Assembly: GCA_949292635.1 (NCBI GenBank)
Contig: CASEZY010000004.1
Coordinates: 1-64,000, forward strand
Length of the DNA stretch: 64,000 nt
Direction: 5' to 3'
From: an uncultured Methanomassiliicoccales archaeon
GTDB taxonomy: Archaea; Thermoplasmatota; Thermoplasmata; Methanomassiliicoccales; Methanomethylophilaceae
Part shown: piece after piece, positions 1 through 64,000 of the stretch
Position numbering within the stretch: the stretch's first letter is position 1
How the letters are laid out: each line of letters starts with the position of its first letter
Translations under genes and position numbers: made by a program
The notes under the pieces: model-generated
What the model was told of the DNA's origin: nothing
The model's database searches: none
The model's input: only the letters and a program-made list of their open reading frames with translations

Positions 1-92
1 ACGCATATAAAAGTTCCTATTTATAAATAGTATATAAACTGGTTAAATACTGATGAAATCAAAATCTCGTGTAACCTACAAACCCCGAAGAT
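1..92. promoter_or_regulatory. AT-rich promoter-like region with 14-bp palindrome
   Basis: This short stretch is far more AT-rich than the coding DNA around it. It holds several TATA-like elements and a perfect 14-bp palindrome, CTATTTATAAATAG, at 17-30. The palindrome could act as a TATA box in either direction or as an operator. It lies just after the premature end of the TetR gene, so it may be the promoter of a gene outside the window. No gene can be assigned to it here. Confidence 0.4.
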
Positions 93-413
93 TCAGGTTG
101 AAAGCAGCTTCAGCATGATCGCCCTCTTCTCCAGGGATGCGCCCAATCCTTCGGCGAAGGAGTGGAGGTCAAGACCGTCTGTTGTAGCGAGCGCCTTGAG
201 GTCGTCTATCCACTTCATGTATTCCCGACTGAGCAGACTGAGGAAGATCTCCTCCTTCGACGAGAAGTAGTTGTAGATGGAGGTACGGGTGAACGAGGTC
301 TTCTCGCTGATATCGCGGATGGAGATGTCACGGAAGCTCTTGCTGCGATAGAGCTCCTCGCATGCGTCCACGATCTCCTCCTTCCTGCTGCGACCATCTT
401 TTGCTTCGGACAT
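93..413 (-). CDS. TetR-family transcriptional regulator, C-terminally truncated
   Basis: This is a TetR-type repressor fragment of 106 residues. Residues 10-55 form the DNA-binding domain, with the recognition-helix region TRTSIYNYFSSKEEIF. TetR proteins are usually near 200 residues because a ligand-binding domain follows. Here the frame stops with TGA right after KLLST and AT-rich promoter-like DNA follows, so most of the ligand-binding and dimer domain is missing. The start ATG has a GAGGTG ribosome site 5-6 nt upstream, and a TATA-like element at 459-467 fits its promoter. A perfect inverted repeat (427-439) sits at the predicted transcription start, which suggests autoregulation. Without a dimer interface the protein may be non-functional; it could equally be a short HTH protein. 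The family call is firm, the activity is not. Confidence 0.75.
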   Translation of the reverse strand: MSEAKDGRSRKEEIVDACEELYRSKSFRDISIRDISEKTSFTRTSIYNYFSSKEEIFLSLLSREYMKWIDDLKALATTDGLDLHSFAEGLGASLEKRAIMLKLLST

Positions 414-426
414 GGATACACCTCAT

Positions 427-439
427 TGACACTGTGTCA
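427..439. promoter_or_regulatory. Operator-like inverted repeat upstream of TetR gene
   Basis: TGACACTGTGTCA is a perfect 6-bp inverted repeat around one central base. It starts 14 bp before the TetR start codon and overlaps the transcription start predicted from the TATA-like box at 459-467. That position and symmetry are typical of an autoregulatory TetR operator. Binding is inferred. Confidence 0.55.
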
Positions 440-530
440 GAACACAACCCGGATGGCCGATATAAGGAAGTATCGACACACCGAAGGATTGGTGGGAACG
501 TCAGGCCCCCCCTGGTCCAGAGGTACAGCG

Positions 531-1165
531 CTATACCAATGATCGCCAGTACTCAATGACATCGCCGACTATGGGGATCGTAAGGTTGCCTCCCGAAGGA
601 GTAGGGTCGGGTCAGGGATCCGACCTGGGCCGGGTCCCGGCTCCTCGCCACAGGTGAACGTCACGTTCCCGTAGAACTAATAGGATCTGAGAACTGTGAC
701 ACTCGGGGGTATCGTGTAATGGGGTTGCACGAGACCCATGGGGTAGTAGACGAACTGGGTGCCGTCTTGGACAGGACCACACCCTCCTCCGACATGTAAC
801 TACAGTTATTCGCGTCTACGGTCACCCACGTCAACTTCTGATCCTGAGCGGCTCCGGCGTTGATCTGCGTTACCGGAGAGGGGATGTGAAGCGGGTTGCA
901 CTGGGAGAATCCCTCGAGATTGACAGTTGTGACCGCATACTGGATGCCGTTGACGGAGATGGATCCGGGTATGTCGACATCTCCGCTCTCCGCATCTTCA
1001 GCGGTGCCGTGCCTCCGCCACGGTGCACACGGCATACGAGTATGTCATACCGTTCAGTGTGACGGAATCTCTGTATGCGTCGTCCGAAACAGGCAGGAAG
1101 GCGGCGACGGCCGCCAACACCACCAGTGTCAGCGGCACCGCCGGGATTATGCCCCTCCTCTCATG
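531..1165 (-). pseudogene. Decayed BspA-type leucine-rich-repeat surface protein
   Basis: Pieces of one exported protein lie in different frames of this strand. Near 1150 is a signal-peptide-like stretch (GIIPAVPLTLVVLAAVAAFL). It is followed by SDDAYRDSVTLNGMTYSY, then a shift into a frame reading DIPGSISVNGIQYAV and VDANNCSYMSEEGVVLS, which is the LRR_5/BspA pattern. A further shift gives DGTQFVYYPMGL and YTIPPSVTVL, ended by an in-frame TAG. The tail IPIVGDVIEYWRSLV appears in yet another frame and ends at TAG (531). At least three frame changes are needed to join these and no clean start codon fits the signal peptide, so this is a degraded gene. Related gut archaeal proteins are cell-surface adhesin-like. 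Pseudogene status is confident; the exact ends are approximate. Confidence 0.75.
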
Positions 1166-1202
1166 CCATGCATATCATCAACAGGGCTTATGATTTGACG
1201 AA

Positions 1203-2957
1203 TCAGGCTGAACGGACCCTGGACTCGGTCAGGACCTTCTCCACGAAGGCATCGGTGTCCATGGAGCCCAGGTCTCCGGAGTCCCTGCTCCTGACGGCGA
1301 TGTTGCCATTCTCGGTCTCCTTCTCGCCGATGACCAGCATGTACGGGACCTTCTCCAGCTGGGCCTCGCGGATCTTATAGCCGATCTTCTCGTCGCGGTT
1401 GTCGATCTCCACACGGACGCCCGCCGAACGGAGCTTCGCATAGACGGTGCCGGCGTACTCACGGGACTTCTCGGACACGGAGAGCACCTTCACCTGCACG
1501 GGGGACAGCCAGACGGGGAACCTTCCGGCGTAGTGCTCTATCAGGATGCCGATGAACCTCTCAATGGAGCCGAAGACCACCCTGTGGATCATGATGGGAC
1601 GGTGGCGCTCGTTGTCAGCACCGATGTATCCGAGGTCGAACCTCTGGGGCAGCTGGAAGTCAAGCTGGATGGTGCCGCACTGCCAGGTCCTCCCAAGGGT
1701 GTCCTTCAGGTGGAAGTCGATCTTGGGGCCGTAGAAGGCTCCGTCGCCCTCGTTGACCGTGTATTCCAATCCCAGCTCGTCCAGTGCGGTCCTAAGGCCG
1801 TTGGTGGCGGCCTCCCAGTCCTCGTCGCTGCCCATGCTGTCCTCGGGACGGGTGGACAGCTCCACCTTGTAGGAGAAGCCGAACTTGGAGTAGAACTCAT
1901 CGATCAGGCTCGCAACGCCCTTGATCTCGGAGGTTATCTGCTCCGGGGTCATGAAGATGTGCGAATCGTCCTGGGTGAAGCACCTGACCCTCATCAGGCC
2001 GTGGAGGGTTCCGGACTTCTCGTGCCTGTGCACCACACCGAGCTCCGCGATCCTCATGGGGAGGTCGCGGTAGGAGCGGGCCTCGCTGCCGAAGACCAGA
2101 ACGCAACCGGGGCAGTTCATGGGTTTGATGCAGAAGTCCTCGCCGTCGATGACGGTGGTGTACATGTTGTCCTTGTAGTGGTCCCAATGGCCGGAGGTCT
2201 CCCACAGCTTCCTGCTGAGGATCATGGGGGTGGAGATCTCCAGGTAGTTCTCGCGGGTGTGGACCTCCCTCCAGTACTCAAGGAGGGTGTTCTTGAGCAC
2301 CATACCTTTAGGCAGGAAGAAGGGGAATCCGGGACCCTCCTCCATCATGGTGAAGATGCCCAATTCCTTGCCGAGCTTGCGGTGGTCCCTCTTCTTGGCC
2401 TCCTCGATCATGGCCAGGTGGGCCTCCAGGTCCTCCTTGGTGGTGAACGCGGTGCCGTAGATCCTGGAGAGCATCTTGTTCTTCTCGTCGCCGCGCCAGT
2501 AGGCCCCGGCGAGAGAGGTGAGCTTGAACGCCTTCACGGCCTTGGTGTACATGGCGTGGGGGCCGGCGCAGAGGTCGGTGAACTCGCCCTGCTTGTAGAA
2601 GCTGATGGCCTCGTCCTCGGGGAGCTCCTCCACCAGTTCCACCTTGTAGTCCTCGCCCCTGCCCCTGAGATACTCCAATGCCTCCTGGCGGGGGAGGGTG
2701 AAGGTCTCCAGCTTCAGGTTCTCCTTGACGATCTTCTTCATCTCCGCTTCCAGCTTCGGCAGGTCCTCGGGGGTGAACCCTCCGTCCTTGTCGAAGTCGT
2801 AGTAGAATCCGTCGTCGATGGCGGGTCCGATGGCCAGTTTGGTGCCGGGATACAGTCTCTGCACCGCCTGCGCGAGGATGTGTGAAGCCGTGTGTCTAAG
2901 CACCCTGAGCTCGTCCTCGCATTCCTCTACCCTTCCGTCGCTGTACAATGCCTTCAT
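1203..2957 (-). CDS. thrS: Threonyl-tRNA synthetase (no TGS domain)
   Basis: The enzyme charges tRNA-Thr with threonine. The 584-residue protein has the bacterial-type editing domain (HTASH near residues 22-26, then CAGPH near 130). The class II catalytic core follows, with motif 1 around TPMIL, the zinc-binding MNCPGC segment and motif 2, and then a C-terminal anticodon-binding domain. Bacterial ThrRS is about 640 residues and starts with a TGS domain; this protein begins directly at the editing domain, so TGS is absent. An ATG lies 9 bases further upstream, but the ribosome site GAAGGA touches that codon and is well spaced (9 nt) from the ATG at 2957, so 2957 is preferred. A TATA-like element at about 2998-3008 would give a leader of roughly 20 nt. 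Confidence 0.95.
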   Translation of the reverse strand: MKALYSDGRVEECEDELRVLRHTASHILAQAVQRLYPGTKLAIGPAIDDGFYYDFDKDGGFTPEDLPKLEAEMKKIVKENLKLETFTLPRQEALEYLRGRGEDYKVELVEELPEDEAISFYKQGEFTDLCAGPHAMYTKAVKAFKLTSLAGAYWRGDEKNKMLSRIYGTAFTTKEDLEAHLAMIEEAKKRDHRKLGKELGIFTMMEEGPGFPFFLPKGMVLKNTLLEYWREVHTRENYLEISTPMILSRKLWETSGHWDHYKDNMYTTVIDGEDFCIKPMNCPGCVLVFGSEARSYRDLPMRIAELGVVHRHEKSGTLHGLMRVRCFTQDDSHIFMTPEQITSEIKGVASLIDEFYSKFGFSYKVELSTRPEDSMGSDEDWEAATNGLRTALDELGLEYTVNEGDGAFYGPKIDFHLKDTLGRTWQCGTIQLDFQLPQRFDLGYIGADNERHRPIMIHRVVFGSIERFIGILIEHYAGRFPVWLSPVQVKVLSVSEKSREYAGTVYAKLRSAGVRVEIDNRDEKIGYKIREAQLEKVPYMLVIGEKETENGNIAVRSRDSGDLGSMDTDAFVEKVLTESRVRSA

Positions 2958-2973
2958 CGAGATCATTCCTTCG

Positions 2974-3008
2974 CACGCGGCTACAACCCGCGTGTCTGTT
3001 TTTATAGG
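2974..3008 (-). promoter_or_regulatory. thrS promoter region with hairpin
   Basis: The reverse strand reads CTATAAAAAC at about 2998-3008, a good archaeal TATA box for thrS. Immediately downstream, 2974-2994 is a 7-bp inverted repeat (CACGCGG/CCGCGTG, 7-nt loop) at the predicted transcript start. It could be a leader hairpin or an operator; no specific regulator can be named. Confidence 0.4.
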
Positions 3009-3155
3009 CCCGCCATCGTGGATGTCTTATTTATTTACCGCCCCCGCGCACTCACAATATTATTATTGGGCGCGTTCATGCCCTGGCAGAACGAAGGTAT
3101 CCATTGGCGACGCCTTCATATCCAGAATAACGACGCTGGCACAGGAGGATTCCGG

Positions 3156-6100
3156 TTGGAGGACACATCGCTCTACGACGAACTCATCGCCCTCAGGGAC
3201 GCTCTCAGGGAGCAGTCGAGATCCAACGGCCGTCCTTCCAGGGTGTGCTCCGACGAGGCCTGTGCGGAGATGGCCCGCCTGCGTCCGCTGAAGGTCTCCG
3301 ACCTAACGATCATACCCGGGTTGGGACAAGCCTTCCGTGAGAACTTTGCCGATGACTTCCTGGAGGTGCTGAACAGGCACGCCGTGAGGGACGGCACCCT
3401 CACCGAGAACGTGGCCATGGACCGCACGGTGGAGTTCGCGCTGCAGGAACTGGAGAAGAAGCTGGTGAACATCAGTCGGAACAACCGCCTGCTGTTCATG
3501 CCCAGGGTTCGCAACCCCAGGGAGGTATTCGATCTCTCTCTGCTGTCCCACGTTACCGATGTGTTGGCACCTCTATTCGACCGTTCCGCCAGGGTGACGA
3601 TAGCCACCAAGGACACCCGTACCGCCGACGGAAGGAAGGCGGACTATCATCAGAGGCTGTCGCAGCTTCAGCGCAACATAAACCGCATAATCAGGGAGAA
3701 GGGACAGAACGACCTTTACGTCGGATACCCGTTCGTGGAGGGTTCACTGCCGGGGGAGAGGTTCGATATAAAGGCACCGCTGGCACTGTTCCCGGTGGAG
3801 ATGGTCCGTGACTCAGAGAAGGTCGATCTGCGCTTCGACGATTCCAGGGATATCGTATTCAACAACACCTTGGTCCTGGGATACTTCAAGCTCTGCAGGA
3901 TTAACCGCCCACTGCCCGACAACGTCCTTGCCGATGCCGATCGGGATTCCTTCATCCAAAGCGTCAAGGAGTTCTACGAGGCCGTAGGCCTCACCATCAA
4001 GGGCGACGGCGGAGAACTGGAGGAGTTCGTCAGCTACCGCAACGACGAGTTCCCCTCCTATTCACCGGGATTCCTTCGTCTGCGCCGCAACGCCGTCATC
4101 GGTCGTTTCCCGACGTATTCCAACTCCATCCAGAAGGATTTCATCCACATCCTGGACGGCCGCATGGTCAGTCCCCTGCTGGACGAGCTTCTGCTACCGT
4201 ACGAAGACGGCGATACCGAACAGCCTGCACCGCAGCTCTCGGAACGGGAACTCACGTACATCTCCGATCTGAACACCGCTCAGGAGGAGGTGGTCGCTCG
4301 CATGCGCTTCGGCGACCGCCTGGTTATCCAAGGACCTCCGGGAACGGGAAAGAGCCAGACCATCACCAATCTGGTTGCCGAACAGGCCGGCAGGGGCCGT
4401 ACGGTACTCCTGGTGTCGGAGAAGAAGGCCGCCTTGGATGTGGTCTACTCCCGTCTGGGACACCTGTCGGACTACGCCATGCTGATAGACGACGTGGGCA
4501 GCAAGGACCTGTTCTATCGTCAGCTGGAGGCCATGATCTCCCCGCAATATTCCGATGAGACGTTGTCGGAGACCTCGGATTCCGTATCCGGCGACATCCA
4601 GGGGATGTTCGACCGCCTCGATGGGATGTCCGATGCCATCGGCCAACCATGTCCCTTCGGTCTCGACCCCTGCTCGATGTACACCTCATACACGAGACCG
4701 GATCCCTCCGAACAGTCTCAGCTGGAGATGTACAACGCTTACAGCGAATGCTTCCCCAAGAGCCTGCTGGAGTGCGATCACGATCACCTCTCCCAATACC
4801 GTGACCGCTTCTCCCGTCCCTCCGCGGTGACGGACATGTTCGATTTCCTGGAACTCAGGAAGCAGCACGACTGGATGACCGATCTCCGTCCGAACATGAA
4901 CGACTACGACATCGAGAACGCCAGGAACGAGTTGCTGGCACTGAGGAAGGAGATCGATTCCTGGAGGACCTCCGGATTCTTCAGCAAGATGTTGAATCGT
5001 GGGAAGATGAAAGCCCGTGTGGAGGAGGTCATGTCCAAGTATTGGACATATTACAGCTGCCACGATCCCGCTGCCACATACTTCGAGTTGGACGAGTACA
5101 TCCGCGGGCTGGAGCATTACGACGAGTTCTCCACCCTGAACAACATCTACGAGTCTCTGGGCGACCACGGGAAGATGTACCTGGAGATGCTGCACCGCAT
5201 CGTATCCGAGGACATCGCATCCCCCAACGTGGCCAACCGTGAACTCTACCGCTTCAACATCCTGCAGCAGATACAGAAGTTCGAATCCGAGAACAAGGAG
5301 CTCCTGCGCAGCATCGCTTCCTTCGAGGAGATGCAGCGCGAGTTGGAATCCAGGGTGGAGGACAAGGAGGACTGCTCCCGCAGTGAGATCCGCCAGAGAC
5401 TGGCGGGATACTTCACCGCCGTCACCGGTTCCAAGCGCTTCGGCGATATGCGCAAGGTGTTGGAGATGAAGCGGAGATGGACCGTCAGCAAGTTCGTGGG
5501 CCGCTTCGACTTCGAGTTGTTCAAGGGGATCAAGATCTGGCTGCTGACCCCCGAGGTGGTGTCGGAAATCGTGCCCATGCAGACCGGACTGTTCGACCTG
5601 GTGATCTTCGACGAGGCCTCCCAGATGTTCGTGGAGAGGGGAATACCGTCGGTGATGAGGGCGAAGAAGGTGGTCATCGCCGGCGATCACAAGCAGCTGC
5701 GCCCTTCGAAACTGGGTGCCGGACGCATCGGTATGGACGAGGACGATGCGGAGGCGGAAGGCGGTCTGCCGCTGTACGAGGATTCGGACAGTCTGTTGGA
5801 TGTGGCCCGCTCCCGCTATCCCAGCGTGATGCTAAGATACCACTACCGTTCCAGGTTCGAGGAACTGATAGCATTCTCCAATCACGCTTTCTATGACGGT
5901 AAGCTCAACGTGGCTCCGAATCTGGAGAGTGATACCGAACCTCCCATACACGTGCACAAGATCGACGACGGCCGCTGGTCGGACAGGTGCAACAGGCCGG
6001 AGGCCGAGAAGGTGGTGGAGCTTCTCGAGACCATCCTCAAGGAGAGGAGGGAGAACGAGACCGTCGGTGTCATCACGTTCAACAGTTCGCAGATGGACCT

Positions 6101-6863
6101 GATAGAATCGCTATTGGAGGAGAAATGCTCATCCGATCCGGTTTTCGCGGATGTATACCGCTCCGAGGTCCGCCGTACCGAGAACGGAGAGGATGTGGGG
6201 CTGTTCGTGAAGAACATCGAGAACGTCCAGGGCGACGAGAGGGACATCATCATCTTCTCCATCGGCTACGCAGTGGGAGACAACGGGAAGCTGGTTCGCA
6301 ACTTCGGATGGCTGAACCAGGCCGGCGGGGAGAACCGTCTCAACGTTGCCATCAGCAGAGCCAGGAAGGGGATACATATCGTCACCTCCTTCGTTCCCGC
6401 GGACCTGTACGTGGATGATATGCGCAACGAGGGCCCCCGTCTGTTGAAGAGATACCTGCAGTACTGCTTCGCCGTCAGTTCGGGAGCGCGTGCGGAGGCG
6501 GACAGCATCCTTCGCTCATTGGGTTCCTCAGAGCAGGATGATGTACTTGCTTCCGACGTCCTTGCGGACAAGGTGTACATGGCGATGGTGCGCAGAGGGT
6601 TCGAGGTGGATCGTCATGTGGGCATCGGAGGATACACCTTGGACATGGCCGTCCGTCGGAACGGAAGGTACGTTCTCGGCATAGAATGCGACAGTGCCCT
6701 CTACAGCAGCGGGATGTCACCCAGGGAGAGGGACCTGCACCGCCGCAGGTATCTGGAATCCATGGGTTGGAACGTCTACCGCATCTGGAGCCCCATGTGG
6801 TGGAAGGACCCGGAGGCGGTGATGGACCGCATCTCCTCGATTATCGATTCAGAACGGGCGTAA
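3156..6863 (+). CDS. DUF4011-type SF1 helicase with C-terminal Vsr-like nuclease domain
   Basis: A large superfamily 1 DNA/RNA helicase of the COG1112 type, about 1235 residues. The N-terminal part has the DUF4011 signature (LEKKLVNISRNNRLLFMPR). Walker A, GPPGTGKSQT, is near residue 393. A long, partly helical insert follows before Walker B, DLVIFDEAS, near 819. Later helicase motifs are GDHKQLRPS, YHYRSR, VQGDERDIIIFS and VAISRAR. The C-terminus (from about 1145) is a PD-(D/E)XK fold of the MTES_1575/Vsr-like class: YTLDMAV, LGIECDSALYSS (E near 1177), then RERDLHRRRYLESMGW. A TTG at 3156 preceded by GGAGG with 7-nt spacing is the chosen start; an ATG at 3078 lacks a ribosome site. The same domain order was reported as an anti-phage gene (hhe), so a defence role is plausible. 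The gene ends with TAA. Confidence 0.85.
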   Translation: MEDTSLYDELIALRDALREQSRSNGRPSRVCSDEACAEMARLRPLKVSDLTIIPGLGQAFRENFADDFLEVLNRHAVRDGTLTENVAMDRTVEFALQELEKKLVNISRNNRLLFMPRVRNPREVFDLSLLSHVTDVLAPLFDRSARVTIATKDTRTADGRKADYHQRLSQLQRNINRIIREKGQNDLYVGYPFVEGSLPGERFDIKAPLALFPVEMVRDSEKVDLRFDDSRDIVFNNTLVLGYFKLCRINRPLPDNVLADADRDSFIQSVKEFYEAVGLTIKGDGGELEEFVSYRNDEFPSYSPGFLRLRRNAVIGRFPTYSNSIQKDFIHILDGRMVSPLLDELLLPYEDGDTEQPAPQLSERELTYISDLNTAQEEVVARMRFGDRLVIQGPPGTGKSQTITNLVAEQAGRGRTVLLVSEKKAALDVVYSRLGHLSDYAMLIDDVGSKDLFYRQLEAMISPQYSDETLSETSDSVSGDIQGMFDRLDGMSDAIGQPCPFGLDPCSMYTSYTRPDPSEQSQLEMYNAYSECFPKSLLECDHDHLSQYRDRFSRPSAVTDMFDFLELRKQHDWMTDLRPNMNDYDIENARNELLALRKEIDSWRTSGFFSKMLNRGKMKARVEEVMSKYWTYYSCHDPAATYFELDEYIRGLEHYDEFSTLNNIYESLGDHGKMYLEMLHRIVSEDIASPNVANRELYRFNILQQIQKFESENKELLRSIASFEEMQRELESRVEDKEDCSRSEIRQRLAGYFTAVTGSKRFGDMRKVLEMKRRWTVSKFVGRFDFELFKGIKIWLLTPEVVSEIVPMQTGLFDLVIFDEASQMFVERGIPSVMRAKKVVIAGDHKQLRPSKLGAGRIGMDEDDAEAEGGLPLYEDSDSLLDVARSRYPSVMLRYHYRSRFEELIAFSNHAFYDGKLNVAPNLESDTEPPIHVHKIDDGRWSDRCNRPEAEKVVELLETILKERRENETVGVITFNSSQMDLIESLLEEKCSSDPVFADVYRSEVRRTENGEDVGLFVKNIENVQGDERDIIIFSIGYAVGDNGKLVRNFGWLNQAGGENRLNVAISRARKGIHIVTSFVPADLYVDDMRNEGPRLLKRYLQYCFAVSSGARAEADSILRSLGSSEQDDVLASDVLADKVYMAMVRRGFEVDRHVGIGGYTLDMAVRRNGRYVLGIECDSALYSSGMSPRERDLHRRRYLESMGWNVYRIWSPMWWKDPEAVMDRISSIIDSERA

Positions 6864-7121
6864 AATCAGGATCGCCGCGATGATCACGTGTATCACTGCG
6901 AACAGATAGACCAGCTTGAACTTGGGCTTCCTGGTCTTGTGCCTGAAGACGTTCATTCCGGGGATGGCGCCCCAAGGGGCGAACAGCGACACCGTCAGCA
7001 AGGCCTTCTCCGGGGTGCGGTGGGTATCCCTGATGGCCTTCCTCTTGTCGCTGCCGTACATGGCAAAGGCAATCACATTCAGGATCGCGAAAACGACGAT
7101 CAGTATAGTCTGTGCATCCAC
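6849..7121 (-). CDS. DUF1294 small membrane protein
   Basis: A 90-residue inner-membrane protein of unknown function. It has an N-terminal hydrophobic helix (about residues 5-22), then a conserved polar loop with MYGSDKRKA and APWGAIPGM, and a C-terminal hydrophobic helix (about 70-88). This pattern matches the DUF1294 family. Its last 15 bases overlap the 3' end of the helicase gene on the other strand. Nothing in the sequence points to a substrate or partner. Confidence 0.8.
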   Translation of the reverse strand: MDAQTILIVVFAILNVIAFAMYGSDKRKAIRDTHRTPEKALLTVSLFAPWGAIPGMNVFRHKTRKPKFKLVYLFAVIHVIIAAILILRPF

Positions 7122-7228
7122 GACACACCCATTTCGGGAACGTAGATAACCCTATGCTCTGCCAGACTGGATGGTCATGCCCATGTACCCCAGAAATCCG
7201 TAAATAAATTCGCACTTTCGGTCGGACC

Positions 7229-7885
7229 ATGAGCTTGAACAAGGACATTATGAAGAGGGTGACCATCCTCGTCATAGGGATCTTCGTGATGACATTCGGG
7301 ATCGCCTTGTCCGTAAGAGCTCGGATCGGTACCACCCCGATATCGTCGTTCCCCTACGTCATCAGCATCGGTACGGGGATCAGTCTGGGGACCGTGATGT
7401 TCGTCGTCAACGCGCTGTTCATCGTGATACAGTATTTCCTGCTGAGGAAGGAGTTCACCAGGGATCATCTCGCCCAGGTCGGTGTATTGATCGTTTTCAG
7501 CGTGTTCACCGACGTCTCCATGTGGCTCACCGAGAACATCATACCTGTGGAGTACTGGGAGGAGTTCGGCCTCACCGTCCTCGGTACCGTGGTCCTCGGT
7601 ACCGGCGTGGCGTTGGAGATGTTCTCCAGAACCTCCATGGTCCCCGGAGAGGGTGTGGTGCTGGCGATAGCGTATCGCACCAGGATACAGTTCAGCAAGA
7701 CCAAGGTGATGTTCGACATCACCTACGTGCTGCTTGCAGCGCTCACATCCATAATCTGGTTCGGACACCTGGACGGAGTGAGGGAAGGTACCATATTCGC
7801 GGCGATCTTCGTTGGTATCACCGCGAGATATGTCATGAAGGTACTGAAGAAGGCCTTCCCGGACCCCAACAACACCGTCAGCTGA
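7229..7885 (+). CDS. YczE/YitT-like multi-spanning membrane protein
   Basis: A 218-residue integral membrane protein with about five hydrophobic segments. It begins with a helix near residues 9-30 followed by ARIGTTPISSFPYV. That motif, the GEGVVLAIAYRT stretch (about 141-152) and the overall length fit the YczE/YyaS/YitT group (COG2364-like), whose transport role is not settled. An A/T-rich element (GTAAATAAATT) about 25 bp upstream of the ATG suggests a leaderless transcript. The gene converges on the metallo-hydrolase gene and overlaps it by 8 bp. Confidence 0.7.
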   Translation: MSLNKDIMKRVTILVIGIFVMTFGIALSVRARIGTTPISSFPYVISIGTGISLGTVMFVVNALFIVIQYFLLRKEFTRDHLAQVGVLIVFSVFTDVSMWLTENIIPVEYWEEFGLTVLGTVVLGTGVALEMFSRTSMVPGEGVVLAIAYRTRIQFSKTKVMFDITYVLLAALTSIIWFGHLDGVREGTIFAAIFVGITARYVMKVLKKAFPDPNNTVS

Positions 7886-8783
7886 GGTCCTTCACGATGC
7901 ACTTGACCATATGGCCGGCGTTCAGCGCGAAGGCGGCCTCGGGAGTGAGTGTTCTCACGTAGTCCGTGTAGTAGCGCTGGAAGATGATGCCCATCATCTG
8001 CTTCTCGTCCGCTCCCGACCTGTACAAGTCCATGATCTCCGCCGCGGTCTTCTCCGAATTCTTGAAGGATTCGGCGATCATGGAGTTCACATCACCCTGA
8101 ACAAGATCCGTATGGGGCATCAGTATGGTCTCCACGTCCAGGGTCATGGCCCTGCGGATGGAGTCCATGGCCACGTTGTAGCCTATCAGGAATATTGGGA
8201 TGATGCCGAAATCGGCGGCGTACACGCCGATGGTCTCGCAGGAGAGGAAGAACTTCTCCTCCTCGCAGTAGTATCCCACAGAGCACCAGGTGTGTCCCGG
8301 AAGCGCGACGGTGCGGAAGACCATGTCCCCGGTGTCGACAAGGTCACCGTCGGAGACAATCTGGTCCGGGATCACCTCCCTCACTGGAACGGCAGGGGCG
8401 CGGTACATCGCCGCAGCTGCATCGTCCATCTGCTGCATTATCTTCTTGGCGCCGTCACGGGGGAAGACCTCGGCGGCATGGGTGCTGGCGACCACCTTTG
8501 CCTCGGGATACAGGTCCTTGATGTAAGGGGCGCCCAAGGCGTGATCGAAGTGCGAATGCGTCAGAAGGATGGCGTTCAGGGGCTTGTCTCCCAGGACCTT
8601 CTTCACGTTAGCAGCCGTTTCAGCGCCGCTGAAGCCGAATCCGGTGTCATAGACGAAGGCGGACTTCTCTGTCTCCACGAGGAAGCATTCCCCGCCGGTG
8701 ACGGCACCCACATTGGTGACCTTGATCTCTCTCTGCTTGGCCCTGACGGTCCTTGTCTCGAACAAATCCAACTTCTTCATCAT
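7878..8783 (-). CDS. Metallo-beta-lactamase-fold hydrolase
   Basis: A 301-residue metallo-hydrolase. The metal-binding motif THSHFDH occupies residues 75-81, and further ligands are likely at GHTWCSVG and near MPHTD. The wider family includes thioesterases, lactonases and nucleases, and the substrate here cannot be read from the sequence. The start codon overlaps the stop of the MFS transporter gene by 4 bp (ATGA), so the two are co-transcribed and probably translationally coupled, transporter first. That pairing suggests linked handling of one small molecule, which is an inference. A second ATG directly follows the first. Confidence 0.8.
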   Translation of the reverse strand: MMKKLDLFETRTVRAKQREIKVTNVGAVTGGECFLVETEKSAFVYDTGFGFSGAETAANVKKVLGDKPLNAILLTHSHFDHALGAPYIKDLYPEAKVVASTHAAEVFPRDGAKKIMQQMDDAAAAMYRAPAVPVREVIPDQIVSDGDLVDTGDMVFRTVALPGHTWCSVGYYCEEEKFFLSCETIGVYAADFGIIPIFLIGYNVAMDSIRRAMTLDVETILMPHTDLVQGDVNSMIAESFKNSEKTAAEIMDLYRSGADEKQMMGIIFQRYYTDYVRTLTPEAAFALNAGHMVKCIVKDLS

Positions 8784-10147
8784 TCATCCCTTACTATGTA
8801 AGAAAGCACTGCCGAGACGGCCGCAAGGACGGCGCCCACTGCCATGACGCCAACCATCCCAGTGGTGAATACCTGGGAGGTCACGTCGGATATATCTACC
8901 CCCGTGGTACCCGAGAACGATGCGAAGGCCACCGCGAACAGCACGGTGCCTATGGTGGACCCCAGATAACCGGCCTCGTTGGTCATGGTGGAACCCATCT
9001 CCCTACTCTCCCCGGAGACGGTCTCCACCACCCTGGACATCACGGGACCACCGCAGAAGGCCCATACCAGACCTCCAAGTGCCAGCGCAACAAACATCAC
9101 CGGCATGGAGTCCGCGTTCGGGAGCATCAGCACGACACACATCACCAGTAATAGGACGCCGCTGGCAACGCTGAACCACCTGCGCCCCGTATGGTCCGAC
9201 CATCTTCCGATGGGCAATCCGAAGACAAGGGTTATGATCGGCGGTATCAGCAGCAGCATACCGCTCTCGGAGCTGGACAATCCCATGTTTATGCTCATGA
9301 AGAAGGGCAGGATGTACAGTACGCCCATGTAGACCACGTTGATGATCAGATAGACGGCGATGATCATGTCGAACCTGGAACTCCTGAACATGGACAGGTT
9401 CAGCAGCGGCTCCGGGGACCTGCGTTCCTGTCTGATGAAAAGAGCCAGCAGCACCGCGAATGCAACGAGGCTCACCGCAGCGAACGGTATGTCCTCGAAG
9501 AACTCGAACACCATCAGCAATGCCACGATGGCAGCGAAGAGCAGCACGCCTCCCAGCCAATCTATGTGGGCCTTCTGCTCCGGTACGGAGTCCTTCAGAA
9601 GGAAATGTATCAGCACCACCAATACTATGCCTATGGGTATATTGATGGCGAAGATGGCGTGCCACGAGAGATACTCCACCAGGAACCCTCCCACCGAAGG
9701 ACCCAGCGCCGCGCCGACCGAATATCCGATGGTCACGCAGGCGAAGGCGAATCCCAGCACCTTGGGGGAGAAGAAGCGCACGCAGGACATGGGCACCGCG
9801 GCACCCATCATGGCCGCTCCGATGCCCTGCACCACCCTGGATGCGATGAGCATGAAGAACGTCCCGGATATCACGCACAACGCGGAACCGATGACGAACA
9901 GCACCAACCCGACGACGAGGACCATCTTCACCGAATGGTTGGCGGCGATGCGGCCGAAGAGGACTATGAGGCCAGCCACCATGGCGAAGTAGATCACCGT
10001 CACCCAGGATGCGGCGGCCATGTCAACGCCCATGTCCGACGCTATGGTAGGCAAGGCGACGTTGACGATGGTGCCGTCCAAACAGTCCATCAGGGCCACG
10101 ACACTTATCAGCGCCAACAAGACGATACTGCCGTCCTCCTTCCTCAT
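8780..10147 (-). CDS. MFS drug:H+ antiporter (DHA2/EmrB-QacA type)
   Basis: A 455-residue major facilitator transporter with 12-14 hydrophobic segments. It opens with LDGTIVNVALPTIASDM, the motif of 14-helix (DHA2) drug exporters, and later has RVVQGIGAAMMG and GPSVGGFLVEYLSW, the antiporter motif C region. It probably exports a toxic compound by proton exchange. The ATG at 10147 is chosen; an in-frame TTG at 10165 is possible but its CGGAG site sits too close. It heads an operon with the metallo-hydrolase. An inverted repeat at 10212-10228 upstream may be an operator. Confidence 0.88.
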   Translation of the reverse strand: MRKEDGSIVLLALISVVALMDCLDGTIVNVALPTIASDMGVDMAAASWVTVIYFAMVAGLIVLFGRIAANHSVKMVLVVGLVLFVIGSALCVISGTFFMLIASRVVQGIGAAMMGAAVPMSCVRFFSPKVLGFAFACVTIGYSVGAALGPSVGGFLVEYLSWHAIFAINIPIGIVLVVLIHFLLKDSVPEQKAHIDWLGGVLLFAAIVALLMVFEFFEDIPFAAVSLVAFAVLLALFIRQERRSPEPLLNLSMFRSSRFDMIIAVYLIINVVYMGVLYILPFFMSINMGLSSSESGMLLLIPPIITLVFGLPIGRWSDHTGRRWFSVASGVLLLVMCVVLMLPNADSMPVMFVALALGGLVWAFCGGPVMSRVVETVSGESREMGSTMTNEAGYLGSTIGTVLFAVAFASFSGTTGVDISDVTSQVFTTGMVGVMAVGAVLAAVSAVLSYIVRDE

Positions 10148-10211
10148 GAACTGACGGATTCTCAACTCCGATATGAATCTTTCAGGAAGGATGTCTCACA
10201 GCGATACGTTT

Positions 10212-10228
10212 GCTGATGCATCGTCAGC
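10212..10228. promoter_or_regulatory. Inverted repeat upstream of the MFS gene
   Basis: GCTGATGCATCGTCAGC has 5-bp arms (GCTGA/TCAGC) plus partial symmetry inside. It lies 65 bp upstream of the MFS start codon, in the divergent intergenic region shared with gdhA. It is a candidate operator for the exporter; its function is inferred from position only. Confidence 0.3.
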
Positions 10229-10299
10229 TTATCCGTCTTGACCGAACACATGCTGCAGACCACAGATGAGAGGATATCACATAATTCGAATCAAACGAA

Positions 10300-10319
10300 A
10301 CGAATATAGACGAATATAG
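10300..10319 (+). repeat. Tandem 10-bp repeat in the MFS/gdhA intergenic region
   Basis: ACGAATATAG occurs twice in perfect tandem within an AT-rich, CGAAT-rich stretch (10285-10320). The spacing equals about one helical turn, which suits side-by-side protein binding. It lies about 130 bp before the gdhA start and about 150 bp before the MFS start, so either gene could be affected. Confidence 0.4.
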
Positions 10320-10355
10320 CGTAATTAAGTACTGTTATCGTAAATACCTAGATGA

Positions 10356-11795
<1,440 letters not shown>

Positions 11796-11803
11796 GTACA
11801 AAC

Positions 11804-11826
11804 GCCGGGGGATCTCCCCCGGCTTA
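11804..11826 (+). terminator. Hairpin after gdhA
   Basis: A perfect 9-bp G+C-rich inverted repeat (GCCGGGGGA/TCCCCCGGC) begins 9 bp after the gdhA stop and is followed by TTAACTT. The stem is unusually stable. It probably marks or protects the mRNA 3' end; archaeal termination usually relies on T tracts, so stabilisation is as likely as termination. Confidence 0.55.
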
Positions 11827-11869
11827 ACTTCTGGCACAATTCATTATACGCCGAGTGCATCACCCCTCC

Positions 11870-12514
11870 ATGGACGATGACACCCACTCCCGCATCATCC
11901 TGTTGACGGAGGAGAGGCTCGCCGGCGACGGATCCGGACATGGTATGGACCATACGCTGAGGGTATGCAGGAACGCCCTTACGATCCAAGCATCGGAGGG
12001 CGGGGATGCGGACATCATAGAATTGGCCGCGCTTCTTCACGACGTGGACGACCGGAAGCTCTTCGGCGACGATCATCTCACCTGCAGTTACGCCTGTCAG
12101 GTGATGAAGGAGACGGGATTCTCGCAGGATGTGCGGGATGCTGTCGTATCCATCATACAGGATCTATCGTTCAAAGGCACCGATACCAAGGTGCCCGATT
12201 CCCTCGAAGGGAGGATCGTCCAGGATGCGGACCGTCTCGACGCCATCGGGGCCATCGGGATCGCCAGGGCGTTCTCCTACGGCGGTAGCCGGGGAAGGGT
12301 GATGTACGACCCTGCCATCTCTCCCGAAACAAACATGGACGAGAGGACCTACTTTGCCAATCGGGGGACCACGGTTAACCACTTCCACGAGAAGCTGCTG
12401 CTCCTGAAGGACATGATGAACACCGAGACCGGAAGGCGCATGGCGGGATCCCGCCACCAATTCATGCTGGAGTTCCTGGACCGTTTCGTCAAGGAATGGA
12501 ACGGAGATTGTTGA
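11870..12514 (+). CDS. HD-domain phosphohydrolase
   Basis: A 214-residue metal-dependent HD hydrolase of the YedJ-like type. The metal ligands are visible as H in GHGMDHTLRV, HD in ALLHDVDDRK, and D in QDADRLDAIGAIG. GGSRGRVMYDP and the conserved NHFHEKLL segment follow. The family hydrolyses phosphate esters, possibly nucleotides; the substrate is not known. The ATG at 11870 is preferred over an upstream ATG at 11855 because a TATA-like ATTATA at 11843-11848 lies about 25 bp before it, consistent with a leaderless mRNA. Confidence is high for the fold and low for the substrate. Confidence 0.82.
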   Translation: MDDDTHSRIILLTEERLAGDGSGHGMDHTLRVCRNALTIQASEGGDADIIELAALLHDVDDRKLFGDDHLTCSYACQVMKETGFSQDVRDAVVSIIQDLSFKGTDTKVPDSLEGRIVQDADRLDAIGAIGIARAFSYGGSRGRVMYDPAISPETNMDERTYFANRGTTVNHFHEKLLLLKDMMNTETGRRMAGSRHQFMLEFLDRFVKEWNGDC

Positions 12515-12523
12515 AGAATGGTA

Positions 12524-12576
12524 AACAAAAGACGGTGGATGTTCTTTCGAACGTGCAAGGGAGACCGTCTTTTGTT
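12524..12576. terminator. Long inverted repeat between convergent genes (bidirectional terminator-like)
   Basis: AACAAAAGACGGT at 12524-12536 is perfectly complementary to ACCGTCTTTTGTT at 12564-12576. The 27-nt interior has its own small hairpin (GTTC-TTTC-GAAC). The element is A-rich on the left and T-rich on the right, as expected for a terminator working on both strands between the converging HD-hydrolase and hisD genes. The remaining AT-rich stretch to 12712 shows no gene. Confidence 0.55.
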
Positions 12577-12712
12577 ATGGTTCTCCGTAGAACCTGATTG
12601 CTATATTAAAACTGGCTTTAACACCACTTGATTGAGCAAAAATCAACGGAAAACAGGTTCGAATGTTGCATAAATGAAGATAAAAAAGTGATTTTGTTGC
12701 AAAATGTTTGGA

Positions 12713-13978
12713 TCACTCCTTGTATTCCTCGGGCGGGCAGCGGACCTTGACGGAATCCGAGTGTGCTATGAGGCCCTCCGCCTCCGCGATCGTGCGGATG
12801 GTGGGTGACAGGGTCTCCAGGCCCTCCTTGGTCAGGAACTGGACGGTGGAGGTCTTACGGAAGTGGGCCACGTTGAGACCGGAGGCAACCTTGGCATTGC
12901 CGGCGGTGGGGAGCACGTGGTTGGTCCCCGATGCGTAGTCACCGGCGGCGACGGGAGTGTACGGTCCCACGAAGATGGATCCTCCGTTCCTGACCTTGGA
13001 CAGCGTGTCCAGGGGGTCGGCGGTCTGGATGGACAGGTGCTCCGGGGCCATCTCGTTCATGATCTCGATGGCATGGTCCAGGCTGTCGGCGATGATGTAT
13101 CCGGAGTTGCATAGTGCCTTCTCCACGATCTCGCTCCTGACGGCCTCCTTGGCACGCTTCTCCACCTCCTTCCCCACGGCGGCCGCGAGTTTCTTGCTCG
13201 GGGTCACCAAGATGGATGCGGAAGAGGGGTCGTGCTCAGCCTGCGCGATGAAATCGGCGGCGATGAACGAGGGTACGGCGGAGTCGTCGGCGATGATTCC
13301 GATCTCACTGGGTCCTGCGGGGAAGTCGATCTCCACCTTGTCGCGGAGCATCATCTTGGCCGAGGTGACGAACACGTTCCCGGGGCCCACGATCTTCTGC
13401 ACTGGCTCTATGGTCTCGGTACCGAGTGCCATGGCGGCGATGGCCTGAGCTCCTCCGATGGAATAGATCTCGTCCGCACCTGCGATATCCATGGCCACCA
13501 GGATTATGGGGCTGATGGGGGCTGGGGAGCAGCAGATGACCTCCTCCACACCCGCCACCCTGGCGGGGATGATGGTCATCAGCGCTGTGGAAGGGTAAGC
13601 GGCCCTTCCGCCGGGGATGTAGCAGCCCACCCTCTCCAGGGGAGTGCTCTTCACGCCCAGGGTGATGCCAGGCTCCACCTCACGGAGCCAGAGGTCGTCG
13701 GGGACCTGCATCTCATGGAAGCGCTGGATATTGTAGGCGGAGTTCTCCAGCTCCTCCACCAGCACCGGGTCCACCTTCTCGTAGGCGGCCTCGATGTCCT
13801 CCCTGGAGACGGCCACCGTCTTGAGTTTGACCTTGTCGAACTTCTCGGTCAGCTCGATGAGAGCCACGTCGCCCTCGTCGCGGACCTTGTCGATGATACC
13901 GGACACCGTGTCGGCCACGTCGGCGACCTTCGATGCCCTGTTCTTCTGCCAGAATCCCTCTTCCAGCTTCTGCCACAT
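12713..13978 (-). CDS. hisD: Histidinol dehydrogenase
   Basis: The enzyme carries out the last two steps of histidine synthesis, oxidising L-histidinol to histidine with NAD and zinc. The protein has 421 residues. Motifs include GCYIPGGRAAYPSTALM and PVQKIVGPGNVFVTSAK. FPAGPSEIGIIADD, the AEHDP zinc-site region, APEHLSIQT and GDYASGTNHVLPTAG also match. The ATG at 13978 is chosen over an upstream frame extension because a TATA box (TATTTATA at about 14001-14009) lies 25 bp before it. No other his gene is in the window, so the pathway is dispersed in this genome. Confidence 0.95.
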   Translation of the reverse strand: MWQKLEEGFWQKNRASKVADVADTVSGIIDKVRDEGDVALIELTEKFDKVKLKTVAVSREDIEAAYEKVDPVLVEELENSAYNIQRFHEMQVPDDLWLREVEPGITLGVKSTPLERVGCYIPGGRAAYPSTALMTIIPARVAGVEEVICCSPAPISPIILVAMDIAGADEIYSIGGAQAIAAMALGTETIEPVQKIVGPGNVFVTSAKMMLRDKVEIDFPAGPSEIGIIADDSAVPSFIAADFIAQAEHDPSSASILVTPSKKLAAAVGKEVEKRAKEAVRSEIVEKALCNSGYIIADSLDHAIEIMNEMAPEHLSIQTADPLDTLSKVRNGGSIFVGPYTPVAAGDYASGTNHVLPTAGNAKVASGLNVAHFRKTSTVQFLTKEGLETLSPTIRTIAEAEGLIAHSDSVKVRCPPEEYKE

Positions 13979-14073
13979 GGTTCGGAGCGATGGACTGTCG
14001 GTATAAATACAATGTCTCGCGTGCGTACGCGACATCTGTCAAACTATATATTGGGGGAAACCGTCGTCCGTTC

Positions 14074-14466
14074 ATGCGGAAGACAATGGTAGCCATCGCT
14101 ACGTCGGTGCTTGTCATTGGGCTGCTTGTGGCCGTACCTGCAGAGGCTTCCGGCGAGGGGTTCCCCGGGATGGGGGAGATATTCTCCACCGTGGAACTCC
14201 CGGATTACACACTGGACACCTTCATCCATGATCTCCAGACCGTGTTCTCCGAGGGCATGTTCAACGATTCCGTACGTTACATCTCCGACATGTTCACATT
14301 CCTGACCACCGACACCTTCCTGGACAGTAGCTACAATGGCGAGTTCACGGATTCCTACGTCAACATCTATCTGGTGGTCTGCATCATACTCATAGCACTC
14401 TGCATAATGGGCGCCGTGGTGTCCTTCCTGAGATACAGGCACTACGACCCGTCCTCCGACGACTGA
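14074..14466 (+). CDS. Small exported membrane-anchored protein upstream of trkA
   Basis: Function not recognised. The 130-residue protein has a signal peptide or N-terminal helix (about residues 5-24, ending near PAEASGEG). An outside domain rich in aromatic and acidic residues follows, then a C-terminal membrane helix (about 95-118) and a short charged tail ending YDPSSDD. A TATA-like AACTATATATT lies about 27 bp before the ATG, suggesting a leaderless transcript. The trkA start follows the stop by 13 bp in the same direction, so it is probably co-transcribed with the potassium system and may be an accessory subunit; that role is inference. Confidence 0.6.
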   Translation: MRKTMVAIATSVLVIGLLVAVPAEASGEGFPGMGEIFSTVELPDYTLDTFIHDLQTVFSEGMFNDSVRYISDMFTFLTTDTFLDSSYNGEFTDSYVNIYLVVCIILIALCIMGAVVSFLRYRHYDPSSDD

Positions 14467-14479
14467 ACGGTGTGTGTCC

Positions 14480-16360
14480 ATGAACATTATCATTGTGGGA
14501 GCAGGAAAGGTAGGGTTATCCGTCGCCAGCGTACTGAGCAGGGAGCATGACGTGTTGGTCATCGAGAACGACCCGCACATCTCCGACAGGGTAAAGGCGA
14601 TCTACAACGTCTCCGTGTTCAACGAGAACGGCTCCAATCCCGCCGTGCTCAACGAATCCATACACAGGCACCAGGCCGAGGTGGTAATTGCGACCACCAG
14701 GCAAGACGATGTGAACCTTTTCATCTGCATGATGGCCAAGCAGTTCGGCAGATCCGTCGGCATGGACATCATCACCATCGCCAGGGTCATCGACCCCGAC
14801 TACTCGATGTATAACGACATTCGGATGAACGGGGTCGATCACATCTTCTCACCGGAACTCCTCACCGCGGACATACTCACCACCATCGCCACCCTGGAGA
14901 ACGCCGTCGACTACGAGGACGTTGCCGAGAACGACATGGGCATCGCCACCTTCCAGGTCACCAGGGACAATAGCGAGATCATCGGCAAGGTAGTCATCGG
15001 TCTCGACACCCCCCCGGAATGCTCTGTGGTGGCCATATATCGCGGGGACGAGGTCATCCTCGACAACGAGATCATGGAGATCCACGAAGGCGACAAGCTA
15101 TGCGTCCTGGGCACCGCCAAGGGCATCTCCGACTTCAACGCCATGATGGGCATCGCCAGGCAGGCCAGCGAGTTCGTCGTCCTGGGCGCCACCGTCACCG
15201 GACTTCATACCGCACGCCTGCTCGAGAGCAAGAGGAGATACGTGAAGATCGTGGAGCCCGACACCCAGCTCTGCATGAAAATAGCCCGTCAGTACTCCAA
15301 CATGATCGTGGTCAACGGCAGTCCCGTGGACCCCCATCTGCTCAAGATGGAGAACGTGGGCAGGTCGGACGTCCTCTTCGCCTTGGCGCAGTCCGACGAA
15401 TCCAATCTTCTGGCGTGTCTGATGGGCAAGAAGCTGGGCGCGAAGAAGATCGTCTCCAGCTACTCCTTCAACGATTACGAGGACATCTTCGAATTCACCG
15501 GCATACAGACCGCGGTGGGATACCACCATGTGGTGACCAACGAGATCAGCAAGACCCTGGCCAAGAACAACAACCCCCTGATCCGTCTCAAACATGAGGG
15601 GGAGTTCTTCTTCGGCATCAGGGTGAGCCCCCATTCCGCGGTTGCCAACCAGAGGGTCGGCGACGTGCGGCTGCCTGCTGGATGCCGCATCGCATGCATC
15701 GTCCGCAAGGCATATTCGGATGATGACCAGAACTCCCACAGGGAATGGCAGAGGTCCAGGGCGAAAGAGGTCCCCCATGTGGCCGAGGAGGTGCCCCATC
15801 CCATCAACGACGCCACCGAGAGCATGTGGAAGAGACTGATAGGCGGTATGAAGAAGAAGAAGGCGGACGCTGAGAAGCCGGCCGAGGAACCCGAGGTCAC
15901 CATCACCACAGAATCCCCGAAGGCAGATGCGGCGATGGTCGTCGAAGCTGAATCCGAGGAGGAGATCGAGGTCGTTTCGGCCACCGCCGAGGAATCTATC
16001 CGTGACACCGGGACTCCGGTGCAGGAATCGGATGCTGCCGCCGCGGACCCGGAGGCCCCTGTCGCCGAAGCCTCCGCGGAAGAACCGCAGGAAGTCCCTC
16101 CCGCCGTACAGGGTGAGACGAAGAAGAAGCCTCAGGAACACGAGGAGCACGGCGACGGCATCGACGAGCCCACCTCGGTGTTACTCAACGATAACGAAGA
16201 CGACTCCGCCGAGGGACCGGAGGACTACATCTTCCCCCGTCTCGATACCGTGTTCGAACCCAACGACAAGGTGCTTCTGTTCACCTACAACGTGAAGCTC
16301 AGCAAACTGGAGAAGCTGTTCAGGTCCCCAGTGAGCGACGGAGTCGTAGATGTTCAATGA
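14480..16360 (+). CDS. trkA: TrkA potassium-uptake regulatory subunit with long acidic insertion
   Basis: TrkA is the cytoplasmic NAD(H)- or nucleotide-binding gating subunit of the Trk potassium transporter. This 626-residue version has two RCK units. The first starts IIIVGAGKVGLSVASVL; the second starts near residue 230 (FVVLGATVTGLHTARLL). Each is followed by a TrkA_C region. Between about residues 430 and 590 lies a low-complexity, glutamate-, alanine- and proline-rich segment, after which the final TrkA_C strand resumes (PNDKVLLFTYNVKLSKLEKLF). That insertion is unusual; classical TrkA is about 450 residues. The ATG at 14480 is preferred to a GTG two codons upstream. The 3' end overlaps trkH by 11 bp. 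Confidence 0.9.
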   Translation: MNIIIVGAGKVGLSVASVLSREHDVLVIENDPHISDRVKAIYNVSVFNENGSNPAVLNESIHRHQAEVVIATTRQDDVNLFICMMAKQFGRSVGMDIITIARVIDPDYSMYNDIRMNGVDHIFSPELLTADILTTIATLENAVDYEDVAENDMGIATFQVTRDNSEIIGKVVIGLDTPPECSVVAIYRGDEVILDNEIMEIHEGDKLCVLGTAKGISDFNAMMGIARQASEFVVLGATVTGLHTARLLESKRRYVKIVEPDTQLCMKIARQYSNMIVVNGSPVDPHLLKMENVGRSDVLFALAQSDESNLLACLMGKKLGAKKIVSSYSFNDYEDIFEFTGIQTAVGYHHVVTNEISKTLAKNNNPLIRLKHEGEFFFGIRVSPHSAVANQRVGDVRLPAGCRIACIVRKAYSDDDQNSHREWQRSRAKEVPHVAEEVPHPINDATESMWKRLIGGMKKKKADAEKPAEEPEVTITTESPKADAAMVVEAESEEEIEVVSATAEESIRDTGTPVQESDAAAADPEAPVAEASAEEPQEVPPAVQGETKKKPQEHEEHGDGIDEPTSVLLNDNEDDSAEGPEDYIFPRLDTVFEPNDKVLLFTYNVKLSKLEKLFRSPVSDGVVDVQ

Positions 16361-17849
16361 GCTTCTCCGCGGAATATCATTCAAGGCACCCTTCGAGTCC
16401 TTTCCCCTCCATGTGAGCGGATACGTGCTGTTTGGCATGGGGCTGTTGATGGCGGTCTGCTTCGCCGTCATGGGCTGCCCCGATGGCACCTCCGTGAAGA
16501 TAGGTCTGGGCGCAGGGATCATGATCTGCGCCGGATTGGGACTTCTGGTGACCTTCCGCTCCCCGGAAAAGGTGTTGCCTCTGAAGGGCATAATAACCGT
16601 GTCCATCGTGCTGTTCCTGGCAAGTCTCTGCGGGGCCGTGCCTTATCTTGCCTATGACCTGCCCTTCATGAGCGCCTTCTTCGAGTCCATGAGCGGGCTG
16701 ACCACCACCGGCATCACCGGCCTGGATGACCTTTCGACGGTACCGAGATCGATACTCCTCTGGAGGTCCCTGACCGGATGGGTGGGCGGTATCGGCTTCA
16801 TCTGCATCTTCACCCTCTTCATGTCCTCCTTCGGACTGGGGGGCAGGTACCTCTTCTCCTCGGACCTGCTCAGCTATTCCAGGATCTTCACCAACCGTAT
16901 GAAATCCCTGGCGCTCAGATTCGCTGTGCTTTACGTCGCCATCACGGTGGTCCAGTCCGTGCTGTTGACCGTGGTCGGCACGCCCTTCTTCGACTCCCTC
17001 TGCCTTTCCATGAGCACGGTGTCCACCACGGGGTTCGCGGTAGCGGACAACGAGATAGTCTCGCTGAGCATGGCGTCCAAGGCTGTCATCGCGGTGTTCA
17101 TGGTCATCGCCGCCACCAATTTCATCACCGCCTACACCGCCATCGTCAAAAGGTCCATACAGCCCTTCAAGGAGGACAAGGAGCTCAAATATCTGTTCAT
17201 CTGGCTCGTCACGGTCGTTATCGCGCTGACCGTCATCCTCTACCGCTCGGGCTTCGAATTCGACAGCTTCGATTCGTTCTTCGACGTGTTGTTCTACGCA
17301 TTGTCCGTGGCCACCACCACGGGATTCGTTGCAGAGTACGTGAACTGGGCGGACACCGCCGTCTTATTCCTCAGTGTGGTGGCTTTGATAGGTGGATGCT
17401 CCAACTCCGCCAGCGGAGGCCTGAAGATCGACCGTTTGAGGATGATCGTCAGGATGACACTCATCGTGGTCCGCAACGCCACCAGCCCCAACAGGGTCTA
17501 CAGCATCAACGACAGCGGTGCCGAGGAGGAGAGGGATGTGGTATACTCATCCATCATCATCGCGGTCATGTTCCTAATAATCGCGGCCATAGGAGCCGGT
17601 GCGATCTCCATCCTTACCAACCAATTCAACTTCTCAGACAGCATCGCCCTCTCGATAGCGTCCCTGTCCACCGTCGGTTCCGGACTGTTCGAACTGACGG
17701 CCATAGAACTTGGTCCGTGGGTGGAACTGGTGCTCTGCATACTGATGTGGATAGGACGTCTGGAGGTGATCCTTGCCGTGATCATCCTCACGCCCGGATT
17801 CTGGAACTCCTGGATATTGAGTCGCAGAAGGAAGATCACGAACCCATGA
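16350..17849 (+). CDS. trkH: TrkH potassium channel/transporter subunit
   Basis: TrkH is the membrane pore of the Trk potassium-uptake system and is gated by TrkA, encoded just upstream. The 499-residue protein has about ten or more membrane segments and four pore repeats with selectivity-filter sequences of the form TTTG or similar. Visible ones are SGLTTTGITG, STVSTTGFAV, VATTTGFVAEY and STVGSGLFEL. GGCSNSASGGLKIDR and the final GRLEVILAVIILTP are typical of the family. The start codon lies inside trkA (11-bp overlap), implying coupled translation. Its 3' end overlaps the opposing gene by 14 bp. Confidence 0.93.
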   Translation: MFNELLRGISFKAPFESFPLHVSGYVLFGMGLLMAVCFAVMGCPDGTSVKIGLGAGIMICAGLGLLVTFRSPEKVLPLKGIITVSIVLFLASLCGAVPYLAYDLPFMSAFFESMSGLTTTGITGLDDLSTVPRSILLWRSLTGWVGGIGFICIFTLFMSSFGLGGRYLFSSDLLSYSRIFTNRMKSLALRFAVLYVAITVVQSVLLTVVGTPFFDSLCLSMSTVSTTGFAVADNEIVSLSMASKAVIAVFMVIAATNFITAYTAIVKRSIQPFKEDKELKYLFIWLVTVVIALTVILYRSGFEFDSFDSFFDVLFYALSVATTTGFVAEYVNWADTAVLFLSVVALIGGCSNSASGGLKIDRLRMIVRMTLIVVRNATSPNRVYSINDSGAEEERDVVYSSIIIAVMFLIIAAIGAGAISILTNQFNFSDSIALSIASLSTVGSGLFELTAIELGPWVELVLCILMWIGRLEVILAVIILTPGFWNSWILSRRRKITNP

Positions 17850-18678
17850 TGCGGCAGGCGTCGATTATCCTCACGGAAGCGGGGTTCCCGGGTTCCAGCT
17901 CGTTGATGCGGCCGGCGATAATGCGGGCGTTCTTGAAGCTGCCCTTCTCCGCGTGGCACATGCCCAATGTCTCCAAGGCCCCCAGGTGGGTGCCGTCGGT
18001 GTTGACCACCCTGACGGAAAAGTTCACCGCCGCAGGGACCTTACCGGTGATGAGCATCAGATGAGCGTTGGCGGCCATCAGGTCCAGGCTCTTCTTGTCG
18101 TGCTTCATCAGCTCTTTGACGAATTTGGTGGCGCCCTTGGGATCCCCGCCGCGGACCATGACGTTGACGAGGTTCACCACGGTGGCGTAGTAGACCCCCA
18201 CGTCCTCGAAGAGGGCGTCAGCCTCCCTGCGGGCCTCGGAATGCTCCCCCACTGCACCAAGACAGTCGCAGAGCAGAACCCTGGAATCTGTATCTGAAAG
18301 GGAGTTCTCCCTGATGACGGAGAGTGCGGATTCGTCCTCGCCCACCGCGTGCATGCACATGGCGAGTTCGTACGGATCGGGATGTGCCAGCTCCGTGATT
18401 ATATCGTAGGCGTCATCAGCCCTGCCCAGGTTGCGTAGGGCAACGGCCACATGCTGTCTGGCCTCCTCGTCTTCAGGGAGATCGTCGCAGAGGCGGTCCA
18501 GGATGCCCTGGCATTCGTCCTCCTTGCCGATGGACTTCAGAAGGGAGGCGCATTTGACGTACTCCATCGGGTCACCGTTGCTCTCGGCAAGGATCGCCTC
18601 CACCTTGGGAAGCACCTGGTCGATGCGATCGTCCTTGATGTCCTCGACAATGCTTGAGTAAACAGCCTCCGCATCCAT
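17836..18678 (-). CDS. TPR-like helical repeat protein
   Basis: A 280-residue protein of repeated helix pairs that look like tetratricopeptide repeats. Examples are VKCASLLKSIGKEDECQGIL, VAVALRNLGRADDAYDII and ALETLGMCHAEKGSFKNAR. It is rich in Asp and Glu and has no signal peptide or membrane helix, so it is cytoplasmic. Such proteins serve as protein-binding scaffolds; no partner is evident. It converges on trkH with a 14-bp overlap. Confidence 0.65.
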   Translation of the reverse strand: MDAEAVYSSIVEDIKDDRIDQVLPKVEAILAESNGDPMEYVKCASLLKSIGKEDECQGILDRLCDDLPEDEEARQHVAVALRNLGRADDAYDIITELAHPDPYELAMCMHAVGEDESALSVIRENSLSDTDSRVLLCDCLGAVGEHSEARREADALFEDVGVYYATVVNLVNVMVRGGDPKGATKFVKELMKHDKKSLDLMAANAHLMLITGKVPAAVNFSVRVVNTDGTHLGALETLGMCHAEKGSFKNARIIAGRINELEPGNPASVRIIDACRIMGS

Positions 18679-18743
18679 CGCCGGTGCATCACCGCCATCT
18701 TCCTAAAAATGTTACCATCCGAGATGATGGGTCGATCCATGAT

Positions 18744-20150
18744 TCACATGGATTCTGCATCGTCAGCCACCAAGATTCCGTCAAGAAAGGACAGGTCATC
18801 CTTCACCCTGTCACGGGGGTCGATGGCATCCATGAACGAAGCTGCGAACAGTGGATAATGACGCACACCCTTCTCATCGACGAAGCAGTTCCGTGTCTCG
18901 AACATGATACCGTCGGTACCGTATTCCTTCATGACCCGGTTCAGAGAACGGCAGTTGCGGGAAGCGCCGGTCTTCACCTCGATCGCACACACCCTGCCAC
19001 CTACCACGGTGACGAAATCAACCTCCATGCGGGGATCGTCCTTCGAGAAGTACATGAGCCTGCGACCCTGTGCGTACAGGGCCTGAGCGATCGCATTCTC
19101 GCCGATGGCGCCTGAATTGACGCTCGGATCACCGAAGAAGCAATCCGTGAAAACCGAATCGTCATACCTCGACGTCAATATCCCACAGTCGAGAAGGTAA
19201 AGTTTGAAGATGTTGGACCTCACCCTCTCCTCCAATGGACTGCACGGTTCGGTTATGTTGATACATGACATGGTTATGGAAGCCGATGACAGCCACTCCA
19301 AGGCCGGAGCGTAGTAGAGGAACCCCGTACGCTTCACACCGGATCCGTTCCTGGGCACCTCCACCTTGCTGTACATGAATTTGCGGTTCTCCGATGCCAG
19401 CATCGCCGGGATGGAACGCAGGCAGGAAGCGGCCAGTAGCTTCACCGAATCGTCGGCATACTTGGAGATGTCGTCAAGATATCCGTTGAAGATTCCTTCG
19501 TGTATGGCGTGGACGTCAGTGACCATGTTCGTCTCCGCATACACCTTGACGGCCGCAGGCATGCCGCCGATGACCATGTAGCGGGAATACATCTTGGAGA
19601 ACGCCTGGTAATATGCATCCTTCACGCTCTCGCAGGAGGAGATGCTCGCCCTAACCTCTTCGATAACCTTGGGATCCACATTCATTGCCCAAAGGAACTC
19701 CTCGAAGTCCATCGGATGCATCAGGACAGACTCAACATATCCCATGGGAAGCAGGCGTACCTCCCTTATCCTCAGACAGAGGAGAGAGCCGGATGCCACG
19801 ATACGGTACCTGCCATCCGATGCGAGTGACTTCAATGCCGCACGCGCGTTGGGACACTCCTGGATCTCGTCGAAGAAGATCATCGTCCTTCCCGGAACGA
19901 ATCTGAAGTGACGATATACCACACTGAGACCGCCGATCACCGAATCGGCATCAAGCCCATCATTGAATGCTGAGGCAGCATCAGGACGGTCTGCAAAATT
20001 CACATGCAGGAACTGCTCTGCATAGATCCGTCTGCCGTACTCTGTCACCGAGTAGGTCTTGCCAACCTGCCTGGATCCCAGGATCATCAGGGCCGTTGCA
20101 CGCCCGGATTCGTCCCATTCCCTGATCGTCTCGGTGATCTTTCGACGCAT
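18744..20150 (-). CDS. AAA_14/DUF4143 family ATPase
   Basis: A 468-residue ATPase of a family common in archaea and gut bacteria and often duplicated. Walker A is GSRQVGKT (residues 25-32) and Walker B is MIFFDEIQECPNA. Then come RYRIVASGSLL and a C-terminal DUF4143 domain with a nuclease-like core, EVDFVTV...VCAIEVKTG. A winged-helix middle region is likely. The biological role is not established; toxin-like and DNA-linked roles have been suggested for relatives. A 32-bp tandem repeat array lies immediately upstream of its start codon (20177-20289) and may control it. Confidence 0.85.
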   Translation of the reverse strand: MRRKITETIREWDESGRATALMILGSRQVGKTYSVTEYGRRIYAEQFLHVNFADRPDAASAFNDGLDADSVIGGLSVVYRHFRFVPGRTMIFFDEIQECPNARAALKSLASDGRYRIVASGSLLCLRIREVRLLPMGYVESVLMHPMDFEEFLWAMNVDPKVIEEVRASISSCESVKDAYYQAFSKMYSRYMVIGGMPAAVKVYAETNMVTDVHAIHEGIFNGYLDDISKYADDSVKLLAASCLRSIPAMLASENRKFMYSKVEVPRNGSGVKRTGFLYYAPALEWLSSASITMSCINITEPCSPLEERVRSNIFKLYLLDCGILTSRYDDSVFTDCFFGDPSVNSGAIGENAIAQALYAQGRRLMYFSKDDPRMEVDFVTVVGGRVCAIEVKTGASRNCRSLNRVMKEYGTDGIMFETRNCFVDEKGVRHYPLFAASFMDAIDPRDRVKDDLSFLDGILVADDAESM

Positions 20151-20176
20151 GTCTGATGAACCACATCTACCTTTTT

Positions 20177-20289
20177 GAAATTTTCTGAGTTTTATTTCGG
20201 CTGATTTTGAAATTTTCTGAGATTTTTTTCAGCCTATTTAGAAATTTTCTGAGTTTTATTTCGACTGATTTTGAAATTTTCTGAGTTCC
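20177..20289. repeat. 32-bp tandem repeat array (three full units plus a partial)
   Basis: The core GAAATTTTCTGAG begins at 20177, 20209, 20241 and 20273, an exact 32-bp period, or about three helical turns. Between cores the sequence varies around TTTTATTTCGGCTGATTTT. Each core contains the near-palindrome GAAATTTTC. The array fills the gap between the divergent DUF4143 ATPase gene (start 20150) and the transporter operon (start 20374), and it is very AT-rich. It is too short and its spacers too similar for a CRISPR. Binding sites for a regulator or an iteron-like element are the simplest readings. Confidence 0.7.
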
Positions 20290-20373
20290 GTCGATTCTTC
20301 CCAAGAATGCGGAAATACATCCGCTTCGTTTAGGAAAACCAAGGATAAATACAGGTTGTGTGATGGGCGAAGC

Positions 20374-21297
20374 ATGAGAGCGATGGACACGGTCATGGAC
20401 CTGCGCATCTGGGTCGTTGGCGCCATCGTCATCAGTCTTCTGATAGACCCCCTGGGTATCGACAGCTCCACATTGATCATCATCGCACTGATGATACAGA
20501 TGACGCTGTCTCTTGACGGTCTCACCATCTCCAAGAGCGACTTCACCGAGCACGGCGGCGGATTGATCATGTCGGTCCTGCTGTGCTATGTGGTCAACAC
20601 CCTCGTAACACTGCTGTTCGGCCTGATCTACATCCAATCCAACCCGGAGATATGGCACGGATGGGTCATGCTCGCATCCATGCCCTGCGCGATATCGGTG
20701 GTCACCGCCGCCATCCTCGTCAGAGGGAACGTTGGTGCCGCAGTGATGGGTGTCACAGCCACCTACCTCGCCGGTGTCATACTCACACCCCTGATATCGC
20801 TAATGCTGCTGGGGGATGCGGTGGATCCCCTGGAGATCCTGCGGTACATCGTCCTGTTCATCGTCATCCCGGTGATCCTCTCCCGGCCGCTGAAGTATCT
20901 GCACCTTACCAGGAACATGAAGGTCCCGGTAATCAACTTCATGATGGCCCTGATGGTGTTCCTCTCTGTCAACGCCAACCACGGCTACATCATGGACAAC
21001 GTCTCCTTCGTTCTCACCGTCGCGGTAGTGGTGATCGCCAGGATCGCGGTGCTGCATCTGGTCACCAGGTTCATCGTGAGGAGGATCGGCTTCGGCAGGG
21101 ACACCACCACCGTGTACCTGGTCATCGGCGTGTGGAAGAACACCGGACTCTCGGTGTCCATGGCCATGATACTATTAGCCCCGGAAGCTGTGATACCGTG
21201 CTTCCTGTCCATAATCTTCGAATCCCTGTGGTTCTCCATGGTCACCCGTCAGAGGGGAAGTGATATACCCACTGAGACCGCTTCACAGACGTCATGA
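20374..21297 (+). CDS. Bile acid:sodium symporter (BASS)-like membrane protein
   Basis: A 307-residue membrane protein with about nine to ten hydrophobic segments. Its layout resembles the BASS/arsenite-permease-like superfamily: LMIQMTLSLDGLTISKSDF near the start, ASMPCAISVVTAAILVRGN in the middle, and VWKNTGLSVSMAMILL near the end. The substrate is unknown. A TATA-like GATAAATAC at about 20344-20352 lies 25 bp before the ATG at 20374, supporting this start and a leaderless mRNA. The stop overlaps the start of the next gene by 4 bp (ATGA), so it heads an operon with the PARIS-like pair. A transporter in that position is unusual. Confidence 0.7.
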   Translation: MRAMDTVMDLRIWVVGAIVISLLIDPLGIDSSTLIIIALMIQMTLSLDGLTISKSDFTEHGGGLIMSVLLCYVVNTLVTLLFGLIYIQSNPEIWHGWVMLASMPCAISVVTAAILVRGNVGAAVMGVTATYLAGVILTPLISLMLLGDAVDPLEILRYIVLFIVIPVILSRPLKYLHLTRNMKVPVINFMMALMVFLSVNANHGYIMDNVSFVLTVAVVVIARIAVLHLVTRFIVRRIGFGRDTTTVYLVIGVWKNTGLSVSMAMILLAPEAVIPCFLSIIFESLWFSMVTRQRGSDIPTETASQTS

Positions 21298-22322
21298 AGC
21301 TCATCTCCGCATCCGTCACCGGCCTGTTCGGCGTCTACGAGCACAGGATCGAGTTCGATCCGAAGGGGATCACGTTCGTTCATTCCACCAACGGCATGGG
21401 CAAGAGCGTGTTCCTCGGACTGATCTACGGCGTCCTGAGAGGTTACACCGAGACCGTCAGGAAGATCCCCTTCGATCGTTTGGACCTGGGTTTCGATGAT
21501 GGGTCCACACTGATCGTCGAGAGGGGCGACGACTTGCTGGTTCAGATGCAGAAGAACGAGCTGGAGGAGCGCCTCGGACAGTACGACCTGCAGACGATCC
21601 TCCCGGCCGTGTACATCTCGCCGGAGAGGCTCACCGTGAGAAGGCAGGACGGGCGGCTGATGTACGCCATCGATGTTTACTCCGAGGAGCTGGAGGACCG
21701 TTTCCTCACCGCGAAGGAGGAGACTGCCATCGACATCAATGATACGGACCCGGGAGAGGACATGAGCGACGCCGACATAGAGGCCAGGCTTGCGGACCTG
21801 AAGCCGAAGACCGATTTCATGTACTCCGCGGGACTGCGTATGAACCTTCCAGTGAGCCTGAGGATGACCCCTTCGAGATATGACATAAACAAGTCCCACG
21901 AGAACTACCTCAGACTCACCAGAGCCGTGGAAGAATACGTGGACGACTGCTACGAGTTGGCAGAATCCATCGTGGTGTTCCAGGACATAGTGAACTCCTT
22001 CTTCATCAACAAGAAGCTGGTCATCTCCAACGGTAAGATGCAGGTGGTAATGAACAACGGACGTACGATCCCGTTGGAAGTGCTGTCCTCCGGGGAGAAG
22101 CACATCATCGTCATATTCTACCGTCTGCTGTTCCAGACCCCCCACGGGGCCCTTTCGATCATCGACGAACCGGAGATATCGATTCACGTATCCTGGCAGC
22201 AGAGATTGGGAAGGGTGCTGATGGACGTGTGCAGGTTGAGGGACCTGCAGATCGTGGCAGCCACACATTCCCCGCAGGTCATCCACGACATGTGGGACCG
22301 GTCCAACGAGCTGAGGGCTTGA
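21294..22322 (+). CDS. ABC-type AAA ATPase, AriA-like (PARIS/OLD family)
   Basis: A 342-residue soluble ATPase of the AAA_15/AAA_21 (OLD-type) group without a fused TOPRIM domain. Walker A is STNGMGKS (residues 31-38, with S replacing the usual first G). The signature is LSSGEKH (264-270), Walker B is LSIIDEPEIS with D291-E292, and the switch histidine is in AATHSPQ (325). A charged coiled-coil-like insert lies between about 130 and 235. The next gene starts 2 bases after its stop and encodes a DUF4435 protein. ATPase plus DUF4435 is the composition of PARIS, in which AriA senses a phage protein and releases the toxic AriB nuclease. Family assignment is good; PARIS identity is an inference. 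Confidence 0.8.
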   Translation: MKLISASVTGLFGVYEHRIEFDPKGITFVHSTNGMGKSVFLGLIYGVLRGYTETVRKIPFDRLDLGFDDGSTLIVERGDDLLVQMQKNELEERLGQYDLQTILPAVYISPERLTVRRQDGRLMYAIDVYSEELEDRFLTAKEETAIDINDTDPGEDMSDADIEARLADLKPKTDFMYSAGLRMNLPVSLRMTPSRYDINKSHENYLRLTRAVEEYVDDCYELAESIVVFQDIVNSFFINKKLVISNGKMQVVMNNGRTIPLEVLSSGEKHIIVIFYRLLFQTPHGALSIIDEPEISIHVSWQQRLGRVLMDVCRLRDLQIVAATHSPQVIHDMWDRSNELRA

Positions 22323-22323
22323 C

Positions 22324-23193
22324 GTGCGCGAATACCTCACCTCCGCCGACGTCGCCAACACCGTTTGCATGATGAGGTCCGCCTTCAACGGCACGATCCT
22401 TGTTGTGGAAGGCATCACTGACTTCCGTCTCTACGGGAAATTCACCGTGGATGGCGAGGTGGAGATGGTCATCGCCCACAGCAAGGACAAGGTGAAGGAA
22501 TCCGTGCACACCTGCAACGGCTCCAGGGGAGACCGCAAGGTGCTCGGCATCACCGATTCCGACCTGGACATCCTGAAGCACGGGAGGTCAGAAGGGCCGG
22601 TGTTCGAGACCGACACCAGGGACGCGGAGTCCTTGATCGTGATGTCGGAGGCCTTCGACAGCGTATTGTGGGAGTACGGGGACAGGGAGAGCGTGAAGGA
22701 GTTCCGCGAGAGGTACGGTGACATACGCAAACGCGTGCTGGACGCCGCATACCCTGTGGGATTGCTTATGTACATCAGCAGCAAGCGCTCCCTCAGCCTC
22801 TCGTTCAAGGACCTGGACTTCGGGAGGTTCATCGATTCCCGTTCGCTGTCCTGCGACACCGGCTCGCTGATCCGCGAGGTATTGGGGAACACCAAGTACC
22901 GCCGCACCGACAGCGCTTCCCTCAGGGGTATGCTGTCCGACGAGATGAGACGCAACCATCCTCCGGAATCCGTCTGCCGGGGGCACGACCTGGTGGATGT
23001 CCTTGTCATAGGGTTCAGGGAGACCTTCGGCGCCTACAACTCCAAGGACATACGCTCCGGGGAGTTGGGAGGGGCGCTGAGGATGGCCTACGACCTGCGC
23101 ATGTTCTCTCAGACCGATCTGTACAAGGACACCATGAGCTGGTGCAAGAAGCAGCATCTGGCTCTTTGGAGGGAATATGATACCCAAGCGTGA
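22324..23193 (+). CDS. DUF4435 (TOPRIM-like) protein, AriB-like
   Basis: A 289-residue protein with the DUF4435 pattern. ILVVEGITDFRLYGKF has the TOPRIM glutamate E29, KVLGITDSDLDIL has the D78-x-D80 pair, and VFETDTRDAESLIVM is the conserved TD...D-E block. In PARIS, the DUF4435 subunit AriB is the effector nuclease (tRNA cleavage has been shown for one bacterial system), held inactive by the ATPase AriA. All the acidic residues expected for metal binding are present. The start is GTG one base after the ATPase stop, so the two are tightly coupled. The 3' end overlaps the methyltransferase gene by 17 bp. Confidence 0.78.
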   Translation: MREYLTSADVANTVCMMRSAFNGTILVVEGITDFRLYGKFTVDGEVEMVIAHSKDKVKESVHTCNGSRGDRKVLGITDSDLDILKHGRSEGPVFETDTRDAESLIVMSEAFDSVLWEYGDRESVKEFRERYGDIRKRVLDAAYPVGLLMYISSKRSLSLSFKDLDFGRFIDSRSLSCDTGSLIREVLGNTKYRRTDSASLRGMLSDEMRRNHPPESVCRGHDLVDVLVIGFRETFGAYNSKDIRSGELGGALRMAYDLRMFSQTDLYKDTMSWCKKQHLALWREYDTQA

Positions 23194-23929
23194 TCCAGGC
23201 TACTGGGACAGATACGCCAAGGACTATTCCTCGTTCCAGCAGGGCAACATGCCCGAGAGGATCGTCGAGACCCTCTTCCAGATAGGATATCTGGATAGCG
23301 ACTTCTCGGTGCTGGAGGTCGGTTCTGGACCGGGGACGTACTCGCTGGCACTCTCGCCAAGGGTGAGGATACTCACATGCATGGACTCATCGGACAGCAT
23401 GCTCGACATCCTCTTCTCCAGAGCAAGGGAGAAGGGATACGGCAACATCGAACGCTTCCATCAGGATTGGGGTGCATACACCCCCAAGAAGGGGTATGCG
23501 GCCTGCATCGCCACCTTATGCCCGGGAACGGAGACACCGGAATCTTTGCAGAGGATGGAAGATGCGGCAAGGGAGAGCTGTGCCATCGTCCACTGGGTCC
23601 GCAACGGCGGGGACGACCTGAGGACGGAGATCTGGAAGGGACTCGGTTACGAGGGCTGGGCGGACCGCTCCCGCTTCGACTCCGCCGTGGAATGGCTGGA
23701 GAGGAACGGGAGGGACCCGGAGATAAGGATATTCAAGGAGAGAGTCGCAGCGGAGATACCCGTGGATGAGGTCATCGAAAAGGAGTGCTCCGCCCTACGC
23801 GCAAGCGGCATCGAAGGCGGGGAGGACATCGTCCGCAGGATCGTGCTGGCACATTCAGTGGACGGGGTGTACGCATACGACAGCGAGAACTCCCTCAGAC
23901 TGATCTGCTGGAGGCCGGTCAGCGAATGA
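23177..23929 (+). CDS. Class I SAM-dependent methyltransferase
   Basis: A 250-residue methyltransferase. The N-terminal segment YWDRYAKDYSSFQ and motif I, VLEVGSGPGTYSLAL, show the Rossmann-type SAM-binding fold; MDSSDSML follows as the acidic loop region. Small molecules and proteins are both possible substrates. Its start lies inside the DUF4435 gene, so it is the last member of the four-gene operon. It could be a functional part of the suspected defence cassette or simply co-transcribed. It converges on xseB with an 11-bp overlap. Confidence 0.8.
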   Translation: MIPKRDPGYWDRYAKDYSSFQQGNMPERIVETLFQIGYLDSDFSVLEVGSGPGTYSLALSPRVRILTCMDSSDSMLDILFSRAREKGYGNIERFHQDWGAYTPKKGYAACIATLCPGTETPESLQRMEDAARESCAIVHWVRNGGDDLRTEIWKGLGYEGWADRSRFDSAVEWLERNGRDPEIRIFKERVAAEIPVDEVIEKECSALRASGIEGGEDIVRRIVLAHSVDGVYAYDSENSLRLICWRPVSE

Positions 23930-24155
23930 CGAGGTCCTCTTTCTTCACGCCGTCGGCGTCCTCCATGATCGCCTGGACGCGGCGCTCGCTCTGTTCGAGG
24001 ATGCTCCTACACCTGTCACGAAGGACAACAGCCTTCTCGTAGACCTCGATGCTCTTGTCCAGGTCCAATGTGCCGCTCTCCAGCAGGTCGACCAGCTCGT
24101 TCAACTTGGCAAGGCTCTCCTCGAAGGTCATCTCCTCGGGCTTCTTCTCATCCAT
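23919..24155 (-). CDS. xseB: Exodeoxyribonuclease VII small subunit
   Basis: A 78-residue helical protein with the family pattern MTFEESLAKLNELVDLLESG...LDKSIEVYEKAV. Several copies wrap the large subunit XseA to form ExoVII, which degrades single-stranded DNA from both ends. Its start overlaps the end of xseA by 8 bp, so the two are translated together. ExoVII is mainly bacterial but known in some methanogens, probably by old gene transfer. Confidence 0.92.
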   Translation of the reverse strand: MDEKKPEEMTFEESLAKLNELVDLLESGTLDLDKSIEVYEKAVVLRDRCRSILEQSERRVQAIMEDADGVKKEDLVIR

Positions 24156-25482
24156 CCGTCCTCACTTCCTTTATCTCTGCGGCCGCGGAACCGTCCCTCA
24201 TGCGGACGGTCACCCTGTCCCCGGGGGACAGCATGGCTGCGGACGTGACCGCCCGTCCGGAGCCGTCTGCTATGTAGCTGTATCCTCTCCCCAACACGTT
24301 GGCCGGGTTGTCAGACCTCAACCTCTCCGACAGTGCGTTCAGAGAAGCGGTCCTGCGCTCCATGAGTCTAGACACGGATGACACGGACCTCTCGGAGAGA
24401 CCGTCGAGGGTACCCTCCAATCTGAGGATGGTATCGTAGGCGCGTCTGGGGTCCAGACGACCGTCAGCCCTGGCGAATGAGGCGTGGGCATCCGATACCC
24501 CCCGCTCGACACGGGAACGGACCATGGTCCACCTGGATTCCACCTCGGAGCGGCGGTTCTGTATGTCCGCCAGGGCGGCCTCCGGCCTGAGCCTTGAGTC
24601 ATACAGAGCGAAGCGGGACCTCATGCGCTCGGTGACGCCTCTCAGAGCACGGACCATCCTCATCTCCAGGGACTCGATGTTCCGCTCCTCGCCCTCCTTC
24701 TCCTGGGTGGCGATGGTGGCCGCCATGGTGGGGGTCTCCGCGTAGCGGTCGGCGGCACGGTCCGTCAGGGACTTGTCGGTGGCATGCCCCACTGCCGATA
24801 TCACCGGCGCCTTTGATGCGCAGACTGCCCTCACGACCATCTCGGAATTGAACGCGGAGAGGTCATCGGCAGATCCGCCGCCCCTTCCGACTATGATCAC
24901 ATCCACACCCACCTTGTTCAGCAACTCGATCCCCCTGACTATGGAGGCGTCGGCCCCCTCGCCCTGCACCTGTGCCGGCGCCAGGAGAATATCTGCGGGG
25001 AACCTGCGGGATGCGGTGTCTATGATGTCCTTGATCACAGCCCCGGTGCGGGAGGTGACCACGCCGATAACCTTCGGATATCTTGGAACGGGGCGCTTCC
25101 TCTCGGCATCGAACAGCCCCTCCTTCAGTAGTTTGGCTGTCAGTTCCTCCAGGGCCTTCTGCAATTCACCCTTGCCGTAGGGTGCCATGCCCAGGATGTT
25201 GAAGCTGAGACTGCCGCGGGGGCTGTAGAAGGACACTCCGCCGAAGGCTGCCACAACCATGCCCACCGCCGGCTTGAACGTCAGACGCGAGGCTGCGGAA
25301 CGGAACAATGTGCATGAAAGGGCTGCGGAATCATCCTTGAGGGTGAGATACACATGCCCGGAGGAAGCCACCTTGTATTCGGAGATCTCCCCGACCACGG
25401 TGATGTCACTGAGGCCGGGGGCGAAGCCGAGGGCCTGTTTGACCCTCTCGTTGAACTGGCTCACGGTGATCTCGCCGGACAT
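24148..25482 (-). CDS. xseA: Exodeoxyribonuclease VII large subunit
   Basis: The catalytic subunit of ExoVII, 444 residues. An N-terminal OB-fold (ITVVGEISEYKVASSGHVYLTLKD) binds DNA. The nuclease domain has VIGVVTSRTGAVIKDI and the family hallmark DVIIVGRGGGSADDL, then SAVGHATDKSLTDRAAD. A long helical region binds XseB, and the C-terminal strand module includes VLGRGYSYI. The ATG at 25482 gives the usual N-terminus MSGEITVSQFNERV. A TATA-like ATATAT at about 25506-25511 lies 25 bp upstream, so the longer upstream frame is rejected. Confidence 0.93.
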   Translation of the reverse strand: MSGEITVSQFNERVKQALGFAPGLSDITVVGEISEYKVASSGHVYLTLKDDSAALSCTLFRSAASRLTFKPAVGMVVAAFGGVSFYSPRGSLSFNILGMAPYGKGELQKALEELTAKLLKEGLFDAERKRPVPRYPKVIGVVTSRTGAVIKDIIDTASRRFPADILLAPAQVQGEGADASIVRGIELLNKVGVDVIIVGRGGGSADDLSAFNSEMVVRAVCASKAPVISAVGHATDKSLTDRAADRYAETPTMAATIATQEKEGEERNIESLEMRMVRALRGVTERMRSRFALYDSRLRPEAALADIQNRRSEVESRWTMVRSRVERGVSDAHASFARADGRLDPRRAYDTILRLEGTLDGLSERSVSSVSRLMERRTASLNALSERLRSDNPANVLGRGYSYIADGSGRAVTSAAMLSPGDRVTVRMRDGSAAAEIKEVRTDG

Positions 25483-25574
25483 CGGACGTCCAACGATTAT
25501 GAACGATATATCGGTTTTGAGGATTCGATGGGTATGCGACAAGGGCCTTTCCCAATAGACCCCTGATAAATGTC

Positions 25575-26660
25575 TCACGCCCTTCTTACGGAGACCTTCC
25601 CGGCCAACCAATCCGCGGCCACCCATAATGCGGATGCTGCGATGAAGAAAAGACCCAGATACAACATCGAGTCGCCATACGACAGCGCTGTGTTCACATC
25701 CATGGCGGACCTCATACCGGTGATCGCGTATGTCATCGGAAGTATGGCGCCGAAGAACCTGAGGATGTCATTTAACAGGTAGTTGGGGATCAGGCCGCCG
25801 GAGACCAGGGCCATGATGGTGGTGGCCACCGTCGCCACAGCCATAGACGAATATACGCTGTTAGATAGGATGGAGAATAGCATTGCCAACGGCACCGCCG
25901 CGACCACAGAGAGCATGATGGGCGGGATCAGCGCCGGTGTAAATAATATGGGATAGAACATGGACATGATCATGGTCGCGAAGACCGAACAGACGGCAGC
26001 CGGGACCATGACCCAGATCACCTGTGACACCAGCCACTCCCATCTCCTCAGACAGGTGTTCCACATAAGGGGGCTGAGGTTGGATACGCGGACGGTATAC
26101 TGCATCGAGATTATGGTGCCGAGGACCACCTGCATGAGGACTGCGGCAAGGACCGTTGGATAATACGTGTCGTACAACGAGTCTCCGCCGGTGCCTATCG
26201 TTCCTAAGTCGAAGTAGGCCTGAGGCATGCCGACAGGTATCAATGACGGATTGGTCTGGACCCACACATTCACCATGGTGATCCCACCGTCGTAATGCAG
26301 CACAAGACCCAGATCGTCGGGGTAGCTGTCCCATGCCCAGTCCTCGAAGCCGTCGGGTATCACCAGGAGGAATACCGCATCTCTGCCCACCACCTGTTCG
26401 GGGTCGGCGTCCCGGTCCACCATCACCACCCGGTATTCCTCTCCCAATTCCTGTATCAATCTGTTGGACAGCGACGAATCATCCAGGTCCTGGACGTGAA
26501 GGCTCATCACCTCGTTGTCCGCGAATGCGATTAGCAATCCGGCGAAGATCGAGACGACGACAGGTATGACGATCATCCATGCGATGGCACTCTTCGAACC
26601 GAAGACGGTCCGAAGGGATGTGGCCGCCGACGAGATGATCCTGGAGACCGAACCGTTCAT
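25575..26660 (-). CDS. ABC-2 type transporter permease
   Basis: The membrane subunit of an ABC exporter, 361 residues. One N-terminal helix (about residues 27-46) is followed by an outside domain of about 120 residues. Five more helices lie in the C-terminal half, the pattern of the ABC-2/YhgE-like family. It works with the ATPase encoded immediately before it (4-bp ATGA overlap). The cargo is unknown; a drug, lipid or peptide is typical. Confidence 0.82.
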   Translation of the reverse strand: MNGSVSRIISSAATSLRTVFGSKSAIAWMIVIPVVVSIFAGLLIAFADNEVMSLHVQDLDDSSLSNRLIQELGEEYRVVMVDRDADPEQVVGRDAVFLLVIPDGFEDWAWDSYPDDLGLVLHYDGGITMVNVWVQTNPSLIPVGMPQAYFDLGTIGTGGDSLYDTYYPTVLAAVLMQVVLGTIISMQYTVRVSNLSPLMWNTCLRRWEWLVSQVIWVMVPAAVCSVFATMIMSMFYPILFTPALIPPIMLSVVAAVPLAMLFSILSNSVYSSMAVATVATTIMALVSGGLIPNYLLNDILRFFGAILPMTYAITGMRSAMDVNTALSYGDSMLYLGLFFIAASALWVAADWLAGKVSVRRA

Positions 26661-27463
26661 CTCTGCCCTCCAGATATCACCGATATCCTTTCCTCGGATA
26701 TCCCGGCGGAACGGAGTGTGACCAACGTCTCCGTAAGTTCGAATGTGCTGAGCGGCCCCAGGACTGCAAAATCGCCGTCCGATTCAGCGCCCAGATCGGA
26801 CAGGATTGATCTGTCGACGGGTTCCCTGATCCTGACGATGTGGGAATCGATACCCATGGCATCCTTCAGTTCTATGCCCCGTTGGCTGAGCACGGCGATG
26901 GCATCCGAATACATCATCGCCTCGGTACGGTCGTGGGTAGAGAGGATCACGGTGATCCCTTCCGACGTCAGCGAACGGAGCAATTCCCATATCTCCGCCC
27001 TGGCCTCCGGATCGAGGCCGGTCATCGGCTCGTCCATCAGCAGTATGTCCGGACTTCCGCACAGCGTGCATGCGATGCATACCCGCCTGCGATACCCTCC
27101 CGAAAGGATATGGTAGAGAACTCCGGCGTAAGAGTCGACGCCTGCCAACCTCATGATCTCGTCCGAATCTTCACGTCCGAACAGCTTGGCGAAGTAGGAT
27201 ATGTTCTGACGCACGGTTAACCTCTCGAACGCCTCCATCCTCTGGGGGAGCAGCAGCACCTTGCCGTCTATCCCGACGGTACCGGAATCCGCCGAACGGA
27301 TGCCGGCAAGAATCTCGAGCAGGGTGGATTTACCCACACCGTTCGGTCCGATCAATGAGATCAGTGTTCCCGCGGGGATCTCCAGCGATTCCACATCAAG
27401 GACCACGCTGCCGTCGTAGGACTTCTTCAGCCCCTCTATCCGGATGACGGTGTCGGCGTTCAT
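26657..27463 (-). CDS. ABC transporter ATP-binding protein
   Basis: The cytoplasmic ATPase of the same exporter, 268 residues. Walker A is GPNGVGKST and the Q-loop region is LLLPQRMEAFERLTV. The signature is LSGGYRRRV and Walker B is LLMDEPMTGLDPEA, followed by the switch histidine in STHDRTEA. The C-terminal 60 residues are a short accessory region. It begins just after a C/T-rich tract that follows the large surface-protein gene. Confidence 0.88.
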   Translation of the reverse strand: MNADTVIRIEGLKKSYDGSVVLDVESLEIPAGTLISLIGPNGVGKSTLLEILAGIRSADSGTVGIDGKVLLLPQRMEAFERLTVRQNISYFAKLFGREDSDEIMRLAGVDSYAGVLYHILSGGYRRRVCIACTLCGSPDILLMDEPMTGLDPEARAEIWELLRSLTSEGITVILSTHDRTEAMMYSDAIAVLSQRGIELKDAMGIDSHIVRIREPVDRSILSDLGAESDGDFAVLGPLSTFELTETLVTLRSAGISEERISVISGGQR

Positions 27464-27466
27464 GAT

Positions 27467-27490
27467 AAAAAAGGGGAAAGGGGAAAGGGG
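27467..27490 (-). terminator. Pyrimidine tract between surface-protein and ABC genes
   Basis: On the coding (minus) strand the sequence after the surface-protein stop is three CCCC blocks separated by TTT, then a run of six T (27467-27472). T runs of this kind terminate archaeal transcription, so this probably ends the surface-protein mRNA. The opposite strand carries three GGGG blocks, one fewer than a standard intramolecular quadruplex needs. Confidence 0.5.
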
Positions 27491-27497
27491 TTTGAGT

Positions 27498-30400
27498 TCA
27501 CCTTCTCAGGTACACGACTATTCCGACCACCGCAACGATGCCGACCACCGCTATAGCGATGTACATCAGAATGTTGTTGTCGCTCGGAGATGCAGGCGGA
27601 TCGACATCGGCTCCGACGATGAAATCGGAGAAGTGGGTGGTGCAGAACCTGATGTTCCCGTCATCCACCACCTCGGACCTGAGGGTCTCCACCGAGCCGT
27701 CGTCGGCTAAGTACAGGACCTTGAGGTTCATTCCGTCAGGCACGGTGAAAGCCACGGTGACCCAGGTCTCGCCGAGGTCCGAGGTACTGCCGGCTCCGTC
27801 GAAGTCGATGCTGATCAGGGTCGCGTTCCGAGCGAACTCCCTGTACTCCAGCGGGACCACCTGCAACACCCTCTCATTGACGGGGTTGGAGGAGATGGTC
27901 ACGGTGACCTTGGTCGAGAGCGAGTTGGCTGTGCCGGCGATCTTGCCGATACCGGACTGGGTCAGCTCGATAGTACCTTCGCTGAGCGATATGGTGACCT
28001 TCTGGTCCTCACCGATGGCATTCAGATCGGTCTTGGGGACGGTGATCGAGTCCTCGCCCTTAATCACGGTGTTGGTGCTGTCGGTGGTATCGAAGTCCGA
28101 GGAGGTTATCTCCTTGGTCCAATGCGCCCTGACCGAGAGGTCGTTGGCGGGCATGGTGTCGACCAATCCGCTCCAGCGGACGAACTCATATCCGTCGCGG
28201 ACAGGGTTCGAGGGGAGGTTGGGCCTGACGCTGGCGCCGTATTCGACATCAAGCACAACATCATCCGTTCCGTTGTTGAGGACGATGGTGAGCTTGTAGG
28301 TGTTGACGCTCCACTGCGCCCTGACCGAGAGGTCGTTGGCGGGCATGGTCTCGGGGCCGTCCCAGCCATCGAACGTGTATCCCTCGCGGGTGGGTGCCTC
28401 TCCGATCGCGTCGGCCAATTTCGCGCCGTATGCGACATCGACCACCTTGTTCTCGGTTCCGTTGCCGTAGACGACGGTGAGCTTGTAGGTGTTGACGCTC
28501 CACACGGCGTAGAGCGTGGTGTCCGCGATGAAGTCTGCGTTGCTGCCGTCGGTGTAGGCGGTGCCTGAGCCGTCGGCTGCGGTGTTCCATCCGCTCAATG
28601 TGTAACCCTCGCGGGTGACGATGGGCGTACTCAGTATGGAACCCTGCGTGACGCTGGCGGTACTGCTGTAGTCGATGTCCGTGGCGGTGAATGTCACCGT
28701 GTAGACCGGAATCGAGACGGCGGTGATGGTCACATTCGGCTCGCTGAGAACGAAGGTCTCGCCGTTGGCATAGAACACTCCGTTCACATTCCATCCGGTC
28801 TGGCCTTCGACGGCCGGAACGGTCATCGAGGATCCGGTGACGTAGGTCCCATCGACGGTTGCTCCGGTGACGGTGGTCGCGGGGAGTTTGAAGCCGAACA
28901 TGGCACTCTCATCAATTGCGTCCTCAACCGTGACACCGTCATTAACGATGTTCAGATACTTGCCGGGGTTCATATCTGCCACGTTGACGGTCGTATCGCC
29001 AACGCGATAGTACCCGGTAAGCATCCCAACGGTGTATGTTCCCGAGGAGTCCCTCTTGACGTCGTAGATCTGCAGATCGACTTCCTCTCCAGAAGCATAA
29101 TCAAACTCACCGACGGATATGCTGAGGGCTAGGAGGAGACCTTTTCCGTTGATGATCCCACTGGCCATACCTTCATAGGAACCGGTGAAATCCGTCGCAC
29201 GGAACGTGCCTGAGTCACCACTCAAATCGATACAATCGGCCTCAAGCAGGATGTCAACGGAAGTGGCATCGAAGATCGATTCGAGCGGATCCGAACTCTG
29301 CATTGCCTCCCAAAGATCCAGATCATCAAATCCGGCGGTGATCTCTACTGACGGACTCTCGATCCAGAATGGGGAGTCTAAACCAGTTATGATCACCTTA
29401 GCACCGGGAGCGGACCTGATGGAAAGGCTGGCGTCCATGTCGGCGCGGAGGCTGTCCTCGTTGACGTTCACGTCAAGGGTCATTCCCAAGGTTTCGAATC
29501 CTGCCACGGCAGTATCACCTGCAGGCTTGACCTCAAAACCGTAGTTAGTTCTGCCGGCAAGGGACCCATCCTGGTTATAGACGTTCTCGTTATTCGCGAA
29601 GGATGCGGAAGCCAATTTACAATCGATGTGAACGTTGGAATCATTCACAAGGAAATCATAGATGTCCTTGGGTTCTACAGCACCATCACCATCGCTGGAA
29701 CCGAAGAGGTACATGGCTAGAATGACACCGATGTTCTCTGCATAATCCGTGGTGATGTCGAACTGCAGTCCAACGGCCGAAGCGTCCGATTTTTCGACAG
29801 ATATCTGCGAAGTGTTGCCGCTGGTATCGACGTATTTATAACCACTGTCCTTGCCGCCGAATTGGGCTTTATCGACAGTGATGCTCGCCTTCATCAGGGG
29901 CTTGTCGCTGATGGTGGCGGCAACATCCGACTCGATACTCAACGAGATCCCGCTGACATCAAACTTCATGCTGACGTATTTGTTGTCAGTACCTACCGCC
30001 ATATCTTTAAGAATCGAATCCCAGGTCGACTTGTCAAAATTACTGGGTTCAACTATCTCGGAAATATCGGTCGAACTGTACGAATCTAAATCGAGACTCA
30101 GATCGATCAGTGTACCGTAATCCACACTCTGCAGGACAGTTATGAGGTCATCCTTGGAGGGATCGAAAGCGGCAAGACTGCTGAGAAGTTTCTCGACGCC
30201 GGACGTCTGAGCTGTGACATATAACTTCAGTCCGGAATAGGCCTTCGAATAAGGTTCGCCATAAGCAGTACCCGGTTCGGTAACGACGGTACCGTTCTCC
30301 GTAAAACTGATTTCGTTCTTGAAGGAATAATCTCCAAGGTAGTAATACGCAGTGGTTATCGACGGGTTGTAGGTCAGCCTGCATTCATAATCGGAGTATG

Positions 30401-31493
30401 ATTCGGTATAATTGTAGGACTGGGTCATCTCCCCCACGGAAGCATTGAATTCCGCACTGCGAGAGTTGTCCTTTCCGGACACGAGGGACATGACGAAGTT
30501 GGAACATGAGAGTATCTGGCCTTCGGGCGTCAGATTACCATCGTTACTCTTCAGATTCACTTCTAAGCTTGAGATCCCGACCTCCAGATCCAGATACGGG
30601 AAGCCGTTCTCGGAAGAGAGGATGTAGTCCATCAAAATCTTGGAGATGATATCCTGGGTCTCCGGGAGGTTCAACAGATGTGCGTAGAGCGATGTGACGT
30701 TGAATTCAGCTTCGACATAGAGGTCGCGGGCGGTGTCAGAACCGTCGATGTCGATAGTCGTCACGGGAGTGGTGCCCTCTGAAATGGACGTTTGTATCAG
30801 GGAGAAGTTGCCCTTGGCATCGAGTGACAGTGATATCCGCCCGGTTGCGATCTTGTCAGCCTTATCGATATCGAATGTGGCCTCGAAGACGAACGCGACA
30901 TCTTTATCGGCGACCATTCTGCATCCGGTAAGCAGATCGTTCTGACCAAGGGCGACTGCGTCTGCAACGATATCGATGCTGCCGCCGTCGACGACTGTGA
31001 GCTTCGCATTGCCGTTGATGATCAGTGCGCCGGTGACGGTGAGCTTGTCGTCTTTACCGAAGACGAGGTCGGCACCGTTCTGGAGAACGAGATCGCCAGT
31101 TATGGTCTCGTTGCCGTTGATCTGACGCTCGGAGGTGACTTCGGTCTGACCGGAGCTTACCTGATCCAGAGGCTCAAGCATCAGCGCAATATAGGTCAGT
31201 TCATCCAACAGATAGGAGATCTGTTCGTTCGTAGTGGGATCGGTATCAGCGGAAGATGTTCCGTCTGAACCCTGGGTCCCGTAGCTCACATCCGCCGTAT
31301 CGACATACGAGACGGGTGCTGCCGGGGACAAAGCCGGTACGGCCAAAAATGCGGCCGCGACGGCTATCGCCAGAAGGCAGATGAATGCCTTCCTCTTGCT
31401 TCCCGTCGAAGCGTAGGCCCCCCCCCCCAAAGAGCGACTCTTCACGGGGCTCTTGGCGCCTTTGCCGCCGACGGTACCAGACAGTACAGTCAT
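27498..31493 (-). CDS. Large repeat-containing cell-surface protein, possibly phase-variable
   Basis: A 1331-residue adhesin-like protein. A basic N-terminus precedes a signal helix (AFICLLAIAVAAAFLAV) and a Thr/Ser/Asp-rich exported body. Around residues 934-1128 are three Listeria-Bacteroides (InlB B-type) repeats with the motifs REGYTLSGWNT, REGYTFDGWDG and RDGYEFVRWSG. A C-terminal membrane anchor (NNILMYIAIAVVGIVAVV) ends in YLRR. It probably sits on the cell surface and binds host or microbial ligands; this is inferred. The ATG at 31493 is preferred because a TATA box (ATTATATACG, about 31512-31521) lies 25 bp upstream; an ATG at 31532 is upstream of that promoter. An 11-G tract at codons 22-26 could switch the gene by slippage. 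Confidence 0.85.
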   Translation of the reverse strand: MTVLSGTVGGKGAKSPVKSRSLGGGAYASTGSKRKAFICLLAIAVAAAFLAVPALSPAAPVSYVDTADVSYGTQGSDGTSSADTDPTTNEQISYLLDELTYIALMLEPLDQVSSGQTEVTSERQINGNETITGDLVLQNGADLVFGKDDKLTVTGALIINGNAKLTVVDGGSIDIVADAVALGQNDLLTGCRMVADKDVAFVFEATFDIDKADKIATGRISLSLDAKGNFSLIQTSISEGTTPVTTIDIDGSDTARDLYVEAEFNVTSLYAHLLNLPETQDIISKILMDYILSSENGFPYLDLEVGISSLEVNLKSNDGNLTPEGQILSCSNFVMSLVSGKDNSRSAEFNASVGEMTQSYNYTESYSDYECRLTYNPSITTAYYYLGDYSFKNEISFTENGTVVTEPGTAYGEPYSKAYSGLKLYVTAQTSGVEKLLSSLAAFDPSKDDLITVLQSVDYGTLIDLSLDLDSYSSTDISEIVEPSNFDKSTWDSILKDMAVGTDNKYVSMKFDVSGISLSIESDVAATISDKPLMKASITVDKAQFGGKDSGYKYVDTSGNTSQISVEKSDASAVGLQFDITTDYAENIGVILAMYLFGSSDGDGAVEPKDIYDFLVNDSNVHIDCKLASASFANNENVYNQDGSLAGRTNYGFEVKPAGDTAVAGFETLGMTLDVNVNEDSLRADMDASLSIRSAPGAKVIITGLDSPFWIESPSVEITAGFDDLDLWEAMQSSDPLESIFDATSVDILLEADCIDLSGDSGTFRATDFTGSYEGMASGIINGKGLLLALSISVGEFDYASGEEVDLQIYDVKRDSSGTYTVGMLTGYYRVGDTTVNVADMNPGKYLNIVNDGVTVEDAIDESAMFGFKLPATTVTGATVDGTYVTGSSMTVPAVEGQTGWNVNGVFYANGETFVLSEPNVTITAVSIPVYTVTFTATDIDYSSTASVTQGSILSTPIVTREGYTLSGWNTAADGSGTAYTDGSNADFIADTTLYAVWSVNTYKLTVVYGNGTENKVVDVAYGAKLADAIGEAPTREGYTFDGWDGPETMPANDLSVRAQWSVNTYKLTIVLNNGTDDVVLDVEYGASVRPNLPSNPVRDGYEFVRWSGLVDTMPANDLSVRAHWTKEITSSDFDTTDSTNTVIKGEDSITVPKTDLNAIGEDQKVTISLSEGTIELTQSGIGKIAGTANSLSTKVTVTISSNPVNERVLQVVPLEYREFARNATLISIDFDGAGSTSDLGETWVTVAFTVPDGMNLKVLYLADDGSVETLRSEVVDDGNIRFCTTHFSDFIVGADVDPPASPSDNNILMYIAIAVVGIVAVVGIVVYLRR
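31418..31428 (-). repeat. 11-bp poly-G tract inside the surface-protein gene
   Basis: The coding strand reads TTG followed by ten G and then CC, giving eleven consecutive G that encode part of Leu-Gly-Gly-Gly-Ala. No other homopolymer this long was noticed in the window. With eleven G the gene is in frame; loss or gain of one G would shift the frame before the signal peptide. This is the layout of a contingency (phase-variation) locus. Confidence 0.8.
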
Positions 31494-31681
31494 AATTTCG
31501 GAGCAGAATGAACGTATATAATTGTTCACCAAAGAACATGATCGTTTGATAAACAGTTTTTAAACATTCATTCCGTTCATTTTGAATGCTTGCAGAATGC
31601 TGGCACATAGAACTTTTGACGTTGGACCCACCCTGCATAACGATACAAAGACAATTATCCCCGATCGCGTTCAGCCAAGTC

Positions 31682-32239
31682 ATGGAGCTCACCGATGTCT
31701 ACGATTCCGAGAGACATCTCACCGGCAAACGCGTTCCCAGAGGGGCCTGGGGTCCCGGGGAATACAGGCTGATCGCGCACGTCTGCGTCTTCGACGGAGA
31801 CCGTATGCTGGTGCAGAGGCGCTCCATGAGCAAATCTTCGCTTCCGGGATACTGGGACATGTCCGCCGGAGGTCAGGTGGACGCCGGCGAATCGTCGGCG
31901 GAAGGGGCATCCAGGGAGATGTTGGAGGAGATAGGTCTCCACCACATCTTCGACGATGACGACAGACGCATCACCATCCGCTTCGACTTCGGCTTCGACG
32001 ATTATTACACAGCGGAATACGACGGCTCGCCGATCGTCATGCAGGAGTCGGAGGTATCGGAGACCAGGTGGTGCACCTGCGAAGAGATCTGCGGCATGAT
32101 ATCGGACCGTACATTCATCCAATACCGCGAATCCTTCATCCGCAGACTGTTCGAACTCCGTCACGGAGGCCGCGACCCGGATCTGCAGAACGACGATGCG
32201 TTCTACTCCTTCGACAGGTACACCGAACCCAGGGCTTAA
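31682..32239 (+). CDS. Nudix hydrolase
   Basis: A 185-residue Nudix enzyme. The Nudix box lies at about residues 63-86 (GGQVDAGESSAEGASREMLE, then EIGL) with all the key Glu residues. Upstream, HVCVFDGDRMLVQRRS and GYWDMSAGG resemble the YfcD/isopentenyl-isomerase-like branch, which acts on small diphosphate compounds. The substrate is unknown. The ATG at 31682 is chosen; a TATA-like AATTAT lies about 27 bp upstream. It is transcribed divergently from the surface-protein gene and converges on purA (4-bp overlap, both ending in TAA). Confidence 0.85.
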   Translation: MELTDVYDSERHLTGKRVPRGAWGPGEYRLIAHVCVFDGDRMLVQRRSMSKSSLPGYWDMSAGGQVDAGESSAEGASREMLEEIGLHHIFDDDDRRITIRFDFGFDDYYTAEYDGSPIVMQESEVSETRWCTCEEICGMISDRTFIQYRESFIRRLFELRHGGRDPDLQNDDAFYSFDRYTEPRA

Positions 32240-33543
32240 TTCCACCAGGCGCCGCCGGTGCGGTCGATGGTCTCGTGCCTGTCAGGACCCACACTGATGA
32301 TGTCCGCAGGGATGTGGGTGTAGTCCTCGATGAATTTGATGTAAGATTTCATGTTCTCCGGCAGGGAGTCGAAGCCCTGCTGCAGGACCTCCTCGGACTC
32401 CTGCCAGCCCTTCCATCCCGGAAGCTCCACGTACACCGGCTTGGCCCTCTCCAGCTTGGCCACGGATGCAGGGAAGTGTTTCACCTGCTCCCCATCGATC
32501 TCGTAGGCCACACAGACCTTGATGTAATCGTAATCGTTGAGCACGTCCAATTTGGTGACGGCCCAGGAGGTGATGCCGCACAGCCTTGCCGCGTGCTCCG
32601 CCACCACCAGGTCCAGCCAGCCGCACCTGCGGCCCCTGCCGGTGGTGACGCCGAACTCCCCGCCCTTCTTCTGGAGCTCCAGCTCCTCCTCGCCGGTGAG
32701 CTCGGTGACGAATGGTCCCTCGCCGACGCGGGTGGTGTACGCCTTCAGGCAGCCCACCACCTTCTGGATCTTGTTAGGAGCAACGCCGGACCCGGAGCAG
32801 ATGCCTCCGCCGACGGTGGATGAGGATGTGACATACGGGTATGTTCCGTGGTCGATGTCGAGCATGACTCCCTGGGCGCCCTCGAAGAGCACGCAGCCGT
32901 CCCTGTCGATGATCTCGTTCACCAGGACGGAGGTGTCGCAGACATACTTCCCGTACTTCTCGCCCCAGCCGATGAGCCTGTCGGAGAACGACTCGTTGGT
33001 GCACTGGCACTCCTCGGCGCCCATGAGCTTCATGATGTCCTTCTTCATCGGAACCACATAGGAGGCCTTCTCTCTGATCAGTTCGGGCTCCAGGAGGTCG
33101 CCCACACGGAAACCGATCCTGGCGATCTTGTCCTGGTAGCAGGGACCGATGCCCTTCTTGGTGGTGCCCACGGCCCTCTTGCCGCGGTAGACCTCCTCGG
33201 CACCGTCCAGCTTCTTGTGGTAGTTCATGATGAGATGGGCGCGGTCGGATATCCTCAGACCGTCGATGGAGAGTCCGGCGTCCTCGATTTGACGGATCTC
33301 CTCCTCCATGTCCTGTACGTTCACCACGACGCCGTTCCCGATGACGGCCAGCTTCCCGGGGCGCAGAACGCCCGAGGGCAGAAGATGCAATTTGAAGACA
33401 TTTTCGCCCACCACGATGGTGTGGCCGGCGTTGTTGCCCCCTTGGAACCGCACGACGGCTTCGGCGCCCTCGGCCAGGTAGTCGGTGATCTTGCCCTTAC
33501 CCTCATCGCCCCACTGGGCGCCAATGATCGCAACGGTCGGCAT
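32236..33543 (-). CDS. purA: Adenylosuccinate synthetase
   Basis: The enzyme makes adenylosuccinate from IMP, aspartate and GTP, the first committed step to AMP. The protein has 435 residues. It opens with VAIIGAQWGDEGKGKITDYLA, the IMP/GTP site; FQGGNNAGHTIV and TTKKGIGPCYQDK follow. EGAQGVMLDIDHGTYP and GRGRRCGWLDLV are also intact. The family normally starts MPxVxIxGxQWGDEGKGK, so the ATG at 33543 is used; an ATG four codons upstream (33555) is possible. A TATA-like element at about 33570-33577 supports a promoter between trm1 and purA. Confidence 0.95.
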   Translation of the reverse strand: MPTVAIIGAQWGDEGKGKITDYLAEGAEAVVRFQGGNNAGHTIVVGENVFKLHLLPSGVLRPGKLAVIGNGVVVNVQDMEEEIRQIEDAGLSIDGLRISDRAHLIMNYHKKLDGAEEVYRGKRAVGTTKKGIGPCYQDKIARIGFRVGDLLEPELIREKASYVVPMKKDIMKLMGAEECQCTNESFSDRLIGWGEKYGKYVCDTSVLVNEIIDRDGCVLFEGAQGVMLDIDHGTYPYVTSSSTVGGGICSGSGVAPNKIQKVVGCLKAYTTRVGEGPFVTELTGEEELELQKKGGEFGVTTGRGRRCGWLDLVVAEHAARLCGITSWAVTKLDVLNDYDYIKVCVAYEIDGEQVKHFPASVAKLERAKPVYVELPGWKGWQESEEVLQQGFDSLPENMKSYIKFIEDYTHIPADIISVGPDRHETIDRTGGAWWN

Positions 33544-33584
33544 TGTAACCGACATCTGCCATGACCCGAACCTATATCAAACCT

Positions 33585-34679
33585 TCAATCACCCACCGCT
33601 TCCAGGAAGGCGTCCTTCACCTCCTTGGGCGAGAGGACGGTCTTGAATGCGGTGGGGGAAAGATGGGTCCTGGAGGTGCGACCGTAGGAGTTCAGCACCT
33701 CCATAAGATGATCGTATCTTGGTGTCTGGGTCTTCAGCGCCGAGGACAGCTCGGACACCTCGTACAGGAATGGATGGGTATCCAACTCGTCCTTCCAGAG
33801 TCCCAGCATGCGGGAGCACCTGCGGGGGTCCGCCATACCCTCGGGGGACATGGCCTCCAGCGTGGGCAGGTCGAAGAGAGGACCCGTCCATACCGGACCG
33901 TAGACATGCTGTGCGTCCTTCTCATGTGACACTGACCTGTCCAACGTGACAGGATCGTAGGACAGATATGCCAAGCTGTCCAAACATGCGTCAGCGGCGG
34001 TGGTGCCTTCCACCACCTGCACGTACACCCTGAAGTAGTGGTCGGCGAAGAACGAGATCAGGGGCTTGAATCCCCTGTCGAACTTGGCCAGCTCCCTGGC
34101 CATGGTGGCCAACACTATGCGTAACCCCACTTCATGGCACATGGGCCCGCGAATGGGACGCGATTGATATCTGCGCTCGCACTTGGCCCTATGTGCGCCG
34201 GCGAGAGGGGCGGTATCCGTGGCTGTGATGGCAAGGATGCCTTTCCGCTTGCAGCCCTGTATGGCGGAATGCAGGAAGGGTACCGGAGAACCGAAGGGGT
34301 CCAGGTCCACATAGCCGAACACCTCGTCCGCCAACAGGGAATGCAGGCTGCTGCGGACCGCACGGCAGTTGGTGAGATCATTGAGCCTTATGTTCCCCTC
34401 GATCCAAGGGATCGCACCGGCGTTGATGTCGTTGGCGGTGACGATGGTCTTCGGCGCCTCGTTGGCGATACGTACGGCTCTGGAACCGGTGGCGGTCATG
34501 CAGTCCGCCACGGTGACCTCCTTATCGAGAGAACGGAGGAACATCACGCTGACATCGCGATTGAAGGCCATCTGCTCGTTGAAGAACACGGTGCCCAGTA
34601 TCTTGCCGGGCCCTCCGGCGGAGTGTGATGCGGGCACCTCCAGGAGTGTGGAGCCTTCGGTGATCCTGACTGCGTCCAT
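33585..34679 (-). CDS. trm1: tRNA (guanine(26)-N2)-dimethyltransferase
   Basis: Trm1 adds two methyl groups to N2 of G26 in tRNA. The protein has 364 residues. An N-terminal ITEGSTLLEVP and the NRDVSVMFL block precede the SAM-binding fold (VADCMTATGSRAVRIA). The catalytic DPFGSPVPF motif follows, then TATDTAPLAGAHRAKCERRY, and a C-terminal domain specific to archaeal and eukaryotic Trm1. Its start overlaps the THEP1-like gene stop (TGATG), so the two form an operon. Confidence 0.95.
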   Translation of the reverse strand: MDAVRITEGSTLLEVPASHSAGGPGKILGTVFFNEQMAFNRDVSVMFLRSLDKEVTVADCMTATGSRAVRIANEAPKTIVTANDINAGAIPWIEGNIRLNDLTNCRAVRSSLHSLLADEVFGYVDLDPFGSPVPFLHSAIQGCKRKGILAITATDTAPLAGAHRAKCERRYQSRPIRGPMCHEVGLRIVLATMARELAKFDRGFKPLISFFADHYFRVYVQVVEGTTAADACLDSLAYLSYDPVTLDRSVSHEKDAQHVYGPVWTGPLFDLPTLEAMSPEGMADPRRCSRMLGLWKDELDTHPFLYEVSELSSALKTQTPRYDHLMEVLNSYGRTSRTHLSPTAFKTVLSPKEVKDAFLEAVGD

Positions 34680-35227
34680 CAGCTGTTCTCACCGGTCATC
34701 AGCCTGTAGATCTTGTGTGGCAGGAGGTTGCGGTTGGTAGGCGTGACCTCCAGTATCCTCACGTCGTCCCTTCTGCGGATGTCCTGGAGCAGAGGGTTGC
34801 GGGACTTCTTGTGCAGGGTGAGGATCATGGGCTTGTCGAAGTCCAATGCGTCGCGTACCGCCTGCACGAACTTCTCGCTCTCGACCTCCATCTTGCCCAC
34901 CTCGTCGATGACGATGATGTCACACTCTTCGCAGGCGTTCATGATGGCGTCAACGGCCACGGACTCCAGTTTGGAGACGTCCACGCCGATCCTCCCCACC
35001 ATGATGCGGCTCTCGTAATCCACGTGGGCGAAGACCTCCGTCTTGCCGGTCATCAGGTCGCGGCAGGTGAAGCCGACCCTGTGGTGGCCTTCCATGAGAG
35101 GCTCGTCGATCATGCCGCCGATCTTGACGTCACCTGGAGCCTCAAGCATCTCGATGACCTTCATCAGGGCGTAGGTCTTGCCGGCACCCGGCAGACCTGT
35201 GATGCCAATCTTAATGTCGGAGATCAT
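34679..35227 (-). CDS. THEP1-family nucleoside-triphosphatase
   Basis: A 182-residue P-loop NTPase. Walker A is GLPGAGKT (residues 11-18) close to the N-terminus, and Walker B is IIVIDEVGKME. Further motifs are LTLHKKSRNPLL and a basic C-terminal end. This is the THEP1 (archaeal and eukaryotic NTPase) family, which hydrolyses several NTPs in vitro and whose cellular role is unclear. The ATG at 35227 is preferred to a TTG two codons upstream. A TATA-like element (about 35268-35276) precedes it. Co-transcription with trm1 is clear from the overlap. Confidence 0.9.
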   Translation of the reverse strand: MISDIKIGITGLPGAGKTYALMKVIEMLEAPGDVKIGGMIDEPLMEGHHRVGFTCRDLMTGKTEVFAHVDYESRIMVGRIGVDVSKLESVAVDAIMNACEECDIIVIDEVGKMEVESEKFVQAVRDALDFDKPMILTLHKKSRNPLLQDIRRRDDVRILEVTPTNRNLLPHKIYRLMTGENS

Positions 35228-35346
35228 GTGCAACCCACATCTAGTAAAGGTGCATGGCGCTTCCCATATTTATAAAATCGACTTATAAACAGGGTTTAGA
35301 CTGCACATGCTGGCATTATTCATCCCCATATGATGGGGAAATATGC

Positions 35347-35727
35347 TCAGCAGCGCTTCTTGGATATGTACATCAGGGGGTAGCCGAGGTCGTTGTCGTA
35401 CCTCATCTCCCCCCTCATGGTCACGCCGCGGTAGGAGACGGTGACCTTGGCATCGATCATGTCGCCGGTGAGGGAGACGTAGCTGTAGACGTCCTCGTCC
35501 TCGGGGATGCGGGAACGGTCTATCGTCACCTCCGCGTCGGTAACGTAGGGCTGTACGCGGATGCTGCGGGCGATGGCCTCCTCTAGAGCGGATATGCTCC
35601 CGGAATCGAAGGGGGTGCCCACGAACTGATGATATATCGTGGCGAGCTTGATGCCCAGCTCGAACGCGCATCTCTCGGCGTCGGTGCATGCGAACCTGGC
35701 GGAGGCCGTGTCCTCTCTGCCGTCCAT
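35347..35727 (-). CDS. mptD: Archaeal dihydroneopterin aldolase (MptD type)
   Basis: MptD converts 7,8-dihydroneopterin to 6-hydroxymethyl-dihydropterin on the route to methanopterin-type cofactors. The 126-residue length and conserved features match the archaeal family (DUF372). These include the start ERCAFELGIKLATIYHQFVG, the central IRVQPYVTDAEVTIDRS, and YVSLTGDMIDAKVTV; the end is MRYDNDLGYPLMYISKK. This is a marker for methanogen or methanogen-related metabolism. The gene is monocistronic, with AT-rich DNA on both sides. Confidence 0.88.
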   Translation of the reverse strand: MDGREDTASARFACTDAERCAFELGIKLATIYHQFVGTPFDSGSISALEEAIARSIRVQPYVTDAEVTIDRSRIPEDEDVYSYVSLTGDMIDAKVTVSYRGVTMRGEMRYDNDLGYPLMYISKKRC

Positions 35728-35809
35728 GGACCGCCATCCTGGCTTGGGTATTAACCGATTGCGCAGGTTGTGGTGCGGAAGTTAAATATGGTCCTTCGTA
35801 TGGATGCCC

Positions 35810-36712
35810 ATGGCCGGCGTAGCCGAGAGGATCGCTGAACTGAAGGAATCACGCAATGCCGTGATCCTTGCACACAACTACACATCCGCCGATGTTCAGG
35901 ACATCGCCGATATCGTAGGAGACTCCCTCGGCCTTTCTATCGCTGCTTCCGAGACCGACGCCGACGTGATCGTCTTCTGCGGCGTATCCTTCATGGGAGA
36001 GACCGCCAAGATACTCTCTCCGAAGAAGAAGGTGTTGCTGCCGGTTCCCGACGCACTATGCGACATGGCCGCCATGTGCCCCGCCGAGGATCTGAGGAGA
36101 AAGAAGCAGGAGCATCCGAATGCGGTGGTCGTCGGATACGTGAACACCACCGCAGCTGCCAAGTGCCAGATGGACATATGCTGCACCTCCGGGAACGCCC
36201 TGAAGGTGGTCTCATCGATCGATGATGACGAGATACTCTTCGTGCCGGACAGGAACCTGGGGAGCTACGTGTCCGAGAAGGTGTCAGGGAAGAGATTGAT
36301 ACTCTGGGATGGATGCTGTCCCATCCACGACAGGATCACCAAGGAGGAGGTGCTGGCTCTTAAGCAGCCATACCCGAATGCGCCGTCCATGGCTCACCCC
36401 GAGTGCAGGTCGGAGATCCTGGAGATGGTGGACCATGTGGGCTCCACCGAGGACATGATCCGCTTCTGCCGCTCCTCCGATGCGAAGGAGTTCATCGTGA
36501 TCACCGAGACCGGCATGAGGCACCGCCTGGAGCGGGAGTTCCCCGGAAGGGCGTTCCGCTTCCCCGAATCGGCTGTGTGCGAACCCATGAAGAGGATCAC
36601 ACCGGAGAACGTCCTCGCATGTCTTGAGAACCTCAGCGGCGAGGTACTGCTTCCGGAAGAAGTGATCGCAGGCGCCAGAGAACCCGTCCGTCGTATGACA
36701 GGGATGAAATAG
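35810..36712 (+). CDS. nadA: Quinolinate synthase
   Basis: NadA condenses iminoaspartate with dihydroxyacetone phosphate to give quinolinate for NAD synthesis, using a [4Fe-4S] cluster. The protein has 300 residues. Visible features are LAHNYTSADVQDIADIVGDS and the cluster cysteines in MCPAED, CCTSGN and HPECR. VPDRNLG and ITETGMRHRLEREFPG also match. The ATG at 35810 has a TATA-like TTAAATAT about 25 bp upstream; an ATG at 35804 is also possible. It is one of only three genes here that stop with TAG. Read-through would add 17 residues before TGA, but the protein already ends normally. Confidence 0.94.
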   Translation: MAGVAERIAELKESRNAVILAHNYTSADVQDIADIVGDSLGLSIAASETDADVIVFCGVSFMGETAKILSPKKKVLLPVPDALCDMAAMCPAEDLRRKKQEHPNAVVVGYVNTTAAAKCQMDICCTSGNALKVVSSIDDDEILFVPDRNLGSYVSEKVSGKRLILWDGCCPIHDRITKEEVLALKQPYPNAPSMAHPECRSEILEMVDHVGSTEDMIRFCRSSDAKEFIVITETGMRHRLEREFPGRAFRFPESAVCEPMKRITPENVLACLENLSGEVLLPEEVIAGAREPVRRMTGMK

Positions 36713-36799
36713 ACGATTCGGAATCCAACGGCGAGGATGTGCCGGATGACGATAATCCGAGGCTGATCCGTGATGAGCCCTATGAGTACCGACGGCCCC

Positions 36800-37339
36800 T
36801 CACTGCGTCGACATGTTGGCGTAGCTCAGGAACTCGGAGAGCTTCATGCCCTCATCCCACTTCATTATGAGATTGCCGCTGGGACCCCGGTACATGCAGG
36901 GGATCCTGCGCTGCAGCAGTCCGGCAGGTCCGCGCAGACGATCCTCCACCGGTAATATGAACAGACGCCAGGGATCGCCCTTCACGTTGCCTCCAGACTT
37001 CTTCAGACGGAAGGCATAGATGGGCAGCAGCTGCGATCTGGCACATTCCGCCGCCATGTTCTCCGCCTGCTCCCCCAGACGGGGGTTGCGGCTGAAATGG
37101 AGAACGAAGTCCGCGGAGCTCTTGACCTCGATCGGGAAAGAGAAGTCCCATCTGAGGGCGATGAGGTCCACTCCGTGTGACCCGGCGGCACGGACGACCA
37201 TGAACGGATGCGAAAGGAGAGAGCGGTAACCCGCGGCCTCCTCCTCGGTACAGGTCTTGGTCACCTTGTCTATGACCGCCTGATCCCCGGAGAGGAGATG
37301 TTTGAGCTCCCGTTCGTAGATATCGCCCTGCGTACCCAT
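36800..37339 (-). CDS. Hjc-like Holliday junction resolvase family nuclease
   Basis: A 179-residue protein with the archaeal Holliday-junction-resolvase layout: GDIYEREL at the N-terminus (E9), R50 in VVRAAGSHGVDLIA with D58, then IEVKSS with E71 and K73. These are the PD-(D/E)XK catalytic positions of Hjc. Canonical Hjc is about 130 residues; this protein has an extra C-terminal region of about 50 residues. It may therefore be a divergent Hjc or a related structure-specific nuclease. The small gap to nadA holds no clear gene. Confidence 0.65.
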   Translation of the reverse strand: MGTQGDIYERELKHLLSGDQAVIDKVTKTCTEEEAAGYRSLLSHPFMVVRAAGSHGVDLIALRWDFSFPIEVKSSADFVLHFSRNPRLGEQAENMAAECARSQLLPIYAFRLKKSGGNVKGDPWRLFILPVEDRLRGPAGLLQRRIPCMYRGPSGNLIMKWDEGMKLSEFLSYANMSTQ

Positions 37340-37420
37340 CTTGACCGAATCACCCAGGCAGTCATTGGTTTATAAAGATAAGAAGGGGAGGTGGCCGAAT
37401 CCGGCCGAATCCGCCCCTGT

Positions 37421-38728
37421 TCAGGGGGACAACCTCGACGGGTCCCTGGGAAAGAGTATGGCCTCACGGACGTTGGGTAGGTCCAACAGCTTCACCAGCA
37501 GCCTCTCGATACCGATGCCCCATCCTCCGTGGGGAGGCATGCCGTACCTGAAGGCATCGAGATAGAAGGCGAAGTCCTCGGTGTCCAGGTCGAAGCGCTG
37601 CATCCTGGCGGTGAGGCGGTCGTACCTGTGCTCCCTCTGTCCGCCGGAGGAGATCTCCTGACCCTTGCAGTCCAGGTCGAAGGAGTAACAGTAGGGGGTG
37701 CCGTCCTTCTCCATGATGTAGAAGGGCTTCGCCTCCTCGGGGTACTCGGTGATGAAGTACATGTCGTAGCCCTTCTGGCTCATCACCTCTCCCACGATCT
37801 TCTCGCCCTCGATGCCCAGGTCGTCGCCGTCCTTCAGGGACAGTCCGCCGGCGTTGGCCATCTCCAGGCAATCTGAGTATGTGAGCCTGGGGTAGGGGCG
37901 CTTGGGGATGCTGATGTCCTTGTCCATGGCCTTGAGCCACTTGGCACCGCGCTCCTTCAGCCCGGTGATCACGGAATCCATGACGTCCTCGATCATGGAC
38001 ATCACGTCCTCCATGCTCTCGATCCAGGACATCTCCCCGTCGAAGGAGATGAACTCGGTGACGTGGCGGTTGGTGTTGGAGTTCTCCGCCCTGAAGGCGG
38101 GGGCCATCTCGAACACCCTGTCCAATCCCGACGACATCAGGATCTGCTTGTAGAGTTGGGGGCTCTGTGCCAGATATGCGGGCTTGCCGAAATAGTCCAC
38201 CTTGAACAGGGTGGCCCCACCCTCCGCACCGGAGGCGCCTATCTTGGGCGTGTTCACCTGAACGAAGTCCCTGTCCTCCATGGCCTCGGTTATCAGCCTG
38301 ACCATCAGGCTCTTGAGCTCGAATACAGCCCTGACCTCCGGCTTGCGCAGGTCCATGAACCTGTTGTTGAGACGCGTGTCCATCTCCACGTTGACCTTGT
38401 CCACCACTCCCATGGGCAGGGGAACGGCCGCCTCGGACTCGAGGGTGAACGAGGAGGGGATGATCTCCACACCGAGATCGGTCTGGTTGCTCTCCTTCAC
38501 CTCGCCGGTGACCGTTACCACGGACTCCCTGGAGAGTGTGGTCAAAGAAGCGAAGAGCTCCGGGTCCACCTTCTTCTTGGGAAGGGTGAGCTGGATGGTC
38601 CCGTGCCTGTCCCTGAGGATGACGAAAGATATGCCGCCCAGGTTCCTGGTCTCCTGGATCCAGCCGGAGACGGTTACGGTCCCGTCCCCCGCCTTGACGG
38701 TGGACGAGTCCCTGTTGTTGACTGCCAT
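37421..38728 (-). CDS. aspS: Aspartyl-tRNA synthetase (archaeal type)
   Basis: The enzyme charges tRNA with aspartate. The 435-residue protein has an N-terminal OB-fold anticodon domain (VTVSGWIQETRNLGGISFV) followed by the class II core: RFMDLRKPEVR, GGATLFKVDYF, LAQSPQLYKQILM, FRAENSNTNRH, and motif 3 in GGWGIGIERL. The length and motifs are of the archaeal/eukaryotic type. The residue after GWI is Gln. This region influences whether AspRS also charges tRNA-Asn, but the sequence does not settle that question. A TATA-like CTTATAGGG about 25 bp before the ATG suggests a leaderless mRNA, divergent from fbp. Confidence 0.94.
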   Translation of the reverse strand: MAVNNRDSSTVKAGDGTVTVSGWIQETRNLGGISFVILRDRHGTIQLTLPKKKVDPELFASLTTLSRESVVTVTGEVKESNQTDLGVEIIPSSFTLESEAAVPLPMGVVDKVNVEMDTRLNNRFMDLRKPEVRAVFELKSLMVRLITEAMEDRDFVQVNTPKIGASGAEGGATLFKVDYFGKPAYLAQSPQLYKQILMSSGLDRVFEMAPAFRAENSNTNRHVTEFISFDGEMSWIESMEDVMSMIEDVMDSVITGLKERGAKWLKAMDKDISIPKRPYPRLTYSDCLEMANAGGLSLKDGDDLGIEGEKIVGEVMSQKGYDMYFITEYPEEAKPFYIMEKDGTPYCYSFDLDCKGQEISSGGQREHRYDRLTARMQRFDLDTEDFAFYLDAFRYGMPPHGGWGIGIERLLVKLLDLPNVREAILFPRDPSRLSP

Positions 38729-38748
38729 GCGGTACGCATCCCCGATGC

Positions 38749-38803
38749 CCTATAAGATTGTGCGCAATAGTCGCGCCTGCGTGCGGGGGTATATTATTAT
38801 AAG
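38749..38803. promoter_or_regulatory. Divergent aspS/fbp promoters
   Basis: Two TATA-like boxes face opposite ways. CTTATAGGG on the minus strand (38749-38757) serves aspS with no real leader. ATTATTATAAG (about 38793-38803) serves fbp, leaving a leader of roughly 25 nt with a GGTGG ribosome site. Both assignments rest on spacing and composition. Confidence 0.5.
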
Positions 38804-38851
38804 TCCACGTTGTAGGGGGCGACAATACCCAACCAATCGGTGGTAAGCGAA

Positions 38852-39988
38852 ATGGCAGAGAAAGTTACGATTTCAGTGATCAAGGCAGATGTCGGATCCG
38901 TTTGCGGACATACCAGGCCCCACCCCTCGATGATCGAGAAGTGCAAGGAGACTCTGGCCGACGCCGCCAAGCAGGGAATCATAGAGGACTTCTACGTCAC
39001 CCGCGTGGGCGACGACATCAACCTGTTCATGTCCCACTACAAGGGTGAGAACAACGCAGAGGTCCACAAGCTCGGATGGGACGCATTCACCGAGGCCACC
39101 AAGCTGGCCAAGCAGATGAAGCTGTACGGAGCCGGTCAGGACATCCTTACCGACGCATTCTCCGGCAACATCAAGGGCGCCGGACCCGGATCCGCGGAGA
39201 TGTCCTTCGAGGAGAGGCCCGCAGAGCCCGTCATCTTCTTCATGGCGGACAAGACCGAGCCCTCCGCATACTCCCTGCCCCTGAGCAGGATCTACCTGGA
39301 CCCCTTCACCACCACTGGCCTGGTCATCGACGCCAAGGCCAAGAAGGGATTCGACGTGGAGATCCACGACGTTCTGGACCACAAGAAGGTGGTCATGTCC
39401 TCCCCCGAGGAGACCCTCAGCATCCTCTCCCTCCTGGGAGACACCTCCAGATACGCGATCAAGAGGATCACCAGCCGCGCCGGCATCGGCCCCGCGTGCG
39501 TGGTGTCCACCGACAAGCTCAACCTGACCGCCGGCAAGTATGTGGGCAAGGACGACCCCGTCTGCGTCTGCAGGGCCCAGAGCGGACTGCCCTCCGTGGG
39601 CGAGTACCTGCAGGTGTTCATGAACACCATGCTGGTCGCCGGATGGATGAGAGGCTCTCACTACGGAGCCTGGTACCCCTGCTCCCCCGACAACTCGGAC
39701 CCCACCTACTTCGACGGACCTCCGAGAATCTGCGCTCTGGGATTCCAGATGTGCAACGGAAGGTTCCAGGGCCTGGAGAAGTACGGCACCGTGGGAGACC
39801 ACGTGCCCATGGACTTCTTCAAGGGCGCAGAGTGGGACTACGTCAGGCAGAGGGCCGTCAAGGCAAGCAAGTTCATGAGGTCCATGGGACCCTTCATGCC
39901 CGCCATCCTCGGACCCGAGGAGATGGAGTACACCTCCAGGCCCGCCGTCCTGAACGAGCTGAAGCAGAGGCTGGAAGACCTTGACTGA
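38852..39988 (+). CDS. fbp: Fructose-1,6-bisphosphate aldolase/phosphatase (archaeal bifunctional)
   Basis: This enzyme joins the two triose phosphates and then removes a phosphate, driving gluconeogenesis one way. The protein has 378 residues of the archaeal class V type. ISVIKADVGSVCGHTRPHP at the N-terminus binds metal; SGNIKGAGPGSAEM and DPFTTTGLVIDAKAKKGF follow. MNTMLVAGWMRGSHYGAWYPC and LGPEEMEYTSRP contain further active-site residues. The ATG at 38852 has a GGTGG site 9 nt upstream. The next gene, tpiA, overlaps its end by 8 bp, so successive triose-phosphate steps are co-expressed. Strong C-ending codon bias suggests high expression. Confidence 0.96.
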   Translation: MAEKVTISVIKADVGSVCGHTRPHPSMIEKCKETLADAAKQGIIEDFYVTRVGDDINLFMSHYKGENNAEVHKLGWDAFTEATKLAKQMKLYGAGQDILTDAFSGNIKGAGPGSAEMSFEERPAEPVIFFMADKTEPSAYSLPLSRIYLDPFTTTGLVIDAKAKKGFDVEIHDVLDHKKVVMSSPEETLSILSLLGDTSRYAIKRITSRAGIGPACVVSTDKLNLTAGKYVGKDDPVCVCRAQSGLPSVGEYLQVFMNTMLVAGWMRGSHYGAWYPCSPDNSDPTYFDGPPRICALGFQMCNGRFQGLEKYGTVGDHVPMDFFKGAEWDYVRQRAVKASKFMRSMGPFMPAILGPEEMEYTSRPAVLNELKQRLEDLD

Positions 39989-40658
39989 GCTCAGGACCCC
40001 TGCGGTGGTCGTGAACTTCAAGGCCTACGCCGAGGTGGACGGGCCCGGTGCCCTCCGCCTGGCGCAGATCTGCCAGACCGTGGCGGAGGAGACCGGGCTG
40101 TGCATAGCTGTCTGTCCCCCCGTCGCGGAGCTCGGCGCTGTAGCTAGAGCGGTGGACATCCCGGTGCTCTCGCAGAACGTGGACCCGTACAAGCCCGGTT
40201 CCGCCACCGGATGGATGACTCCCTCCATGGTGAAGGCCACGGGAGCCTGCGGCTCCCTGATCAACCACTCGGAGCACCGCTTCGCCGACGATATCATCGG
40301 TCAGTGCGTGTCCATGTGCAAGGAGTTGGGTCTCGTTCAAATGGTCTGCGCGGAATCCGTGGCAAAGGCTGTCTCGGTTGCCGCCTTCGCCCCGGACTAC
40401 ATAGCCGTGGAGCCCCCGGAACTCATCGGAGGGGACATCTCCGTCACCACCGCCAATCCCAGGATCGTCAGCGATACCGTGGCAGCGGTGAAGGATGTCA
40501 ACAAGGGCATATCCGTCCTCTGCGGCGCCGGCGTGAAGACCGGTGCGGATGTCAAGGCGGCCATAGAACTGGGAGCCGACGGAGTCCTGCTGGCCTCCGG
40601 CGTGGTCAAGAACAAGGACCCCAAGGCCGCCCTGCTGGACCTGGTCTCCGGGCTATAG
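39981..40658 (+). CDS. tpiA: Triosephosphate isomerase (archaeal short type)
   Basis: The enzyme interconverts glyceraldehyde-3-phosphate and dihydroxyacetone phosphate. The 225-residue length is that of the archaeal tetrameric form. NFKAY carries the substrate-binding Asn and Lys. INHSEHRFADD holds the catalytic His, and the catalytic Glu is in the YIAVEPPELIGG loop. LCGAGVKTGADVKAA and GADGVLLASGVV bind phosphate. The start is TTG inside the end of fbp (8-bp overlap). It ends with TAG; the open frame beyond it is long and unrelated, so TAG acts as a stop. Confidence 0.95.
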   Translation: MTELRTPAVVVNFKAYAEVDGPGALRLAQICQTVAEETGLCIAVCPPVAELGAVARAVDIPVLSQNVDPYKPGSATGWMTPSMVKATGACGSLINHSEHRFADDIIGQCVSMCKELGLVQMVCAESVAKAVSVAAFAPDYIAVEPPELIGGDISVTTANPRIVSDTVAAVKDVNKGISVLCGAGVKTGADVKAAIELGADGVLLASGVVKNKDPKAALLDLVSGL

Positions 40659-40707
40659 GCTACAGGTAATTCCCCCTTCATAAGCGCATACGTGCAGTCT
40701 CGCGCGT

Positions 40708-42645
40708 ATGCGCAGATTTTACATCATTGCGGTTCTGGCGCTATGTCTGTTCTGTCCGGTGGTATCGGAAGATTCCCATGGCACAGCCGTAGGGCCGATC
40801 CTCGATATGGTGAACCCCACAGGATCCTCCGAAGGATTCTCAGTGAGGAACAACTCGTTCACGTACATCGACCTAGCCTACTACTACGTGACCGACGGCG
40901 AAGGGACGGTGAGCTTCACCCAATCGCTAACCCTAGGACCGGGACAGGTGATGACCTTCCTGTCCGGCGAGGCCGAGGAATGGCTTCTGATCGACTCATA
41001 CATCGTCTTCGGTACCTGCGGAGTGGAGGCGAAAGGATTCTCCCTCAATGACAACGGAGACGACGTTCACATATTCTCCAACGACGGAACGCTTGTTGAC
41101 AGCTTCGTATACGGAGACTGCGAACCCTCAGGACTGTGGGAAGGAGAGGCGTTCAGGAAGATCCCCAAGAAGAAGGTGGCCATCAGGAACAACGGTTCCT
41201 CGGCACCCTATGACGGGGAGAGGTGGAAGATCCATGTCCCTGGAAGGACGCTGTACCACTACCTACGCACCTACGAGGATTGTGTGGTCACACCCTTCTC
41301 CTTCCCCGAATCCGACGGATTACCTGTTATCAAGGCGGTACAGCAGGCCGAACAGAGCTTCTCCGCCTCCCTATACACGTTGGAGGACAAGACCGTCGCA
41401 TCCGCCCTGCGGGATGCGGTGAGGAGAGGGGTGGATGTGACGATACTCGTCGAAGGCTCACCCGTGGGAGGGTTGGACAGCGATTGCATGGCAATACTCA
41501 AGACGCTGGAGAACGAGGGTGCGGAGGTCCTGATGATGAGATCTTACGACTCCTACAAGCGCTTCTCCAATCTGCACACGAAGTATGCCGTCATCGACGG
41601 GGACACCGTGGTCGTCACCTCCGAGAACTGGACGGAGGCCGGGTTCTCCGAGAACAGGGGATGGGGCGTCATCGTGGAGAACAGGGAATGCGCAGAGTAT
41701 GTGCAGACCATATTCCGTTCCGATTCCCAAGGGTTGGACGTGGTTACCTTCGGAAGCGTTTACAACACCGTCCTCCCCGCTGTCCTGTCGCCCTGTGATG
41801 AGGTCGTTGAGACCTTCGAGACATACATTGCCGATGTATCGCCGGTGATCTCGCCCGACTACTCCCGTGAGACATTGATGTGGTTCCTGGATTCCGCGGA
41901 GACTAGACTCTACAGCCAGCAGCTTAACGTGGATCATTCCTGGGTGGATGCGTACGGACCGCTCACCGTCATGGAGGAAGCCGAGGCGAGAGGCGTGGAT
42001 GTGCGCCTGCAGGTGGACGTGACATACGACAGCCCCTACGATGACGATGCGAAGGACGGATACGCGCTACATACTTACTATCGCATGAAGGGCACCCTGG
42101 ACGTGAGATACTCCGTTCTCGATAAGCTGGTGCACAACAAGGGCATCATCAGCGACGATTCCGTATGGATCGGTTCGATAAACTGGACTGGCGCCTCCCT
42201 TGACGACAACCGGGAGATGGCGATGATAGTGCATTCAGAGGAGGTCACCGACATATACGCCCGGTTGTTCCTGGAGGACTGGGGACCGGAATTCGACGGC
42301 ACCGTGGTACTCAACGTAGATATCACCGGCGACGGCAGGAAGAAGACGTTGGACGCCACCGGATCCTCCGTGCCCTTCGGCTCGGAGATCGGATGGGACC
42401 TGGACGGGGACGGTGAATACGAGAGCAGAAAGATGACCGCGGAATGGACGTTCTTTGAGGACACCGAGTGTACACTGACCGTGGTCACCCCCGACGGAGA
42501 GCTGTACACGCACGTTTTCACCGTAGGTGTGGGAGGCACATCAAACAACGGCGGCGGGTTCCCGGAAGGTCCGTTGAAGTACATCCCGGCGATTGTCCTG
42601 GTGGCAATGATAATAGTCGTGAAGAGGATTCGCGGGAACAGATGA
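40708..42645 (+). CDS. Exported phospholipase D-like protein with lamin-tail domain
   Basis: A 645-residue surface-anchored protein. The signal peptide is residues 1-20 (FYIIAVLALCLFCPVV). A lamin-tail-like beta domain follows, to about residue 150 (YIDLAYYYVTDGEGTV, LNDNGDDVHIF). Two PLD-family catalytic motifs come next: LHTKYAVIDGDTVVVTSENW and VHNKGIISDDSVWIGSINW, each with the H-x-K pair. A short beta domain (WDLDGDGEYESRKM) and one C-terminal helix with a basic end finish the protein. It probably cleaves phosphodiester bonds of lipid or nucleic acid outside the cell; the substrate is unknown. The next gene overlaps it by 4 bp (ATGA). Confidence 0.82.
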   Translation: MRRFYIIAVLALCLFCPVVSEDSHGTAVGPILDMVNPTGSSEGFSVRNNSFTYIDLAYYYVTDGEGTVSFTQSLTLGPGQVMTFLSGEAEEWLLIDSYIVFGTCGVEAKGFSLNDNGDDVHIFSNDGTLVDSFVYGDCEPSGLWEGEAFRKIPKKKVAIRNNGSSAPYDGERWKIHVPGRTLYHYLRTYEDCVVTPFSFPESDGLPVIKAVQQAEQSFSASLYTLEDKTVASALRDAVRRGVDVTILVEGSPVGGLDSDCMAILKTLENEGAEVLMMRSYDSYKRFSNLHTKYAVIDGDTVVVTSENWTEAGFSENRGWGVIVENRECAEYVQTIFRSDSQGLDVVTFGSVYNTVLPAVLSPCDEVVETFETYIADVSPVISPDYSRETLMWFLDSAETRLYSQQLNVDHSWVDAYGPLTVMEEAEARGVDVRLQVDVTYDSPYDDDAKDGYALHTYYRMKGTLDVRYSVLDKLVHNKGIISDDSVWIGSINWTGASLDDNREMAMIVHSEEVTDIYARLFLEDWGPEFDGTVVLNVDITGDGRKKTLDATGSSVPFGSEIGWDLDGDGEYESRKMTAEWTFFEDTECTLTVVTPDGELYTHVFTVGVGGTSNNGGGFPEGPLKYIPAIVLVAMIIVVKRIRGNR

Positions 42646-43091
42646 TCCCGTACTACATCCGCAGGATGGAGGCCCGCGACAGCGAGGCCATGTTCGCCAT
42701 TGCCAGGACGGCGCTGGACGAGCAGTTCCTGCCGGATGTGTTCCTCACACTCTCCCAATCATGGGCGGAAGGGCAGTTCGTTGCCTGCGACTTCTCCGGA
42801 CATCCCATAGGGTTCGTCTGCTCCGCCCGCATCGATGGAGGGGGCGTACGGATAATGCTCTTCGCCGTCGCACCCGGGTATCAGGGCCTCGGCATCGGCA
42901 CCAGGCTTGTGGAGAAGACCATACTGCAGGCGCGTCTGGAGATGCGCCGCTTCATAACGTTGGAAGTGCGGAAGGAGAACCTCCGGGCTCGGAGGTTCTA
43001 CTCCCGCTTCGGTTTCTCGGCCACCGACTACCTGCCGGCGTACTACAACGACGGCGGCGACGCGGTGAGGATGGACATGTTCCTCAGTTGA
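42642..43091 (+). CDS. GNAT N-acetyltransferase (RimI-like)
   Basis: A 149-residue acetyltransferase. The acetyl-CoA-binding motif is VAPGYQGLGIGTRLVEK, followed by LEVRKENLRARRFYSRFGF, as in RimI-type protein N-terminal acetyltransferases. Its target could be a protein N-terminus or a small molecule. The ATG overlaps the stop of the PLD-like gene (ATGA), so the two are co-translated. A longer frame upstream is rejected because it lies inside that gene. Confidence 0.85.
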   Translation: MIPYYIRRMEARDSEAMFAIARTALDEQFLPDVFLTLSQSWAEGQFVACDFSGHPIGFVCSARIDGGGVRIMLFAVAPGYQGLGIGTRLVEKTILQARLEMRRFITLEVRKENLRARRFYSRFGFSATDYLPAYYNDGGDAVRMDMFLS

Positions 43092-44613
43092 ACATCCTGT
43101 CGTCGGCCACGGTCTCGTTCTGCAGATAGTACTGGGATTTCTCCTTCTGCGCGGACGAGATGTCCTTGGAGAGACCTTTGGTGTACGAGCCGTAACGCTC
43201 CTTGATCTGCTCCTCGGCGGGCTTGGAGCGCTTTATCGCCCTGCGGATGTGGTCCGCGGTTATGAGTTCGGCACCCTCCATGACCGCCATGTCGCCTGCC
43301 GCACGTATCAGACCGCCCAGTTCCCTGAGCCTCAGGGTGAGGGCGTTCAGCTGACCGTCGGCCTTGGCACGGCTGCGGCCTTCGGCTATGATGAGCTCCA
43401 CGGCCTCCACCGTTGCGTGGGGGATGTGGCCGTCCATGACCACCTCCTGCGCGACGAACTGGGCGTAGCGGGCGCGGTTCTCCGGGGTGTCCGGCATGGA
43501 GACGTCCACCAGCACCTCGTAGCCTCCGCCGATGACCCTGGACCTCAGCGGAGAGAGTATGTTCTCCAGGTCCTGGATGTTGCATGCGGCAACGAGGATG
43601 AAATCGCAGGGCACGTCGTCGACACGGACGCTGGCGCCTGCACTCTGGGGGTTCCTGCCCATGATGGGGAACTTCTTGTCCTGCATGGCGGTGAGGATGT
43701 ACCTCTGCAGCGGACCGAGATGGGAGATCTCGTCCACGAACAGCACACCCTCGTGAGCCTCATGGATCGCACCGGCCACGACACGCTCGTAGGCCGGGGT
43801 TCCCAGACCGGCGTGTCCGCCGTAGGGGTCGTGCCTCACATCACCCAGGAGCTCGGTCTCGGATGCTCCGGTGGCCAGCACGAAGGGGGAGCGGTCCAGC
43901 TTAACGATCACTTTCTGATTGGACTTCTTCTCCACCTCGCGGCGCTTTTCCATGGCCTTCTGGTCCAGCACGCGAATCTTGTCCCCGGCCGCCTCGAAGA
44001 CGGTGGTCTCCTCCTTACCGTCGGCAAGCATGTGGGATGTGACCACGCGGTCCTTGGGCTTAGGCCCGGACATACCGGGTATGCCCTCCAGGACGTTGGA
44101 GAACATCTCGTTGAGATTGATCACCCCGGACGAGGCGTTCACCTCGGCCTTGGCCTTGTTGCAGTAGGGGCAGAGGCGCTCGTCGTGGGAGGAGTACTTC
44201 CCGCAGAACCTGCACAGGTATCCCAGCTTCTCGGCAACGTTCTTCGGTGCCTTCTCGGGATCGATGAGCTTGCCGGAGGCGGATGCCAGGAAGCTGTTCT
44301 CCTTGAGCACCTGGTCCTCCTCGATGATCTGGAGGAAGGGGCGCTCGGGGTTCTCCGGGTTGTTGGCCACCCTGATCTCCGTCTTGGGCTGGTGTATCTG
44401 CATGGAGATCGCCCTGGCGATCATTGACTTCCCGGTGCCGGGGGGGCCCACGAGCAGCAGGTGCCTGCGCTGCCTGGCGGCAATGCGGGCGAGCTCTATG
44501 GCCTCTTCCTGGCCCAGGACCCTGTCAAGGGGATCCTTGGGGATGGCGATCTCTGCGGTGCTGGTCAATGCCGCGACATCCGACCAGGTCTTGACTTCTA
44601 CGGGTTCGGTCAT
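43084..44613 (-). CDS. Lon-like AAA+ ATPase without protease domain, with zinc finger
   Basis: A 509-residue AAA+ protein related to the ATPase part of archaeal LonB. Walker A is GPPGTGKS (residues 56-63). A four-Cys zinc finger is inserted at C134, C137, C148 and C151 (CRFCGK...CPYC). Walker B is GVLFVDEIS, and sensor or finger motifs lie at LVAACNIQDLE and SPLRSR. LonB carries membrane helices and a C-terminal Ser-Lys protease; neither is present, and the protein ends soon after the AAA lid. It follows dnaG with one base between stop and start, so it is in the same operon. It may act as a remodelling ATPase; its partner is unknown. Confidence 0.8.
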   Translation of the reverse strand: MTEPVEVKTWSDVAALTSTAEIAIPKDPLDRVLGQEEAIELARIAARQRRHLLLVGPPGTGKSMIARAISMQIHQPKTEIRVANNPENPERPFLQIIEEDQVLKENSFLASASGKLIDPEKAPKNVAEKLGYLCRFCGKYSSHDERLCPYCNKAKAEVNASSGVINLNEMFSNVLEGIPGMSGPKPKDRVVTSHMLADGKEETTVFEAAGDKIRVLDQKAMEKRREVEKKSNQKVIVKLDRSPFVLATGASETELLGDVRHDPYGGHAGLGTPAYERVVAGAIHEAHEGVLFVDEISHLGPLQRYILTAMQDKKFPIMGRNPQSAGASVRVDDVPCDFILVAACNIQDLENILSPLRSRVIGGGYEVLVDVSMPDTPENRARYAQFVAQEVVMDGHIPHATVEAVELIIAEGRSRAKADGQLNALTLRLRELGGLIRAAGDMAVMEGAELITADHIRRAIKRSKPAEEQIKERYGSYTKGLSKDISSAQKEKSQYYLQNETVADDRMFN

Positions 44614-44614
44614 C

Positions 44615-46183
44615 TCAGTTCAGGTCTTCCTTCGTCCAGAAGGTGATGCCGGCGGGCATCTTGGTGATGTTACCCTTCTTGACCCCCACGACCACGGGGA
44701 TGTTCTTCTCAGACGCCACATCGATGATCCTCTGGGAGATGATGCCGTCGAAGACGATGGCACCGACGTTCTCGGAGTCCTCGCGGAGGGTGTCCACCAG
44801 GTTCTTCACCGGCAGCTCCTTCATGATCTGGTTGTCGTTGTCCAGGACCTTGGCGTTGTGGGTGCTGCTCAGCTCCCTCAGCAGATCGCGGTAGACCGTC
44901 TGCTCAGGGGACAGAACCTTCTCGACGGCGGGCTTCTTGGCGCGGGGGGTCCTGGCGGGCTTCTCCTCCTCGGTCTTGCGTGCACGCCTGGGCCTCTCCT
45001 CCTCTTCCGGCTCTGCGGCAACGGGCTTCTCCTCCTCGTCTGTGCCGCGGAGGGTCCTCAGGGGCTTCTCCTCCTCTTCCGACTTGCGGGAGCGCCTGGG
45101 CCTCTCCTCGTCGTCCTCGGACCTCTTCTTGAACCTCTCGGCGGCCTCGCTGTTGAACCTCGTCCTGGAGTGCTCGCGGGCGGGCCTCTCGTCCTCGGTC
45201 TTGCGGGAGCGCCTGGGCCTCTCCTCGTCGTCCTCGTCGTCACTGTGGCGGGACCTGCGGGGCCTCTCCTCATCTTCGTCCTCGGTCTTGCGGGAGCGCC
45301 TGGGCCTCTCCTCCTCCCTGGGCTCCTCGTCCTCGGAGCGCTCCACGGTGAAGCCATTCATCTCCATGTACTGGTCCCCGGGGATCTTGTTCCTCAGGCA
45401 CTTGACAAGCTGCTTAGCGGAGAGCTCCTCCACCTCGTGGGCCCTGGGGGCGCGGGCGACGAAATCGATGTCCGCCACCTGGAAGAGCTCCCTGAGGATG
45501 AGCTCCCCTCCCCTGTCGCCGTCGACGAAGGCGGTACACACCTTCTCCCTGGACAGCTCCTGGACGGTCTTGGGGATGTTGGTGCCCTCAACCGCGATGG
45601 CGTTCTTGATACCTGCCTTCAGCAGGTTGATGACATCGCTCCTGCCCTCCACGATGATGATCGCCTCGGAATCCTTCACGTTGGGTCCGGCGGGGCAGTG
45701 GTCCTTGCCGTAGGAGGTGATCTCGTCCACCTGGATGCTCTGCCTGATCACCTCGGTGATGTCGGAACCGGCACCCTTGCTCTGCTTCATCAGGTCGCTG
45801 AGGAGCTCCTTGGCCCTCTCGACCACCATCTCTCTCTTGGTGACCCTGACATCCTCGATGCCCAGGACCTTGATGGCGGCCTTGCAGGGGCCAACGCGGT
45901 CCACGGTCTCCAATGCCGAAGCAAGAATAGCGGTCTCCACCTGGTCCAGGCTGCTGCTGACCAGGATCAGTCCCTCGGACTTGCCGCCCTTGGAGGTGAC
46001 GTCGACCTCGATCCTGCCGATCCTGCCGGATTTCTGCAGGTCCCTCAGGTCCAGCTCGTCACCGAGCAGACCCTCGGTCTGACCGAAGACGGCACCGACA
46101 ACATCGGGCTTCTCCACGACGCCGTCGGCGTTGATCTTGGCTCTGACAAGGTACTTGGTTGTGTTGGGATCTATGCTGTTCAC
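44615..46183 (-). CDS. dnaG: Archaeal DnaG (primase-like, exosome-associated) with repeat-rich insertion
   Basis: Archaeal DnaG carries a TOPRIM domain and associates with the RNA exosome as well as having primer-synthesis activity in vitro. The 522-residue protein has an N-terminal domain, then TOPRIM from about 172 (EAIIIVEGRSD, E179; FVDGD, D221/D223). A highly charged insertion covers about 282-424, with five ERPRRSR/ERPRRAR-type repeats. The conserved C-terminal domain follows (LSPEQTVYRDLLREL to FWTKEDLN). The start is GTG at 46183 with AGGAG 8-9 nt upstream. The frame stays open further upstream but homology begins here. The downstream gene is the Lon-like ATPase. Confidence 0.93.
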   Translation of the reverse strand: MNSIDPNTTKYLVRAKINADGVVEKPDVVGAVFGQTEGLLGDELDLRDLQKSGRIGRIEVDVTSKGGKSEGLILVSSSLDQVETAILASALETVDRVGPCKAAIKVLGIEDVRVTKREMVVERAKELLSDLMKQSKGAGSDITEVIRQSIQVDEITSYGKDHCPAGPNVKDSEAIIIVEGRSDVINLLKAGIKNAIAVEGTNIPKTVQELSREKVCTAFVDGDRGGELILRELFQVADIDFVARAPRAHEVEELSAKQLVKCLRNKIPGDQYMEMNGFTVERSEDEEPREEERPRRSRKTEDEDEERPRRSRHSDDEDDEERPRRSRKTEDERPAREHSRTRFNSEAAERFKKRSEDDEERPRRSRKSEEEEKPLRTLRGTDEEEKPVAAEPEEEERPRRARKTEEEKPARTPRAKKPAVEKVLSPEQTVYRDLLRELSSTHNAKVLDNDNQIMKELPVKNLVDTLREDSENVGAIVFDGIISQRIIDVASEKNIPVVVGVKKGNITKMPAGITFWTKEDLN

Positions 46184-46443
46184 GTGAACTTCTCCTAAGG
46201 GAGTCGATACTGTCTCGACTGATCCAATCCCATCGGGTTGTTGTTCAACCGCCAACCTGCGGATATCCCATCCAAGGCCGAGGCGCCTCATGCGACGCAG
46301 CATCACGGCCGGTTCGGTCAAGGGTGCACTTCGGGCGACCCTCGTGTGATTGTGATTGTGATTCTGTGAATCAAGGGAGACAGTACATCTGCCCTTGCCA
46401 GGGCATCTGTGACATTCCTTATAAAGCTTGTCGGAAAGCCGTG
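46184..46443 (-). promoter_or_regulatory. Long dnaG leader with TATA box and hairpins
   Basis: A clear TATA box on the minus strand (CTTTATAAGG, about 46417-46426) would start transcription near 46397, leaving about 215 nt before the dnaG GTG. This is unusual here, where most genes are leaderless. The leader could fold several small stems (GCCCT/AGGGC, GATTC/GAATC, GGTTG/CAACC, GTCGA/TCGAC) and contains three ATCACA units in a row. It matches no RNA family I recognise. It might be an untranslated regulatory leader or a small RNA. Confidence 0.4.
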
Positions 46444-48849
46444 TCAGGGCAGTTTGACGTACTTCAGGGAGCCCTCCAATCTGAACATGGAACCCAGTGT
46501 GCTGTCGCAGGTGAACATGATCACCTGCTGATCCCTGGCGAAGTCCATTATCGCCCTGCAAGCGCCCTGTTTCCTCCTGGCGTCGAAGCGCACCAGCACG
46601 TCGTCCATGATCACCGGAATCTTCTCGGTGCTCATCTGCTTGGCGATGGCCATCTTCACCGAGAGGTACACCTGATCGGTCAGTCCGGAGCTCCATTCCC
46701 CGTCGTACTTCTTGCCGCGGCGGTCCTCGATGCTGATCTCCCCGTCCCTGGGATCGCTGGCCAGACGGTAGCGGCCCTCGGTCATGAGGTCCAGGTACCT
46801 GTTGGCCGTGCGCATCACATCCGGCTGCAGATCCGCATAGAAACGGTCGCTGCATTCCGCTATGATGGTGTCCGCCAACGAGAGAACCGCCCACTCCCTG
46901 GCGGCTTCCGCCAGTTTGGCGTCGGCCACATCCATCTTGATCTTGAGGTCGGCGGCGGCATCCCGGTCGCGGATCTGCTTCATACTGCTGCTTATCTCGC
47001 CCAGGCGGACGTTTATGGCGTCCACCCGGCTCTGGGCGTCCTCCAGGGACATGACGGGGCGTCCTCCCTCGGAGACGGTCTTGGTGATTATGTCCGAGGT
47101 CATCCCCGCAGCGGACTCCACGGCCTCGGAGAGGGCGGATATGGACAGGTCCAATTCCCTGGCCTCCTCCCTCATGGCCTTCAGACGACGGAAGTCCTCC
47201 TCGCCGCCGTATTTGGAGTAGATCGAATCCAATTCCTCGACGGCGGCCTGGCGCTTGGTAGACAACCCCTCGGATTCCGAGAAGGACTGTACGGCACTCT
47301 TGGCCAGGACGTACACGCTGTACATGTCGTCCAGGTCGTCCTCGGTGGAACCTCCGGAGATCCCCAGGCGCGAGCAGACCTCGGCACACTTGGCCTGCAG
47401 CTCCTCCAGCTCCCTGTCGAAGTCCTCCATCCTGGACAGCGACAGGTTCCTGCGCTTCATAATGTCGTTGAGCGTGTCCGCATCCGCCATCATCCTGCGG
47501 GCCCCGTCCGCGTCCATGGGGGGCAGACCATAGGATTCGGTAACGGCCTTCCAATCCGTCCTATCCTTCGGCGGATACCTCTTCCTGATCCTCGGCAACA
47601 GGAACGGTGATGAGGCGGCCAATATCCCTGCCACGGCGGCGACAGCACCCGGGATGACCAGGCCCATGGCTGCCATGCCCACACCGACGGCGGCGATGAC
47701 GGCCCCGCCGGCGACGATTATACGGGTGTACTTCACCTTGTCGTATGACGAGTAGGTCTTCGTCTGCTTGGCGTAGAGCCTGTCCCTGAGCTCGGTCAGG
47801 CCGGAGACACTGGAAAGCTCCTCCGGCGTGGTACCGTACACCGAAACGATGGATTCGATCATGCGCCGATCCTCCTCCGCCGACCTGCGTAGGTCCGCGA
47901 CGGATTCGCCGAGCATGCCCATGCGGGAACGTGCGGCCCAGGCATCCTCGATCTCCTTGGACATGGACAGCACCTCCGCTGCGCTCATGGTGCCGAAGGT
48001 ATCCCTGGGGGTGTCGTCCGTCTGCGTTTCCATCAGGTCGTCCAAGGCGGCGATCCTGGAACGCAGTTCGGCCTCCTTGCGGATGACCTCGTCCGAAAGC
48101 CTGTCGGCCGGCCTGAGCTTGGCCCGCTTGGCCTTCAGCTCCTCCAGGGAGTTCAGATTCTCTTTGAGCGAATCGAGCATGAACTCCTTGTTGTCCTCGT
48201 AGGCCGCCGCCTGTATCATGGCCTTCGCCTCGGACAATGCCCGGTTCAGGCGGTCCATCTCCGCGCTGAGGGCATCGTACTCCTCGTCGCCCTCGGATGC
48301 CGCGTATATCTCCCCCTGGAGCCTCTTCTTCTCCAGGTAGTAGTGACCGACTATCTTGGCACCGGTCATCCTCTCCTTGGACATCAGCGCGTCCATGCGG
48401 GTACGGATGGACTTGGTGACCTCGGGGACGTTCTCTCCCCCGGGAACGGTGAGGAACCTCCTCCTGAACTCCCCGTCGGAGAGGATCTTGTCGTTGGTCA
48501 GCTGGTCCAGGTCCAAGGCGTACATGGAACGGTAGGTCTCCGCATCCATGTTCAGGGTCTGGGCGGGCAGGGGCTTGTCATCCTGCTCGAACACCTTCCT
48601 CGCCTCCCTCTTCAGGACCCTGGTGGAACCGTCGGCCATGGAGACGGTGAGGACTCCGGAATCGGTCTTCTTGGGCAGCGGATACTTGCATGCCTTGCCG
48701 GGGAACATGGTGGTGCGCATGAACTCCATGATGGTGGTCTTGCCCGCCTCGTTGTTCCCGTAGATGAGGGTCATGTTGTACTCGTCGAAGTCCTCGGAGA
48801 ATCCCCGGACGGAGCCGAAGGAATCCAGGTCGACCTTGGTGATCTTCAT
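46444..48849 (-). CDS. SbcC/Rad50-related ATPase with membrane helices (YhaN-like)
   Basis: An 801-residue SMC-like ATPase. Walker A is GNNEAGKTT near residue 31-39. Long coiled coils are interrupted by two hydrophobic helices (about 383-425, rich in Gly and Ala). The C-terminal half-site has SSGLTDQVYLSVKMA as signature and PVIMDDVLVRFD as Walker B. Helices inside the coiled coil are a hallmark of YhaN rather than Rad50. It is encoded directly after its likely nuclease partner with a 4-bp overlap. Together they would form an SbcCD/Mre11-Rad50-like complex tethered to the membrane that processes DNA ends. Confidence 0.82.
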   Translation of the reverse strand: MKITKVDLDSFGSVRGFSEDFDEYNMTLIYGNNEAGKTTIMEFMRTTMFPGKACKYPLPKKTDSGVLTVSMADGSTRVLKREARKVFEQDDKPLPAQTLNMDAETYRSMYALDLDQLTNDKILSDGEFRRRFLTVPGGENVPEVTKSIRTRMDALMSKERMTGAKIVGHYYLEKKRLQGEIYAASEGDEEYDALSAEMDRLNRALSEAKAMIQAAAYEDNKEFMLDSLKENLNSLEELKAKRAKLRPADRLSDEVIRKEAELRSRIAALDDLMETQTDDTPRDTFGTMSAAEVLSMSKEIEDAWAARSRMGMLGESVADLRRSAEEDRRMIESIVSVYGTTPEELSSVSGLTELRDRLYAKQTKTYSSYDKVKYTRIIVAGGAVIAAVGVGMAAMGLVIPGAVAAVAGILAASSPFLLPRIRKRYPPKDRTDWKAVTESYGLPPMDADGARRMMADADTLNDIMKRRNLSLSRMEDFDRELEELQAKCAEVCSRLGISGGSTEDDLDDMYSVYVLAKSAVQSFSESEGLSTKRQAAVEELDSIYSKYGGEEDFRRLKAMREEARELDLSISALSEAVESAAGMTSDIITKTVSEGGRPVMSLEDAQSRVDAINVRLGEISSSMKQIRDRDAAADLKIKMDVADAKLAEAAREWAVLSLADTIIAECSDRFYADLQPDVMRTANRYLDLMTEGRYRLASDPRDGEISIEDRRGKKYDGEWSSGLTDQVYLSVKMAIAKQMSTEKIPVIMDDVLVRFDARRKQGACRAIMDFARDQQVIMFTCDSTLGSMFRLEGSLKYVKLP

Positions 48850-50045
48850 TCGGACTCAGCCTCCCTCATCCTCTCGATCACGTAGTTTATCGCGTCGTCC
48901 AGCAGTCTGCGCAGGTCCTCGGTGCTCATGGATTCGTATACCGGCCTGAGATACTCCGAGGCGCCGGTTGTGCATATCGCATCCACGATCTGCTGCCTGC
49001 TCATGACCTTCTTCATGTCCCTGCCGTGCTCGATGACCATGGCGGTGAAATCTCCGACCTTGGACCTGGCCTCCAGGTCCATCTCCGGACGGGTGGTGAC
49101 TATCATGTCTATGCAAACGCATCCGGAGGACTCCTCGAACATATGGCGGACGTCCTCGGAATACAGTCTCAATTTGGAGTTCAACGGACCTGTGCCGTCC
49201 ACGAACAGCCGCACCAGGGATCCCGGAGGGCACTGTCCCGCGGCCACGGAGACCAGGGACGGGAGGGTGGTGGACTCGTCGATGGTCACGTGGGTGTCGA
49301 TCCACATCACAGCTTGGGTCTCGAAGAACTCCGCCTTAGCCACCCTGTTGTTCACCACGGTAATCATGTACACACCCTTGGAGCCGGACTCCTTGGAACT
49401 GCGTCCCTGGGTGCATCCGGGATAGACGACGTACGGGTCCGTCGAAAGTATCGCGGATTTGTGTATGTGCCCCAGCGCCCAGTAGTCGAATCCCTTCGAC
49501 ATCAGGTCCCTCAGGGGGACCGGCGAATACGGACTGTCCCTGGCGTCCACGTCACAGTGGACCACGCCGATGTTGAAGAATCCCTTCTCCGGCTCGAAAT
49601 CAACGGCCAGGCTGTCACCGTGGGTCTTGCGGCTGTGGCTGATGCCGGTTATGCACACCTTCGCCTCGGGTCCCGAGGGGAAGAAGAAATGCTCGGGGCG
49701 CTCCCCGAACACCACGGCGTTGTCCGGCAGTGGGATGGTGTCCTCCCAAAGCCTGCGGTAGTCGTGGTTGCCGTAGGCGATGAAGCAGGTGGCCTTGATC
49801 CTGGAGACGGCGTCGGCGAAGCGGGTGCGGGCGTAGGGGGTCTCGTTGCTACTGTCGAATATGTCCCCGGAGAAGATGACGAAGTCCACCACCTCCCGGT
49901 TCGCCAATTCGACCACGTTCTCCAATGCGTCGTACGTGGCGCTGACCAGTCTCTTTCCCAGGGCCTCATCCTGCGAGGTGACCCCGGAGAACCTGCTTCC
50001 GAGATGCAGGTCCGCGCAGTGCATGAATCTAATCGGTGCTCCCAT
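48846..50045 (-). CDS. SbcD/Mre11-like DNA exonuclease (YhaO-like)
   Basis: A 399-residue metallophosphoesterase nuclease. All family motifs are visible: FMHCADLHLGS (D-x-H), IFSGDIFDS, YGNHDYRR, VVHCDVDARD and LGHIHKSA. The C-terminal part would bind its ATPase partner, encoded next with a 4-bp overlap. Length and pairing are close to YhaO of Firmicutes. The ATG at 50045 is chosen because it directly precedes the first conserved strand; an ATG three codons upstream is possible. The methyltransferase gene ends 12 bp upstream on the same strand. Confidence 0.87.
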   Translation of the reverse strand: MGAPIRFMHCADLHLGSRFSGVTSQDEALGKRLVSATYDALENVVELANREVVDFVIFSGDIFDSSNETPYARTRFADAVSRIKATCFIAYGNHDYRRLWEDTIPLPDNAVVFGERPEHFFFPSGPEAKVCITGISHSRKTHGDSLAVDFEPEKGFFNIGVVHCDVDARDSPYSPVPLRDLMSKGFDYWALGHIHKSAILSTDPYVVYPGCTQGRSSKESGSKGVYMITVVNNRVAKAEFFETQAVMWIDTHVTIDESTTLPSLVSVAAGQCPPGSLVRLFVDGTGPLNSKLRLYSEDVRHMFEESSGCVCIDMIVTTRPEMDLEARSKVGDFTAMVIEHGRDMKKVMSRQQIVDAICTTGASEYLRPVYESMSTEDLRRLLDDAINYVIERMREAESE

Positions 50046-50057
50046 CCCAATCACCGT

Positions 50058-51179
50058 TCACCATGTTCCGTATCGACCGAAATCCTCCGCCGCCTTGACC
50101 AGTGTGTGTATGTTCGCCGGATACGAGTAGGGCGGCACCTCGCAGGTTGTTCCCAAAATGCATCCGTACTTGCTGTCCCTCCCGTCCAGCAGTTGCTGCC
50201 TCGCCGTGTCGTATATCTTCTGCTGATCCGGCATGACGAAGAACTTTGTGTCCACCGACGGCATTATGGCGCAGGCGTGGCCGAAGGTCTCCTTCATCAC
50301 CTTGGCGGGGAAGGACTCCCGCTCCCAGTATCCTATCTGCATTATTGTGAACGGGGTGAAGATGATCTTGTCCTTGAACAGCATGTAGTCGTCCTTGTGG
50401 TTGCCGCAGAAGTGATAGAATATCTGCGGTCCGGCACCGTTGGTGAGGCACTTCTTAACCAATCTGTTCAACGCCGGCGGGGAGATCTGCGCGATCTTCT
50501 CCGGGGACATGGTGTCGCTGTTCTCAAGGACGGCACCGGTGTTGATCAATGCCATGCCGTAGCGGTCGGCTATACATCCGGCACCGACTGAAGCGGTGTC
50601 TATGTAGGCATCCACCAGCTTCTTGCAGAGGTCCATCTCGGTCTCCGTCCACATGAAGAACTGCTCCAGACCGCAGAGCTCCGCTCCGGAACCCACGGGC
50701 TCCGGACAGTAGGCCAGGGGGACGAACATGTCAGGCATGTTCGCCTTCACGTAATCCATGGCGCCGGTGAGCCTCTCGTAGGAATAACCGGACATGATCT
50801 CCTTCTTGTCCGGGATCCGGATCTTGTCCACATCCTCCGGTTCGGAGACGATGGTGTTGGTGGGCACCGGCGCGGTGAGCTCCATCGGCCTGAGGTTGAT
50901 GCCCATCTCCGGCAGCCAGGGGTGGGCGAAGTAGTATTTCGTGACGGGCAGGAGGTCGTACACCTCCTGAGCATAGGCAAGACACTTCACCGCCATGATC
51001 GGCTTCTCGTAGAAGTCGCGGATCGTGTAGCCGCAGGCAACGGTGGAATGGGCGAGCATCATGGGGTCCACCGGTATCCTGTCGAACTCCCCGCCCAGGA
51101 ATGTGGCGTTGTAACGGCGCTTAGCCCGCTTCAGCCAATCACCGTTGATGGGGGGGAGGGATACATCGGTGGTGTCCAT
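50058..51179 (-). CDS. URO-D/MtaA-family (corrinoid:CoM-type) methyltransferase
   Basis: A 373-residue protein of the uroporphyrinogen decarboxylase superfamily. It carries H256-x-C258 (FYHFCGN) and a later Cys (C346 in GTTCEVPP), the zinc-ligand pattern of MtaA/MtbA-type methyltransferases that move methyl groups from a corrinoid protein to coenzyme M. True URO-D enzymes lack this pattern. No corrinoid protein or substrate-specific methyltransferase is adjacent, so the methyl donor is unknown. It lies just upstream of the YhaO/YhaN-like genes on the same strand. No in-frame TAG was seen in this gene. Confidence 0.8.
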   Translation of the reverse strand: MDTTDVSLPPINGDWLKRAKRRYNATFLGGEFDRIPVDPMMLAHSTVACGYTIRDFYEKPIMAVKCLAYAQEVYDLLPVTKYYFAHPWLPEMGINLRPMELTAPVPTNTIVSEPEDVDKIRIPDKKEIMSGYSYERLTGAMDYVKANMPDMFVPLAYCPEPVGSGAELCGLEQFFMWTETEMDLCKKLVDAYIDTASVGAGCIADRYGMALINTGAVLENSDTMSPEKIAQISPPALNRLVKKCLTNGAGPQIFYHFCGNHKDDYMLFKDKIIFTPFTIMQIGYWERESFPAKVMKETFGHACAIMPSVDTKFFVMPDQQKIYDTARQQLLDGRDSKYGCILGTTCEVPPYSYPANIHTLVKAAEDFGRYGTW

Positions 51180-51285
51180 GCCCCCTTATCTGGATTGACG
51201 TTGATAAACCTGGGGATGAGTACGGATTCGGTGAACACACCGTACAACGGTGACCGTTTTACGCTGGCCCGCCGATATCGGATAC

Positions 51286-51636
51286 ATGGGCCTCGACATC
51301 ATCAAGAACCGGGTGAACAAGGAGATCGAGAGAGGTTGCATCGGTCCGGACAGGAGTTGCGAGTACTACCCCTGCCACTACGACGGGATGGACTGCACCT
51401 TCTGCTACTGCCCCTTCTTCCCCTGCAGGGACGAGAGGTTCGGCAAGTATGTGGAGAATCCGAAGCTGGGTCCGGTTTGGGACTGCTCGGACTGCCTGAT
51501 GATCCATGACCACGATGTGTGCGAGCACAGCATCGAGAGGATGCGCGAACTCGACATCAAGGTCTGCACGGACCCGAGGATCAAGGACCTGTTCCCCGAG
51601 GCTGCGGAGATCTATCTGAATAAGTCATCCCCCTGA
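51286..51636 (+). CDS. Cysteine-rich small-domain protein
   Basis: A 116-residue protein with eleven or more Cys, in the pattern CEYYPCH...DCTFCYCPFFPC...CSDC...H..C. This is the Cys-rich small domain found in many methanogens, sometimes beside or fused to cobamide-related enzymes. It likely binds zinc or an iron-sulfur cluster; the function is unknown. The ATG at 51286 is used; a GTG at 51250 is less likely, since a TTTTACG element about 26 bp before the ATG could be its promoter. It converges on the diglycine-protein gene with a 12-bp overlap. Confidence 0.75.
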   Translation: MGLDIIKNRVNKEIERGCIGPDRSCEYYPCHYDGMDCTFCYCPFFPCRDERFGKYVENPKLGPVWDCSDCLMIHDHDVCEHSIERMRELDIKVCTDPRIKDLFPEAAEIYLNKSSP

Positions 51637-51810
51637 CGCCACACGGACGGCGTCCACCCGCTCGTCACCGGAGATGACGGTGTCCGACGGGACGGGCACC
51701 CCCTCCATTATGTACAGATAGGCGTCGGTATGCCTGCCCAGGGAGGACATGATGTCACTTATGCGTCCCTCCCCCTCGAACTCCTCTCCGCCTATGGTTA
51801 TGAATGCCAT
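51625..51810 (-). CDS. Ubiquitin-like sulfur-carrier/SAMP-type protein with C-terminal Gly-Gly
   Basis: A 61-residue protein that ends in Gly-Gly (VDAVRVASGG), the mark of ThiS/MoaD/SAMP beta-grasp proteins activated by an E1-like enzyme. It has the expected size and pattern, with strand-like MAFITIGGEEF, a helix around ISDIMSSLG, strand LYIMEGVPV and a final strand. It could carry sulfur for cofactor or tRNA thiolation, or be conjugated to proteins. No E1 gene is nearby. An inverted repeat upstream (51837-51850) may regulate it. The fold is inferred from pattern and length. Confidence 0.65.
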   Translation of the reverse strand: MAFITIGGEEFEGEGRISDIMSSLGRHTDAYLYIMEGVPVPSDTVISGDERVDAVRVASGG

Positions 51811-51836
51811 ATGTGCGCATGTTTGACGGACATGAT

Positions 51837-51850
51837 AACGGTTGTCCGTT
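51837..51850. promoter_or_regulatory. Inverted repeat between divergent genes
   Basis: AACGG-TTGT-CCGTT is a perfect 5-bp inverted repeat with a 4-nt spacer. It lies 27 bp upstream of the diglycine-protein start and touches the TATA-like GTTAAATCC of the surface-protein gene. It is well placed to control both directions; a binding protein is not known. Confidence 0.4.
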
Positions 51851-51877
51851 AAATCCCCGAAGATTCATTCGTATACG

Positions 51878-53608
51878 ATGTCCGTCCGAGCCCTGCTGGT
51901 CCTGACGTTGCTCCTCCTGCCGATGCTGTCCTCGGTCTCGTACGGAGACGGGGGTTACCAGATAAGGGATGCGGAGACTCTCCTGGCGGTATGGGCGGAC
52001 CCGGACCCGGAGGGGGACTACGTCCTCACAGGGGACATCGTTCTTCCGGCGGTGACCGCAGTCACCGTAAGTATCTCCGAATCCCCCGGAGGTCTGATCA
52101 TCACCGCCTCGGCGGATACGGTATACGTGAACGGATACCGCTGTACGATGGGTCAGGGCACGGCTACGGTCCCGACAGATGCCATCGACGATCGGATGGT
52201 GCTGACCGTGGTGTCCGGGGACCTTCGGGGAAGCACGGTCGTCTCCTCGGAAGGTGTGTACGAGGTGGCCATGGGGAGCAACCTCTCTCCGATGGCATCC
52301 GGGTTCAGGGGCACCTTCGACGGCAACGGACATTCGATAACCGGCGTGGTCATGAACGGCGATGCGTCGTCGTTGTTCTCATCCCTCACCGGGGCCGAGG
52401 TGCGGGATGTGACCATCGAAGGGACATTCGTCTCATTTGCGGAGGGACAGAACGCCTCCTCCATGGCGTCGGCCGTGACATTGGAATCCTCCGCATCATC
52501 GTTCACCGATGTGACGGTTGACGGTACCGTGATCTCGTTCTCCGAGACCTTGGACGGACAGGCGTCCTCTGCCGCCAGATCGGGGGGCATCTCCGTGGTC
52601 TCCCAACAATCCAGATATCTGCGCTGTGACGTCTCCGGAACACTGGCTTCGGTGATTGGGACCGCGGGATCCGTCACAGGAACGGTATCTTCGGCTGCGG
52701 GATGTATCGCCGCACGTTCCATGAGCGATTCGGTGGCCTACTGCCGCACGTCAGCCACGATAATGTCCGCATCCTGTATCGGCGAATCGGTGTCCGCGTC
52801 GTCTGATTTAGGGATGATCGCCGGCTCATCAGACAGCCTGAACGCCGCGGGATGCGTGCTGAGGGGTTCGTTCTCACACCATTCGTCGTCACCGAACGGC
52901 ATGACCGTGGATTCGGAGGTGAGAACAGGAGGCATTGCAGGCACCGCCGAGCGTTCGGTGGCGGAGAGATGCCTCATCACATCCGATATCGGCACCGGTC
53001 ATTCGGGTGAGACCTCGTCGGCCACATTCGGTTCCGCCGCATATTGCACCGTCGGGGCCAGCTTGATCGCGTCCGCACCCGTACATGGCGGTTCTGCCGT
53101 GCCTTCCGTAGGGGGCTGCACGGTAGTGGACTGCATCGCCCTCGCACCGCTTTCCGGCGACGGGATACACACGGTCCAGGACACGGACCGTTACTCCTCC
53201 GAGGCATACGACCCTCTGCGGAGCATGGGCACGTGGTCCGACGGCCCGATACCGGAGCCCGTGGGGATGTCTTCGCTGACCGTCACCTCAGATTCGACCC
53301 TCAGGGACAGGTACACCGTCCTGGGTGACGCGGAGATACCCCCGGAAGGTGCGGATCTGCGTGTGATCATCGATGCCGGGGACACACCCGTCGGTGTGGA
53401 GGCCAGCGGATGCATCGCATCCCTTGTTGGGGACACCCTCACCGTGGTCCCGGAGTTCGACTGGACCACCATGAGCTACGCATCGTCATCGGTGAGGCTG
53501 TACGACTCGTCGCACATTCCGGATGATACGCTGCTCATCTACGGAGCTTCCGCGTTGGTGGTCCTGGCGGCGGCGGTGCTGCTGGCCTTCAACCTGAGAT
53601 CACTCTGA
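51878..53608 (+). CDS. Adhesin-like surface protein with GLUG-type repeats
   Basis: A 576-residue exported protein. The signal peptide is residues 1-25 (LLVLTLLLLPMLSSVS). The body is rich in Ser, Thr, Gly and Val and has beta-helix-like repeats. FRGTFDGNGHSITGVV is the GLUG-type motif, and there are several AGCI, AERCLI and GGCTVVDC-type turns. A C-terminal helix (ASALVVLAAAVLLAF) anchors it. Such proteins are common on gut methanogens and are thought to mediate attachment. The ATG at 51878 is preferred because a TATA-like element lies 25-30 bp before it; the longer upstream frame is rejected. It overlaps the opposing P-type ATPase gene by 9 bp. Confidence 0.78.
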   Translation: MSVRALLVLTLLLLPMLSSVSYGDGGYQIRDAETLLAVWADPDPEGDYVLTGDIVLPAVTAVTVSISESPGGLIITASADTVYVNGYRCTMGQGTATVPTDAIDDRMVLTVVSGDLRGSTVVSSEGVYEVAMGSNLSPMASGFRGTFDGNGHSITGVVMNGDASSLFSSLTGAEVRDVTIEGTFVSFAEGQNASSMASAVTLESSASSFTDVTVDGTVISFSETLDGQASSAARSGGISVVSQQSRYLRCDVSGTLASVIGTAGSVTGTVSSAAGCIAARSMSDSVAYCRTSATIMSASCIGESVSASSDLGMIAGSSDSLNAAGCVLRGSFSHHSSSPNGMTVDSEVRTGGIAGTAERSVAERCLITSDIGTGHSGETSSATFGSAAYCTVGASLIASAPVHGGSAVPSVGGCTVVDCIALAPLSGDGIHTVQDTDRYSSEAYDPLRSMGTWSDGPIPEPVGMSSLTVTSDSTLRDRYTVLGDAEIPPEGADLRVIIDAGDTPVGVEASGCIASLVGDTLTVVPEFDWTTMSYASSSVRLYDSSHIPDDTLLIYGASALVVLAAAVLLAFNLRSL

Positions 53609-56146
53609 GGATGACTTCTGATCCGCCAGGCGCTCCTTCTCCTCATTCTTGGCCAAGGCGATACGGTAGACCTTCTGCACGATGGCGTCCAGCTTGTCCA
53701 GCGCCCTCCACTTGAGCAGGTAGTGCTGGGCGATCAGCCACACTATCGCCAGCGCCAGCATCAGCAGCTGCTGACACAGCGGGATCATGGGGATGGTCAT
53801 CAGGTCGCAGAAGAACTCCAGGTTGTAGCATGCGAATGCACCCAGCATCAGCAGCACCATCAGGATCATGGGCTTGATGTCGGTGCTCCTGGAACCGTCG
53901 ACGCTGAAGATCTTGAAGTACGGGACAACCACCAGCAGCTGGAGTATACCGCAAAGTGTGAGGAACAGCACGGTCAATGCGCTGGCGTACGCCTCGTCGA
54001 TGTGACGTTCGGAATCCCAACTACCTTCGGCCGCGATACTGATGATACCGTTGTCCAGCAATATTCCGGAAACAGCGAATATCGCCAACGCCATGATGGC
54101 GATGGAACCTGCCGTCGGCAGACAATACCTCAGGACAGCCGGAAGGATGAGGTCGGAATTCTCCGATGGACGTGCCCAAATGGCCATGAAGAATGCGGAT
54201 CCGGACACAGCCAACAGAGCGTAGTAGATGTTCTGGATGGGATTGAAGGGGGTTCCTCCCAGGACCACCAGGGTCATGGCGATGAGGATGGCCATGGTGA
54301 TGTTCCTGGAGATGTAGATCTTGAGAATATCCCTCATACCGGATACGGTGCGCTTCCCTTCGACGACCGCTCTTGGGAGAGTGGAGAAGTCGTCGTGCAC
54401 CAGCACCATGTCCGCCACCCCTCTGGCGGCCCCGGAGCCGCTCTCCAGGGCAACGCCCACGTTGGCCTTCTTGAGGGACTTGACGTCGTTGACACCGTCA
54501 CCGACCATGGCCACATAGCGTCCGTTGGCCTTCAGGACGTCGATCACATCCTCCTTCTGCTCCGGCTTCATCCTGCCGAAGATGTTGGAGTTGAGGATGG
54601 TTTCCGTCTTAGCGTCTCCCTCCAGCGAGGCCAGTTCGTCACCGGAGACGATTCTCCTCTCACCGGGGATGCCGGCGGTCTTGAACAGAGCGTCGATGGT
54701 CACCGGGTCGTCACCGGAGATGACCTTCAGCTCGGTGCCGTGCTCCATGAACTGGTCGATGATCTGCCTGCAGTCGGGGCGGACCTCATCCTCGATCACG
54801 AACATCCCTACGGGCATGAGCTCGGGGATGACGAAGTCCTCGGACTCGATGTCCACATCGCCGCACATGCCCATGACGACGGTGCGGTATCCCTGGGAGG
54901 AATGCTCCTTCACCCTGTCCTCCAATCCTGGACAATCCCTGAAGTGCGGACCGAGAACGCTGCTGGCGCCCATGAACACCGTTATGGTCTCCCCGCCGTG
55001 GACGAACTTGGCGGCGCTGAACTTGCGCTCGGATGTGAAACGGATCTCCTGCAGCACCTGGCAGGGCTGAGCGCCGTAGTGCTCCTTGATGGCGTCCATG
55101 GTGCGGTTGCTGCTGCCGCTGGAGCCAACGTAGCAGGAGACGATCTCGCTCATCTCGGATTCGTCGAATCCGCCCAGCGGGAAGGCCTCCTTGTACCTGA
55201 GACGGTTGGTGGTGATGGTGCCGGTCTTGTCCATGCAGATGGTGTTCACGTGGCTGATGGATTCGACCGAGCTTGAATTCTGCAGCAGGACTCCGGTATC
55301 CGCCATGCGGATGGCGGAGATCATGTAGGTGATGACGATCAGCAGGAACAGCGCGATCGGCACGATGTCGAGGATGACTGCGGTGTTCTCCAGCAGCTTG
55401 CCGATCCAATCGCCGCTCCTGCCGAAGAACATCGTGTAGAGGATATTGACGATGATGTACACCGCGGCCAGTCCCATCAGCATGATGGTGATGGTGTTGG
55501 TCTCGATCTGAAGAGGGGTCTTCTTGTCCACATGCCTCCTGGCGCTGGCCAGCATCTTGGATGCGTAGGAGTCCTGGCCGAAGGCGTCCACCTTGTATGC
55601 GCCCTCTCCGGCCACGCAGAACGATCCGGAATAGACCCTCTCTCCCGCCCTCTTCCTGACGGTCTTGGACTCTCCGGTCAGCAGGGACTCGTCCATCTCG
55701 AGATACTCGTCATAGACGAGTTCACCGTCCACCAGGGCCTGGTCGCCGGAACGGAGGATCACGATGTCGTCCTTGACCACTTCGGCCTGATCTATCACGA
55801 CCTCCTTACCGTCACGGACCACGGTGACCTTCGGACGCAGTAGCAGAGCGATCTTGTCCAGCCTGCGCTTGGCCTTGATCTCCTGGATGGTGGCGATGAT
55901 GATGTTCATCACGATGATGCCCACCGTTGCCAAAGCATTCAGATAGTGTCCGTCATTATGCTCGAGGATCCCCAATACGATGAACGCCGCACCCAGGATG
56001 AAAAGGAGCATGTTGAAGCCTGTGCAGACGTTCTTGACGATGATCTCCCCGTAGGATCTGCTGGTCCTCTGCTTGGAAGAGTTGACCTGACCGGCGGCGA
56101 CCCGTTGTTCGACCTCCGATGACGTCAGGCCTTCGGTGTATCCCAT
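53600..56146 (-). CDS. P-type (E1-E2) cation-transporting ATPase
   Basis: An 848-residue ion pump. The actuator loop has MDESLLTGES; the phosphorylation site is ICMDKTGT with D306; the hinge has AMVGDGVNDVKSLKKANVGVAL. About ten membrane helices are present. Helix 4 reads DIVPIALFLLI, a calcium/magnesium-type proline but not a heavy-metal CPx motif. N-terminal metal-binding domains are absent. The organisation resembles the CtpE-like branch, so a divalent cation is possible, but the ion cannot be decided from sequence. A TATA box (TTTATATAAT, about 56165-56174) 20-25 bp before the ATG implies a leaderless mRNA, with a palindrome just upstream. Confidence 0.88.
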   Translation of the reverse strand: MGYTEGLTSSEVEQRVAAGQVNSSKQRTSRSYGEIIVKNVCTGFNMLLFILGAAFIVLGILEHNDGHYLNALATVGIIVMNIIIATIQEIKAKRRLDKIALLLRPKVTVVRDGKEVVIDQAEVVKDDIVILRSGDQALVDGELVYDEYLEMDESLLTGESKTVRKRAGERVYSGSFCVAGEGAYKVDAFGQDSYASKMLASARRHVDKKTPLQIETNTITIMLMGLAAVYIIVNILYTMFFGRSGDWIGKLLENTAVILDIVPIALFLLIVITYMISAIRMADTGVLLQNSSSVESISHVNTICMDKTGTITTNRLRYKEAFPLGGFDESEMSEIVSCYVGSSGSSNRTMDAIKEHYGAQPCQVLQEIRFTSERKFSAAKFVHGGETITVFMGASSVLGPHFRDCPGLEDRVKEHSSQGYRTVVMGMCGDVDIESEDFVIPELMPVGMFVIEDEVRPDCRQIIDQFMEHGTELKVISGDDPVTIDALFKTAGIPGERRIVSGDELASLEGDAKTETILNSNIFGRMKPEQKEDVIDVLKANGRYVAMVGDGVNDVKSLKKANVGVALESGSGAARGVADMVLVHDDFSTLPRAVVEGKRTVSGMRDILKIYISRNITMAILIAMTLVVLGGTPFNPIQNIYYALLAVSGSAFFMAIWARPSENSDLILPAVLRYCLPTAGSIAIMALAIFAVSGILLDNGIISIAAEGSWDSERHIDEAYASALTVLFLTLCGILQLLVVVPYFKIFSVDGSRSTDIKPMILMVLLMLGAFACYNLEFFCDLMTIPMIPLCQQLLMLALAIVWLIAQHYLLKWRALDKLDAIVQKVYRIALAKNEEKERLADQKSSSE

Positions 56147-56164
56147 GCTTGGGCATCTATCTTA

Positions 56165-56195
56165 ATTATATAAAATTCGGGGTTGACACGTCAAC
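56165..56195 (-). promoter_or_regulatory. P-type ATPase promoter with operator-like palindrome
   Basis: On the minus strand a strong TATA box (TTTATATAAT) lies directly before the ATPase start. Just upstream of it is a 6-bp inverted repeat, GTTGAC-AC-GTCAAC (56182-56195), overlapping the stop codon of the helicase-nuclease gene. Its position next to the TATA/BRE region suits a metal- or stress-responsive regulator; this is inferred. Confidence 0.45.
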
Positions 56196-59181
56196 TACCA
56201 TCCGTCTTGGCGTTCTGCGTGTCTGCGACGATCACGGCTATCTCCTCCAGGGTCTTGGGCTCGATCTCCACCGCCTCGCAGTCCCTCACATACTGCACGA
56301 AGCACCTCACCGGACGCTTGAGGACGCTCTCGACCACCAGTTTGTACACACTGAGCTGCACCACGTAGGAGTCGTGGTTCCTGCGGTCGGAATCGGTCTT
56401 CCAGTCGTGGATCTCCGCCCGGTCATCCCATATCGCCAGCAGATCGATGGTGCCCCGGAGGGTTACGTCCCCCACGGGCAAGGAGCATTCCCGTTCGGCG
56501 ATGATATCCGCCCCCTCCAGGGAGGCCAGGACCTTCCGGGCGTAATCCAGTTCGGTAAGCTCCTTCTCGGGTTCGATGCCGTGGACAAGGTCCTGGATGG
56601 CCTCGTGCACCCTGGTGCCGTATTCCTTCCCTCTGTCCTCGTCGCTTCCGTCCTCTCCCTCATAGGGGATGTATGTCATTATGTCGTGGACCGGCAAGGA
56701 CGTCCTGCGGCGCTGATACGCGGGGATCTCCGGAGGTTCGGAACGCACGTCCTGTCCCCCGCTCGGAGGCTCCTCATCCGGGGGGATATCCGACAATCCG
56801 TAAAGGTAACTGAACCCGTCGAAGAACACAGATCTATCGAACGAAGACGTGAGCATCAGGTACTGTTTCGCACGGGACAGTGCCACGAACAACAGGCGGC
56901 GGGTCTCGTGGTAGTCCGATCCGTTGGCCCAACCGCACATGTAGGAACGCCAGGACTTGAAGATCGCCGCATTATCACCATTCCGGACCAGGACCTTCTC
57001 GGCACGGATCCCTTTGAACTCGTCGTAGGATATCGCCTGCTTGCCGGAGGGCTTGTTCCTGAGGGTGTATTGGTCAAGACCACCCACGACCACTATCGGA
57101 TACTCCAGTCCCTTGGACTTGTGCATCGTCTGAATGACGACGGCATCCTTACCCACCAGGGCATCCACGGAATACTTCGTGCCGTTCTTGATGTCCTGCT
57201 CCATCAGGCGTATGATGTCGGGAATGGTAACCAGCGACCCGGAGAACGACGAGGATATCACGTTGATTATCGCATGGGCTATGTCCGCATCCGCGGGGTC
57301 CTCGTCTATGGCATGGAAGGCAAACACCGATGTGAGGAAATCCGTGGGGCGTTTGCGTCTCTTGTACAGATAATCCCGCTGCTTCGTTACCGCTATGGGA
57401 TACGCCTCCCGTCTGGAACGCCCTATGCTGTCCAAGTAGTTGGCATCGCGAGCCATGGCATCGATCTGGGACCTGCTGAGGCCCATGTGCACAAGGATCG
57501 TGTTCAGACCGCGGGTGTCGGATTCGTCGTTCACGTACCTGAACCAGGCAAGTGCCAGCTTGCCGGGGACGCTGGACATGATCTCCACGTCCCCCTGCAG
57601 GAACGCGGGTATGCCCCTCTTCCTCAAATGGTCGTACAGGGAACGGCATTTGTTGCCGGTCCTCATGAGGACCGCTATGTCGCCGTATCTTGCGGGACGG
57701 TAGCCGTCACCGTCCTTGATGCGGTAGCTGTCGTCGGTAACGTAGCGGACGATCTGTCTGGCGATCAGCTCGCCCTCCCCGCCGTCGATGTGATCCACGT
57801 CGTACATCACCTCCACCGCAGTATGACCGTCGAAATCCTTGTTGTCGGCGTCCAGCCTTATCACGGAGTCCCCGTATCCGGTGTGGTCGTCGCCCTTGAT
57901 TATCCGGGCGTCCATCACCCGGAAGACCGCATCCAATATCTCCTCGGAACTGCGGTAGTTCCTCTTCAGCGGGATCGAGATGACGCTGTCCGCGGTTATT
58001 CCGGGGATCACCCTGCGCTCCCCGTCCGAGTTGAGGATGCTTGCGAGCCTGCCAATACGGTGGCCGAACTGCAGGATGTTGTCCACATCGGCATTGCGGA
58101 ATCCGTAGATACCCTGCTTCCAGTCGCCCACCACACAGAAGTTGGGCTCCTCCAGAAGCATCAGGCAGATCATCATCTGCATCTCATTGGTGTCCTGGAA
58201 CTCATCCACCATCAGGTACCTGACGGACATGGATACCCTGGATTCCTCGCTCTGGTACAGCGCCACGAATGCGAACAGGGCGTTGAGCGAGAATGTGAGC
58301 CTGTTGTCCCGGATGGACTGTTCGATGTAGCCGTAGTAGATGTCGTGCACGAAGTACAGGAGCTTCCTGCGGTCCTCGTTCACGATGGAGTCGATATCAT
58401 CGTCGGTGAGCACTTTGGGAATGCCGTCCGCGTACAGGACCCTCTCGAAATAGGTGCCTTCGGGGTCGAAGTAATACTGCTTGCGGCCGGGCGATTTGAC
58501 ACAATTGGCGCCCTTCAGCTTTTTTTCATCCTCCGCCTTCTCCCTCAGCATGGATGCGAGGGTATCCAACTTCCCTCCGATCCGGGCCTCCCCGTCACCG
58601 AACCAGGTGTACTCGCCCATGGGGATGATGCCTCTGCACATCAGCGCCTCGATGAAATAGAACAATTCCTTCTCGTCGTTGGCCATGAGGGCGGGGACGT
58701 CCCCGTACCAATCGCTGTGGGCGGAGATGAAGGATGAGTAGAACCTTCCGAAATGCTCCTCGTTGAGGGTATCGTTGGATTCCAGCACAGCGCTCCTGGA
58801 GAGGCGGGCATCGATGCCGAAGAAATCGCTGACGGCGTCGGTGTTGGCACGGACGATGCGGGAGCAATAGGAATCGAAGGTGGAGGTCCGCACCTCGGAC
58901 ATCATACGGAGGAGGTCCTCAGCCTTCTCGGGATCGTTGTCCGCCTCCTCCTTGATCCTGCCCCGGAGACGGTCTCCCATCTCCATGGCGGCGTTCTGTG
59001 TGAAGGTCACCATCAATATGTCCGCCGGAGGCACGTTCTTGGAGACGATGCTCATGTATCTCTCCACCACCGTGTGGGTCTTGCCGGTACCCGGACCCGC
59101 ATCCACCAGCAGTATGCCGTCGGTGGTCTCCGCGATCCTCCTCTGCTCCTTATTGAGGTCATTCAAGGTCATCGTGCTCAC
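56191..59181 (-). CDS. AddA-like UvrD helicase with C-terminal nuclease
   Basis: A 996-residue superfamily 1A helicase fused to a nuclease. Walker A is AGPGTGKT (about 28-35). Other helicase motifs are VTFTQNAAMEMGDRL, LMVDEFQDTNEMQ, GDWKQGIYGFRNAD, LKRNYRSSEEIL, TMHKSKGLEYPIV and LLFVALSRAKQYL. The C-terminal PD-(D/E)XK domain has GTRVHEAIQDL, GTIDLLAIWDD and IHDWKT, then QLSVYKLVV, matching the RecB/AddA nuclease. Its start overlaps the end of the AddB-like gene by 23 bp, so the pair would form an AddAB-like complex that resects double-strand ends. AddAB is uncommon in archaea. Confidence 0.87.
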   Translation of the reverse strand: MSTMTLNDLNKEQRRIAETTDGILLVDAGPGTGKTHTVVERYMSIVSKNVPPADILMVTFTQNAAMEMGDRLRGRIKEEADNDPEKAEDLLRMMSEVRTSTFDSYCSRIVRANTDAVSDFFGIDARLSRSAVLESNDTLNEEHFGRFYSSFISAHSDWYGDVPALMANDEKELFYFIEALMCRGIIPMGEYTWFGDGEARIGGKLDTLASMLREKAEDEKKLKGANCVKSPGRKQYYFDPEGTYFERVLYADGIPKVLTDDDIDSIVNEDRRKLLYFVHDIYYGYIEQSIRDNRLTFSLNALFAFVALYQSEESRVSMSVRYLMVDEFQDTNEMQMMICLMLLEEPNFCVVGDWKQGIYGFRNADVDNILQFGHRIGRLASILNSDGERRVIPGITADSVISIPLKRNYRSSEEILDAVFRVMDARIIKGDDHTGYGDSVIRLDADNKDFDGHTAVEVMYDVDHIDGGEGELIARQIVRYVTDDSYRIKDGDGYRPARYGDIAVLMRTGNKCRSLYDHLRKRGIPAFLQGDVEIMSSVPGKLALAWFRYVNDESDTRGLNTILVHMGLSRSQIDAMARDANYLDSIGRSRREAYPIAVTKQRDYLYKRRKRPTDFLTSVFAFHAIDEDPADADIAHAIINVISSSFSGSLVTIPDIIRLMEQDIKNGTKYSVDALVGKDAVVIQTMHKSKGLEYPIVVVGGLDQYTLRNKPSGKQAISYDEFKGIRAEKVLVRNGDNAAIFKSWRSYMCGWANGSDYHETRRLLFVALSRAKQYLMLTSSFDRSVFFDGFSYLYGLSDIPPDEEPPSGGQDVRSEPPEIPAYQRRRTSLPVHDIMTYIPYEGEDGSDEDRGKEYGTRVHEAIQDLVHGIEPEKELTELDYARKVLASLEGADIIAERECSLPVGDVTLRGTIDLLAIWDDRAEIHDWKTDSDRRNHDSYVVQLSVYKLVVESVLKRPVRCFVQYVRDCEAVEIEPKTLEEIAVIVADTQNAKTDGS

Positions 59182-61831
59182 CTCCCGATGCGGGTGTTGC
59201 CGTGCACATGTCCCTGTAATCGCATTTGCTGCAGTCCTTCAACGGCTTGGCGGGATATTCGGTGACGTAGTATTGGGTCTCGTCCTCCGCGGACCTCAGC
59301 AGCACTTTCTCGAACCTATCAAAGGTGTCCGAGAAGATCTCCACGTCCGATCCCATAACCCATGCGGAGGCCTTCATGACCTCGATGAAATTGTTCACGA
59401 ACCTCTCCGCTTTCATGCTGTTATCGCCCTTGTTGCTATAACAGCCCTGCACGTTGCGTATCAGATCCGACTTTTTCTGCTCATCATTGTCGCGGCATTC
59501 TTCCCAGAATCTCAGACAAAGATCGAAGGCGTCGTCGAAATTCAGGTGTTCGAGATTGGTCTTCTTGAAGATGTCTACCTTATGCTCACGCATGTATGCC
59601 TCGCGGTTGCCACAGTCAAAGAGCTTTACATCGGTCTTGTCAGGCTCTGCGCCTTTGACCCTGTCCTTGGCCCCGGTCTTGAGATACTTAAGTGTGAACA
59701 GACCGTCATCCACCCCGTTCTCACGTATGAGGGTCAGATATGCCAGCGGCTGGAAGTCCGGATAGTCCACCGGTTCGTCGAAGGACATGTTCTTGCACAC
59801 CTCGCGGGGGGTCTTGATCCTCCCGGTCTTCAAGTCGTAGATGCGATCGTCGTTGAGTATGTCCATGATCCCCTTGAGATGCAGATTCACACATTGGCGG
59901 GACGCTTCGACGTAAGATGACACCTTGGTGAGCCCCAGCTCGTCCAGGAACATGTTGGGTTCCTTGTCGACGGAACGATCCACGAGATCATCCGTAGGAA
60001 GCTTCAGTTCTTCGGCATAGCGGTCCACGTTATCCACCATGATGCGGATCTCGGTCCTGGCGATCTCCCTGAGCTCCGGGGAATCCAACAGTTCGCAGCG
60101 GTCCGCGATCCTGTTAACGAAATAGTCGGGGCCGTTCTTCCTGATGAGTTCCTTGACCGTTTTCGGGTACGAGAGACGAAATTCTGCGTAGTCGTGGACG
60201 AGGGTCCCGGTGAACGTGGTCTCCTTGTCCGCGCTCCTGGCCAGACGGCTGTACATGAACGCCCTGGGGCATCTGTAGAAGGTGTTGAACGACGACTGGG
60301 AGAACAGCATGGTGCCCCGCTCGCCCAAATCGAACTCCGCGGCGGAGAATGAGGGGGTGCGATCCATCTTCGTCACCTCCCAGGGTCCGGTGACGGTACG
60401 TTCGCACGCCTGCTCGAAGGACGTCACCCTGGCGGAACCGTCCGGGGATGTGAAATGGGTGCAGGGCTGGGCCTCCTGGTTCCCGTTGACGGACTTGGCG
60501 AGATAGAAGCGCACGTTGCCCTGCTGCATCAGCACATCGAACCTCTGACGGTTGCGGTCGTCCTCGTCCATCCTCTGACCCGGGCTCAGGAAATCAAGAT
60601 CCTTGGTGGTGCGGTCCCAATCGGTACCAAGTCCAACGTAGATGACCACGGGACGGTCCACGTACACGGAGTTCTTGCAGTCCGCCAGCAACACGCCCTT
60701 CTTCTCGTCATCCGAGATCTGCTCGTTGTGCTTCAGACCGCCGATGCTGTTGACCGCGTAGTACAGGTCGTCCAGGAGCTGCTGTGAGACAGGACTGTCG
60801 GCGCACTCCATGTCCCTGAGCAGCAGGGTGACGTTGCCCCTGTCCTGCGAACTCAGTATGCAGAACTCGGAGACCTGGGAGAAGGTGTACTCCTCTATCC
60901 TGGACATAAGATCCAGAAGTGCCAGCGTACGTTCCGCCCTGGGTGTGGTAGGCATTATTATCCGGGCCCTGAGGAACGCTGACAGGGAATACTCGTCATG
61001 CTTCAGCCAGATGTCCCCGCCGTATGAGGATATCAATGAGCGCACGTCCCTCACCCTGAGGGTATCGAAACGAAGTGCCAGCGCCACGAACTCAAGGTAG
61101 TCCCTGATACTGGTGAGGTCCCTCATCTCCAGGGAGTTGATGAAGGGTATGTGGTTGCGGTAGAGGGCGGAACGTACAGAATCAGCGATGGAGCCCTCCG
61201 AATCCATGACGATGGCCACGTCCAACGGATCCGTGCGCATGACGATGTCCGCCGCACATTCGGCAATCTCCCGGTCGTTCCTCAGCAGACGGATCTCCGG
61301 GATGACGTACTCCCCGCGCTTGAAGATGTCCACCTCGGTCATCATGCCCGGGTTGGGGTTCATGTGCTTGTCCAACTCGTCGTACAGTTCGCCGCCCACC
61401 ACGGCCACCTTCCTGCCGTCGAAGAAACCTCCGGAGGCGGCATCGCACCGAAGGAGGATGGTGTCCACGGTGTTGTAGTCCATGTATGCCCTGCACACCC
61501 ACCTCTGCCTGCTCTTGAGATGGACCTCGGGTGCGGAGGTGAAGCGAAGCATCCTCTGGACGTTGACGATCTCCCCGTGCACGTACTTTATGCCGTAACC
61601 GGTGTCGTTGGCGACGGACTTCACCAATGCTATGTCGCCGATGATGCCCTTGCCCGTCAGGTCGTAGGAGTTGGAGGCGGCGTACTGTCTGGGGGTCACC
61701 GCCAGCGGCCCCAGACGGGGTGTGTCCACACGGTTGTTCAGAGCCAGGGCGAGGGGGGCGTCGTTGCAAAGAACGATATCAAAATCCTTCACCTCGTCGT
61801 AGATCTCGTCAATGGACTTGGCGGTGCGCAT
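59159..61831 (-). CDS. AddB-like PD-(D/E)XK nuclease with iron-sulfur cysteines
   Basis: An 890-residue partner of the AddA-like protein. The N-terminal half looks like a degenerate helicase: there is no Walker A where one would be expected. The C-terminal half is a RecB/Cas4-type nuclease. It has FNTFYRCPRAFMYSRLAR, LVHDYAEFR, LKGIMDIL...IYDLKTG and QPLAYLTLI. It ends with DCSKCDYRDMC. The first Cys plus the three C-terminal Cys match the [4Fe-4S] cluster of AddB. It is the first gene of the pair, with a TATA box at about 61853-61862 and no leader. Confidence 0.83.
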   Translation of the reverse strand: MRTAKSIDEIYDEVKDFDIVLCNDAPLALALNNRVDTPRLGPLAVTPRQYAASNSYDLTGKGIIGDIALVKSVANDTGYGIKYVHGEIVNVQRMLRFTSAPEVHLKSRQRWVCRAYMDYNTVDTILLRCDAASGGFFDGRKVAVVGGELYDELDKHMNPNPGMMTEVDIFKRGEYVIPEIRLLRNDREIAECAADIVMRTDPLDVAIVMDSEGSIADSVRSALYRNHIPFINSLEMRDLTSIRDYLEFVALALRFDTLRVRDVRSLISSYGGDIWLKHDEYSLSAFLRARIIMPTTPRAERTLALLDLMSRIEEYTFSQVSEFCILSSQDRGNVTLLLRDMECADSPVSQQLLDDLYYAVNSIGGLKHNEQISDDEKKGVLLADCKNSVYVDRPVVIYVGLGTDWDRTTKDLDFLSPGQRMDEDDRNRQRFDVLMQQGNVRFYLAKSVNGNQEAQPCTHFTSPDGSARVTSFEQACERTVTGPWEVTKMDRTPSFSAAEFDLGERGTMLFSQSSFNTFYRCPRAFMYSRLARSADKETTFTGTLVHDYAEFRLSYPKTVKELIRKNGPDYFVNRIADRCELLDSPELREIARTEIRIMVDNVDRYAEELKLPTDDLVDRSVDKEPNMFLDELGLTKVSSYVEASRQCVNLHLKGIMDILNDDRIYDLKTGRIKTPREVCKNMSFDEPVDYPDFQPLAYLTLIRENGVDDGLFTLKYLKTGAKDRVKGAEPDKTDVKLFDCGNREAYMREHKVDIFKKTNLEHLNFDDAFDLCLRFWEECRDNDEQKKSDLIRNVQGCYSNKGDNSMKAERFVNNFIEVMKASAWVMGSDVEIFSDTFDRFEKVLLRSAEDETQYYVTEYPAKPLKDCSKCDYRDMCTATPASGGEHDDLE

Positions 61832-61849
61832 GTCCGGATATTTTCACTG

Positions 61850-61865
61850 TACACTATAAAATAGA
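61850..61865. promoter_or_regulatory. Shared symmetric TATA element for divergent genes
   Basis: ACTATAAAATAG reads as a TATA box on either strand. It lies about 25 bp before the AddB-like start on the minus strand and about 30 bp before the ATG at 61892 on the plus strand. No other TATA-like element sits in the 60-bp gap, so both genes may use it. Confidence 0.4.
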
Positions 61866-61891
61866 TATTCCGAATCGGCAATCGGGTCGAC

Positions 61892-62437
61892 ATGGACGAG
61901 GTGTACGTTGTACAGGTGCACACCGACGGCGACTACGGCTTCCCCCGGGACAGGGTGACCGAGATCGGTATCTGCCGCGTCACCCCGGAGAACGGGGAGG
62001 TGGAGAGTTACTTCTCGGCGCGTGTCGCCCTGCCACCGGGCTCGTTCATGAGAAGACAGCGCGAATACCTGGAGAACACGGCCGGCCTCACACCCGAGGA
62101 CCTTCAGGACGGTCTGCCCGAGGAGGAGGCGGTGAGGAAGGTGAAAGAGCTCCTGGCCGGGAGGACCGTCACATCCTTCGACATAGGGTTCACGTTCAAG
62201 AAATTCCTTCTGTACGACCCCTGGGACATCACGTTGGAGATGTCCATCATGTCCTCCGCATCCGTGGGCCTTCCCCCTTCGTTGAGGGAGAGCGACATCC
62301 CGGAGCCGATGATGGTGGATAGGGCTTACAAAGCGCTGTTCCCGGATGACGAGAAGGCCGTCGGCGACGGCAGGTCCGCGTTGGACCTTGCCCTGAAGAC
62401 ATCGTTCATCATGCTCGAGATGCGGGCTAGAAGGTGA
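61892..62437 (+). CDS. DnaQ-fold (DEDD exonuclease-like) protein with lost catalytic residues
   Basis: A 181-residue protein whose start lines up with DnaQ-type 3'-5' exonucleases: VYVVQVHTDGDYGFPRDRVTEIGICRV. In active enzymes the first strand carries D-x-E; here these positions read Q8-V-H10. The second motif is only partly kept (VTSFDIGFTFKKFLL). The third has ALDLAL but no His/Tyr partner. It is therefore probably inactive as a nuclease and may bind DNA or protein instead. It is divergent from the AddB-like gene and converges on the next gene with an 11-bp overlap. Confidence 0.65.
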   Translation: MDEVYVVQVHTDGDYGFPRDRVTEIGICRVTPENGEVESYFSARVALPPGSFMRRQREYLENTAGLTPEDLQDGLPEEEAVRKVKELLAGRTVTSFDIGFTFKKFLLYDPWDITLEMSIMSSASVGLPPSLRESDIPEPMMVDRAYKALFPDDEKAVGDGRSALDLALKTSFIMLEMRARR

Positions 62438-62837
62438 ACAGCGACCTGACTATGGAGTCGAAGGCCTGCAGTGCCAGCATACCGATGAACAGTATCAAGA
62501 CTCCTATCCCCAGGACGATGCCCATGGCACCGCCCGAGGTGAAGAGGAACACCAACGATGTCATCAGGAGGATACCGATGGCAAGGAACATGATCCCCTT
62601 GCGCCAATCCCTCTGATACAACTGACCCAGACCGAATAGTCCGAACACCGCGGGGATGGTGCTGAGAAGCAGCACGGTGCGATGGCGGGTGAGCTTGGTG
62701 GCGGGAGCCTTGTCATCATCGATGATACGGTATTGATCCTTGGGCTCCTCCCGGGAGATCTGACGGTAGCACTTGGGACAGGTGAGGCTGAATCCGGGGA
62801 CCCTCTCCCCGCAGTACGGGCATCTCCTGTCCGCCAT
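62427..62837 (-). CDS. Zinc-ribbon membrane protein (TM2-like)
   Basis: A 136-residue protein. An N-terminal zinc ribbon uses C6, C9, C20 and C23 (CPYCG...CPKCY). A short basic linker is followed by three hydrophobic helices; the first has GLFGLGQLYQRDWRKG, the TM2-domain pattern. The ribbon faces the cytoplasm. The role is unknown. It ends with TAG; read-through would add only five residues before TGA. The thioesterase gene upstream ends 4 bp before this start, so they may share a transcript. Confidence 0.75.
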   Translation of the reverse strand: MADRRCPYCGERVPGFSLTCPKCYRQISREEPKDQYRIIDDDKAPATKLTRHRTVLLLSTIPAVFGLFGLGQLYQRDWRKGIMFLAIGILLMTSLVFLFTSGGAMGIVLGIGVLILFIGMLALQAFDSIVRSLFTF

Positions 62838-62841
62838 GCCA

Positions 62842-63261
62842 TCAACCCCTGTGTATCGCGAAGGCGGTGAACGTCCCCGACGCCACCAGCTTTCCAGCCG
62901 AATACACCCTTATATCATATACGCCGAAGGACTTAGACTCGTTGATCTTGTGAGACACCGATTCCAGAGAATCCCCCATGGCGGGACGGTGGTAAATGAT
63001 GTTGGCGCTCTGACCGATGGCGTCCCTGAAGATGTTGCTGGCGAACGCCAGGGTATGGTCGGCGATGGCGTAGATCACCGAGCCGTGGCAGACGCCCAGG
63101 CTGTTCCTGTGTTCCGGACGGAGGTCCATGCGCATGCGCACCTCGTCGGGGGAGATGTACGTGGGCTCTATGCCCATATGCCTGGCGAACGGTGCCTGGT
63201 ACAGCTCCTCCAATCTTGACGTCAGTCCGTCCAGGGACGGGTCGATCTCGCAGTCGTCCAT
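62842..63261 (-). CDS. PaaI-type hotdog-fold thioesterase
   Basis: A 139-residue acyl-CoA thioesterase-like protein. The hotdog helix has NSLGVCHGSVIYAIADHT, the PaaI pattern with the conserved His-Gly, followed by ANIIYHRPAMGDSL and a final strand ending FAIHRG. It would hydrolyse a short or aromatic acyl-CoA, substrate unknown. It is encoded upstream of the zinc-ribbon protein on the same strand. Confidence 0.87.
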   Translation of the reverse strand: MDDCEIDPSLDGLTSRLEELYQAPFARHMGIEPTYISPDEVRMRMDLRPEHRNSLGVCHGSVIYAIADHTLAFASNIFRDAIGQSANIIYHRPAMGDSLESVSHKINESKSFGVYDIRVYSAGKLVASGTFTAFAIHRG

Positions 63262-63289
63262 GATTCCGAACCTCGCTTTTCGTATTTAT

Positions 63290-64000
63290 TCAGTCCTCGA
63301 ACTGGCTGTTGTACAGCTCCGCATAGTATCCGTTCAAAGCCATCAGCTGTTCGTGGTTGCCTATCTCCTTGATGTCCCCGTCCCGCATCACCAGGATCAC
63401 ATCTGCGTTGCGGATGGTGGACAGACGGTGGGCGATCACGAAGGATGTGCGCCCTACGGTGAGGTCGTCCATGGCCTTCTGGATCACACGCTCGGTACGG
63501 GTGTCCACTGACGATGTGGCCTCATCCAATATCAGCAGCGGGGCGTTCTCTATCATGGCCCTGGCGATGGTGATCTGCTGCTTCTGTCCCGCGGAAAGGC
63601 TGGCCCTGTCGTCGAGGACGGTATCCAACCCGTCGGGAAGGGTGTTTATGTAATGAGCCAGACCCACGGCTTCGCACGCTCTCATCACGTCATCGTCGCT
63701 GACGCCCTGTTCAGAGTAGATGATATTCTCGCGGATGGTGCCCTCGAAGATCCAAGTGTCCTGCAGGATCATGCAGAACATGTCGTGGACCTCCTCGCGG
63801 CTCATGTCCGTGGTGCGTACGCCGTCAATGCGGATCTCCCCGCCGTCGGTCTCGTAGAACCTCATCAGCAAATTCACCAGAGTGGTCTTCCCCGCCCCGG
63901 TAGGACCGACGATGGCCACCTTGCTGCCTGGTTCTGCTGTGAATGTGAGGTCGTGGATGATGGTCTTACCCGGGACGTATCCGAAGCGGACGTGGTCGAA
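63290..64000 (-). CDS. ABC exporter with fused ATPase (partial, 5' end outside window)
   Basis: The C-terminal ATPase part of an MsbA-like ABC exporter; the frame runs out of the window at 64000, so the membrane domain lies beyond. Walker A is GPTGAGKTT, then the Q-loop region MILQDTWIFEGTIRENI, signature LSAGQKQQ, Walker B LLILDEATSSVD, and switch AHRLSTIRNAD. It ends with ELYNSQFED. The usual partner is a second, similar half-transporter nearby. The cargo is unknown. Confidence 0.9.
   Translation of the reverse strand, partial: FDHVRFGYVPGKTIIHDLTFTAEPGSKVAIVGPTGAGKTTLVNLLMRFYETDGGEIRIDGVRTTDMSREEVHDMFCMILQDTWIFEGTIRENIIYSEQGVSDDDVMRACEAVGLAHYINTLPDGLDTVLDDRASLSAGQKQQITIARAMIENAPLLILDEATSSVDTRTERVIQKAMDDLTVGRTSFVIAHRLSTIRNADVILVMRDGDIKEIGNHEQLMALNGYYAELYNSQFED

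Follow-up and report, generated by a model that had tools for sequence, protein, structure and literature searches.

A poly-G tract 5' of a signal peptide as a probable contingency switch in a Methanomassiliicoccales archaeon, and similar tracts across its family

A run of eleven consecutive G lies early in the coding sequence of a large surface-protein gene in the window, our term for the whole 64,000-nucleotide stretch analyzed here from an uncultured Methanomassiliicoccales archaeon (contig CASEZY010000004.1 of assembly GCA_949292635.1). We consider it very probable that this tract is a contingency switch; switching and length variation at the locus are inferred, with neither reads nor a second strain at hand. 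The original prediction that the tract makes the gene phase variable is supported by the excess of long G runs over chance, by their placement and the classes of genes that carry them, by the layout repeated in relatives, by the co-occurrence of genes in phase and out of phase, by differing tract lengths at two pairs of contig ends, and by the lack of MutS and NucS. It is also well supported that the set of poly-G switches is larger than the single gene first noted and comprises surface genes and DNA-methylation and restriction genes across the family. More broadly, we judge it likely that a host-associated methanogen family without known mismatch repair uses multi-locus poly-G phase variation, with some species holding a large family of genes for interchangeable surface proteins that share a tract-plus-leader module and are nearly all off at any time, alongside restriction and methylation genes of type I, type III, and Dam type that are also phase variable. 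That the organism is a methanogen of the Methanomethylophilaceae type is itself an inference, from an MtaA-like methylcobamide:CoM methyltransferase gene and archaeal marker genes present in this genome.

The window tract and its surface-protein gene

The tract and the features of the gene that carries it were mapped to the following positions of the window.

31418-31428, minus (coding) strand, C11 on the plus strand: G11 homopolymer, the proposed slipped-strand switch
27498-31493, minus strand: gene for the 1331-amino-acid surface protein, in phase at G11 (ATG 31491-31493, stop 27498-27500)
31515-31521, minus strand: TTATATA, an archaeal TATA-like box (sequence; role inferred)
31344-31394, minus strand: predicted signal-peptide hydrophobic core RKAFICLLAIAVAAAFL, approximately 23 nt past the tract
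28089-28703, minus strand: Listeria-Bacteroides (Flg_new) repeat region, approximately residues 931 to 1135 (profile match)
27501-27569, minus strand: C-terminal membrane segment plus RR, LMYIAIAVVGIVAVVGIVVYLRR (translation; membrane-anchor role inferred)

The count of exactly eleven G was confirmed, as was the originally predicted position of the tract, nucleotides 66 to 76 of the coding sequence and 5' of the signal peptide. The codons across it read TTG GGG GGG GGG GCC (Leu-Gly-Gly-Gly-Ala), and since GGG is the rarest glycine codon in the gene (14 of 114), the run is not accounted for by glycine demand. The frame is open at tract lengths of 8, 11, and 14, and lengths of 9, 10, 12, and 13 lead to products of 42 to 82 amino acids from ATG 31493. 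Gain of one G leaves 82 amino acids and loss of one G leaves 42, which bears out the expectation that a one-base slip would shift the frame and abolish the protein. Early-coding placement at which gain or loss of a unit switches the gene, a criterion of a contingency locus, is met at this tract.

The stretch from the tract to the signal-peptide core has no in-frame ATG, GTG, or TTG, so a translation start 3' of the tract was ruled out and an exported product must be translated through G11. The TATA-like box ends 21 nt before ATG 31493, which supports that ATG as the start and implies that transcription begins near it, with a short leader or none; the role of the box is inferred. At G10 an upstream ATG (31683) enters the frame, and it lies above the predicted promoter; a start there would bury the signal peptide.

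The 1331-residue protein contains Pfam Flg_new/List_Bact repeats (E = 6.6e-21), and its PF09479 match of 74.6 bits in three stretches, against a curated cutoff of 27, meets the criterion for a Listeria-Bacteroides repeat surface protein. A search for relatives with solved structures found none, and an adhesin role is plausible, as a guess from the architecture without binding data. Apart from one weak match, no close homologue of the first 900 residues was found in 102 family genomes or in the genome_contigs set, and there is thus no orthologue with which to compare the tract. Two further repeats were observed in the window, namely, three copies of AAAGGGG that directly follow the surface-protein stop codon (27470-27490) and an AT-rich 32-bp unit repeated 3.6 times (20173-20287).

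Excess and placement of G runs in this genome

Run lengths were sampled over 464 kb of this genome, made up of the window and 20 other stretches. G/C runs of 4, 5, 6, and 7 numbered 2762, 804, 99, and 10; runs of 8 to 10 were absent from this sample, and the one run of 11 was the window tract. Genome-wide, 10 G/C runs of at least 9 were found versus 1.1 predicted by geometric extrapolation from the shorter runs, and 5 of at least 11 were found versus 0.02 predicted. By this extrapolation, a run as long as G11 is far beyond chance, and a second criterion of a contingency locus, a repeat tract longer than chance expects, is met at the window tract. A or T runs of at least 9 numbered just two in this genome. 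A dinucleotide shuffle was dropped as the chance model, as it predicted 7 octamer matches versus 4 observed and hid the excess; because it overestimates mid-length runs, the observed run lengths were used instead.

Five other tracts of this genome (G000) lie in or near genes or ORFs.

C1:35789: G12, just 5' of the signal peptide of another large surface protein
C3:157415: run of 9, at the start of a BspA-type LRR protein
C4:107097-107107 (L027:4098-4108): G11, in a Dam-type D12 adenine methyltransferase
C19:8381-8391 (L031:4082-4092): G11, 52 nt before an ABC-transporter ATPase gene
C21:4384: run of 9, at the start of an ORF without known function

At C1:35789, a G11 tract would put an upstream ATG in frame, and with G12 a downstream ATG is available. 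The BspA-type gene is out of frame as assembled: a tract of 8 or 10 would bring an upstream ATG into frame, and one of 9 brings none. Among the tracts of this genome, one lies 5' of the signal peptide of L024, a surface protein unrelated to the window protein. The tract in the Dam-type gene, on the same contig as the window, sits a few residues before the catalytic DPPY motif. None of 80 Dam homologues from other organisms has a comparable run (the longest is 8), and in the six examined individually the sequence runs directly into FVYFDPPY, so the tract is a recent, lineage-specific insertion; the gene is a candidate phase-variable methylation gene. The tract before the ABC-transporter gene is a possible promoter switch. 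The remaining four tracts lie between genes, beside the end of a contig, or in a region resembling a transposase, and approximately half of the ten fall between genes or in ORFs that are poorly understood.

Placement was compared with that of shorter runs. Tracts lay 5' of a signal-peptide-like segment in 3 of 10 cases in this genome (30 of 863 shorter runs; P = 0.005), in 8 of 21 cases in the genus (1 of 54; P = 9e-5), and in 11 of 30 cases in the related genome G021 (1 of 55; P = 2e-5). The gene classes typical of contingency loci, surface structures and restriction-modification, are represented among the genes with these tracts, and this criterion is also met.

Tracts and mismatch repair in relatives

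Of 61 relatives, 41 had G runs of at least 10, as did 38 of 45 family members with good assemblies, and such runs recur in four single-contig genomes (G009, G020, G026, and G035). Within the same genus, tracts are found near signal peptides in G003 (L065), in G005 (L079 and L081), and in G004 (L078, just after the signal peptide). The L079 protein of the sister species G005 is 51% identical over 446 amino acids to L024 of the window genome, and both genes have an upstream tract. A second layout is found in genus g4, where 41 to 48 nt separate the end of the tract from the ATG of genes encoding signal-peptide proteins (L115, L132, L136, L139, and L142), which suggests promoter or leader control; L081 was also observed in this layout. 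Repetition of the start, tract, and signal-peptide order in sister species and other genera is supported by these loci and fits slipped-strand phase variation. We do not claim that tract abundance is unique to the family, which exceeds f23 and f38 but not f11. Two further loci were noted, a Fic-domain gene with poly-G in its 5' portion (L114 of G009) and an unusually long run of 23 G (L119, G008:C1:73715) in a family genome, which is possibly an artefact.

The largest set was found in G021, with 94 G runs of at least 10. In this genome 39 paralogous surface genes (L084-L113 and L276-L335) share a module consisting of an ATG, approximately 50 to 67 nt, G10-13, and then LNITVLFAAALFLA. Of the 36 that could be classified, 2 are in phase as assembled and 34 are out of phase, an in-phase share below the third that random phasing would give (P = 1e-4). 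Coding sequence is intact on both sides of the tract even in the out-of-phase paralogues, some of which are restored by one added base and others by one fewer, which speaks against one-directional recoding. Restriction and methylation genes of G021 are broken in the same way.

L093, type I specificity subunit HsdS: split in two frames exactly at the G run; 414 amino acids at +1
L108, type III restriction gene Res: split in two frames exactly at the G run; 794 amino acids at +1
Dam gene: broken solely at the G run; 290 amino acids at -1

The phase-variable type I system NgoAV of Neisseria gonorrhoeae has a poly-G run in hsdS that separates the two target-recognition halves of the specificity subunit. 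L093 resembles it in having poly-G between these halves; L093 belongs to a relative of the window organism, and a change in specificity is inferred.

Contig ends in two assemblies of the same genus, neither of them the window genome, overlap at a single tract with different lengths. The ends of C12 and C34 in G002 have G12 and G11, with flanks of 77 and 11 nt identical out to both ends, and those of C11 and C79 in G004 have G9 and G11, with identical flanks of 117 and 4 nt. The simplest reading is that the assembler stopped where reads disagreed in length. Because PCR or sequencing stutter, or an unseen second copy, is not excluded, these differences are supporting evidence and not proof. Other contig-end pairs were rejected as length polymorphisms: those of G021 were ruled out as paralogues, and identity stops inside the flanks both there and in the G201 pair L251/L349. 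Runs of 83 and 25 G in G201 were attributed to sequencing noise.

Campylobacter and Helicobacter are not known to have canonical MutSL repair. Neither MutS (MutS_V, PF00488) nor NucS (NucS_C, PF01939) was found above the cutoff in 41 genomes of the order, and the same searches were positive for NucS and MutS in 7 and 11 of 14 control genomes, respectively. Both known prokaryotic mismatch-repair systems thus appear to be missing from the order, and uncorrected slippage is to be expected. Archaeal replicative polymerases slip in vitro (PMC4134008).

Proposed mechanism, rival explanations, and meaning

In the mechanism proposed here, DNA polymerase would slip on the G run at replication, and without mismatch repair of the MutS or NucS type, the gained or lost G would persist. 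A change not divisible by three would shift the frame 22 codons in, before the signal peptide, and the surface protein would not be made until later slips restored the frame. A cell line would in this way keep a mix of expressers and nonexpressers of a large anchored surface protein, and other surface and restriction or methylation genes of this genome and of the family may use the same device. The slippage rate, switching at the window locus, a change in protein expression, and the selective reason (recognition of surface proteins by phage, host, or competitors) are all inferred.

The missing repair also feeds a rival account, in which G runs lengthen by mutation alone and are tolerated in dispensable surface genes. 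We regard such neutral expansion as unlikely, even with about half of the tracts of this genome lying outside clear genes: the tracts are significantly concentrated just 5' of signal peptides, runs of 8 are nearly absent and those of 9 to 12 form a group, and restriction-modification genes have been struck at different sites in different species. In addition, the 39 G021 paralogues keep their start-tract-leader layout and intact coding sequence even when out of phase, and some genera of the same repair-less order, g10 and g6 among them, have no tracts of at least 10. Placement statistics, intact frames beyond out-of-phase tracts, and gene classes favor selection over neutral expansion.

Programmed frameshifting or transcriptional slippage, by which one genotype would give a fixed mix of products, seems very improbable. 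Long runs can make a polymerase or ribosome slip, and archaea are known to have genes recoded at poly-A (PMC3711429), but a G run is an atypical slippery sequence, the window gene needs no shift to be in frame, and the out-of-phase G021 genes need shifts in both directions. We give least credence of all to an error of sequencing or assembly, whether a wrong homopolymer length or two-colour poly-G noise. Homopolymers are error-prone, and the 83-G run, at a contig end of G201, is clearly artefactual; the window tract, however, is flanked on either side by unique sequence and at its assembled length leaves the 1331-residue frame open, and many assemblies made independently, the four single-contig genomes among them, show G runs at the same position in genes.

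Phase variation by slippage at the G runs would place these genes beside the poly-G and poly-C contingency loci of Campylobacter, Helicobacter, and Neisseria, in which G runs of approximately 8 to 13 near or before the 5' end also switch the frame. The classes of genes, surface and restriction-modification, and the many loci per genome (for Campylobacter, PMC539331) are alike as well. Unlike in the bacterial loci, replication and promoters here are archaeal, the proteins have archaeal signal peptides and C-terminal anchors, and switching is only inferred. Orsi et al. (2010) described short poly-A and poly-T tracts, of up to 7, at gene 5' ends in 81 bacteria and 18 archaea, with poly-G and poly-C generally underrepresented and not 5' biased; the likeness is that a homopolymer close to the start of a gene would switch its frame, and the list of sampled groups omits this order (PMC2831843). 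A 2025 review treats multi-locus phase variation as apparently restricted to pathogens, leaves the question open, and asks for archaeal surveys (PMC11868660). Our literature search for phase variation in this order, or for the phrase "archaeal phase variation," returned nothing (subscription papers were outside its scope). The type of device is thus known from bacteria, and its scale in an archaeal family appears to be unreported in the literature searched.

Multi-locus phase variation has looked like a property of bacterial pathogens and commensals alone, and here the presence of tracts is tied to the absence of both known prokaryotic mismatch-repair systems. If reads confirm the switching, archaea would share this bet-hedging device by independent evolution, in methane producers of animal guts, and the resulting heterogeneity in surface proteins and methylation would matter for work on phage, host interaction, and methane mitigation.
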